Shown here: piece by piece, positions 1 through 33,755 of the stretch
Layout: the number at the start of each line of letters is the position of its first letter
How positions within the stretch are numbered: position 1 is the first letter of the stretch
Virus record (IMG/VR): IMGVR_UViG_3300017605_000613
Coordinates: 1-33,755 of that record
DNA from: a virus
DNA: 33,755 nucleotides
Reading direction: 5' to 3' (one strand)
The notes under the pieces: generated by a model
What the model saw: the letters and a program-made list of their open reading frames with translations, nothing else
Told to the model about the DNA's origin: nothing
The model's database searches: none
Made by a program: the position numbers and the translations under genes

Positions 1-91
1 ATGTGCGTAGAGCATCGAGCACAATATTTGTCGCTATGCTCACCAAGATAGTGAGAATCAGAACGGTGTTTAGAGTGTCCTCAACGAACAT
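1..91 (-). CDS. Small membrane protein, 3' part off the window
   Basis: A reading frame opens with ATG at 91-89 on the minus strand, overlapping the TGA of the SLOG-like gene (TGATG junction). It stays open to the left edge for 30 codons. The visible N-terminus is a short acidic start followed by one strongly hydrophobic stretch (VLILTILVSIATNIV), which reads as a single transmembrane helix. No family is recognised. The coupled start argues that it is a real member of the leftward operon. Its C-terminus lies outside the window, so neither length nor function can be given. Confidence 0.55.
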   Translation of the reverse strand, partial: MFVEDTLNTVLILTILVSIATNIVLDALRT

Positions 92-558
92 CATGAGTCG
101 CTCCAATTAAGAGAGCCGTATTTGTCATGCGCCTTACAGGGCTTGAATACCGCTAGACCGTCTGGCGTGATAACCCAAATAGGGCGGTCCTTCTGTTGTG
201 CATAGCGGATCGTGGTCCATGTGCCACTGCGTGGAATCTCTTTGAATCCTTGGGTCATGGCGACTAGCATTGCCGTTTTCTCGACAATGATTTTGTTACG
301 CGCCAATGTTTCGTAACCCTCGATCCGCTCAGTGCTCTTGGTGTTAGCCTGAAGCCGTTCGGTCACGTTCGTTGCTGGGTAAGCGATCGTGTAATAACCG
401 AGCCCAGTACCGATTTCAAAAGCCGCCTCATCACCTCCGACGCAATCCCCATGGCGGAGTACGTTGCCTGGGAACCAATACACAGTCAACAGAGCTTGAA
501 GTTTCCTCCCTTGCTGTGCTGTGATCCCGTGTCGAGTGGCGGTAATTCCGATTTCCAT
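91..558 (-). CDS. SLOG-superfamily (LOG/DprA-like Rossmann) protein
   Basis: This 155-aa protein has the layout of the SLOG superfamily, Rossmann-like folds that bind nucleotides, nucleotide-derived ligands or ssDNA. Visible elements are a first strand GITATRHG (residues 3-10), a glycine/acid-rich loop HGDCVGGDEAAFEIG (36-50), a third strand KIIVEKTAMLVAM (89-101) and the characteristic RSGTW turn (110-114). The turn is followed by a helix and strand ending in RPIWVITPDG. The start is supported by GAAGGGCAG upstream of the ATG. It lies at the distal end of the replication arm, 10 nt after a small ORF. The fold is a motif-based reading. The ligand and role (nucleotide sensing, DNA processing or counter-defence) are inference. 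Confidence 0.7.
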   Translation of the reverse strand: MEIGITATRHGITAQQGRKLQALLTVYWFPGNVLRHGDCVGGDEAAFEIGTGLGYYTIAYPATNVTERLQANTKSTERIEGYETLARNKIIVEKTAMLVAMTQGFKEIPRSGTWTTIRYAQQKDRPIWVITPDGLAVFKPCKAHDKYGSLNWSDS

Positions 559-567
559 TGCTGCCCT

Positions 568-798
568 TCAGTTTAGGTGGTTACGACGGTAACTGTTGTA
601 CAAGCTATATTGGATTTGCTGTGCCCAGGTCATCGCGCTAGTGATGCTGAGTGCATGTGGGGTTTGGTGCAGTCTCGCAAACTCCGCCATGGGGACTGTA
701 TGGCCCTTTGGTACTCCTGTAATCGATAGGGTTATTGATTGCAGGATGGTCAGCCTCTGTTCGTCCCTCATCCTGTTTCTGTGGTAGTGATGGTTCAT
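568..798 (-). CDS. Hypothetical small protein overlapping its neighbour
   Basis: A 76-aa frame from ATG at 798 (GAGGAAGG lies about 11 nt upstream). A later ATG at 771 is also possible. Its stop lies 10 nt before the start of the SLOG-like gene, the spacing expected in this operon. The C-terminal half has ordinary globular-protein composition (for example VPMAEFARLHQTPHALSIT). It overlaps the 638-940 frame by about 160 nt in another phase, so either two overlapping genes exist or one of the two is spurious. No family is recognised. Confidence 0.4.
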   Translation of the reverse strand: MNHHYHRNRMRDEQRLTILQSITLSITGVPKGHTVPMAEFARLHQTPHALSITSAMTWAQQIQYSLYNSYRRNHLN

Positions 799-940
799 CT
801 TCAATAAAGCCTTCCTCGATAACCACATCTGTATTGACGTCCACCAGTCGCCACATATTGTCAGGCATGTCTTCAACCAGGGCAACGCTTATTCCGGTAA
901 GGTAGCTTATGGAGGCACCACCAAACCATGATATCTCCAC
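638..940 (-). CDS. Hypothetical acidic protein
   Basis: A 100-aa frame starting at GTG 940, which overlaps the end of the upstream 57-aa frame. The N-terminal 50 residues look like a compact small domain (ISYLTGISVALVEDMPDNMW, then a valine-rich strand and an acidic stretch). The C-terminal part, rich in Pro, Asn and His, looks disordered. It overlaps the 568-798 frame in a different phase. No family is recognised. The real product may end earlier or be continued differently. Confidence 0.5.
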   Translation of the reverse strand: MEISWFGGASISYLTGISVALVEDMPDNMWRLVDVNTDVVIEEGFIEDEPSLPQKQDEGRTEADHPAINNPIDYRSTKGPYSPHGGVCETAPNPTCTQHH

Positions 941-1080
941 TTCAGTCCCGCCTTAAATTTCAAATGGATGATGCACATTTTTATTCCGGTCATCACACCT
1001 AGCTTGCCCTTGTTGTCTCTCCATCGCTCAGCGCGCACCTTGTTATAAAGGGTTTCGAGCAATGTGATAGCTTCTTCCAT
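907..1080 (-). CDS. Hypothetical 57-aa protein directly after the polymerase stop
   Basis: The ATG at 1080-1078 abuts the TAG stop of the polymerase fragment (TAGATG), so it is probably read by reinitiation. The product is basic, with an amphipathic N-terminal helix (EEAITLLETLYNKVRAERW) and a short hydrophobic stretch (MCIIHLKF). It shows no similarity to the fingers or palm of a family A polymerase, so it is not a frameshifted continuation of the upstream gene. It ends with TAA at 909-907, inside the next frame. No function can be assigned. Confidence 0.6.
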   Translation of the reverse strand: MEEAITLLETLYNKVRAERWRDNKGKLGVMTGIKMCIIHLKFKAGLKWRYHGLVVPP

Positions 1081-2316
1081 CTAATCTTGCTCCTTGGTCG
1101 GTAGCTGCTGGAAAATGCCCGCACTCATCCGGCCAGTTCTGGCCGCAAGAGAGTTAATGGAGGGGTGCACCCTGTCGTTGATGTCCTTCTCCCGCAGCAT
1201 GCCCGCAGCGTAAACCTCAGCGCGTTTAGTGAGCCTTCTGGCTGTGAGGATGTAGCGCACCAATCGCCGAACATCGCGGTTGTCCGACGTGAGCAGGCTT
1301 TCGAGCACAGTATTGTTGGTCTGCCATTTACCATGAGGGGTTTTGTGTGTTAGCTCAGCCCCAAGCTCGATAAGGGTTTTAGCGATTTGGAGACCAGAGT
1401 TTATGTTGTAGCACCCGAGGTTTGCCGCTAGGTCAAGGAAGTGAGCGGCACGCCGGTTGAGTGCGGAACGATAACGTGTGAGGTATTTGACATCTATGCG
1501 CATGCCTCGGCGTTGCAGTCGGTCGCAGATTTCATCAATTTGCAAATCCCTGTCATACAGGCCGTTTGCACGACTGTATGTGTGTTGGTTGTACTGCCAT
1601 AGGCGGTAAGCCAGAATGGGGTCAGCCCCCGCGTAGGCAATATAGGCGGGGTGCCGGATGTCTTGCAGTGCCCATCCTTCCGACATCAACGCCTTGCGTG
1701 TTTTAGGCTGCCCCTTACGGGGACCGGATTTGTAGAATTCACCAGGCATTGGCACCATGATTTGCTTGAAGGACTGTTTTAAGGCAACCTCCCATTTCCC
1801 CGCTGAGGGATCAATGTGCGCCATGCACTGATCCTTCAAGCCCAGATCTACCCCGCCTTCCTCCGCCTTCCTGGGCTCGTGATGGTGCGCGGTAATGAAA
1901 GCCTCAGAGCGAACAACCACCTTGGACTCATAGCCCAGATATATATCCACACAACGAACGTCGTGGGGACCGTTGTACCCGATCCAGTCGATACCGAGTG
2001 ACCAGATTGTTTCAATGGCAGAACGGAATTTGGCAGGGAACACGAAACTTCGCACAGCGTCACCAAGTTGAAAAGTGCGCAGCCTCCACTGCGGAAGGTA
2101 GCAGTTCAACTCTGTGGATTCCGTGTCCATGCCTAGCTCCTGCCCTACATGCCGTCTAGCCCAATTGACAGCGCGCTTGGCATCGTGCTTGTCCTCAATG
2201 AAGTGAAAGCTTATCTTGTCGCCCTGCAATCGATCGTTGATTGTTAACAAGCCACTCACCCAACTTCGCCCAGTGCTTTTCCACGATCGGCTGTGAAGCC
2301 TTGTTACGTAATGCAT
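1081..2316 (-). CDS. Family A DNA polymerase, 3'-5' exonuclease and thumb only (truncated before the palm)
   Basis: The 411-aa product carries the proofreading exonuclease domain of PolA-type polymerases. Exo I is DTE (D64, E66), Exo II is N115-x3-D119 and Exo III is Y228-x3-D232. A thumb-like helical region follows (about 250-385), with the family pattern YNINSGLQIAKTL and the TGR motif (residues 394-396) in LAARTGRMSAG. It ends four residues after QQLPTKE, where a full polymerase would continue into motif A (DYSQIE), the O-helix and motif C. These are absent from the downstream frames inside this window. The first ATG overlaps the glycosylase gene by about 120 nt, so a later non-ATG start near 2197-2260 is quite possible. 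The catalytic half may be a separate gene left of position 1, may follow an intron, or may be lost. Confidence 0.85.
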   Translation of the reverse strand: MHYVTRLHSRSWKSTGRSWVSGLLTINDRLQGDKISFHFIEDKHDAKRAVNWARRHVGQELGMDTESTELNCYLPQWRLRTFQLGDAVRSFVFPAKFRSAIETIWSLGIDWIGYNGPHDVRCVDIYLGYESKVVVRSEAFITAHHHEPRKAEEGGVDLGLKDQCMAHIDPSAGKWEVALKQSFKQIMVPMPGEFYKSGPRKGQPKTRKALMSEGWALQDIRHPAYIAYAGADPILAYRLWQYNQHTYSRANGLYDRDLQIDEICDRLQRRGMRIDVKYLTRYRSALNRRAAHFLDLAANLGCYNINSGLQIAKTLIELGAELTHKTPHGKWQTNNTVLESLLTSDNRDVRRLVRYILTARRLTKRAEVYAAGMLREKDINDRVHPSINSLAARTGRMSAGIFQQLPTKEQD

Positions 2317-2842
2317 AAGCGGGATGAATCATTGGCCAAACCGCTAGCTCGGTACGCCAGCGCGGACCGGTCCGAGACTGCTTGATGATGCCTTGTCCCG
2401 CGTACTTCAAAATGGACAGTTGCTTGCCCATAACAGCGGCGAAGGCAACTCCCCCAACGGGAATAATTAACCGTGGGCGGTAGACCGCGTGCCATTCCCG
2501 TCTGAGGTAGGGGCGGCATAGCTGGATCTCATCCCATGTGGGAGTGCGGTTGCCAGGTGGCCGGAATTTCAGAACGTTGGTAAGCCAGCAGTTCGGGGTG
2601 TACTGGGAACCTTCACTGAAGTAACTGTGGAGGTTAGCAACCTCCATGAGCATACGGAGAATTTCGCCAGCCTGACCCACAAAAGGCCGACCGATCGTAG
2701 CTTCCTGTGCCCCTGGTGCCTCACCGACAATAAACGCTATGGAGTTGACTTCCGAACCCTCACCAGGAACTAGCCTCGCTGGCTTCAGGTGGCTGAAAGC
2801 CTTATCCTGCCTCATGTCCTCGAATACGGTTTCAACGTCCAT
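2195..2842 (-). CDS. Uracil-DNA glycosylase, family 4-like
   Basis: This 215-aa protein would remove uracil from DNA. Motif 1 reads GEAPGAQEATIGRPFVGQAG (residues 40-59). The NVLKFRPPGNRTP segment follows at about 90-101, and the second catalytic motif HPAYALR is at 173-179. These fit the family 4/5 (UdgA/UdgB-type) glycosylases. Family 4 enzymes normally hold a 4Fe-4S cluster with four cysteines. Here the N-terminal CxxC is missing and the third ligand position is Phe (KFRPPG instead of KCRPPG). Only one equivalent cysteine, at residue 109, remains, so the cluster is probably absent. The ATG at 2842 overlaps the upstream stop (TGATG); a GTG one codon earlier is an alternative. It is coupled to the polymerase gene downstream. 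Confidence 0.85.
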   Translation of the reverse strand: MDVETVFEDMRQDKAFSHLKPARLVPGEGSEVNSIAFIVGEAPGAQEATIGRPFVGQAGEILRMLMEVANLHSYFSEGSQYTPNCWLTNVLKFRPPGNRTPTWDEIQLCRPYLRREWHAVYRPRLIIPVGGVAFAAVMGKQLSILKYAGQGIIKQSRTGPRWRTELAVWPMIHPAYALRNKASQPIVEKHWAKLGEWLVNNQRSIAGRQDKLSLH

Positions 2843-3456
2843 CACTCGATAAACCTGACGTTTGCTCGTTTGTCAGGACCTTCATAATCAGGAACGCCAT
2901 AATTGGGATTCGTTACAGGGTCAACCGTAGGCAGCATACCCAGGATTTCCGTACCCTCGATAAGTACCTTCTTGTAAGCATCTGCCGCCACATCATCACG
3001 GAAGGTCCGCCGAACGTGGTCAATGAATCCAAACAGGTATCCTTCCTTGGTGTGCACAGGGCATTGCGGGTGTTCACCAGTGCGGAGCCTGCCCATCTTT
3101 CCGGCAACCTTTAAGGGAGTCCAAGGGCACCAGCAGTTCTGCTCAGTGCTGCCAAACTCTATTTTCCGAATGTAGGCAAGCACCATATTAACTTCAGCCT
3201 CTTGGCGTTCTGCCGTGGGGTGTCCCTCACTAGTGGGATTCCACTTAGGAGCGTCAGGGTAATCTCTAGGTGGCTCAATGGAAGTCAGCCAGGACTCAGG
3301 ACACAACACATGGCGCTCTAGTTGGGGAATGAGCACAAACCATGCAAAGTCATCCTCATCGTCCTGAAGCCAAAGTTTCTTATCTCCTTTGATAATCCCT
3401 TCTGCATGTCCCATTACCCTTGGAAGCCTTACCCATTGACCGGCTATAAATTTCAT
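2842..3456 (-). CDS. Hypothetical protein with putative zinc-binding cysteines
   Basis: This 204-aa protein has no family I recognise. The N-terminal 60 residues read like a small beta-barrel (KFIAGQWVRLPRVMGHAEG, then a hydrophobic strand FAWFVLIPQL). The middle has CWCPW at about 107-111 and HPQCPVH about 20 residues later, a spacing that could bind zinc. The C-terminal part is helical and charged. Start and stop are coupled to both neighbours (ATGA upstream, TGATG downstream). It sits between a membrane-anchored protein and the uracil glycosylase, which suggests a DNA-metabolism accessory role only by position. Confidence 0.75.
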   Translation of the reverse strand: MKFIAGQWVRLPRVMGHAEGIIKGDKKLWLQDDEDDFAWFVLIPQLERHVLCPESWLTSIEPPRDYPDAPKWNPTSEGHPTAERQEAEVNMVLAYIRKIEFGSTEQNCWCPWTPLKVAGKMGRLRTGEHPQCPVHTKEGYLFGFIDHVRRTFRDDVAADAYKKVLIEGTEILGMLPTVDPVTNPNYGVPDYEGPDKRANVRFIE

Positions 3457-3923
3457 GCTGCCAATCTCCCTGCTACTGTGATTTGGAATGGTCTCAAGGG
3501 TTCGACCACCTTGAGCGCCCTTGGCGGTAAATCGCTTCCGGCTGTATACCGGCTCAAATCGATTGGCTCAGCCACCTTCCATGACTCCGGCCAACACTCA
3601 AGCGGAATATCCACCCAACGGTAATCCCGACCTAGCCACTCAATCAGTTCCCAGTATTGCTCCTCCTTACGCTCCCAGAAATCCGCTAGCGGCATGAATA
3701 AATGGCGGTGCCGATAATCCCTACCCATGCGCGCATTCCACCATGCACGGTTTTTTACAGGCGCCGGAACCCAAGCGCTGTCACTCGGGTGGTACGTCGG
3801 TGTGACCTCATCCACGTAACCCAGAGCATGACGTCCCTCATACGGATGTGTGAATTTTAAATGTAGCGTGCGAAAAAACCACAGGAGTACCAATCCTGCG
3901 ACAATCATAATCAACGGTCCCAC
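3453..3923 (-). CDS. Membrane-anchored hypothetical protein
   Basis: I place the start at GTG 3923, because GGAAAGGA lies about 7 nt upstream and translation then begins directly in a transmembrane helix (GPLIMIVAGLVLLWFFRTL). The frame is open further upstream to 3992, but that part lacks a ribosome binding site. The 156-aa product has one N-terminal helix and a Trp/Arg-rich soluble part (AWWNARMGRDYRHRHLF, EEQYWELIEWLGRDYRW). The family is unknown. Its stop overlaps the next ATG (ATGA). A 118-nt gap with a hairpin separates it from the gene upstream. Confidence 0.7.
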   Translation of the reverse strand: MGPLIMIVAGLVLLWFFRTLHLKFTHPYEGRHALGYVDEVTPTYHPSDSAWVPAPVKNRAWWNARMGRDYRHRHLFMPLADFWERKEEQYWELIEWLGRDYRWVDIPLECWPESWKVAEPIDLSRYTAGSDLPPRALKVVEPLRPFQITVAGRLAA

Positions 3924-3954
3924 TACACTATCCTTTCCAGATGATTGAATTATT

Positions 3955-3980
3955 AGGAGCGGTAACCCACTTCCGCTCCT
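3955..3980. repeat. Hairpin in the 118-nt gap upstream of the membrane-anchored gene
   Basis: An 8-bp perfect inverted repeat, AGGAGCGG (3955-3962) and CCGCTCCT (3973-3980), with a 10-nt loop. It lies between the stop of the 128-aa gene (4042) and the start at 3923. No U-tract follows on the minus strand, so it is not an ordinary intrinsic terminator. It could be an RNA processing or stabilising stem, or a binding site. The rest of the gap (3924-4041) shows no gene. Confidence 0.5.
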
Positions 3981-4041
3981 TGCGTACCCCACTCCAAACG
4001 GTAAACCCCTGAAAACCGCCGTACGCTTCCCGTGTATTGCT

Positions 4042-4428
4042 TTAGCTTTCGCTAATGGCAGCGCCTATTTCAATGAAACTGTGGTTTGGTTCCTCAGAAG
4101 GCAGCATCTCAGCCATGAGGACAAGCCACGCAGCGAAGCGGTAAGCCTGTTGCCTAGTGGTGAACTGTGGGAAAGCGACGGGACGTACGGTGTTCATCTG
4201 AAGCCCAAGGCCAAACTCATTGAAAGTTTTGACCTCGATAGGCTGAGTGTCCGCTAGATCCTCTGCTGTCTCGCTGGCTGCTTTGCCGGCACGGTCTAGT
4301 GCCTCCAAGGCGTTTGCGGCTTGTTGCATGTGGTCAGCGTTGCCGACAACCACCATTTGGTTGGTGGAAGGCTCACGCTCGGGTTCCTCTGGGAGGTCAC
4401 CCTCTTTATAGAATTTGGCCTTAGGCAT
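4042..4428 (-). CDS. Hypothetical protein
   Basis: A 128-aa protein whose ATG overlaps the stop of the SSB-like gene (TGATG). The N-terminal 60 residues are acidic and Ala-rich and probably form a helix. The C-terminal 60 residues look like a small folded domain, with FPQFTTRQQAYRFAAWLVLM followed by a short acidic helix and FIEIGAAI. Similar compact TRxQAxRxAAWL domains occur in small actinophage proteins of unknown function (recollection, not a search result). Coupling to the SSB-like gene suggests a role around ssDNA or replication. Confidence 0.75.
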   Translation of the reverse strand: MPKAKFYKEGDLPEEPEREPSTNQMVVVGNADHMQQAANALEALDRAGKAASETAEDLADTQPIEVKTFNEFGLGLQMNTVRPVAFPQFTTRQQAYRFAAWLVLMAEMLPSEEPNHSFIEIGAAISES

Positions 4429-4988
4429 CAGAACGCGTCCTCTTCTTCCTCGTCATAATCGCTGTCTTCGTCGTCGGAGTCGTCCTCTTCGTCAAATTCC
4501 TCGTCTCCGTCCGCCTCTTCCTCGATCGGACCCACCCACCCGATTTCCTTCGGGTACTTGTCAGCGTTGTCGCCTCGATTGTCCTGAAGCTGGCCAAGGA
4601 ATATTTGCTCCCCGTCGTTCTTCCAGCTACCGATTTTCTTGACGTTGCCGTCCTCATCGGTGATGGTGCGCGTACGGAATTCCCGATCCGTAACGCCAAT
4701 GGCATCAAGGAAAGGCACGTATTGGAAGGGGGTTGAGTCGGCAATCACCATCAATTTGCCGTTGGTGTAGCCGCTGAATTTCTTCTCCGCCTTGTCACGA
4801 GCAACAAGCCTAAACGTCGCGCGTAGTTGGGGGTTTTTCTGCTTGGTACCTGAGACGTACACCAGGCGGGTAAGCTGCCACTGGTACACACCATTGTCAG
4901 GAAGCTTGCCGGTATAGGGCTTGTAACCGGACTCACGATCGTAATCGTCGATGACTCCTTTGGAGAGTCCCCAATCCACAGTTGGCAC
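4428..4988 (-). CDS. Putative ssDNA-binding protein with acidic tail
   Basis: A 186-aa protein with a beta-rich, aromatic N-terminal domain (about 1-155; GVYQWQLTRLVYVSG, LRATFRLVARD, TPFQYVPFLDAIG) and a highly acidic tail from about 156 that ends in DAF. An OB-like body plus an acidic tail with a terminal Phe is the layout by which SSB proteins recruit partners. The position directly after the Sak4-like recombinase (14 nt) supports this, since the pair is commonly adjacent in phages. It starts at GTG 4988 with AAGGAAA upstream. The exact family was not identified, so ssDNA binding is an inference from architecture and context. Confidence 0.7.
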   Translation of the reverse strand: MPTVDWGLSKGVIDDYDRESGYKPYTGKLPDNGVYQWQLTRLVYVSGTKQKNPQLRATFRLVARDKAEKKFSGYTNGKLMVIADSTPFQYVPFLDAIGVTDREFRTRTITDEDGNVKKIGSWKNDGEQIFLGQLQDNRGDNADKYPKEIGWVGPIEEEADGDEEFDEEDDSDDEDSDYDEEEEDAF

Positions 4989-5002
4989 AGTGGTTTCCTT
5001 CC

Positions 5003-5839
5003 TTACTCGGTTTCTGTTTTATCTGCGCCTTCAATCCTGGAAAGGATGTTAGGCATTGTGGGATTGTCGATGTAGCGTCCAAGGCAATTGAATTTGTCAC
5101 CTACCAGGTAACGTGTTTCTGGATCGTCAGGCTGTCCGAAGTGGAGTCTACGAACATGGCGAACGGCACCTGTTTTCTTGCTGCGTAAGGTTTTCTCCTC
5201 AAGGAAGCCTGTAGTATCCATCAATCCGACAATGGTCTGTGCTACCTCCGTTTCTTTCCCTTGGATACCAGGAAAGACAAACTTGGCAACCTCAAGCTGA
5301 TCCGTTTGCCATGCATGCGCTGTGATGAGCACGTTCACAGGTAAATCGACAAGTTCAGCGATCCAATTCTTGGTGAAGTTCTGTGCGTTGAAATAATCCG
5401 GCCTATCCGGCAGGTTACGGTGTTGCCGCTTGGTCGGGTCAATGTCGAAAGCCTCAGCGGCGTAACTCATTCGCCAGCGTTCGATCATCCACGTTAATCC
5501 ATCGACAATAATGAAACTGAATTTCTCATATCGTCGATTGTGCTTCAGCCAGTCCAGTGCAGTCAGCGCCATGGCAGTATTGCCGACACGAACACCATAA
5601 CCGTTTGCCTTGGTAACCCGTGACGCTGTTTTATAGCCAGGCTCGCCAACTAGCCAGAAATTTTTACCGGGAACAGTGCCAGCCAGTACGGTCTTACCGG
5701 CGTTGGAACGTCCGAAAACCAGGAGGTTCATGGATTCCGTTGAACTGTCCAAGCGGAAAATCTCTTTCTGAAACTCACTGAAGGATATCTCAGTGCGCTC
5801 AGTCTGGACACGCGATGAGCGCTTACCCGCTGTGCTCAT
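5003..5839 (-). CDS. Sak4-type RecA-like single-strand annealing/recombination ATPase
   Basis: A 278-aa P-loop ATPase. Walker A is GRSNAGKT (43-50) and Walker B is FIIVDGLT (109-116). They sit in a short RecA-like core followed by NVLITAHAWQTDQ, which resembles the sensor strand of phage AAA_24/Sak4 proteins. Such proteins load on ssDNA with a phage SSB and promote annealing during recombination-dependent replication. The neighbours fit: an SSB-like gene 14 nt downstream and a Cas4-like exonuclease upstream. The ATG overlaps the preceding TGA (ATGA). Length is normal for the group. Confidence 0.85.
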   Translation of the reverse strand: MSTAGKRSSRVQTERTEISFSEFQKEIFRLDSSTESMNLLVFGRSNAGKTVLAGTVPGKNFWLVGEPGYKTASRVTKANGYGVRVGNTAMALTALDWLKHNRRYEKFSFIIVDGLTWMIERWRMSYAAEAFDIDPTKRQHRNLPDRPDYFNAQNFTKNWIAELVDLPVNVLITAHAWQTDQLEVAKFVFPGIQGKETEVAQTIVGLMDTTGFLEEKTLRSKKTGAVRHVRRLHFGQPDDPETRYLVGDKFNCLGRYIDNPTMPNILSRIEGADKTETE

Positions 5840-6204
5840 TGTAATTCCACAGACTTTTGATGCTTTACCGCTGCTTGGATTGCTGCCTGGGCTATTTCAT
5901 ACCAAGCCTTCTGTGTAACCGGGGGGAGCAATTCCCAAGTGATGTGCGACTTGGGACCTGAGCACAGTTCCCACCATTTACGCTGAGCGGCTTCACCAGG
6001 TGTCATTTCTTCTTCCTGTGACTTCCTTGGCTCCACTGTGGATATTGCCATCCGAGCGTCCCACTCTTGCTTATCTATCGGAACGCTAAAGCCTTGAGGC
6101 TGATAGGTAATACCTTCAGAAGTGGTGAACCCAGTACGCCACCCGTCATAATCTTTTACCAGGTAACCGCTATCAGCTTCCCACTCAGCCGGTAGTTTCT
6201 TCAT
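5836..6204 (-). CDS. Hypothetical protein
   Basis: The start is set at ATG 6204 because GGGAGAAGAA precedes it and it overlaps the stop of the 31-aa zinc-motif gene (ATGA). The 122-aa product has a beta-rich N-terminal part (SGYLVKDYDGWRTGFTTSEG) and a C-terminal helical part with RKWWELCSGPKSHITWELLP. No family is recognised. It is coupled on both sides, ending in an ATGA overlap with the Sak4-like gene, so it is likely co-expressed with the recombination genes. Confidence 0.7.
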   Translation of the reverse strand: MKKLPAEWEADSGYLVKDYDGWRTGFTTSEGITYQPQGFSVPIDKQEWDARMAISTVEPRKSQEEEMTPGEAAQRKWWELCSGPKSHITWELLPPVTQKAWYEIAQAAIQAAVKHQKSVELQ

Positions 6205-6296
6205 TTCTTCTCCCTGTGCTGACAATCACAATGAGTACCGCCTGGACATTTGTCGTGTTCTTGCCTTGCACAGTCACGACAAATGAAGTGTGTCAT
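6201..6296 (-). CDS. 31-aa Cys/His-rich mini-protein (zinc-binding candidate)
   Basis: A 31-codon frame fits exactly between its neighbours. Its ATG overlaps the upstream TGA (ATGA at 6293-6296), and its TGA overlaps the downstream ATG (6201-6204). The product contains C6-x2-C9, H14-x2-C17, H22-C23, C25 and H27: five cysteines and three further histidines beyond the N-terminal one. This density is far above chance and suggests one or two zinc-binding sites. It would be missed by length cut-offs. Function is unknown; a partner-binding or DNA-binding knuckle is possible. Confidence 0.75.
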   Translation of the reverse strand: MTHFICRDCARQEHDKCPGGTHCDCQHREKK

Positions 6297-6496
6297 CGTG
6301 GCTCCGCCTGCATCTCCTCAAATGTTCGAATCCCACGGCCGGTCAGCTCTTCCGTCAGCATGTCCACAATCCGCTTGGCGGACATTATGTCCCCTGTGTT
6401 GGCACGAATCTCACGCGATTCAGCAGCAATCCAGGCTGTTACCATTCGAAGCACATCGCTTGGTACTTCCCGCAACGCTTCCTTTGCCTTGCTCAT
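6293..6496 (-). CDS. Small helical hypothetical protein
   Basis: The start is ATG 6496, because AGGAG lies 7 nt upstream. The frame remains open nine codons further up without a ribosome site. The 67-aa product is predicted largely helical and charged (KAKEALREVPSDVLRMVTAW, then IVDMLTEELTGRG). No family is recognised. It overlaps both neighbours by 4 nt (ATGA), so it belongs to the coupled chain between the Cas4-like nuclease and the Sak4-like ATPase. Confidence 0.7.
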   Translation of the reverse strand: MSKAKEALREVPSDVLRMVTAWIAAESREIRANTGDIMSAKRIVDMLTEELTGRGIRTFEEMQAEPR

Positions 6497-6612
6497 CTGT
6501 AAACTCCTATCGGTCCTGGCCAACCACTATCAACGAACAGCCACACGATGAACGCAAACATAATTAGCATTCCAATCCCTACGAGCACCCCCGTCAGTGC
6601 GTCTTTTTCCAT
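6493..6612 (-). CDS. 39-aa single-pass membrane mini-protein
   Basis: A short frame begins at ATG 6612, 2 nt after the stop of the Cas4-like gene, with GGGGTGAG as ribosome binding site. It ends with TGA overlapping the next ATG. The product has one strong hydrophobic helix (GVLVGIGMLIMFAFIVWLFV) and a short polar tail ending in GPIGVYR. Position and coupling support a real gene. Function is unknown. Confidence 0.7.
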   Translation of the reverse strand: MEKDALTGVLVGIGMLIMFAFIVWLFVDSGWPGPIGVYR

Positions 6613-6614
6613 TC

Positions 6615-7640
6615 TCACCCCATTTCAAATCCAAAATTCTCGTCGGTAGTTTCATACTGGTAAGGGTCTTGGCGGACAAAGGTCCCTCGTCTCAGCTCAT
6701 CGATTTTCCCGCCTTGCTCTTCAAGCTCACACATGGCAAAGTACTGGCACCAGCGGGGGCAAGACCAATGGGCGGTTTTGGGTAGTCTGTCGGCAAACTC
6801 GCGATGCTTGACAAGGTAGTTACGGAGCTTGGTCAACATCGTTACGTCGCGTTGAATCCGTTTCAGGGCAACGGCTTTGGCTCGCCTGGTCAGAGTCACA
6901 GGGTGCCGCTTGAACATTGGCGATGGTTGGCGCTTGGAGACGGTACCATCCTTGTTGAGCGCCAAACCTTTTGTGTCAACCTCCCGGACATCAGGCATGG
7001 TTTTCCGCAGGTAGTTGTAGAGAATTCCCTCAACCACGTCAGTATGCGACAGAACCCCCACATGTCTCATGGCAATTTCAGCCAAGGCTCCGTACGGCCG
7101 TGCCTGCCCGTCAATTGTTAGATGCTCGGTACGAATTGTTTTGGCTGACTTGTGCTCGATAATCCAAATCTTGCCCGTCGTACGTTCCCGTATGGCCAGA
7201 TCGAGCTTTAGACGATACAGCCCTATGGTCTGATCATTTTTATCCGTGATTTCGACTTCTAGGGGTATCTCTGCCCCGATGACAATCCAGTTCCTATCGC
7301 CTTGATATTCTTTGGCGTAGGAAATGAGCATCGCTTGACCGAGCTTGTAAAGCTCTTGTGCTTTGTCAACGACATGCTGAGGGGTCTTTGCGGGCGCGCT
7401 ATCAATCGCTTTGAGCGCGAAATGATCAAAGCACACTGCCAACGCTGCACCGGTCCGGTGTTTACCTGCGTAATTCATGTACCAATGCGCGAGCGCGTCA
7501 TGCAGCCATGTTCCCAGGTCGAGCGCTCCAAACGATTTCTCCTTGGGTACCAGACCTAGACGCCATTTCCAGTACCACATTTTAGGGCAACGCTTGTAAT
7601 CCATAATTTCGTGGCTACGAATGAGAAGAGGGGTTCTCAT
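6615..7640 (-). CDS. Cas4-like PD-(D/E)XK exonuclease
   Basis: A 341-aa nuclease of the Cas4/AddB-C-terminal type. It has H47 (WLH), D147 (LKLDLA) and E162-x-K164 (IEHKSA), the expected metal-binding and catalytic set. One N-terminal cysteine (C18, YKRCP) and three C-terminal ones (C294, C298, C304, in CPRWCQYFAMC) match the 4Fe-4S ligand pattern of this group. These enzymes resect DNA ends. Here one would supply ssDNA for the Sak4/SSB pair downstream. I start at ATG 7640 (AGAAGG about 9 nt upstream) rather than at an earlier in-frame codon inside the hairpin region. No cas1 or CRISPR is near, so a replication/recombination role is favoured over spacer acquisition. Confidence 0.85.
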   Translation of the reverse strand: MRTPLLIRSHEIMDYKRCPKMWYWKWRLGLVPKEKSFGALDLGTWLHDALAHWYMNYAGKHRTGAALAVCFDHFALKAIDSAPAKTPQHVVDKAQELYKLGQAMLISYAKEYQGDRNWIVIGAEIPLEVEITDKNDQTIGLYRLKLDLAIRERTTGKIWIIEHKSAKTIRTEHLTIDGQARPYGALAEIAMRHVGVLSHTDVVEGILYNYLRKTMPDVREVDTKGLALNKDGTVSKRQPSPMFKRHPVTLTRRAKAVALKRIQRDVTMLTKLRNYLVKHREFADRLPKTAHWSCPRWCQYFAMCELEEQGGKIDELRRGTFVRQDPYQYETTDENFGFEMG

Positions 7641-7661
7641 GGGGGTTTGCCTTCTGGTAAG

Positions 7662-7716
7662 CCTGGTGCCGCAACGGATATCATTAGACCTATGACTTCC
7701 AGACTGCGGCACCAGG
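7662..7716. repeat. 12-bp perfect inverted repeat upstream of the Cas4-like gene
   Basis: CCTGGTGCCGCA (7662-7673) and TGCGGCACCAGG (7705-7716) are perfect complements separated by 31 nt. They lie in the 133-nt gap between the histone-like gene and the Cas4-like gene. On the minus strand the stem ends about 6-8 nt before the ribosome binding site region of the nuclease gene. No U-tract follows. A shorter palindrome (ATCCTC-T-GAGGAT, 7739-7751) lies nearby. The pair could form an RNA stem that sets relative expression of the two genes, or be a protein site. Confidence 0.65.
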
Positions 7717-7773
7717 GGCTATTAAATAAGGCGAGTCAATCCTCTGAGGATCTTAGCTGCTGAAATCAATGTC

Positions 7774-8562
7774 TCAGAAGAGAAATTCGTCGTTATCAGC
7801 CTTTGCGCGGCGTGCGGTAGGAGCGGCCTTCTTCGCAGGGGCAGCCTTCTTTGTGGCAGTTTTTCGCGCTGGTGCAGCGGCCTTTTTAGCAGAAGCACGC
7901 TTAACCGGTGTTGCCTTCTTGGCTACGGCCTTTTTAGCGGGGCTACCAGCGGTGCGGGCTGTCGAGCGCCGAGAGCGTGCCGGAGGGGAAGGCTCCTCTT
8001 CGGTCTCCTCATCCTCGAAATCGTCGTCTTCCTCCTCTTCCTCAAATTCCTCGTCTTCGTCCTCTTCTTCCTCGTCGTCGTCAAACTCTTCGTCGGAGTC
8101 TTCTTCCTCAAATTCCTCGTCTTCGTCCTCTTCGGTCTCCTCCTCAAATTCGTCTTCCTCTTCCTGCGCTTTGGAAGAGCGACGCTTTGAGGCAGGGGCA
8201 GCCTTCTTGGCCGGAGCCTTACGAGAACGGACAGAAGTTTCCTCTTCCTCGTCCTCATCAACATCCTGACCCTTGGCCTTGGGACCACGCTTTTTAATTC
8301 CGAATTCCTCGCGCTTCGCCTCAAGGAAGTCACTTTCCATGAAGGAAGTGCGTGCAGTAAGAGCAAGGCGGATTCCGGCAAGGAAGGCCGCGCTAGGGCT
8401 GTCCGCCTCCTTGGGGTTATAGCCAATCTCCCGCACAATGAATGTGGCAAACCAACGGTGATAGTCGGTTGGCTCCTTGTCGCCAAGAGCGGCAAGCTTA
8501 GGATCACGCTTTGGTGTGGCAGGAGCTTTGGCCTTGCTTCTCGTAGTTCTGGCTGGCGCCAT
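7774..8562 (-). CDS. Histone-like basic/acidic/basic protein
   Basis: A 262-aa protein with four parts: a basic N-terminal tail (1-22); a small folded domain (about 25-95; TDYHRWFATFIVREIGYNP, LAGIRLALTARTSF); a long Asp/Glu tract (about 134-190); and a C-terminal lysine/alanine-rich tail of AKKA-type repeats (about 205-255) like H1/HupB tails, ending DNDEFLF. The start at ATG 8562 has a strong AGGAGGAAG site. The acidic tract contains a 32-bp direct DNA repeat (8036-8067 and 8102-8133, offset 66 bp), evidence of internal duplication. DNA binding or compaction is inferred from composition. It has its own promoter and operator candidate upstream. Confidence 0.75.
   Translation of the reverse strand: MAPARTTRSKAKAPATPKRDPKLAALGDKEPTDYHRWFATFIVREIGYNPKEADSPSAAFLAGIRLALTARTSFMESDFLEAKREEFGIKKRGPKAKGQDVDEDEEEETSVRSRKAPAKKAAPASKRRSSKAQEEEDEFEEETEEDEDEEFEEEDSDEEFDDDEEEEDEDEEFEEEEEDDDFEDEETEEEPSPPARSRRSTARTAGSPAKKAVAKKATPVKRASAKKAAAPARKTATKKAAPAKKAAPTARRAKADNDEFLF
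8036..8133. repeat. Direct repeat inside the acidic tract
   Basis: A 32-bp stretch at 8036-8067 recurs identically at 8102-8133, offset 66 bp (22 codons), so the reading frame is kept. It encodes the repeated EDEDEEFEEE-type acidic block of the histone-like protein. Such in-frame repeats can vary in copy number between relatives. Confidence 0.7.
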
Positions 8563-8584
8563 GTGTAACTTCCTCCTAGAATCA

Positions 8585-8603
8585 GTTTGACGCAATGTCA
8601 AAC
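8585..8603. promoter_or_regulatory. Operator-like palindrome GTTTGAC-N5-GTCAAAC
   Basis: A perfect 7-bp inverted repeat (8585-8591 and 8597-8603) with 5-nt centre lies between the predicted -10 and the ribosome binding site of the histone-like gene. It covers the expected transcription start. A dimeric repressor bound here would block transcription, which makes it an operator candidate. A weak RNA stem is the alternative. Confidence 0.55.
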
Positions 8604-8604
8604 G

Positions 8605-8633
8605 ACGGTACAGGGTGCCCGAATTGCTGTCAA
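8605..8633 (-). promoter_or_regulatory. Sigma70-type promoter for the histone-like gene
   Basis: On the minus strand, TTGACA (8633-8628) and TACCGT (8610-8605) are separated by 17 nt. This gives a perfect -35 and a -10 of the TAnnnT form. The gene starts about 45 nt downstream. The rest of the 89-nt gap after the helicase stop holds only this promoter and the palindrome. Confidence 0.6.
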
Positions 8634-8651
8634 CTAGCTGTTTACCTGGTG

Positions 8652-10586
8652 TTATCGACTATGTTCAATTACATATCTCAGGTAGTCTACTCCCCTCCGC
8701 TCATCGAGCAGTCTGTATGAGTCATGGGCCAATTCCTGGTTTGCTACAGCTGTTCCCACATCCACAGTACCGACTGACCGTAGGTAGTAGTAATAACATT
8801 GACGAGGATTGCTGACTCTGTGCGTGCGGTCTTCCGCCTGCTGCTGCTGGCTAGGAATTCTTGTCTCGGAAAGGAAAATAGTACGTGAGGAAGAGTCAAC
8901 CGTGATAGCCGTGCCGCCTGCTTTTACGTTCAGCATCAGCAGGTGTTCATTACCACTGCTATTGAAGCGCTCAATAATCTTTGCTCGTTTATGGGCACTG
9001 GCCACCTTGCCGGAAATGGCTGCACACAAAGGTTTTCCCGGTTTGGTCTTAAAATGCTTTTCCAACTGCTGCATGAACAACTCAAGCAGGCTCGTGTAAA
9101 AGCTGACGAATACAACTTTGTCAATAGGATTTTGTGGGTAACCCCACTCCTCCAAGGTCTCGACTACCCAACGGAATTTGTTAGAGGGCAGCCCAGGGCG
9201 GAATTTCTGCCTTCTGTCCCCGCTTGGGAGCTTTGTCCAGTAAACGTCACCGTAGGAGCAGGCAAACTGCTTGAGACGAGTCAACTCCGACAGCGCGGTA
9301 ACCGCCATCAGGCGTCCGGACTTCAAGTCAGCTATGGAACCCTTCAGCATCTGATCGTAAGCCTTGGCCTGCTTCCCTTCCATCTCAAGCCAAATACCCA
9401 CAGGGCTAGTTTCGTCATGAGGGTCGAGTGGTGTTCCCACATCAATCTTGGGTGGTAGATCCTTGGCAACTTCTAACTTGGTCCGGCGTAAAGCTATGGA
9501 GGACAACGAATCCCAAAGCAGGGGTTCACGCTCTTTGATGAACTCGCCAATCTCGTAACCGTTATATCCACCCTTGCGCCAGAACAACTCTGCCCATCGA
9601 TGCAAAGCGGAATACGTTGCTCCGTCAAGCCAATTCAGCGTCCCCCAAAGATTATAAGGTTTGTCGTCCATCGGTGTTCCCGTGAGCGCGAGCTTGATAC
9701 CGCCAGCACGAACCTTCAACCGGTCCATGCCGACACGCCGCTGAGTGCGTACGGCATTGTTCCGGATAATTAGATTGTCGTGAGATTCGTCATTGATTAC
9801 CGCACCCCACTCAACCTCAAACAGCTTGGGGAACCTGGGAATCTCAGTCCTAACCGTTTTCGGCGTTTTCGGGTGGCCACAGCTCAGTATCCGGCGTGTC
9901 CTAGTCGTGAGTGAACAGCTTTTGTCACAACGGTGGCAAGTGAGCATCGTTTTAATCATGACCATCTCAGGGTGCACGATGACCCATGTGTGCTCATCCA
10001 TGACTGTCCGCTGCATGCGATAAGCCCGCTGTGCGTGTCCCTCAGCGAACGTAATTGGTTTATGCCACCTGGGCAGCCATCGGCGGATTTCGCGCCACCA
10101 GACCGGCTTAGAGGCGGTTTTAGGGGCAATAATCAGGTAGGGTCCGGGAACCTGTGCCTCAAGGATTCCGCCCATGGCTATCAGAGTTTTGCCCAGGCCA
10201 GGTTCATCGAAAATCCCCGTAGCGGGATTGTCGGCAACAAAGCGCGCCCCAACGCGCTGGTATTTCCGTCGATTCATTGCCTTGTACAAAAAAGGTGCGG
10301 CTTTCTTCAGATGGTAGAGCTTGGCGTCGGAGGAGGCAGCCAGCTTGGCCATGCGATCCCGAGATGACCTCACACCGGTTGCCCAACGCCGGAGTTCCAT
10401 ACCAACACGCAGGCGCTTGCCAAATTTCTCTTGCAAGAGCTTGCATGTTTCATAGTTCAGTGGCACAGTCCATTGTCCTGAAACGGATTCGTAGGCTCCG
10501 GGAATTGCCGACCGAAAGCCAGGAAGCGGACCATCCGTATCCAGGACGATCCGCTTACCCCTTTTCTCGATGTGAATTAAATTCAC
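8652..10586 (-). CDS. SNF2-type DEAD/H superfamily 2 helicase
   Basis: A 644-aa helicase. It has an N-terminal accessory region (1-110), motif I DEPGLGKT (127-134), motif II NDESH (265-269), motif III LTGTP (301-305) and motif VI QQQQAEDRTHR (580-590). Motif V-like KAGGTAITV lies shortly before motif VI. This is the SNF2/HepA type common in phages, acting as a DNA translocase or helicase in replication or recombination. Between motifs Ia and II is a Cys-rich insert (C217-x2-C220-x3-C224, C236-G-H238), probably binding zinc. The start is GTG 10586 with GAGGA 6 nt upstream. Loss of the third residue of a canonical DEAH box (DESH) still fits SNF2-like families. Confidence 0.88.
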   Translation of the reverse strand: MNLIHIEKRGKRIVLDTDGPLPGFRSAIPGAYESVSGQWTVPLNYETCKLLQEKFGKRLRVGMELRRWATGVRSSRDRMAKLAASSDAKLYHLKKAAPFLYKAMNRRKYQRVGARFVADNPATGIFDEPGLGKTLIAMGGILEAQVPGPYLIIAPKTASKPVWWREIRRWLPRWHKPITFAEGHAQRAYRMQRTVMDEHTWVIVHPEMVMIKTMLTCHRCDKSCSLTTRTRRILSCGHPKTPKTVRTEIPRFPKLFEVEWGAVINDESHDNLIIRNNAVRTQRRVGMDRLKVRAGGIKLALTGTPMDDKPYNLWGTLNWLDGATYSALHRWAELFWRKGGYNGYEIGEFIKEREPLLWDSLSSIALRRTKLEVAKDLPPKIDVGTPLDPHDETSPVGIWLEMEGKQAKAYDQMLKGSIADLKSGRLMAVTALSELTRLKQFACSYGDVYWTKLPSGDRRQKFRPGLPSNKFRWVVETLEEWGYPQNPIDKVVFVSFYTSLLELFMQQLEKHFKTKPGKPLCAAISGKVASAHKRAKIIERFNSSGNEHLLMLNVKAGGTAITVDSSSRTIFLSETRIPSQQQQAEDRTHRVSNPRQCYYYYLRSVGTVDVGTAVANQELAHDSYRLLDERRGVDYLRYVIEHSR

Positions 10587-10594
10587 GATGTTCC

Positions 10595-10732
10595 TCAGTC
10601 GCCGTAAAAGTTGATGTAAGGTGTCTCACCTGTCTTCAGGGTGACTACCATGGCGTAAATCAAGCCTGCCAGTAGGACCATGTTCAGCACGAAGCGAGCG
10701 TTGCGTACGTTCGCGTCAATCAGTTTCCACAT
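10595..10732 (-). CDS. 45-aa single-pass membrane protein
   Basis: An ATG at 10732, 2 nt after the upstream stop, opens a 45-codon frame that ends just before the helicase start (6 nt). It has a basic N-terminus, one transmembrane helix (FVLNMVLLAGLIYAMVV) and a short polar tail. GGTAAGTG upstream is a modest ribosome site. Tight fit in the operon supports it. Function is unknown. Confidence 0.65.
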   Translation of the reverse strand: MWKLIDANVRNARFVLNMVLLAGLIYAMVVTLKTGETPYINFYGD

Positions 10733-10734
10733 CG

Positions 10735-11652
10735 TCACTTACCTACCTTCAGGAGCTGGCCTAGCTGCACTAAACGGAAATTTCCGCCTGCACCATCTAT
10801 GAATTTGATCAATCGCTCGGAGGGGATTTCGTGCCCGGCACCATCGAAACGGTGCTCAATGGTAATTGTATCGTGCCCACACAGCCCATGCTCTTCTTTG
10901 CCGGAAATCCGATTCCACCAGGTGACCTTCATGCCCACCAGATGAGCGGCTACTTCGCTGTCGGTTGCCCAGTCAGGGTCAAAAGGGAGATTGTGTGGAG
11001 GAACCTCGCCGTTGTGGGACGGCATGTCCACTGACCACAGAGAATAATTCTGATCAATGGCCACACCGTCTTTCCATGCGATCGAAAGCAGTTCATCCCC
11101 ACGATGCGCGCTGATGGTAACCAATTCACCCTTGGCAGAACCCTGGACATCCCAACCTTGCGCGACAAGCTGAGCCTTGGCCTTCTGCGCCAATTCCAGG
11201 CTCTTATTACGTCCGTGAGCGGTTTTTACCTCATCCGAGGCACGGAACTTGGGCTCAGCCTTTTTAGGCGCTGTATGGCTTTCTAGTGCCTTCATAGCAT
11301 CCTTGGCGACAGACTCAGTGACAACCGCTTGCATCTTTTGTGTCTGCTTCTCAAGAGCAATAACCAGTTCCTTGCGACTGGTCAATTTCGCAATAGAGCT
11401 ATGGTGCTCCCGAGCATAGGCATGAAGCTCAGGGAGTTTCATGGATCGGAAATCCGGAGCACTGGAAGCCTTACTGGGATTACGGTGTTCCCTTACGGCA
11501 GCGTTCGCAGCAAGCACCTTGGCGGAAACAGCTTCCTTGGTGCGCACTGCGGTACAGGGATTATCAGCGGTGCACCGAACCGGAGGGCGCCCGGGCTTGG
11601 CAGCGATAGTGAAAACTCCGCCTTGGTGCTCACGGCACGAAATCTTTTTCAC
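10735..11652 (-). CDS. Hypothetical protein with AT-hook-like and Rho_N/SAP-like segments
   Basis: A 305-aa protein starting at GTG 11652 (GGAAGGA upstream). Residues 6-33 hold C6, H9, C27 and C33 around KPGRPPVRC, an AT-hook-like GRP core that could touch the minor groove. Residues 71-103 (MKLPELHAYAREHHSSIAKL, then TSRKELVIALEKQ) match the helix-turn-helix pattern of Rho_N/SAP/HeH nucleic-acid-binding modules. The C-terminal 150 residues form an unrecognised domain with CGHDTITIEHRF. It heads the DNA-metabolism arm, upstream of the helicase. DNA binding is inferred from the two short segments and is uncertain. Confidence 0.65.
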   Translation of the reverse strand: MKKISCREHQGGVFTIAAKPGRPPVRCTADNPCTAVRTKEAVSAKVLAANAAVREHRNPSKASSAPDFRSMKLPELHAYAREHHSSIAKLTSRKELVIALEKQTQKMQAVVTESVAKDAMKALESHTAPKKAEPKFRASDEVKTAHGRNKSLELAQKAKAQLVAQGWDVQGSAKGELVTISAHRGDELLSIAWKDGVAIDQNYSLWSVDMPSHNGEVPPHNLPFDPDWATDSEVAAHLVGMKVTWWNRISGKEEHGLCGHDTITIEHRFDGAGHEIPSERLIKFIDGAGGNFRLVQLGQLLKVGK

Positions 11653-11740
11653 CTTGAGATTTTCCTTCCAGGGGATTCAGTTGGGGTTTAGATCACTAGG
11701 GCCGCGCCCAGTCAACGGCAACGACCCTAGCTCTTTACAT

Positions 11741-11762
11741 TTTACCGTAGGAGTACGGTAAA
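11741..11762. repeat. 9-bp perfect inverted repeat
   Basis: TTTACCGTA (11741-11749) and TACGGTAAA (11754-11762) with a GGAG centre. It begins 3 nt after the stop of the 64-aa gene, in the 112-nt gap before the 305-aa gene. No T-run follows on either strand, so an operator or attenuator is more likely than an intrinsic terminator. The gap also holds a TTGACT at about 11713-11718 (minus strand) without a convincing -10. Confidence 0.6.
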
Positions 11763-11764
11763 CC

Positions 11765-11959
11765 TTATCGAGACATCCAGTTGGCGTAACACGCCAGTCC
11801 ATCTCGCATGTCTCGGTTGATCAGCTCTTCAACCGGCCACGTGCCGAAGGTCTCTACGGCCGGTATAGCGACATAATCGGAAAGCAACGGGGCACGCTTC
11901 CCGTACGACGTCCCGATCTGGCGAGAGGAAAGCGGATTGAGGATGGTCCGTAGCCTCAC
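11765..11959 (-). CDS. Small basic hypothetical protein
   Basis: The start is taken at GTG 11959, because AAGGAG lies 6 nt upstream. An in-frame TTG further up would include that ribosome site. The 64-aa product (RLRTILNPLSSRQIGTSYG... ELINRDMRDGLACYANW) has no recognised family. It is the first gene after the candidate promoter at 12.0 kb and is followed directly by the palindrome at 11741-11762. It may be an early regulatory protein by position only. Confidence 0.55.
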   Translation of the reverse strand: MRLRTILNPLSSRQIGTSYGKRAPLLSDYVAIPAVETFGTWPVEELINRDMRDGLACYANWMSR

Positions 11960-11998
11960 TGATGGCTCCTTGGTCAAGGGGGTTATGTAATTACCTTG

Positions 11999-12028
11999 AG
12001 GCTAAGGCTTGGAAATAATTCCTGTCAA
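11999..12028 (-). promoter_or_regulatory. Candidate promoter opening the left (DNA-metabolism) arm
   Basis: On the minus strand TTGACA (12028-12023) and TAGCCT (12004-11999) are separated by 18 nt. The -35 is perfect and the -10 has the TAnnnT form. It lies about 30 nt after the terminator of the late operon and about 40 nt before the start at 11959, where a new transcription unit would be expected. Confidence 0.5.
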
Positions 12029-12056
12029 TATCTGTGGCGTACATCACACCTTGAGT

Positions 12057-12103
12057 AAAAAATTGCTGCCTGACCAGCTATGACACCGATCAGACAGCAA
12101 TTT
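12057..12103 (-). terminator. Intrinsic terminator of the late operon
   Basis: On the minus strand a long stem pairs AAATTGCTG (12103-12095) with CAGCAATTT (12068-12060). A G-U pair and four more pairs (CTGA/TCAG) extend it inward, and it ends in a run of six T (12062-12057). It lies 15 nt after the stop of the last lysis-region gene. The remaining non-coding stretch between 11960 and 12117 holds this and the promoter only. Confidence 0.8.
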
Positions 12104-12117
12104 ATGTACTCCAATTG

Positions 12118-12336
12118 TTAACTACGTAGTGGGGGGATGGCACGCTTGCGGGGGTCGGTGTATTCCGGAGCGTTGCCTACGGCGTACACCAGGCCAGCAC
12201 CGACTACGGGGGCAACTGCATACAGCCACTCCGGCCCACCAACCCAGACATTGGCAATCTCTACCAGGGCAACGGCAGAAGCAATCAGGAATTTCCTAGC
12301 GCGAGCTAGCCATGGATTCTTCTCGGGAATGGTCAT
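12118..12336 (-). CDS. Small two-helix membrane protein, holin candidate
   Basis: The start is ATG 12336 (AAGGGA 9 nt upstream); an earlier ATG in the same frame has no ribosome site. The 72-aa product has a charged N-terminus (MTIPEKNPWLARARK), two hydrophobic segments (FLIASAVALVEIANVWV and WLYAVAPVVGAGLVYAVG) and a basic tail. Size, topology and place two genes after the endolysin fit a holin or an actinophage r1t-type holin. It overlaps the preceding membrane gene by 41 nt. Holin assignment is by context. Confidence 0.65.
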   Translation of the reverse strand: MTIPEKNPWLARARKFLIASAVALVEIANVWVGGPEWLYAVAPVVGAGLVYAVGNAPEYTDPRKRAIPPLRS

Positions 12337-12652
12337 CACGGTAGTTCCCTTCCAGGATCGGTTTTTCTTCCTTGATTTCAGTGGGGGCAGGGGGCAGGCT
12401 GGCAACAAGCCTGATGAGCGCGGCTTGCTGCTGATTGCTCTCCTTTATTACATCGATGAGCATTTGCTGACCGCCGTTGGTTTGTTTCTGCACTGCCTCG
12501 ACCTTGCCTAGGCTGTATCCCGCGATGCCCAGTAGGAGCAGCCCGACAGTAATAAAAGCAGCGGTTTCCAACCCTTTCCACTGTAGAAAGGCAAGTGTTA
12601 CCAAAAATACACAAGCAATGATCGTCTTGTGCAAGGGCTTTAGGTCGTTCAT
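12296..12652 (-). CDS. Membrane protein with coiled coil in lysis cassette
   Basis: A 118-aa protein with a strong AGGGGAGGAA site. Two N-terminal transmembrane helices (TIIACVFLVTLAFL and AAFITVGLLLLGIAGYSLG) precede a soluble Gln-rich, probably coiled-coil region (EAVQKQTNGGQQMLIDVIKE) and a charged tail. It lies between the endolysin and the second small membrane gene. It may be the holin, an antiholin or a spanin-like partner. The sequence does not decide which. Confidence 0.65.
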   Translation of the reverse strand: MNDLKPLHKTIIACVFLVTLAFLQWKGLETAAFITVGLLLLGIAGYSLGKVEAVQKQTNGGQQMLIDVIKESNQQQAALIRLVASLPPAPTEIKEEKPILEGNYRDDHSREESMASSR

Positions 12653-12670
12653 TTCCTCCCCTTGATTAAA

Positions 12671-13450
12671 TTATTTCGTGATCTGGGCAGTGACAGTCAT
12701 AGCAGGGACGGTGAATGTAAGATTGTCGGGCAACTCTCCGCCATGCTCGCTATCAGCAAGATGGGTAGCGAGCGCTCTTGCAGCTGCAATCTCTCGGAGC
12801 CTTGCATCAAGCGCGTAGTACTCTCCTGCCCAATACTGTGTACCGCCGTTCTCTGCGTTGCCGCAACCGATTTGGAGCAATCCAGCAGCTGTCTTCGCGC
12901 CGTAGTCATCATCGGTCACCAACAAAGGCCCTGCGCCCATATGTGTCAGAACCTCATTGATTTGTAGTTGCAGGACAACGACTCTGCCCGTTCCCTTATC
13001 GCCCTTCTGGCAAAACATCTCTTCTCCTCCTGCTGTAGCAAACCAACCGGATGCGTCCTCATCGTTTGCAGCCCATCCGGAAAAATGAATGTGGTCAGAG
13101 TGTGGGTCGTCAGAGTTATCCCTACGCACCCAACCGTTTGAGCGTGACCATTGGTAATTCAAGAAATTGATGTACCACAGCCGCGCTCGCAATCGTGCAT
13201 CGGCAAGGATTCTGTCAATGCTTGTTTGGGCTTGTGTCCTGTTGAACGCCGGACCAAGCATTACATCAACTGCCCGATGCTCCGGCACACTGTCAGGGTC
13301 AGTCTGTGCTGACCTGCTTCCAGCTGTGTCGTCCTCATTGTGATCAGAGATTCTTAGCTTGTGTGCCTCATCGCCAATGCCATAAACGACAACCCCGGGG
13401 TATTCCCGCTTGTAGTCGTTCGTCAGCGCTTGCATGTTCCTTGCACGCAT
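12671..13450 (-). CDS. Endolysin: M15-type peptidase plus peptidoglycan-binding domain
   Basis: A 259-aa lysin that would cut peptidoglycan cross-links. The zinc site of M15 (VanY/D-Ala-D-Ala or L-Ala-D-Glu) peptidases is visible as SDH (H37), AVD (D62) and HSDHIH (H120, H122). A C-terminal domain follows (about 148-195, GDKGTGRVVVLQLQINEVL and DDDYGAKTAAGLLQIG) with the pattern of PG_binding_1 repeats, then a Thr-rich tail. I start at ATG 13450, because TAGGAG lies 6 nt upstream; GTG 13456 overlaps that site. No signal peptide is seen, so export needs the neighbouring holin. Confidence 0.85.
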   Translation of the reverse strand: MRARNMQALTNDYKREYPGVVVYGIGDEAHKLRISDHNEDDTAGSRSAQTDPDSVPEHRAVDVMLGPAFNRTQAQTSIDRILADARLRARLWYINFLNYQWSRSNGWVRRDNSDDPHSDHIHFSGWAANDEDASGWFATAGGEEMFCQKGDKGTGRVVVLQLQINEVLTHMGAGPLLVTDDDYGAKTAAGLLQIGCGNAENGGTQYWAGEYYALDARLREIAAARALATHLADSEHGGELPDNLTFTVPAMTVTAQITK

Positions 13451-13458
13451 GAGCACTC

Positions 13459-13779
13459 CTACAGTATTTCCGAGGGGGCACCGGACTTACGGATTCGCAT
13501 TGCTGGAATCCTTGGCCCGTAAACCCTTTCGTCGTTGGACGTGTTGACAACTGTGACGGGAACCGCACCTTTGTAATCCTCTTGGACAAGACCGGCCGCG
13601 TCGTGCCACCATGCCCGCGTCACGCGGTTGGGCATGTCCACAAGCAGATCATCAGCGTCCAACTCGTGTACTTTCTGTTGCTCCACAACGTATTTTCGTG
13701 CGGAACCCAGCACCATTGCCCGTGTGAGATTCTGTCCCTCGAAGATGAGCTGTCCGGGAGCCTTCCTGAAGATTTCCAT
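13459..13779 (-). CDS. Hypothetical tail-region protein
   Basis: A 106-aa protein starting at ATG 13779 in a TAATG overlap, with GAGGTACC as ribosome site. It is rich in short beta strands (GQLIFEGQNLTRAMVLG, then VPVTVVNTSN) and ends basic. It lies between a minor tail gene and the endolysin. The family is unknown; a small distal tail component is possible from position. Confidence 0.65.
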   Translation of the reverse strand: MEIFRKAPGQLIFEGQNLTRAMVLGSARKYVVEQQKVHELDADDLLVDMPNRVTRAWWHDAAGLVQEDYKGAVPVTVVNTSNDERVYGPRIPAMRIRKSGAPSEIL

Positions 13780-14225
13780 TACGGTACCTCGAATTGAATG
13801 AGAGTTGACATTAGATCACCGTTGACCCACGTCTGTGGAACGGTGGCACTTACGTCCGTATCTGCTGATGTTACTCCGAAAATTGCGTCTAGTGTGCTGG
13901 CTAAAACCGCGAGGGCGGAACGATTTGCAGCACCATTGTCAAAAATATACATCGAACCCACAACGCACTGAGTACGCGCCGTTTCTGATATCGACCAGAA
14001 ATATTGCCCAGTGCCAAAAGTGGTTGTAGAGCCTGGCGTGAACTGAATCAGGTTCCATCGAGTCTTGCCGCTGGCCAGTTTTCGGCCGGTAAGTGTGCCG
14101 TTTCCCAGCACTGGGAGGGTTCCACCTGTCGTCCATATGGGGTTGAAAGGCTCCCACGGTTCTGTAAGCCGTTGCAGGTCAAACAGATCAGCGGCAGTCA
14201 GTTTCTGAAGTGGGGTGAAACGCAT
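13779..14225 (-). CDS. Putative minor tail protein
   Basis: A 148-aa protein (AGGA upstream of the ATG) with a beta-rich, Gly/Thr-rich composition (LTGRKLASGKTRWNLIQFTP, then a QYFWSISETAR strand). It follows the large minor tail gene by one nucleotide. Composition and location suggest a tail-tip or receptor-binding accessory. No specific family is recognised. Confidence 0.6.
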   Translation of the reverse strand: MRFTPLQKLTAADLFDLQRLTEPWEPFNPIWTTGGTLPVLGNGTLTGRKLASGKTRWNLIQFTPGSTTTFGTGQYFWSISETARTQCVVGSMYIFDNGAANRSALAVLASTLDAIFGVTSADTDVSATVPQTWVNGDLMSTLIQFEVP

Positions 14226-14226
14226 G

Positions 14227-17118
14227 TCACAGTCCTAAAATGAAAGGGTCGGTTGCACGGATAGATCTGCCCTTCGGATGGGCGCGTACCACACCATTAA
14301 TACTGCGGGTAACTGTGCACCGCACCGGATTTACACTAAACACATTGTCCCACTCAACCACAGGATTGACATTGGTGTTTCCAGGCTCACGGCGCGACTG
14401 TACAGCGAAATCTCCGCCGATCGGGTGAACTCCGGTAGTAGATGTGGGGGTACCGCTCCTAAGAAACGTAGATGGCTCTTGTTGGGTGGCAACTTCCCAT
14501 GCCTTGCAAGACAACGAATTTCCCACTGAACGCATGTAGATACGCCAGAAATTACCAACCGTGTAATCACCAAGCTCCACAACCCCGGATGGACCGGTAG
14601 ATGTGTCTGTGAAAAGGGTGTGCAAACCGCCTGCGCGGACTCCTAATGCAAGCTGAACAAACTGCTCAGGGCGGAACAACAACACTGCATCATAATAATT
14701 ACCCGAGTCCAGCCAGCGTGTGGTGAGCCAAGCGGAAATAGACCCATCAGTTGGAAGAACATTGATGCGTACGTCGGCGTAAAACTCGACATCGTTCAAC
14801 CCCACAGAAGCATAAACGCTATGGCGCATAACGTTTACGTCGGTCAGCGTATGTTTGCCCGAGCCCGCATTGACGGCATAGTCCGTTGCAGCGCCACCAA
14901 CCGAGACAACAGTATGCCCACTGGTCGAGACACCCCAGGTGTTTACCTCAGTGCGTGCGAATGTGTCTTCCACAATGGGGTTAGCGTCACTGATTCTGAT
15001 AACTTCTCCACGTGCAGTAACGTCTACGGAGTAGTTAGCAATTCCGGTATCTAGCTTTTCAAGAGTGTCTCCAGCCAGAATGTCTATGGTGGTATCCGCT
15101 GTGCCCACGGCGGAATTGAATACCAGTGACCGTGCGTCCAATACCTGACCGCCATCGAGTTGTCCCACGTTGTGGATATTGGCATCCGAAGCGTTGATGG
15201 TAATCTCATACTGCTTGGAGTTGAAGAATACTGTCTTTCCTTCAGCAATCAGGTTGAGTGCTGTTACACCCCAGCGAGTCTTCATGTTAGCGACCGTTAC
15301 CCGCGCACCAAACGGCATCCCTTGGTATGGCAGGATAAGTGACGGATGTTTCTGCAAAACAAACTTCACAAATGGCCAACGGTCAGCGTCGGAAGAATCG
15401 CGGTTGGCAAAGTAAGCAGCGAGGTAAGCCGCTTGAATGTCGGTCTCAATGTTGAAAGACGCTTGGTTGCCAAATATCTCTTCGTTCTCTGAAATCCCAC
15501 CGTCTTTTTGTTGCGTGGAGCTAGAACCTCCTTGACGGGTAACAGTCCATTGGTTGTAAAACTTCGTTGTGTCGTCCGCTGGCTGTAGCTCACCTAAGAC
15601 ATGTCCTTGCAACATGTCCAGGGCAAGAGACTCCGGTTGCCGGTAGTACTCTGCTGTCGATTTGTACGCCAAGCCAAACTCTCGTTCGTACACCACACCA
15701 TCAACTCTTTCCGCATCACGGATTACCGCAATGGGTGTGTCGATCGGCTGTGGTCCTAGGCGTTGGCTAACCCCCGCCGATGTGTAAAACGGGATTCCCT
15801 TTTGACGACACACGCGCCTAAGCCGTTCGTGAACCATCTCGCCGACATGTCCTTTAAGGGCACTGACAATCTCGGGGATGTTGGGAGTAGTGTTCACGTT
15901 TCCGTTGGCAATCGGGAATGCGCTCAGATGATGCACCATGATAAACCCAAGTGCCGCTTGCTCTGATGTAGCATCCTCGTTGGTCACAGTGACCGACAAG
16001 AAGTTACCCGTAAACTCTGCAAGCGTAATCGTGGTCATCTGGACGCCGTTGACCCAAATCCTGAATCGAGCATCAGCGGTTACGTCGTCCAGCAGCTCAC
16101 CAGTAACCTGAACAAGCTTCGGCTCAGTGAAGATTCCAGGGACCACGGCGGAGGTTGAGCGTATTGTCGGAACGTTGGTGTAGCTGTAGGAAACCAACTG
16201 CAAGGTTCCATCGTTCACTACATTCAGTTCCCAACTACCGATAGTGCTTTGGTTTTCAGTCCGGAACCGGAAAACTGTCCATGACCCTGAGGCAAAATCC
16301 TCAGGGCTGATGACCGCGCTTACGATATAGTTGTGATCAAATTGGTAGCCTGGTGCACCAGGACTGAGCACACGCGGTAAGGCACCTACAAGTGTGCCTA
16401 CGCCACTTCGCATGTTGGGCAATGCCAGCGCACCAACTACGCGGTTTGTGGCTGCCCACTGGATTGTGCCGTTCTGCTGCATGGGTGCCCCGCCACTGAA
16501 AGCGGAGCTTGCCTGTACCGCCGTTGCTTCTTCTTCCAGCGTCCATAGGGCATCTGGCACACTAGCAGCACACGCCGTGCGCAATGGGCTTTCTTTTTCC
16601 TTGTTGCGGAAGACGTGATCAAGTGGACCCTTGCACGTCATATAGAGCTTGCCATCAGTCCCTGACCTGTCTGACCGCTTGGGCAACTCTTGTGTGAAGC
16701 CGAAGAACTCATCAAACTCCCCGTTGCCCACGTCTGTGGTAATCCAAATTGGATTATGTTTAAACAGCTCACCAAACAACCTACTGAACACGTTTTGCCG
16801 TGATAGCTCACCATCAATGTTAGTCACAGTGAACTGTGCTGTAGCGGCAGGCACATTAGGGTCACGATCCCGCTTGCCAGAAGTGATTGTGACACCATCT
16901 TGCCAACGTACGCGATCGCTTATATCCAGCCAATTCCACGAACGCCAATCGTTGGATAGATTGGCGTCTAAGGCAATACGGCACGTGGTGTGTAAAGGTG
17001 TTGCAGGAAAAGTAATAGCTCTATGGCTGCCAACCGCAAACGGCACCGACGGCAAGCGTGCATCGGGGTACCCCCAGTATGCTTGCCACGCTTCGTAATC
17101 CGCCAGTTCGTCAGCCAT
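14227..17118 (-). CDS. Large minor tail protein (tail tip/hub, LamG-like repeats)
   Basis: A 963-aa protein with GGGGTGAG upstream and TAATG coupling. The N-terminal 180 residues (DISDRVRWQDGVTITSGKRD, DRDPNVPAATAQFTVTNIDG) match the baseplate/distal-hub N-domain often found in actinophage minor tail proteins. Residues about 210-400 and 740-935 are beta-sandwich regions resembling concanavalin/LamG-like modules (YASVGLNDVEFYADVRI, SGNYYDAVLLFRPEQFVQLA). These are the likely host-surface or carbohydrate-binding parts. The middle resembles a phage tail hub. Exact domain limits are by eye. Confidence 0.75.
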   Translation of the reverse strand: MADELADYEAWQAYWGYPDARLPSVPFAVGSHRAITFPATPLHTTCRIALDANLSNDWRSWNWLDISDRVRWQDGVTITSGKRDRDPNVPAATAQFTVTNIDGELSRQNVFSRLFGELFKHNPIWITTDVGNGEFDEFFGFTQELPKRSDRSGTDGKLYMTCKGPLDHVFRNKEKESPLRTACAASVPDALWTLEEEATAVQASSAFSGGAPMQQNGTIQWAATNRVVGALALPNMRSGVGTLVGALPRVLSPGAPGYQFDHNYIVSAVISPEDFASGSWTVFRFRTENQSTIGSWELNVVNDGTLQLVSYSYTNVPTIRSTSAVVPGIFTEPKLVQVTGELLDDVTADARFRIWVNGVQMTTITLAEFTGNFLSVTVTNEDATSEQAALGFIMVHHLSAFPIANGNVNTTPNIPEIVSALKGHVGEMVHERLRRVCRQKGIPFYTSAGVSQRLGPQPIDTPIAVIRDAERVDGVVYEREFGLAYKSTAEYYRQPESLALDMLQGHVLGELQPADDTTKFYNQWTVTRQGGSSSTQQKDGGISENEEIFGNQASFNIETDIQAAYLAAYFANRDSSDADRWPFVKFVLQKHPSLILPYQGMPFGARVTVANMKTRWGVTALNLIAEGKTVFFNSKQYEITINASDANIHNVGQLDGGQVLDARSLVFNSAVGTADTTIDILAGDTLEKLDTGIANYSVDVTARGEVIRISDANPIVEDTFARTEVNTWGVSTSGHTVVSVGGAATDYAVNAGSGKHTLTDVNVMRHSVYASVGLNDVEFYADVRINVLPTDGSISAWLTTRWLDSGNYYDAVLLFRPEQFVQLALGVRAGGLHTLFTDTSTGPSGVVELGDYTVGNFWRIYMRSVGNSLSCKAWEVATQQEPSTFLRSGTPTSTTGVHPIGGDFAVQSRREPGNTNVNPVVEWDNVFSVNPVRCTVTRSINGVVRAHPKGRSIRATDPFILGL

Positions 17119-17630
17119 TACTCACCCCACTTGATCCAACAAACCATGTTCACAGCTGAGCCAAAATGCGCCCGCACACGGAGGAAACGGCTTGTGTCTA
17201 CCACTGGCATTTCATGGGGGAGGAATTTCTTGATATATGGAATTTGTGGCTCGGTAGTGTTGGCACGCAACAGCACATCATCGTGTGAGCGCGTGGCGGT
17301 AATGGCACCTTCAGCGGTAAAGCTGTAACCAGTCGCACCGGTACCCAGAGTCATAAGAGATGCAGGCAAATCAGGGTCGATAGGCTGGACTCCTGCCGCG
17401 ACATGTGCGGTTCCCGCTGTGGCAGCTACATCAGTGTCCAGCAATTCCACCGTTGACAGCGCCGTGGGGAAGCTCTCAAGCGCAAAACCCCATTCCAGTA
17501 CCCAAATTTTACGCGTAGAGGGCACAGAAATTTGGAGCATGGTCTTTATGTTCGTGCCAGTTGTCACGCCTGCTGGTCTGGTCGTGGTGACCATGGCCAG
17601 GTTGAAGGCAACGTAACGATGACCAATCAT
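17118..17630 (-). CDS. Putative tail protein
   Basis: A 170-aa protein with GAGGAATC upstream of ATG 17630. It is beta-rich and Thr/Ala-rich, with a core TRKIWVLEWGFALESFPTAL and a C-terminal FLRVRAHFGSAVNMVCWIKW. Its position between the tape measure gene and the large minor tail gene is that of a distal tail-like or tail-tip structural component. No domain is certain. Confidence 0.6.
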   Translation of the reverse strand: MIGHRYVAFNLAMVTTTRPAGVTTGTNIKTMLQISVPSTRKIWVLEWGFALESFPTALSTVELLDTDVAATAGTAHVAAGVQPIDPDLPASLMTLGTGATGYSFTAEGAITATRSHDDVLLRANTTEPQIPYIKKFLPHEMPVVDTSRFLRVRAHFGSAVNMVCWIKWGE

Positions 17631-17639
17631 GATTCCTCG

Positions 17640-19847
17640 CTAGTTGTTTGTGTTCAGGTTAAGAACGTTTCCGCCTGCTTCGACGTCAAGGAAGTGACGG
17701 AAAAATACTCCAAAAGCTTGGTCTGCTCCCGTGAAATTGTAAGTGATATTTACATCAGCTGGACTTCCGCCAGTGCCGATCATGCCCGTTCCCTGTGCTA
17801 GCTCAGCAGCTTTACCGCGCGACTCCACACCGTTGTAAACCCGTCCTGAGGCACCAAGGTTGATAAGCTCGGGAATACCGTGCTCGCCTGCCACAACCCA
17901 GCCTGAACCGTAACCGCCAGATTGCCTACCGCCCACACCGGATTGGAATTCGTCGCTGACGGCTGTAGCGCGTCCCTTCTCGCGATAGACAACTGTAACG
18001 GTCGCTGTGTACTGCTTGGCAAACTGGTCTCCTGCTGCTGCTGCATTTCTGAAGGAGATCTCAAGGTTCTTTATCTGTGCCTCGGTCATGCCAGCTGCTT
18101 GGAGCGCGGCTTTCATTGCGGGGGTGAGCTTTCCATCAAACTTGCCTTGTGCGTCGGCAACTGCACCGGATAGCTCAATGCTGGCCTTGCTCAGCTCAAG
18201 GGTAGCCAATTGTGCTTCCGTGGATTCCTTGCCATGCTTGCTAATTACCTCGTTAAGCTCCTTCTGCTTTTCCTTAAGGTTTTGTTGCGCGTCGATGAGT
18301 GCGAACAGTGGATCGGACTGAGCGCGTAGGGCATCGTGCAAGTTTTTCAGAGCGATTGTCTGGCCTTGCATTTGTGTTGTGGTGGCCTTGGTCTCTTTGT
18401 TCGCCTTCTCCTGTGCAGAGGAGTATTGAGGGAAAGCAGCAGCCAAATCCTCCATCGAGATACCAGAGTCTTTGGCTTGTTGAGACAGCTTGGCGAATGC
18501 TGCTTCAGCTTCCTTGGTTCTGCCCTCTGCAACCAATTTCGCTAGGGCTGAATCCATCGTCTGAATACGAAGCGTTGCATTGTAAAGGGATTGATCCATC
18601 GTTGAGCCTAGACCACTGATGTTCTCTGAGAATCCGGCTACAGCATTTCCGGACTTTGTCCAGAAACCAGAATCGATGGTTCCCAAGTCATACTTGAGGT
18701 TTTCGAGATCCTTGCCGAAAAGCCGTGCCGCTTCCCCGCCTAATTCATTCTTGGAAGCCCAAACCGCCATTGAATCGGCCATGGCGTCAATCTGAGGATT
18801 GAGCTTTGTACCGAAACTAGATGCGATAGCGTTACTAGCCAAGGCAATAGCCCCGAGTGTTGCAGCGGCACCCACAGCAGTACGCGTGAGCTTGCCCATC
18901 TTGGTATCGGCATCCGGAAGCCCTGCACGGATTTCCCGGAAGGCATCAACAGCGGCAACGATTTTCGGTGCCAGGATGACGAATGCTGCCCCCAACCCAA
19001 GTACAATTGCCGTTGTTGTCTGGATCGGGCCAGGAAGCTTGCCGAACGCATCTGCAACGTTGCCAGTGAGTTTTGCAGCCTCGGCGAGCATAGGAAGGAA
19101 TGCCTGGCCCAACTTCGCTTGTGCCTCTTCAATTTGAGCGTTAGCGATGCGCTGAGCGTTGGCGTACTGGTCCGCCGTGCCTTTGAAATCTCCCATGGTG
19201 TCTTTGGTCTGCTGTAAAAGAAGGTTCACGCGGGCTAGCATGATCTCCTGATTGGTCAGTGACGCGGCTGACTCTTTTCCTGAATCCGCAAGGGCTTTTT
19301 GTTGTACAGCAGCGGCGTTCAGGCCGACACCGTACTTCTCCAAGGGGTCAGCCTCGCCACGCAAACCGGCTTGGATATCCTCCAAAACCGTTGCGACATC
19401 ATGATTGAAGACTGACCCCATGTCCGAAGCACGCTCGGTCAGCAACAGCGTCAACCGAGCTACATTACCCATTTCCAGGCCAACATTTTTCAGGCTTGCC
19501 CCGATCGGCACAGCCATTTGGTTGAATGCCCTTTGGCTTAGCCCGTAAGCGTTTGCCTGTTCGTCTCCCCACTTGGTGATGACATCGGCACTGTCGCCAA
19601 AAATACGGTTCACAGCATTCATGGACTCACCGAGATCTGTTGCCGCGTCCCTGGCCGATGTGAAACCGGTTCTCGCTGCCTCACCAATCTGACCGATAAT
19701 GTCAGCAGAGAGAATCCCGCGTGCCGTTGCACCAATCTGATTGATACTGTCTGCTGCTTTAACACCCTCGCTTTGGACAGACTTCAGTGCCTGCTTGGAT
19801 TTTTCATCGCCAGCAGTTACAACAGCAATTTCAACCTCATTGGACAT
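17640..19847 (-). CDS. Tail tape measure protein
   Basis: A 735-aa protein with GGGAGGG before ATG 19847. The N-terminal 270 residues (FTSARDAATDLGESMNAVNR, ADPLEKYGVGLNAAAV, DFKGTADQYANAQRIANAQI) match the phage tail tape measure pattern. Two hydrophobic segments (about 277-301 and 323-345) follow, then a helical, Gln/Lys-rich coiled-coil region and a Gly-rich C-terminus ending in NLNTNN. It sets tail length and takes part in DNA delivery. At the usual 0.15 nm per residue it would correspond to a tail of roughly 110 nm, short for an actinophage siphovirus. Confidence 0.9.
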   Translation of the reverse strand: MSNEVEIAVVTAGDEKSKQALKSVQSEGVKAADSINQIGATARGILSADIIGQIGEAARTGFTSARDAATDLGESMNAVNRIFGDSADVITKWGDEQANAYGLSQRAFNQMAVPIGASLKNVGLEMGNVARLTLLLTERASDMGSVFNHDVATVLEDIQAGLRGEADPLEKYGVGLNAAAVQQKALADSGKESAASLTNQEIMLARVNLLLQQTKDTMGDFKGTADQYANAQRIANAQIEEAQAKLGQAFLPMLAEAAKLTGNVADAFGKLPGPIQTTTAIVLGLGAAFVILAPKIVAAVDAFREIRAGLPDADTKMGKLTRTAVGAAATLGAIALASNAIASSFGTKLNPQIDAMADSMAVWASKNELGGEAARLFGKDLENLKYDLGTIDSGFWTKSGNAVAGFSENISGLGSTMDQSLYNATLRIQTMDSALAKLVAEGRTKEAEAAFAKLSQQAKDSGISMEDLAAAFPQYSSAQEKANKETKATTTQMQGQTIALKNLHDALRAQSDPLFALIDAQQNLKEKQKELNEVISKHGKESTEAQLATLELSKASIELSGAVADAQGKFDGKLTPAMKAALQAAGMTEAQIKNLEISFRNAAAAGDQFAKQYTATVTVVYREKGRATAVSDEFQSGVGGRQSGGYGSGWVVAGEHGIPELINLGASGRVYNGVESRGKAAELAQGTGMIGTGGSPADVNITYNFTGADQAFGVFFRHFLDVEAGGNVLNLNTNN

Positions 19848-19863
19848 CTCTGCTGACCCTCCC

Positions 19864-20271
19864 TTACTCTGCTGTCTCCATAGGGATCTTGGCTACCTTA
19901 TCGGTCGTCCAATTTAGACCAGTGACTGTTTCCACCCATCCCAGGATCACGAGCAGTAGGAAATTGCCATCAAGTGATTTCACACCAGCGGCATTCGCGG
20001 GTACATCGCTCAATTGCCCTGTGGGAAGCCCATTAGCGTCAAGCACCTGCTCCTGAACATTCCACTTCTTCAGGCCATTGATGAACGCGTCAAATACACT
20101 TTTGAGGCAACGCACATCCTCGTGTGTCATCGCGTTTCTATTGATGTTTCCGAGAAGCATCATGTCCCCGATGGCATCAACGGAAGGACGCAACATCCAC
20201 ACTTCCAAGCCTTCAAGGCTCGGATTGGAGAACGTTAGCGGGAAAATCGCAGTGGGGGCGACAAAGCCCAT
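19864..20271 (-). CDS. Tail assembly chaperone
   Basis: A 135-aa protein located directly before the tape measure gene. Segments LEVWMLRPSVDAIGDMMLL, FINGLKKWNV and LLLVILGWVETVTG follow the chaperone pattern in which a WN turn is followed by a hydrophobic helix with a terminal Trp. These proteins coat the tape measure during tail assembly. No -1 frame extension into a second longer product is available before the tape measure start, unlike the classical G/GT arrangement. The start is ATG 20271, 2 nt after the upstream stop. Confidence 0.65.
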   Translation of the reverse strand: MGFVAPTAIFPLTFSNPSLEGLEVWMLRPSVDAIGDMMLLGNINRNAMTHEDVRCLKSVFDAFINGLKKWNVQEQVLDANGLPTGQLSDVPANAAGVKSLDGNFLLLVILGWVETVTGLNWTTDKVAKIPMETAE

Positions 20272-20272
20272 G

Positions 20273-20689
20273 TCAGCTCCAAGTGGGAATTACGCCGTTT
20301 GCCAGTACCCCCGGCACGGACCATGTGAATTCGCCTGTCTGAGGACGCGTCATCGAATAATCAGTAAGCAGTACCTGCGTTTGCGGTACAACACCGAAGG
20401 TCTGTCCCGAAACCACCAACGCGATATCGCGAGCCACTGAAGTTGACGGAATGGACTTGAAGGTATCGTGAGCCAGGTTCAGCGCATCGTCAAAGACACC
20501 GTTCCACGTAAAGCTCATGTCCGCCAATAGAAGCAAGCGCTCCATAGCAGATTTGTCTATACCAGTGACGTCCTGCACACCACGCGGGCTAGCGAATTGA
20601 AAATTGGTAATGTCAGTGCGGATATCCCGTAGGGTTCCACCCGCATCCTTGATGCTCATTGTTGTCCAGGCAAGGCCAGACTCTTTCAT
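20273..20689 (-). CDS. Probable major tail tube protein
   Basis: A 138-aa protein (GGGGATAAC before the ATG) with the beta-strand pattern of small tail tube proteins. LRDIRTDITNFQFASPRGVQ is followed by SFTWNGVFDDALN, VARDIALVVSG, VLLTDYSMTRPQTGEFTW and a final loop with a Gly/Pro turn. It lies before the assembly chaperone, the usual place of the tube gene. An alternative is that the 252-aa product at 21.2-21.9 kb forms the tube; the two cannot be separated by sequence alone. Confidence 0.6.
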   Translation of the reverse strand: MKESGLAWTTMSIKDAGGTLRDIRTDITNFQFASPRGVQDVTGIDKSAMERLLLLADMSFTWNGVFDDALNLAHDTFKSIPSTSVARDIALVVSGQTFGVVPQTQVLLTDYSMTRPQTGEFTWSVPGVLANGVIPTWS

Positions 20690-20692
20690 CAG

Positions 20693-21175
20693 TTATCCCC
20701 TCTGTGCAATCTTTGCTATTGCGTCCTGGTGTAGAGCACAATCCTCAACCCAGTTTTCAGCGTTTTTGTGTTTGTACTCTGCAATACTCATGGGGTTGCC
20801 TCGCCAATCTCCCCCCGTGACCACAAAAAGCTCAGGGCGACCAAGGGCAACCTTGTGTGGGATAAAACATTTCTGCCCCGGAGGGAAGTGGAACGTGACT
20901 ATGGTTCCCTTTTGCTCGTATGTGTAATGCCTTCCCGATTTCATGCGAACCCAGTTAGCTGTATCGGCACCAGCTACCGTGCTCACATCGAGCTTGGTAA
21001 CCCAACCTTTCAAACTGTTTGGGCACTCAACCTCATGACAAGTTGCGTCGCGGTAATGCGTCTCCACAGGGGAGTGAACCCCGTATGTTTTGTAATATTG
21101 CGCCGGAGCTTTGGGCTTCATGCGTTGTATCAGCGTTCCGTCAGAGAGAACCTGAGTAACCATTTGCTCTATCAT
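20693..21175 (-). CDS. Conserved-type hypothetical protein in tail module
   Basis: The start is ATG 21175, which overlaps the upstream TGA (TGATG). The 160-aa product has a Cys pair (CHEVEC at about 45-50) and a beta-rich middle (VRMKSGRHYTYEQKGTIVTF, then FPPGQKCFIPHKVALGRPEL) and ends in a charged helix. It lies between two tail structural genes, which suggests a head-tail or tail completion role. The family is not recognised with certainty. Confidence 0.65.
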   Translation of the reverse strand: MIEQMVTQVLSDGTLIQRMKPKAPAQYYKTYGVHSPVETHYRDATCHEVECPNSLKGWVTKLDVSTVAGADTANWVRMKSGRHYTYEQKGTIVTFHFPPGQKCFIPHKVALGRPELFVVTGGDWRGNPMSIAEYKHKNAENWVEDCALHQDAIAKIAQRG

Positions 21176-21933
21176 CAGAACACCGTCAATGTGAGGTTCT
21201 TGCACACCCAAACAGCCACGTTCGCGGCTGTAAATGCTCCGGTCAGATTGATTCTTAGCCAGCGCTTTACAGATTGATTTCGTGTTGTCTGAATTCGCTG
21301 TGACCCTGGTGCCGCTGACACAGCGGTAAACACTGCCCCGGTAACGTTGGTGTAAGGATCTCCTCCGCCGTTGTCGTCGGAGTGCTGCACTGCAACGGTT
21401 ACGGACGTGCCGGTAAACGGAGCGAATACTTGTAAGTATGCCTGTAAGCCGAAAGCCGTTGTGCCAATAACAGCACCGTAGTCATAAGCGGTACCCGATG
21501 CTGCGCCACCAAAAGCAGCACTGCCAGCAGTCAGGTTGTCCGTCCATTCGAGACCAAAACCATTCCCCTGCATCTCAATGGCAATCGGAAAATTAGCATT
21601 GGCCTCACGGTTACCGGCGTAATCAATCTGTTTGCCGATAATGAGTGCTGACTTGCCCCCGACAACGGGACGGTGTACCCAAGCGGCTTGCCTGTCCCCA
21701 TTGGGCAGAGTGCTCAGCGTCTTGTGTGCAGCCCCCACAGCAGGGTTAAACCAGGATTGCCAGACAAGGCTTCCGTCCCTACCCCCACCGATGCGTTCTT
21801 GTGCCTCTCCATTGATACCAGGCACCGGAAGTACGACAGCCAGACCCCCACCAATCCGGGAAGCTGACCCCGTATCGCCAGACAGGTCTACCCCGTCTAT
21901 GTAGAAACGCTGTCCTAGACCGTGTTGTTTCAT
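21175..21933 (-). CDS. Tail structural protein with C-terminal beta-sandwich
   Basis: A 252-aa protein beginning at ATG 21933, 6 nt after the very strong AAGGAGGTGA site, as expected for an abundant structural protein. The N-terminal part (GLGQRFYIDGVDLSGDTGSA, AQERIGGGRDGSLVWQSWFN) is followed by a C-terminal jelly-roll-like domain (GLQAYLQVFAPFTGTSVTVA ... VKRWLRINLTGAFTAANVAV). Such proteins lie next to the tail terminator in actinophages and are often annotated as major tail protein. It may alternatively be a tube-decorating protein if the 138-aa product is the tube. Confidence 0.65.
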   Translation of the reverse strand: MKQHGLGQRFYIDGVDLSGDTGSASRIGGGLAVVLPVPGINGEAQERIGGGRDGSLVWQSWFNPAVGAAHKTLSTLPNGDRQAAWVHRPVVGGKSALIIGKQIDYAGNREANANFPIAIEMQGNGFGLEWTDNLTAGSAAFGGAASGTAYDYGAVIGTTAFGLQAYLQVFAPFTGTSVTVAVQHSDDNGGGDPYTNVTGAVFTAVSAAPGSQRIQTTRNQSVKRWLRINLTGAFTAANVAVWVCKNLTLTVF

Positions 21934-21944
21934 CACTCACCTCC

Positions 21945-22421
21945 TTAGGGTGCCTGTATGAACATATCATTTACAACACATGGAACCTGTATTGTCATGA
22001 CACGATATTTAATTGTGCCGATCGTCTGGTATCCGGCCAGAGCTTCTAGTGGGAATCCATGTGCTCCAAGCAAATCCAGATTGGACACCTGACCGCCGAA
22101 CGTAAAATCCCCTGTGTAGGCTGCCATGAGCGCGCTTGTTGCCTTAGTCATTTTTGGATCGATGTAATCCTGTGGCTCTGTGACCATCCCCATGTACAGG
22201 CGGGTATTGAGCACAACCATGCCCGTAGTGGCAATAAGACTGCTCCTACTGGGAATCGGCCGAATACGCTGCACCCACAAAGCACACGTCAACTCCAGTG
22301 ACGGCGAACCTACCGGCGGTCCAGCATTGACACTCTCGAAATAGCCAGATGCCGCCGCATGGGACACAGTAGCGTTGATAATTCCGTCGATCAAAAGCTC
22401 AAGCGGAGATGGGGAAGTCAC
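21945..22421 (-). CDS. Tail terminator protein
   Basis: A 158-aa protein starting at GTG 22421 (AGGGAGG upstream, overlapping the previous TAG). It has an N-terminal helix (LELLIDGIINATV) and a beta-sheet body with ATTGMVVLNTRLYMGMV, ending YRVMTIQVPCVV. This order of elements and the position between the HK97 gp10-like connector and the tail tube genes fit tail terminators, which cap the tail tube at its head-proximal end. Confidence 0.65.
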   Translation of the reverse strand: MTSPSPLELLIDGIINATVSHAAASGYFESVNAGPPVGSPSLELTCALWVQRIRPIPSRSSLIATTGMVVLNTRLYMGMVTEPQDYIDPKMTKATSALMAAYTGDFTFGGQVSNLDLLGAHGFPLEALAGYQTIGTIKYRVMTIQVPCVVNDMFIQAP

Positions 22422-22807
22422 TAGTTCAACCTCCCTATGAATCTATTGAAAGTCTGCTGTGCGATATCGATTGCCACCTTTCTAATGTCTTGCAGCACAA
22501 GGCGGAATGTGTGGTAGCCCTTGAACCGTGTTGATTCGTTCCGTGAGGACACACCTTCAAGCCAGCCACCATAAATCACATCATTGTCATTCACGTGGTA
22601 GTCTTTGCCTACTAGCTCCGACTGCACCTGTGAACGGTAGTAGCCCGTCGGGTTTTGTAATACGTGATCTAGCTGAATGTGTACCAGGTCTACCGCTTCT
22701 TGCGCAACATCCTGTTTTGCCTCATCGGCTACCACATCCATCCAATTATCGATGTTGGCTCTGAAGAACGGACCCTTCAGCTTGGCGGTTACGTTGATAT
22801 CGGGCAT
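22421..22807 (-). CDS. HK97 gp10-like head-tail connector
   Basis: A 128-aa protein with an N-terminal strand, a long helix (VVADEAKQDVAQEAVDLVHI), then a YYRSQV strand, a glycine turn in VIYGGWLEG and a C-terminal helix (VAIDIAQQTFNRFIG). This is the layout of the gp10-like family (HK97 gp10/neck). Its coupled TGATG junction with the adaptor gene supports the assignment. It joins the portal-adaptor complex to the tail terminator. Confidence 0.65.
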   Translation of the reverse strand: MPDINVTAKLKGPFFRANIDNWMDVVADEAKQDVAQEAVDLVHIQLDHVLQNPTGYYRSQVQSELVGKDYHVNDNDVIYGGWLEGVSSRNESTRFKGYHTFRLVLQDIRKVAIDIAQQTFNRFIGRLN

Positions 22808-23841
22808 CAGACAGCCCCCGATCGAGCTTTACGTCCATAGGCAGTGTAGGCCGCTTCACGTTTTGTGCGCAAAGCCTTGGAGTCAAACATGTCTGGTGTG
22901 TAGCCGGAGATGCTAGCCCGCAAATCATTCATGGCCAATGCATTTGCATACTCACTGATCAAACCAGGCGGAACATGCTGTGTGATGCTGACCGCGCTGT
23001 TGTGGCTCGCTGCTGACGTGCCGACGAACGCGCGGACGATTGTCAACGCTCGGGGAGCAAAAATGTCCGCCGTGCCTGTCGTATGTGCTGCAAGGGTTGA
23101 GCCGTCCCATCCCCGTTTGACAATGAGATTGTTTCCAGCAATGTCAACGATTTTCATTCGCTCAGCATCAATGAGAATTATCTCGTCCATGAAGAACGCT
23201 GTACCGTCCTGCACCGGAACAACCTCGTTGTTTTGGAAGGCGGTCAGGTTACCCTGTAGGTTCTGTGCTGTATCAAGCATGCGCTTGCCGCTGACCAACA
23301 TCCGTTCGTTGTCAATCCGGAGCAGCGAACCCACACCGATAATCCCTGAGTCGCTGACGTTCAGGGTCGTCACTGAGCCGTTGATAGCGCCCGCTGTAGC
23401 CCCCGCTGGCGCGTTTTTATCATCGAATCCATACCAGCCCAGGATCTCGACTGATTCTTGGAACGTAGGTCCGGCGGCAAAGGAGGAAGCCGTAGACAAA
23501 TCTATTTCCACACGAGTGTAGGGAGGTTCGGCTTTGTTGTCCTCTCGGCGGAGCTTGTAATTAGTCGAGGGAATTACCACACCACCAGCTGTCAGGGTGT
23601 CGATGGAGATAAGCTCATTGTCGTCAAGCTCCAAAACCCATGAGGGAGAAAGGGAGTAGTTTGGCCAGTCCCACCTACGGGTAGTCAGCTCAGGGTAAAA
23701 CCTCCGGTGTAGCGCACCCTCGATATCCCTTGCAGCGCTTTGCACCGCGCGATCCACAAGCGCGTTATTGCGTGCTGTCTCCTTCCAGTCCATGGATTCT
23801 TTGACAGCTTCACGGGTGGTGTAGACCGGTGTTGAGATCAC
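22807..23841 (-). CDS. Head-tail adaptor
   Basis: I prefer GTG 23841 as the start because it overlaps the upstream TGA (GTGA). The frame is also open from GTG 23874. The 344-aa product has an N-terminal helical part (REAVKESMDWKETARNNALV, RAVQSAARDIEGALHRRFYP), a beta-rich central insertion of about 150 residues (VTTLNVSDSGIIGVGSLLRI) and a C-terminal helix. The ends match the gp6-like/head completion adaptor fold. The insertion makes it longer than the usual 100-200 residues. Confidence 0.65.
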   Translation of the reverse strand: MISTPVYTTREAVKESMDWKETARNNALVDRAVQSAARDIEGALHRRFYPELTTRRWDWPNYSLSPSWVLELDDNELISIDTLTAGGVVIPSTNYKLRREDNKAEPPYTRVEIDLSTASSFAAGPTFQESVEILGWYGFDDKNAPAGATAGAINGSVTTLNVSDSGIIGVGSLLRIDNERMLVSGKRMLDTAQNLQGNLTAFQNNEVVPVQDGTAFFMDEIILIDAERMKIVDIAGNNLIVKRGWDGSTLAAHTTGTADIFAPRALTIVRAFVGTSAASHNSAVSITQHVPPGLISEYANALAMNDLRASISGYTPDMFDSKALRTKREAAYTAYGRKARSGAV

Positions 23842-24521
23842 TTGAATCCGTCTCCATCTCTTGGCCACTGCCACCCGTCAAAAGGGCAATGGAGTATGTT
23901 TCCTACCTGCTGCAAGGGTTCCCCGTCATTTGGGCAGGCAACGGGGCGAGCGACCTTTGCCAGCCTCAGTGCCTCGGCTCGCTCTCGCTGGATGTTGGCC
24001 AGCTGATACCAGCTACCAACGGTCGGTGCAGGCGTGCCGGTGAATGAAAATTCCACTCCCACGGGACATGCCAAGGTGGCAAGCGATATTGTGGGGTAAT
24101 CCCCTTCTGTCACAGCAGAATTCTTGAAGCGTCCAATATTTCCGATGTTGATGAACAACCCCCCATTTGAACGCAACCCCACACCCGTCGAAAATGAGAA
24201 ACCACCAAAAGGCCAGTAGGCGCTAATAGTAAGTACTTCGTCGGGTGTGGGGTACGCCACAGGGCTATCAAGCACAATCAGATTGTGTGCGTTGCCCGTC
24301 AACCCCGCTTTAGGGACTGATTTGCTGCTCAGCAATTGCTGATTGGCTTGTCTGTGAACGGTAACCGTCACGGAAAGTGGCTCATTGTCCGTCTCATGAA
24401 AATACCAAATTCCGGTGATGGCTCCCGGTGCGCTCGCAGAGAAATCATTACCGAAAACAGCGGGACCACCATTGAAGTCTGTGTTCGTTGGCGGTACGTC
24501 AAAGGCTAAAATGGTGGTCAC
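23838..24521 (-). CDS. DUF4082-like beta domain protein with C-terminal Cys knuckles
   Basis: A 227-aa protein from GTG 24521. The N-terminal about 165 residues (SAPGAITGIWYFHETDNEPL, then SVTVTVHR and VLTISAYWPFG) follow the DUF4082-like beta-sandwich pattern. A helix with ERAEALRLAK leads to a short tail holding CPNDGEPL and HCPFDGW. Each half has a single Cys and an Asp where a classical ribbon has a second Cys. Its place between head and connector genes suggests a structural or decoration role. The function of the knuckle is not known. Confidence 0.55.
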   Translation of the reverse strand: MTTILAFDVPPTNTDFNGGPAVFGNDFSASAPGAITGIWYFHETDNEPLSVTVTVHRQANQQLLSSKSVPKAGLTGNAHNLIVLDSPVAYPTPDEVLTISAYWPFGGFSFSTGVGLRSNGGLFINIGNIGRFKNSAVTEGDYPTISLATLACPVGVEFSFTGTPAPTVGSWYQLANIQRERAEALRLAKVARPVACPNDGEPLQQVGNILHCPFDGWQWPRDGDGFK

Positions 24522-24527
24522 CGTCTA

Positions 24528-24734
24528 TCACTTCTTCCCAGTTGCCTTTTTGTGGGGTGTGGGTTTGGCAGTGGGTTTATCGGTCTGGGCTTGCTCTGCA
24601 TCACCGGCTATGGAGTCATCGTCAGCAGCCACGTCTTCTGCTATCACCCGATCCACATAACCGATTTCCGGCCGGACAATTGGTTGTTCATCCGGTCCGA
24701 AGGTTGGGCCTCCGTGCTTGGAAATCTTTGCCAC
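24528..24734 (-). CDS. Small disordered hypothetical protein
   Basis: A 68-aa protein from GTG 24734. The N-terminal half has GGPTFGPDEQPIVRPEIG, the middle is acidic and the C-terminus is Lys/Pro/Thr-rich (KPTPHKKATGKK), probably disordered. It lies between two structural genes in the head module and might be a small head protein. No family is recognised. Confidence 0.55.
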   Translation of the reverse strand: MAKISKHGGPTFGPDEQPIVRPEIGYVDRVIAEDVAADDDSIAGDAEQAQTDKPTAKPTPHKKATGKK

Positions 24735-24740
24735 GGGGCA

Positions 24741-25259
24741 TCACGCATTCAACTGTGCAAGCTGGTCCGGCTTGCGCAGGATCTTCGGGCCATGCGGAAT
24801 GACGAACGATCCGCCAAGAATCGTGCCACCCGCGCCAGGGTCCGCAATGTTGATTGACAGCCACTCGAAACCGGCACTCATGGAAGCTGCCTCAATGTCG
24901 AAGTAGACCATCATCTGCATCGCCGCAAACGTCGCCCCCGCAAGGGTCAGCGTCGCCCCTGCCGCTTGGGTCGTGTCCACCCAAACCTCAGTGCCCAACA
25001 GCGGGGAGGCGACAGCCTTACGACTCCATCGGGTAATTGCCGCAAGGTTCTGTGACGTACCCGCAGTGTTGGCATTATGCTCCTGCAAGGTGATGACAAT
25101 GTCATCGGTACCCGCAGAGGCAGCATTCTTGAAGAAGAAGAATCCACAAGTCTCGTAATTCCTCATGTGGACTCGCTTACCGGTGTTGGCACCCGCAGCA
25201 AGGTCTGCCACGGGGTTGATTTCAACACCCAAATCAAACAATCTTCCAAGTGCGCGCAT
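24741..25259 (-). CDS. Putative head structural (decoration-type) protein
   Basis: The start is ATG 25259 (AAGGA about 4 nt upstream); the open frame above it reads into the capsid gene end and is not used. The 172-aa product is beta- and Ala/Thr-rich (TCGFFFFKNAASAGTDDIVI, then TLQEHNANTAG, WVDTTQAAGATLTLAGATFA) and ends in a charged tail. It follows the major capsid gene by 16 nt. Position and composition suggest a capsid decoration or stabilising protein, by inference. Confidence 0.6.
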   Translation of the reverse strand: MRALGRLFDLGVEINPVADLAAGANTGKRVHMRNYETCGFFFFKNAASAGTDDIVITLQEHNANTAGTSQNLAAITRWSRKAVASPLLGTEVWVDTTQAAGATLTLAGATFAAMQMMVYFDIEAASMSAGFEWLSINIADPGAGGTILGGSFVIPHGPKILRKPDQLAQLNA

Positions 25260-25275
25260 GCTTCCTTCTCTTCCT

Positions 25276-26613
25276 TTACGCGAGCTTGACGAACGGCGAA
25301 AGCGTGTTGGCGGAACCGTTTTGCGGCGTGATCGCTGCCTGAAGCCACGGACGACCATCAAGGCGCTCGATAACGCGAATCGCGGTAACATCCGTGTTGA
25401 ACCGAAAATCCTCCGACTGACGCGCGCTCATTGCCTGGCGGTCACCAATGAGGTACTGGCCGAAGTCAACAAAATTGATGTCACCAGCGGTACCCAGTGC
25501 GCGCGCTTTCTCAGACACGATAAGCGGTGCACCAAGCATGCTCATAGGTGGACGTGCCGACGCGTCCGGGAAACCCCCACCACCAATCCAGATTGGCGAT
25601 GTGCCACCCGCAATTGTCATGTTCAGAAGATTCGGGAGCGCGTCAGGGGAAACAACCCACACCGCGCGCCCCAGCGACTGCGGAAGCATACGGGAATACA
25701 TGTTGGTAACGTCAAGCCACTCGATCGCGTTACCACCAGCGTTACGGGCAACACTAACAGCGGCAGGAGCGTTCAAGAACCCCAGAGGTTCACCAACCCC
25801 ACCACCTACAAAGAACGCGACGTCCTCAAACCAGGCAATCGCCTCAGGGAACATCGTGTCAATGAAAGTGGTGTACGCCGGACGAGAATCCCGAATCAAT
25901 TCATTCGGAACCTCAACGTACAGTGTCAGCTTGTGTGCCTCAAGCACGATCCGCCCGAAGCGCGGACGTGACTCCGTAAGGGTTGCACCCTCCTCAGTCC
26001 AGAAACCGATGATGCCACCAAAGACCGATGACACATTGGATGTCGAGTCCACAGACGGGATCGGTACACGTAGCGAGTCCATGGGCATGACCCGCGCACG
26101 GCCGCGAACCAACGCAGTCTCAAGCGACAGCTGAAGAACCTCCGCGCGAAGGTTCTCGGGAATGAGAAACCCACCGTCTGAAGGCTCAAGTGAGCTTGCA
26201 ACGTTCTGCAAGCCTTCCAATTTCTGAGAAAGCTCGACCGTCTTGAAAGCGTGGTTGCTGATTCCGTGGGTCAGTCCGGCCAAGCTGTCAAAGGTGCCGT
26301 CAAACTTGGCACCCGCAGCACCCTTGTTGTACAGCGTGTTTGTCTTGACCGCACGGCGTGAATTCGGATCGAAATTCAATCCGGGACTGCCCGTTGCCCC
26401 GTGCTCGCGAAGGTAATCGAGCATGAATTTCTCGTGTGCTTCTTTGTTCTGCTCAAGCAACGAAGGATCTGTCTTCAGGCGGACATTGATGTGATCTTCC
26501 ATCCAGTCGGCATAAGCCACTGGACCCTCTGACATCAATTCCTTCATGGCCTTAGGGTCGGTAAGGACTTCCCGCAATTCCTCGCCATTAATTGGCATTG
26601 CCACTCTTGGCAT
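25276..26613 (-). CDS. Major capsid protein, HK97 fold
   Basis: A 445-aa protein with GGAGAGAAA before the ATG. The N-terminal about 110 residues are charged and helical, consistent with a delta/scaffold domain removed by the protease encoded just upstream. The remainder has the HK97 pattern, with a P-domain helix and loop GFWTEEGATLTESRPRF, LVRGRARVMP, AIAWFEDVAFFVGGG and PLGFLN, then an A-domain with WVVSPDALPNLLNM. It is the most probable main shell subunit. No separate scaffold gene is seen. Confidence 0.88.
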   Translation of the reverse strand: MPRVAMPINGEELREVLTDPKAMKELMSEGPVAYADWMEDHINVRLKTDPSLLEQNKEAHEKFMLDYLREHGATGSPGLNFDPNSRRAVKTNTLYNKGAAGAKFDGTFDSLAGLTHGISNHAFKTVELSQKLEGLQNVASSLEPSDGGFLIPENLRAEVLQLSLETALVRGRARVMPMDSLRVPIPSVDSTSNVSSVFGGIIGFWTEEGATLTESRPRFGRIVLEAHKLTLYVEVPNELIRDSRPAYTTFIDTMFPEAIAWFEDVAFFVGGGVGEPLGFLNAPAAVSVARNAGGNAIEWLDVTNMYSRMLPQSLGRAVWVVSPDALPNLLNMTIAGGTSPIWIGGGGFPDASARPPMSMLGAPLIVSEKARALGTAGDINFVDFGQYLIGDRQAMSARQSEDFRFNTDVTAIRVIERLDGRPWLQAAITPQNGSANTLSPFVKLA

Positions 26614-26625
26614 TTTCTCTCCTGT

Positions 26626-27477
26626 TCAGTTTCCCCATGCAGCAACAGCGTTACGTACTGCATCCCAGCTATTAAGGGGTGCGGGTGCTGCTTTCCGACC
26701 CGCGTACTTGAAGCCTCGGTTAGTTAACTTATGCTCACGGCTCATGAGGAGTTGCAGCGGTACTTCTTCAATCGCTTCAACTGTTTCAGACTCCGGTGCC
26801 GGAGCTTCCTCATTGTCCGCGTCTTCGACTGGCTTGACATAGACTCGATCGGCCAGGCCGAGATTTATTGCCTCATCACTGAACATCCACGTTTCGGCTA
26901 GCATACGAGCGCGCCATTCTTCGCGGGTTCCATTGTGTGCCTTGGCTTTGTACATATCAGCAATGTTGTCAGACTGGATGTGCAGGAAGCGCGCCATGGC
27001 TTCCATCATGGTCGCGTTGCCCATTTCGATACCAAGGGCATCGTGAATCATCAACTGCGAGCCGTTCATCATCTCCACTTCATCACCGGCCATGGCAATA
27101 ATTGACGCACCCGAGGCAGCCAAAGCATCAACGCGCGTAACGATTTTGGCCTGATGCTGGACAAGCGCGTTGTGAATCGCTATGCTGTCAAACAAATCTC
27201 CCCCCGGAGAGTTGATGCGCACAACGATTTTCGGGCTCGTGATGGCGGATAGCTCACGCACAAACTCTTGTGCGTCAACCCCAAACGATCCGCCGATCTC
27301 GTCGTAAATGTAGACTTCTGAGGTTTCGTCTACGGTACCCGAGTTATTGGTAATCCGGTACCAGTCAAGGCGAATGTCCCGCAATGACGCGGCAAGGACA
27401 GGATCAACGTTGTAAATTCGGTTGTACATCTTGGTTTTGTAGTCAAGCAGAGCTTGAGTATGGCGGTTAGGTTTCAT
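26626..27477 (-). CDS. ClpP-like (S14) prohead maturation protease
   Basis: A 283-aa serine protease. The ClpP core is clear: VVRINSPGGDLFDSIAIHNA (86-105), then the active-site region ALAASGASIIAMAG with S122, and LMIHDA with H145. The third catalytic residue (Asp) is probably near SDNIADMY (169-176). It would trim the scaffold-like N-terminus of the capsid protein during maturation. The gene order portal-protease-capsid is the HK97 order. The ribosome site GAGAGGA precedes ATG 27477. Confidence 0.88.
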   Translation of the reverse strand: MKPNRHTQALLDYKTKMYNRIYNVDPVLAASLRDIRLDWYRITNNSGTVDETSEVYIYDEIGGSFGVDAQEFVRELSAITSPKIVVRINSPGGDLFDSIAIHNALVQHQAKIVTRVDALAASGASIIAMAGDEVEMMNGSQLMIHDALGIEMGNATMMEAMARFLHIQSDNIADMYKAKAHNGTREEWRARMLAETWMFSDEAINLGLADRVYVKPVEDADNEEAPAPESETVEAIEEVPLQLLMSREHKLTNRGFKYAGRKAAPAPLNSWDAVRNAVAAWGN

Positions 27478-27486
27478 CGTGTCCTC

Positions 27487-28785
27487 TCAGCGAGCATTCG
27501 TAAACATGCGCTCTACCAACGCTTGCATACTTTCGTTTCCTCCGTCGTCAGGCTCCGGCGCAGGCTTGGCTTTTAGTGCCGCTGGCTTGCTCCATCGCAT
27601 CTTTGGCAACCCCATTGCCTCCGCGACGTCATCGTGGTGGTAGCCAGCATCGGTCAAATCCTTGGCACCCTTGGTTTTGCTCAGTCTGGCCCGATCCTCG
27701 TCTTCGTGGTTGACCGGTGTGGGATCATCGGGCTCGAAGATAAGGTTTTTTCCGTTGGCAAACATGGGAAGCAGCTTTTGATTGATAATGTCTGCCCAAC
27801 GCTCAAGCCTGGGAATCGTTTGATTCTCCGCCATAATTTCCTTGCCTGCTTGGGCTGTGGCGCGGTTGACGTCATCCACAGTGCCAAGCATCGGCTTAGG
27901 ATAGGCGAACGCTTCCCGGATGATTTCCCTTGGCAGGTTACGCAATTCGACAAACTGCATGTCCGCCATCGAGAACTGTGTATCCTTCCACTTCGCATTT
28001 TCAAGCACTGCAACACGATGCGCGTTGGCAACGCCTTGATGCTGTTCACGCCAACGGCGGACAAACGCTTTAAACTCGTCGTCGCCCATGCGGTAATCAA
28101 CCTCGATCACACCACCAGGGCGAGCACCATTGATGAAGAAGTTGCGGTTCCACTCAGCCGAATACCTTGCTGCATCAGTATCCGCCAACACGGTTTGCAC
28201 TGGACCCATGCCCCGGTACATGTCAAATGGGTTGGGGCATTTGATGTGTATGACCTGATCAAGGGTAAGCGGTACTTCCTCGCTATCCGGTCCGAGGTAC
28301 ATATAGCCGGTGAGGAATTTCTTGGGGTGCTTGATAGGGTGGATTCGGTCAGGACGGACTGGCCACATCTCGGTAACCAAATCCCCAATCTTCACAAGGA
28401 CTATGACACCCTCGCCCACCAAATCTAGATGCTGCTGAACGGTTTCCCGGAACAGCCGTCCCGTATAGTGCTCGTTCGGGTTGTTCCACAAGGTGACTAG
28501 TGCATGATCGGTCACCTCCTTGCGACGCGTCAAATCCCGAACCGTGCTCTTGCGGTACAGGTGCCACTCAGTTTTTGCAAACGCGTTTCCAAGCTGTGTA
28601 ACGATTGCGAAGATAGTGCCCACGGAACCGTAAGCGGCATAAGCTCTTTCCATGACGGACGTCGCGTCATCGCCTGCAAACAGGGTGGAGAACCCCCGCC
28701 TACTACTGTACGGAACCGGTGCACTGGCAAGGTTTCTGAGAGTACGCAACCCCCCATCCACCAACCTGTCTGCAATACTCCACAT
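27487..28785 (-). CDS. Portal protein, HK97 family
   Basis: A 432-aa protein (AAGGGG upstream of ATG 28785). Family features include AYAAYGSVGTIFAIVTQLGN, the LWNNPNEHYTGRLFRE motif, then the GYMYLGPDSEE loop and VIHIKCPNPFDMYRGMGPVQ. It forms the dodecameric channel at the packaging vertex. A Pro/Glu-rich C-terminal tail follows. Length is usual for the family. It lies between a small membrane gene and the protease. Confidence 0.88.
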   Translation of the reverse strand: MWSIADRLVDGGLRTLRNLASAPVPYSSRRGFSTLFAGDDATSVMERAYAAYGSVGTIFAIVTQLGNAFAKTEWHLYRKSTVRDLTRRKEVTDHALVTLWNNPNEHYTGRLFRETVQQHLDLVGEGVIVLVKIGDLVTEMWPVRPDRIHPIKHPKKFLTGYMYLGPDSEEVPLTLDQVIHIKCPNPFDMYRGMGPVQTVLADTDAARYSAEWNRNFFINGARPGGVIEVDYRMGDDEFKAFVRRWREQHQGVANAHRVAVLENAKWKDTQFSMADMQFVELRNLPREIIREAFAYPKPMLGTVDDVNRATAQAGKEIMAENQTIPRLERWADIINQKLLPMFANGKNLIFEPDDPTPVNHEDEDRARLSKTKGAKDLTDAGYHHDDVAEAMGLPKMRWSKPAALKAKPAPEPDDGGNESMQALVERMFTNAR

Positions 28786-28794
28786 TGAAACCCC

Positions 28795-29073
28795 TTAGCG
28801 CATCATCGGATCGGGTTTTACGTTAGCCTCTGTAGATGTCAGGTGCCGCGCAAGGATGAAACAGGAAATTCCGGCAACAATGAATCCTGCGAGTGAGGAT
28901 AGCGTGAAACCCGCTATGGTCAAGAGCACAAATCCTGATAGGTCAAAGAAAACTCGCACGGCGCTCCGCCCCAAGGAAGCACCCGATTGCGGTTTCGAAT
29001 TCTGCACCCGACTGAGTAGCCAGGTAGCTAGGTTGACTATAATCAAACGGCTGATGCTCGGTTTCTTGTGCAT
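28795..29073 (-). CDS. Two-helix membrane protein between terminase and portal
   Basis: The start is ATG 29073 (AAGGAG 5 nt upstream); the longer open frame reaches back into the terminase gene. The 92-aa product has a basic N-terminus (HKKPSISRLIIVNLATWLLS) and two hydrophobic stretches near the C-terminus (FVLLTIAGFTLSSLAGFIVA, then GISCFILARHL). A membrane protein at this point of the head operon is unusual. No family is recognised. Confidence 0.65.
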   Translation of the reverse strand: MHKKPSISRLIIVNLATWLLSRVQNSKPQSGASLGRSAVRVFFDLSGFVLLTIAGFTLSSLAGFIVAGISCFILARHLTSTEANVKPDPMMR

Positions 29074-29083
29074 CGAAACTCCT

Positions 29084-30532
29084 TTATCCAACGATCGTAA
29101 AGCGCGCTTTGCCCTTGAAGTCAAGATGATTGGTAAAGTATCTATCGGTGTCCATGCCGTGGTCATTTTCCTTTATAGGTTCATCTTTTTTCTTACCATC
29201 CGGCGTTTTTTTCCAGATATAGCAAGGAAACTCCTCTACGGAGCAAGTGGGGTACATCAACTCGACCAACGCAGGATCACGCTCTACCAACGCATCTTCC
29301 ATGTAGTACAGGCGAGCTTCGTTGCTGGCGTTGAGTTTCCATCGCTGCTTTGTGAGGTCTATTCCCTCCGCCACATGCTTGATAGCTGCCACCGTTCCCA
29401 AACCCGTTGCCTTCTCAAAGGTCCGGCGAGCCTGCGCATCATGGTCGCAGATAATGGCTGTCGGTTTGGGCTCTATCCACACGGTTTCCTCACGCCGACG
29501 CTCCACACGGTTGATGTGGTCATACCATTCAACGACGTTAGTCTTGGTGACTTGCGCCATGATGGTTTCCGCGTGCTCTGCCACTGTTCGATCAGTCATG
29601 TAGATCTCGCGGTACATATATCCCACACCGTCTTCGTCTACCGCATACCACTTACAGACAAACGGATGCACCAGACCGAAATCTATTACCCAGTACCGTT
29701 CCCACTCCCACGGCAAGGGAAGCTTGTTACCCTCATCGTCGTAATCCCATTGCAGGATATGGTAAGCAGGGTCAAACTCTTCGTAGATCTGCCCTTCGGC
29801 GGATACCCATTTGCCATGGCGCAAGCGAGCTTTTCGGACACCGGTGAGATTGTCTAGCCTCTCAATGTAGGCAGTACCGCGCTCGGTGAGCCTATAGGTA
29901 ACACCGTCCGGTGTGGTGATCTCGTCGAACAGCACAGGGTTATCTTCGTGGCGCGACTCGATGAGCACACACTTGCCGTCATTGCAGCGCAGCTTCAGCC
30001 AATGAGTTTCGCCAGCGGGGTTGCAATCCATCAAAAGCTGCTGGAAACCAATTTGCCAGTTACGCAAACGAGTGTTAAGCGCTTCGAGGTCAGCGATAGT
30101 TAGCTCAGTGGCTTCCTGAACATAGATAATGTCGTACTCCGATGACATGATACGGTCAGGGTGGTTCATCCCGCCTATCGTGATTGTAGAGCCGTTTTTG
30201 AACCGGTATTGAGGAGCTTCTTGAGCACTACCGCCGTAGTAGGCCAGATCTCCTACCGCCATCGCCTCTTTCGCGACATAATTTCGCCATGTAACCAGGG
30301 CGGTAGAGCCGAGTGAGGACAAAGTTTTTCGTACAATCAAGGCTCGCACGTTAGGGGTTGCCAGACAGACCATGAGGATTTTTTCAAGACAGCCTCGGCT
30401 TTTACCGGTGCCAGCTGGACCGGAAATTAAAAGCTCCTTGTCCTTCCTGTGGAATATCGTCTTACACGCACCCCGTGGAGAGTAACGATGCTCAATTATC
30501 TTGCTCGAGCGTGCCCTAGTCTTGGCTGGCAT
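29084..30532 (-). CDS. Terminase large subunit
   Basis: A 482-aa packaging motor. Walker A is GPAGTGKS (38-45), Walker B/catalytic Glu is in YDIIYVQEATEL (133-144), and a coupling-motif-like MDCNPAG follows at 168-174. The RNase H-like nuclease has VIDFGL (D284), ICDHDA (D363/D365) and a final acidic NDHGMDTDRY near 465. The gene starts in a 17-nt overlap with the 61-aa gene upstream. Domains and length are normal, so it should be functional. It cuts and translocates DNA with the small subunit at 31.0-31.5 kb. Confidence 0.92.
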   Translation of the reverse strand: MPAKTRARSSKIIEHRYSPRGACKTIFHRKDKELLISGPAGTGKSRGCLEKILMVCLATPNVRALIVRKTLSSLGSTALVTWRNYVAKEAMAVGDLAYYGGSAQEAPQYRFKNGSTITIGGMNHPDRIMSSEYDIIYVQEATELTIADLEALNTRLRNWQIGFQQLLMDCNPAGETHWLKLRCNDGKCVLIESRHEDNPVLFDEITTPDGVTYRLTERGTAYIERLDNLTGVRKARLRHGKWVSAEGQIYEEFDPAYHILQWDYDDEGNKLPLPWEWERYWVIDFGLVHPFVCKWYAVDEDGVGYMYREIYMTDRTVAEHAETIMAQVTKTNVVEWYDHINRVERRREETVWIEPKPTAIICDHDAQARRTFEKATGLGTVAAIKHVAEGIDLTKQRWKLNASNEARLYYMEDALVERDPALVELMYPTCSVEEFPCYIWKKTPDGKKKDEPIKENDHGMDTDRYFTNHLDFKGKARFTIVG

Positions 30533-30701
30533 AGCTTGCCCCTAGTACTTCTTCCCTGATGAACGCTTCGCACTCTTGCTCAGTGGCGAAGTGCACAGGT
30601 AATGAAAAACATGAGCTATCAGTTTGCAGCGTTGGGCACCAAGGGAACTTCTCTAGCTCATCTGATTTCTCTGCCCACCAATAGTTTTCATTCTTCGTCA
30701 T
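30516..30701 (-). CDS. Small acidic hypothetical protein
   Basis: A 61-aa protein (ATG 30701, CAGGGACAAG upstream) that overlaps the terminase start by 17 nt and the preceding gene by 14 nt. It has NENYWWAEKSDELEKFPWCP and an acidic C-terminal helix (ATEQECEAFIREEVLG). No family is recognised. Coupling to the terminase gene suggests co-expression. Confidence 0.6.
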   Translation of the reverse strand: MTKNENYWWAEKSDELEKFPWCPTLQTDSSCFSLPVHFATEQECEAFIREEVLGASYASQD

Positions 30702-30873
30702 AACGCTTGTCCCTGAAGCATTTGGGCTTTAGCTCCATTTGGCTCAGCTCTTCCACTTCGATAGTCACCGTTTCGTTTATCATCTCGCCCACTACTTCGA
30801 TCTTCAGCCCCTTGCCTTCTTCGCGAATCCGCACGCGAGCCTTCTTGATTCTCATGTGGGCAAATGCGTCCAT
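30688..30873 (-). CDS. Small hypothetical protein
   Basis: A 61-aa protein with GAGGGAGAAA before ATG 30873. It alternates charged and aliphatic residues as in a compact beta-sheet (KARVRIREEGKGLKIEVVG, then ETVTIEVEEL). No family is recognised. It sits between the terminase subunits. Confidence 0.6.
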   Translation of the reverse strand: MDAFAHMRIKKARVRIREEGKGLKIEVVGEMINETVTIEVEELSQMELKPKCFRDKRYDEE

Positions 30874-30905
30874 GAAATTTCTCCCTCGAAATTGTAAAGA
30901 AAGTT

Positions 30906-31010
30906 TTATTTAGAGTTACCCTTTGAGGAGGGTGGAGCTTCAGGTGCGCGCTCCGGTCTTTCAGGTGGTTCCACTTTCGTAGCCTGCTCTTGACCTCTTC
31001 GACGCTCCAC
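30906..31010 (-). CDS. 34-aa Pro/Glu-rich mini-ORF
   Basis: A short frame opens at GTG 31010 with AGGGGAA 7 nt upstream, right after the small terminase stop, and ends at 30908-30906. The product (VERRRGQEQATKVEPPERPE and more) is low in complexity and probably disordered. It fills the 150-nt gap between the small terminase and the 61-aa gene. Evidence is limited to spacing and the ribosome site. Confidence 0.35.
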   Translation of the reverse strand: MERRRGQEQATKVEPPERPERAPEAPPSSKGNSK

Positions 31011-31024
31011 TTAGGAATTCCCCT

Positions 31025-31477
31025 CTACCGCAAATCATTTACGTCCACACCGTCAATGAGGTAGTTGGCAATGGCACCTTCTGGGTTCTCACCGGAGCCA
31101 CGATGGAGCAATTGCCCTAGCTCATTGGCAGCGAGCGCCATATAACTACGGAATTCCCGTAGGATCGTTGGATCGTAGGTCCGTATGGCACCCTCATAGA
31201 GCACGCTTGCCACCTGCTGGAGTCGTCTCAGACGTTCTGCCTTGATGGAAATCCATAGCTCGGTAGCCTCTTCAGCGGACTGGGCTTCAAGCTCATCGTA
31301 AACTGCCCGTGCTTCCTCTATACGATCAGTATTGGCATCAACGAACAGCCGTAGCTCAGCCACGCTCATATTGAATATGTTTGATAGTTCCTGTGCTGTC
31401 CATTGTCGACTAGCAATCGCTGTCACAAGCTCAGCGGTCATGCCACCAGCGGCAACCACACGGTTCTTTCTCACCAT
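31025..31477 (-). CDS. Terminase small subunit
   Basis: A 150-aa protein with an N-terminal helix-turn-helix (TAELVTAIASRQWTAQELSN, IFNMSVAELRLFV), a long central coiled coil (RIEEARAVYDELEAQSAEEA) and a tail ending in IDGVDVNDLR. This is the layout of small terminases, which recognise the packaging site. The position at the head of the late operon, before the large subunit, supports it. The ribosome site is weak; ATG 31477 is the first plausible start. Confidence 0.75.
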   Translation of the reverse strand: MVRKNRVVAAGGMTAELVTAIASRQWTAQELSNIFNMSVAELRLFVDANTDRIEEARAVYDELEAQSAEEATELWISIKAERLRRLQQVASVLYEGAIRTYDPTILREFRSYMALAANELGQLLHRGSGENPEGAIANYLIDGVDVNDLR

Positions 31478-31528
31478 GGCTGGCGAGTGTACAGCTAGGA
31501 ATAGCTACCTCAATAGCACGAGACGCCA

Positions 31529-31547
31529 CCAAGCAAGCCTTGCTTGG
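31529..31547. repeat. Perfect inverted repeat CCAAGCAAG-C-CTTGCTTGG
   Basis: 9-bp arms (31529-31537 and 31539-31547) around a single C. It lies 52 nt before the small terminase start, in a stretch without genes (31478-31632). Candidate roles are packaging-site element, operator or leader stem. Confidence 0.6.
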
Positions 31548-31563
31548 GGCTAATTCGGTAATC

Positions 31564-31583
31564 CTATGGGAGCGCTCCCATAG
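31564..31583. repeat. 20-bp perfect palindrome
   Basis: CTATGGGAGC (31564-31573) is followed directly by its own complement GCTCCCATAG (31574-31583). It sits between the terminator at 31586-31620 and the 19-bp repeat, in front of the terminase operon. A centre without loop favours a dimeric protein site over an RNA hairpin. Confidence 0.65.
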
Positions 31584-31585
31584 AT

Positions 31586-31620
31586 GGGCAAAAAGAAAGC
31601 ACCCCTCCCGGAGGAGGGGT
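31586..31620 (-). terminator. Intrinsic terminator after the 51-aa gene
   Basis: On the minus strand ACCCCTCC (31620-31613), a 4-nt loop and GGAGGGGT (31608-31601) form an 8-bp GC-rich stem followed by GCTTTCTTTTTG. It lies 13 nt after the stop of the 51-aa gene and separates that unit from the terminase operon. Confidence 0.75.
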
Positions 31621-31632
31621 ACTCTTAATTAG

Positions 31633-31788
31633 TTACTCTCTGCCTGGCGAGTCCCACGATCCACCCTTACCCTTCTTCTCATTGTCAAGGAGCTTGGTAG
31701 TGATCTTATCCATTACCTGAAACAGCGCTCCCTTAGTGCCTCGCTTACGCCGAATTCGTACCTCCGGCTTGGGCTTGTCGTCCGCCAT
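31633..31788 (-). CDS. 51-aa basic protein
   Basis: A 51-codon frame at ATG 31788 with AAAGGAATT as ribosome site. The product is basic (KPEVRIRRKRGTKGALFQVM, then a Lys-rich tail and GGSWDSPGRE). No family is recognised; nucleic-acid binding is possible from charge alone. It is the last gene before the terminator. Its ribosome site lies within a hairpin (31793-31812). Confidence 0.65.
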   Translation of the reverse strand: MADDKPKPEVRIRRKRGTKGALFQVMDKITTKLLDNEKKGKGGSWDSPGRE

Positions 31789-31792
31789 GCGG

Positions 31793-31812
31793 AATTCCTT
31801 TCTAGAGGAATT
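31793..31812. promoter_or_regulatory. Hairpin covering the ribosome site of the 51-aa gene
   Basis: AATTCCT (31793-31799) and AGGAATT (31806-31812) pair perfectly around a 6-nt loop. On the minus-strand transcript the 3' arm contains the AAGGAAT ribosome site, so folding would hide it. Confidence 0.45.
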
Positions 31813-31852
31813 GGCTGCTCTGTCTCCCGACGATCAGCCTTGATTGTAATTC

Positions 31853-32401
31853 TCAGTGCATCAGGTTCTCAAGTGCCCTCTGCTCAAGCTTGCGGGCGCG
31901 TGCCTTCTTGGCAACCGTCTTGCTGCGCTTGGTCTTGCTGCTGCACTGGGCAGCACTGGCGCATGTAGTGCGGTGAGTGCAGTTGGCGAGGAAGGCGCTT
32001 GCGGCATCAATGATTGCTTGTGCCTCAGCAGCGGCCTTGTCCGCGTTGCTGTCAATGCGAAGCCTGATGTTTCCGGCCATCCACTCAGTGACCAGGAACA
32101 GTACCACTACGCCGATGCCCAGTAGCATCCCGAAGAGGCTGTGTGCGGCGTGAACGTTCATGGCCAGCGACAACAACCCTGCTGTGCTTTGCGCGTACAG
32201 GCCGATTTTGTTGGTACGGTCGTCGTATTTCTCGTTTCGCATGTGCATCCCAAGCAGGGCAACCCCGTCCACCATGAACGGCGCAACGTAAGGCTCATAA
32301 CCCTCGCCACCCATCTTGTGAGCGCTGGTGATGATGTGTGTAAAGCTGATGGTCAACGCACCGACAAAGTAAGCCTTGGTGATGAGTTTTGCAGTGTTCA
32401 T
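31853..32401 (-). CDS. Four-helix membrane protein resembling DUF2637
   Basis: The start is ATG 32401 with a strong AAGGAGATCGAA site. The frame remains open 80 codons upstream to 32641, but that part is basic and lacks a ribosome site. The 182-aa product has four hydrophobic segments (about 8-26, 36-54, 67-84, 88-106), with SFTHIITSAHKMGGEG and YVAPFMVDGVALLGMHM. This recalls the SYSHM...P...DGL pattern of actinobacterial DUF2637/SpdA-like proteins. A cytoplasmic Ala-rich helix, a Cys-containing stretch (C141, C147, C153) and a Lys/Arg-rich tail follow. The family match is by eye. Confidence 0.6.
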   Translation of the reverse strand: MNTAKLITKAYFVGALTISFTHIITSAHKMGGEGYEPYVAPFMVDGVALLGMHMRNEKYDDRTNKIGLYAQSTAGLLSLAMNVHAAHSLFGMLLGIGVVVLFLVTEWMAGNIRLRIDSNADKAAAEAQAIIDAASAFLANCTHRTTCASAAQCSSKTKRSKTVAKKARARKLEQRALENLMH

Positions 32402-32585
32402 TTCGATCTCCTTAAGTCTGTGGGAGTTTTGCAGGGGGTTATTAGTTCGAGCTTTGGTTTTCGTATTTAGAGCCCGTACCCGGTTCCGGCTTGCGCTCCC
32501 CGTTAGTTTCTCGGATCTTCGCGCCCCTATGGTTTCTCCTGTGAGGCTTCCTCTGTTTAGTTGTCCTTGCCTTTCTTGTATCTCT
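32402..32585. other. Long leader of the membrane-protein gene
   Basis: About 180 nt between the predicted leftward promoter and the ATG at 32401. The minus strand is purine-rich with GGAGAAACC, and the coding frame is continuous with the gene downstream. No independent gene or clear riboswitch is seen. It may be an untranslated leader or an N-terminal extension. Confidence 0.35.
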
Positions 32586-32615
32586 ATTCTAATCAATAAG
32601 ACGCTGGAAATGCAA
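32586..32615 (-). promoter_or_regulatory. Leftward promoter candidate
   Basis: On the minus strand TTGCAT (32615-32610) and TAGAAT (32591-32586) are 18 nt apart. The -10 matches TATAAT in five of six positions; the -35 is weak. It would drive the membrane-protein and 51-aa genes. Confidence 0.45.
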
Positions 32616-32677
32616 TTCACGGGCATCATACTTTCGGTCAATTAATAGTCCCCTAATTGGTTATTCGAATTAGAATT

Positions 32678-32724
32678 GAATAGCGATTCTGGCGCTTATT
32701 GAATTCACTATTCGTGCGCTATTC
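32678..32724. promoter_or_regulatory. Cluster of three GAATAG(C/T)G sites
   Basis: GAATAGCG occurs forward at 32678-32685 and as its complement CGCTATTC at 32717-32724. The variant CACTATTC (complement of GAATAGTG) is at 32706-32713. The second and third start 11 bp apart, one helical turn. They lie in the AT-rich stretch between the divergent promoters, a natural place for a regulator. Small palindromes ATTCGAAT and TGAATTCA are nearby. Confidence 0.5.
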
Positions 32725-32770
32725 TCAACTGTAAATAAAACAAACTTTACTATTTATCTGAAAAAGATGT

Positions 32771-32806
32771 TTGCGATCATGGGGACCTGTGTGTATGGTT
32801 GTCACA
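32771..32806 (+). promoter_or_regulatory. Rightward promoter for a leaderless transcript
   Basis: TTGCGA (32771-32776) and TATGGT (32794-32799) are 17 nt apart. The ATG at 32806 follows the -10 by six nucleotides, so transcription would begin at the A of the start codon. No ribosome site precedes this ATG. Confidence 0.55.
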
Positions 32807-33012
32807 TGTCCAGCTACCGTGTTCAGTACACAGAAGTGAAGCCTGGTGGCTCGCTTGCCCAACAAGACGAGAGTGTGCGAGGCACGCTTGAGGATGTACG
32901 CAACATGCTTGACAGCAAACGCGTTCACGGACATTCACCGATCACGGTCACTGAGTACGTAGCGTCAGATTCCAAAGGGTGCGTCGTACCAGCGTCCGAA
33001 TGGGACATTTGA
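32806..33012 (+). CDS. Hypothetical protein, first gene of the rightward operon
   Basis: I start at ATG 32806, because the promoter elements end 6 nt before it (leaderless start). The frame is open from 32767 but lacks a ribosome site there. The 68-aa product has SYRVQYTEVKPGGSLAQQDE and a C-terminal VTEYVASDSKGCVVP; it reads as a small mixed alpha/beta protein. No family is recognised. Being first in the only rightward unit, it is probably an early or regulatory gene by position. Confidence 0.6.
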   Translation: MSSYRVQYTEVKPGGSLAQQDESVRGTLEDVRNMLDSKRVHGHSPITVTEYVASDSKGCVVPASEWDI

Positions 33013-33034
33013 TAACTTCAGAGAGGACATAGCG

Positions 33035-33256
33035 ATGCCGCTCAAGACATGGGCATTGGCAGACATGGCCGGTATCGGGGACCTGGCAAAGAAGTACTCC
33101 AAGGGCAAGCCAGCGACCATATGTAATTGGCGGATTCGATACCCTGACTTTCCAGAACCACTGACCTACATCAGCGGAGCACCAGTCTTCAGTTACAAGC
33201 AGGTTGCCAAGTGGTACAAGGGCAAGGACTGGAAGGAAGGTAAGCACAATGCCTAG
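33035..33256 (+). CDS. Small helix-turn-helix (MerR/AlpA-like) protein
   Basis: A 73-aa protein with AGAGAGGA about 8 nt before the ATG. Residues 8-35 (ADMAGIGDLAKKYSKGKPAT, then ICNWRIRYPDFP) follow the pattern of a winged helix-turn-helix of the excisionase/AlpA type: recognition helix with a W-RY-FP turn. It continues to VFSYKQVAKWYK. It would bind DNA, perhaps the operator-like sites upstream, as an early regulator. The specific target is inference. Confidence 0.7.
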   Translation: MPLKTWALADMAGIGDLAKKYSKGKPATICNWRIRYPDFPEPLTYISGAPVFSYKQVAKWYKGKDWKEGKHNA

Positions 33257-33671
33257 GGCAGGAGTACAGGAATTGGTTTACGTCATGCTGGCGATGCATC
33301 CAACCTACGTTGAACCTGCTGAAGTAGAGGTACACGGTACCCGTAGCGAGGCTGAGAAAGCCGCTGAGGCTTTACTACGTGCTGAGGGATACTCAACCAA
33401 GGACAGCCGTTTTAGCGGGACTGGAGAGCTTATAGCGGTACACCATGGTCGCGCAGTTGGCACCAAGATTTTTGTCCTACCACGCCAGATCATTAGGAAA
33501 TCACGAGTGCTCAGGGAGAAGACCATGGATGAAAAATGGGTTGGCTGGAAGAACGGCAAACGGGTCAAGACGTATGCACGCCGGGGCTTGGCAGAGATTG
33601 CATTGCAAAACCGGCTAGTGGATTCGATCTCTCCTGAATACAAAAAGGACAACGACGATGCCCAAGCGTGA
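33249..33671 (+). CDS. Hypothetical protein
   Basis: The start is ATG 33249 (GGAAGG about 7 nt upstream), overlapping the previous gene by 8 nt. The 140-aa product has an N-terminal alpha/beta part (VQELVYVMLAMHPTYVEPAE, then SEAEKAAEALLRAEGYSTKD) and a basic C-terminal part (EKWVGWKNGKRVKTYARRGL). No family is recognised. It may be a fusion of a small sensor-like domain and a nucleic-acid-binding tail, but this is only composition. Confidence 0.65.
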   Translation: MPRAGVQELVYVMLAMHPTYVEPAEVEVHGTRSEAEKAAEALLRAEGYSTKDSRFSGTGELIAVHHGRAVGTKIFVLPRQIIRKSRVLREKTMDEKWVGWKNGKRVKTYARRGLAEIALQNRLVDSISPEYKKDNDDAQA

Positions 33672-33755
33672 GACACAGACTCAGTTCGTGGCCAGGCACG
33701 AGGGACGGAAAAGGGTTCTGATGGATATTGATAAATTCGGACGCTGCGAAGGTTG
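33658..33755 (+). CDS. Partial basic protein at the right edge
   Basis: A frame opens at ATG 33658 with AAAAAGGAC upstream and overlaps the previous gene by 14 nt. It is open to the window end (32 codons). The visible N-terminus is basic (MPKRETQTQFVARHEGRKRV) and then reads LMDIDKFGRCEG. Its end and function are outside the window. Confidence 0.55.
   Translation, partial: MPKRETQTQFVARHEGRKRVLMDIDKFGRCEG

What the first reader, a model, noticed from the sequence alone, without database searches (positions are those of the whole stretch)
1081..2316. Family A polymerase that ends just before its catalytic palm
The exonuclease motifs, thumb and the TGR region are intact. The gene stops at TAG right after QQLPTKE, exactly where motif A, the O-helix and motif C should follow. 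The next frame starts without a gap (TAGATG) and is not polymerase. Possibilities are a two-subunit polymerase with the palm gene left of the window, a group I intron or intein scar at a conserved site, or a decayed enzyme retained as a proofreading exonuclease. A clean domain-boundary split would be a striking arrangement.
Basis: partly seen in the sequence, partly recalled or inferred. Interest (0 to 1): 0.75.

Follow-up and report, generated by a model that had tools for sequence, protein, structure and literature searches.

The report
Phage DNA polymerase in two genes
A group of uncultured phages makes its main DNA-copying enzyme as two separate proteins, one carrying the proofreading and thumb parts and the other the catalytic palm, cut at the same point in every relative; the window holds the first of these genes and stops just short of the second.

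Summary
Window 1081-2259(-) (ATG reading to 2316) encodes the proofreading exonuclease, thumb and TGR/QQLP segment of a family A DNA polymerase, then stops (TAG) before motif A. The window is a fragment that ends about 1 kb further on. In 12 related IMG/VR contigs the missing palm is a separate, intact gene 272-1,600 nt downstream on the same strand, with its own start, motifs A and C and the O-helix lysine. Two further contigs, like the window, end before it. The break is at the same residue in all; 84 homologues used for the tree, all uninterrupted, lie outside one fully supported split clade. Both halves are under strong purifying selection (dN/dS about 0.07-0.11), both fold confidently, and together they tile Klenow at residue 683/684. 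No intron, intein or homing endonuclease was found where looked for. Best reading: an obligate two-subunit replicative polymerase, built like the N4 RNA polymerase II heterodimer (gp15/gp16), which is split between the same motifs. A split PolA was reported in OM43 phages (MEP401), cut about 15 residues later and suspected to be an intron. Assembly and activity are inferred, and this phage's own palm gene is not in hand.

The parts
1081..2259 (-). N-terminal subunit of the family A DNA polymerase: 3'-5' exonuclease, thumb and first palm strand; GTG start by alignment (alternative ATG at 2316)
   Evidence: Pfam, PHROG and alignment; AlphaFold2 pLDDT 94.3; aligns with Klenow residues 325-684
1093..1137 (-). 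T-G-R-M-S ... Q-Q-L-P-T-K: polymerase-site residues kept at the C-terminus of the N-half; T375, R377, Q384-T388 invariant in 14 split N-halves
1081..1083 (-). stop codon TAG at the conserved split point; relatives use TAG, TGA or TAA there
907..1080 (-). small ORF (57 codons) that starts right after the stop; 57% identical over 42 aa to the ORF at the same place in L002
91..558 (-). 155-aa ORF (weak DprA-type match in Pfam), syntenic with L002 11370-11855 (46% identity); shows the window ends inside the gap between the two polymerase genes
2195..2845 (-). uracil-DNA glycosylase gene directly upstream, overlapping the polymerase gene; belongs to the same replication block
   Evidence: Pfam UDG 1.6e-25; UDG-like ORF upstream also in L002 (Pfam) and, by eye, in L010, L011, L012

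Best explanation
The window carries the gene for the N-terminal subunit of a heterodimeric family A replicative DNA polymerase. The C-terminal subunit (most of the palm plus the fingers, with motifs A, B and C) is a separate downstream gene that the contig does not reach. The two proteins are made independently and join without splicing: the TGR/QQLP tail of the N-half completes the active site of the palm protein, and its exonuclease proofreads. Shown here: the conserved split, complementary and intact halves, purifying selection, absence of a recognisable intron, and clustering in one clade. Inferred: physical association, polymerase activity, and presence of the palm gene in this particular phage.
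For: (1) L002, 75-76% identical in the N-half, has N-half 10043-11221 (Pfam positions 3-137) and a separate palm ORF 12821-13669 (positions 137-380) with DYDQIELR, KNVNFGWLYG and HDE. (2) Twelve contigs carry both halves in this order with gaps of 272-1,600 nt; three more, the window included, end before the palm. (3) 84 uninterrupted homologues against 12 split ones: one change on the tree, SH-aLRT 100. (4) Both halves under strong purifying selection, dN/dS 0.07-0.11. (5) The palm protein begins M-[KR]-L-L-S in nearly all, with Leu3 written as CTC, CTA, CTT, CTG and TTG and the start as ATG or GTG; every palm frame has a stop 6-150 nt upstream, so it is started on its own. (6) Models with pLDDT 94.3 and 95.2 align with Klenow 325-684 and 683-928, and sequence profiles with 12-357 and 364-603 of the same chain. 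(7) The C-terminal TGR/QQLP tail is the one poorly ordered part of the N-half model, as expected if it docks on the palm. (8) No PolB or PolIII alpha in any of 15 records. (9) Precedent: N4 RNAPII, an active heterodimer split between DX2GR and motif A (PMC4496689).
Against: No complex, activity or transcript has been measured. The window's own palm gene lies beyond the contig. All split genomes are metagenome fragments with no cultured member. RNA-level joining by an unknown ribozyme is not formally excluded, since Rfam covers known families only and only the L002 gap and the window end were scanned. A Prim-Pol/D5 protein in L002 could supply some synthesis.
Confidence: 0.88

Rival explanations
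1. One polymerase gene interrupted by a self-splicing intron (or a bipartite, trans-spliced one): the two ORFs are exons and the spliced mRNA gives a normal single-chain enzyme.
For: Phage polymerase genes are known intron sites, and the authors of the MEP401 report suspected this for their split PolA (PMC10580990). The two halves join with almost no residue lost.
Against: No Rfam match at E<=1 in L002 11100-12950 or window 1-1250. The gaps differ in length and in gene content, hold tightly packed small ORFs, and none of the ten gap ORFs scanned matched a homing endonuclease. The palm has its own start codon, in-frame stops upstream, and an N-terminus conserved at protein level.
Confidence: 0.05
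2. The N-half is a retained proofreading or repair exonuclease and its polymerase part is lost or irrelevant.
For: In the window alone only the exonuclease-thumb half is visible, and it folds well on its own.
Against: Every relative whose contig runs far enough has the palm gene. The N-half keeps thumb, TxR and QQLP invariant with dN/dS 0.074 between window and L002.
Confidence: 0.03
3. Sequencing or assembly error creates a false stop in an ordinary gene.
For: Single contigs from metagenomes can carry errors.
Against: The same split in 12 independent contigs with three different stop codons and other genes in the gap; no palm sequence follows the stop in any frame of the window.
Confidence: 0.005
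4. Protein trans-splicing by a split intein, as in Nanoarchaeum PolB or phage MIJ3 PolB.
For: Known for other split polymerases (MIJ3: PMC6892783; Nanoarchaeum from general knowledge).
Against: The N-half ends 3-15 residues after QQLPT and the palm begins about 8-13 residues before its first conserved arginines, so there is no room for intein halves.
Confidence: 0.01

Closest known systems
Split PolA of OM43 phages MEP401/MEP402 (Zobellviridae; PMC10580990)
   Same: Family A DNA polymerase in two genes, exonuclease plus N-terminal PolA and then C-terminal PolA, with a small ORF between (gp13, gp14, gp15).
   Different: Cut about 15 residues later (gp13 keeps GEIKTLFLSRYGE and gp15 begins MILNADAKALEW), so very probably an independent event. 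Distant lineage, about 21% identity in the N-half. Gap of 236 nt against 272-1,600 nt. Its gp14 is not detectably related to the small gene here. The authors proposed a possible intron and left function open.
Bacteriophage N4 RNA polymerase II, gp15/gp16 heterodimer (PMC4496689)
   Same: Related polymerase fold and same split logic: gp15 carries thumb and DX2GR, gp16 carries palm and fingers with motifs A, B and C; the purified heterodimer is active.
   Different: An RNA polymerase without proofreading exonuclease; not a close homologue.
Single-chain family A polymerases of actinophages (for example Arthrobacter phage MaGuCo gp40)
   Same: Nearest annotated relatives: 30-33% identity in the N-half, 38-45% in the palm, same domain order.
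   Different: One continuous gene, and no 43-residue insertion in the fingers.
Group I intron-interrupted phage polymerase genes (Bacillus HMU phages, Bastille; cited in PMC10580990)
   Same: Polymerase reading frame broken into two parts.
   Different: Here no intron signature, and the second part has its own start codon.
Split PolB of jumbo phage MIJ3 (PMC6892783)
   Same: Replicative polymerase encoded in pieces.
   Different: Family B, with intein blocks and an HNH endonuclease, neither of which was found here.

Membership tests
DNA polymerase family A (PolA) | 3'-5' exonuclease motifs DxE, Nx3D, Yx3D | tested here: met
   Invariant in 14 N-halves including the window
DNA polymerase family A (PolA) | Thumb and T-x-R motif followed by QxLP | tested here: met
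DNA polymerase family A (PolA) | Motif A, O-helix and motif C (HDE) | tested here: met
   Met in the separate palm gene of relatives; not in the window, whose contig ends first
DNA polymerase family A (PolA) | Polymerase activity | not testable with these tools
   No experiment
Naturally split family A DNA polymerase (MEP401 type) | PolA encoded by two ORFs cut between the TGR strand and motif A | tested here: met
Naturally split family A DNA polymerase (MEP401 type) | Cut at the same residue as MEP401 | tested here: not met
   MEP401 is cut about 15 residues later
N4 RNAPII-type heterodimeric polymerase (functional analogue) | Two subunits: thumb/TGR part and palm/fingers part | tested here: met
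   Arrangement of domains compared with PMC4496689
N4 RNAPII-type heterodimeric polymerase (functional analogue) | Subunits co-purify and are active together | not testable with these tools
   Needs a bench test
Group I intron-containing polymerase gene | Intron RNA structure between the exons | tested here: not met
   No Rfam hit at E<=1 in L002 11100-12950 or window 1-1250; gaps of the other contigs not scanned
Split-intein polymerase | Intein N and C halves flanking the break | tested here: not met
   N-half tails of 3-15 residues after QQLPT and short palm N-termini

The most novel reading that the evidence does not exclude
The polymerase is an obligate complex of three proteins: N-half, palm subunit, and the small previously unclassified protein encoded between them in at least 10 of 12 split genomes and found near no uninterrupted homologue. 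With the 43-residue insertion in the fingers that all 12 split palms share, it would hold or regulate the two halves. This would be a new quaternary design for a family A DNA polymerase.
Probability: 0.12. Interest if true: 0.8.

Novelty: new variant of a known kind. Interest (0 to 1): 0.62.

Why it matters
Family A DNA polymerases are textbook single-chain enzymes. A whole phage clade that keeps its polymerase as two non-adjacent genes, cut inside the active-site domain and held under strong selection, makes it testable whether and why a replicative polymerase works as a heterodimer. With MEP401 and N4 RNAPII it makes three splits in the same short linker between the TGR strand and motif A, which points to a permissive and perhaps favoured site. 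Naturally split DNA polymerases would also be useful as conditional or assembly-dependent tools.

Tried and rejected
Palm remnants in window 1-1081: none by HMM search. Group I or II introns: none (and 54 for MEP401). Homing endonucleases among ten scanned gap ORFs: none; Pfam finds YspA-SLOG and VapB-antitoxin-like proteins only. Kinship of the small gap protein with MEP401 gp14: not supported, hhalign probability 5%. A host from prophages in bacterial genomes: the best palm hits were 23-30% identical, so none. Split polymerase in the isolates with the nearest structural genes (Dagobah, P1312): tblastn found no PolA halves in all of Dagobah or in the P1312 stretch searched (15.0-60.3 kb). Apparent split in the Deltaproteobacteria MAG locus L188: the two frames overlap, so probably a frameshift. 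A joint model of both halves was not made, because a joined sequence may not be submitted to the folding tool.

Full report
What was checked. The reported ORF is real. Window 1081-2316(-) encodes an exonuclease-thumb protein of the family A polymerases. Alignment with relatives puts the likely start at the GTG at 2259, giving 392 residues. It ends TGRMSAGIFQQLPTKEQD-TAG, and a small unrelated ORF begins directly after the stop. The window is an IMG/VR record of 33,755 bases; no palm is found anywhere in it.

The missing half. The closest relative, L002 (IMGVR_UViG_3300006847_000019, 75-76% identity), ends its N-half at the same residue (QQLPTKDQE, TGA). It has a separate 282-aa palm gene 1.6 kb downstream on the same strand, with DYDQIELR, KNVNFGWLYG and HDE. 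The window's left edge is syntenic with L002 up to about L002 11,855: the small ORF is 57% identical and the 155-aa ORF 46%. In L002 the palm starts at 12,821. So the window most likely ends inside the gap between the two genes.

A conserved arrangement. Wider scans and a tblastn/ORF script gave 12 contigs with both halves: L002, L010, L011, L012, L091, L093 to L098, and L174. Three more contigs (window, L175, L179) end before a palm could appear. Gaps are 272-1,600 nt and hold different small genes. The stop of the N-half is TAG, TGA or TAA. The palm starts with ATG or GTG, usually M[KR]LLS..[IV]RR, with many synonymous changes in the Leu codons and an in-frame stop 6-150 nt upstream in each. 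In a tree with 84 uninterrupted homologues the split ones form one side of one branch, SH-aLRT 100, which fits a single split. That tree is a quick one with some long branches, so the order within it is less certain.

Both halves are under constraint. Exonuclease residues, TxR and QQLPT are invariant in the 14 N-halves aligned. Motif A Asp and Glu and the O-helix Lys are invariant in the 12 palms, and HDE is present in all that reach it (one palm is cut by its contig end). Nei-Gojobori dN/dS is 0.07-0.11 for the closest pairs of both halves, 0.074 for window against L002 in the N-half; synonymous sites are near saturation, so these are rough.

The halves fit one enzyme. AlphaFold2 gives pLDDT 94.3 for the window's N-half and 95.2 for the L002 palm. 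On the same Klenow chain (1kfs) they align with residues 325-684 and 683-928. Sequence profiles cover 12-357 and 364-603 of the Klenow fragment. The cut therefore lies just inside the palm, between the QxLP strand and the strand that leads to motif A. The N-half's last 30 residues, which carry active-site contacts, are the least certain part of its model, as expected for a segment that needs a partner.

Mechanism. The best-supported reading is a heterodimer that assembles without splicing. The closest functional parallel is N4 RNA polymerase II, whose gp15 holds thumb and DX2GR and whose gp16 holds palm and fingers; the purified heterodimer is active (PMC4496689). No PolB or PolIII alpha is present in 15 records. 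L002 also has a Prim-Pol/D5 protein, probably the primase-helicase.

Alternatives. No known intron is found in the two stretches scanned, no homing endonuclease was found among ten scanned gap ORFs, and there is no space for intein halves. An unknown ribozyme is not excluded. Decay is contradicted by selection and by the palm genes.

What is already known. A split PolA was described in OM43 phages MEP401/402 with a small ORF between the halves; the authors considered an intron (PMC10580990). Its cut lies about 15 residues nearer motif A, and its gap gene is not detectably related to ours. The present clade is therefore a second, very probably independent case with stronger evidence of conservation. 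The literature search covered open-licence PMC papers only.

Two further traits of the split clade. All 12 split palms have 57 residues in a fingers segment where most of the 41 uninterrupted ones have 13-14 and none more than 22. A small gene with the pattern M[ST]R[DE]xLIxE lies between the halves in 8 genomes that seeded its profile, in a ninth (L098) at E=5.7e-18, and marginally in a tenth (L096/L178, E=0.014); it was found near no uninterrupted homologue and has no convincing Pfam or PHROG match. As the clade arose once, these associations do not by themselves show a functional link. The count of 10 used elsewhere in this report includes the marginal one.

Noticed in passing
L168, L169, L170, L172, L173, L174, L176, L177 (gap between polymerase halves); also L098 7449-7862 and, marginally, L178 9204-9461: Small protein family (about 75-125 aa, M[ST]R[DE]xLIxE ... 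LKxxI) encoded between the polymerase halves in 9 split genomes plus one marginal case, with no convincing Pfam or PHROG match; not detected in the window, L002 or L171.
   Followed up: partly
L002 12821-13669, roughly residues 118-175 of the palm protein: A helical insertion of about 43 residues in the fingers, identical in length in all 12 split palms and absent from 41 uninterrupted homologues.
   Followed up: partly
L170, L173, L176 palm genes: The O-helix Phe that selects against dideoxynucleotides in E. coli PolI is Tyr here (NVTYGWLFG), as in T7 polymerase (comparison from general knowledge).
   Followed up: no
L002 9469-10065 compared with window 2195-2845: The uracil-DNA glycosylase next to the polymerase looks degenerate in L002 (GEAPGAQE replaced by GSSPSATD) but intact in the window.
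   Followed up: no
L170 9418-9807 and L171 9184-9525: VapB-antitoxin-like proteins (PF23719) encoded between the polymerase halves without an obvious toxin partner.
   Followed up: no
window 25276-26613 and 29084-30532: Capsid and terminase are nearest to Streptomyces phage Dagobah (46%) and, for the terminase, Thermobifida phage P1312 (48%), which suggests an actinobacterial host; no PolA halves were found in Dagobah or in the part of P1312 searched.
   Followed up: partly
window 4428-4988 and 7774-8601: Two proteins with long acidic Glu/Asp runs next to the Sak4-like and exonuclease genes; the first resembles an SSB with an acidic tail, the second is also rich in Lys/Ala.
   Followed up: no
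L002 1157-1256: tRNA match that spans 100 nt against a 71-position model, so it may carry a long variable arm or an intron.
   Followed up: no
L188 2-1656: PolA in a Deltaproteobacteria MAG contig broken near the same point, but the two frames overlap, so probably a frameshift.
   Followed up: partly
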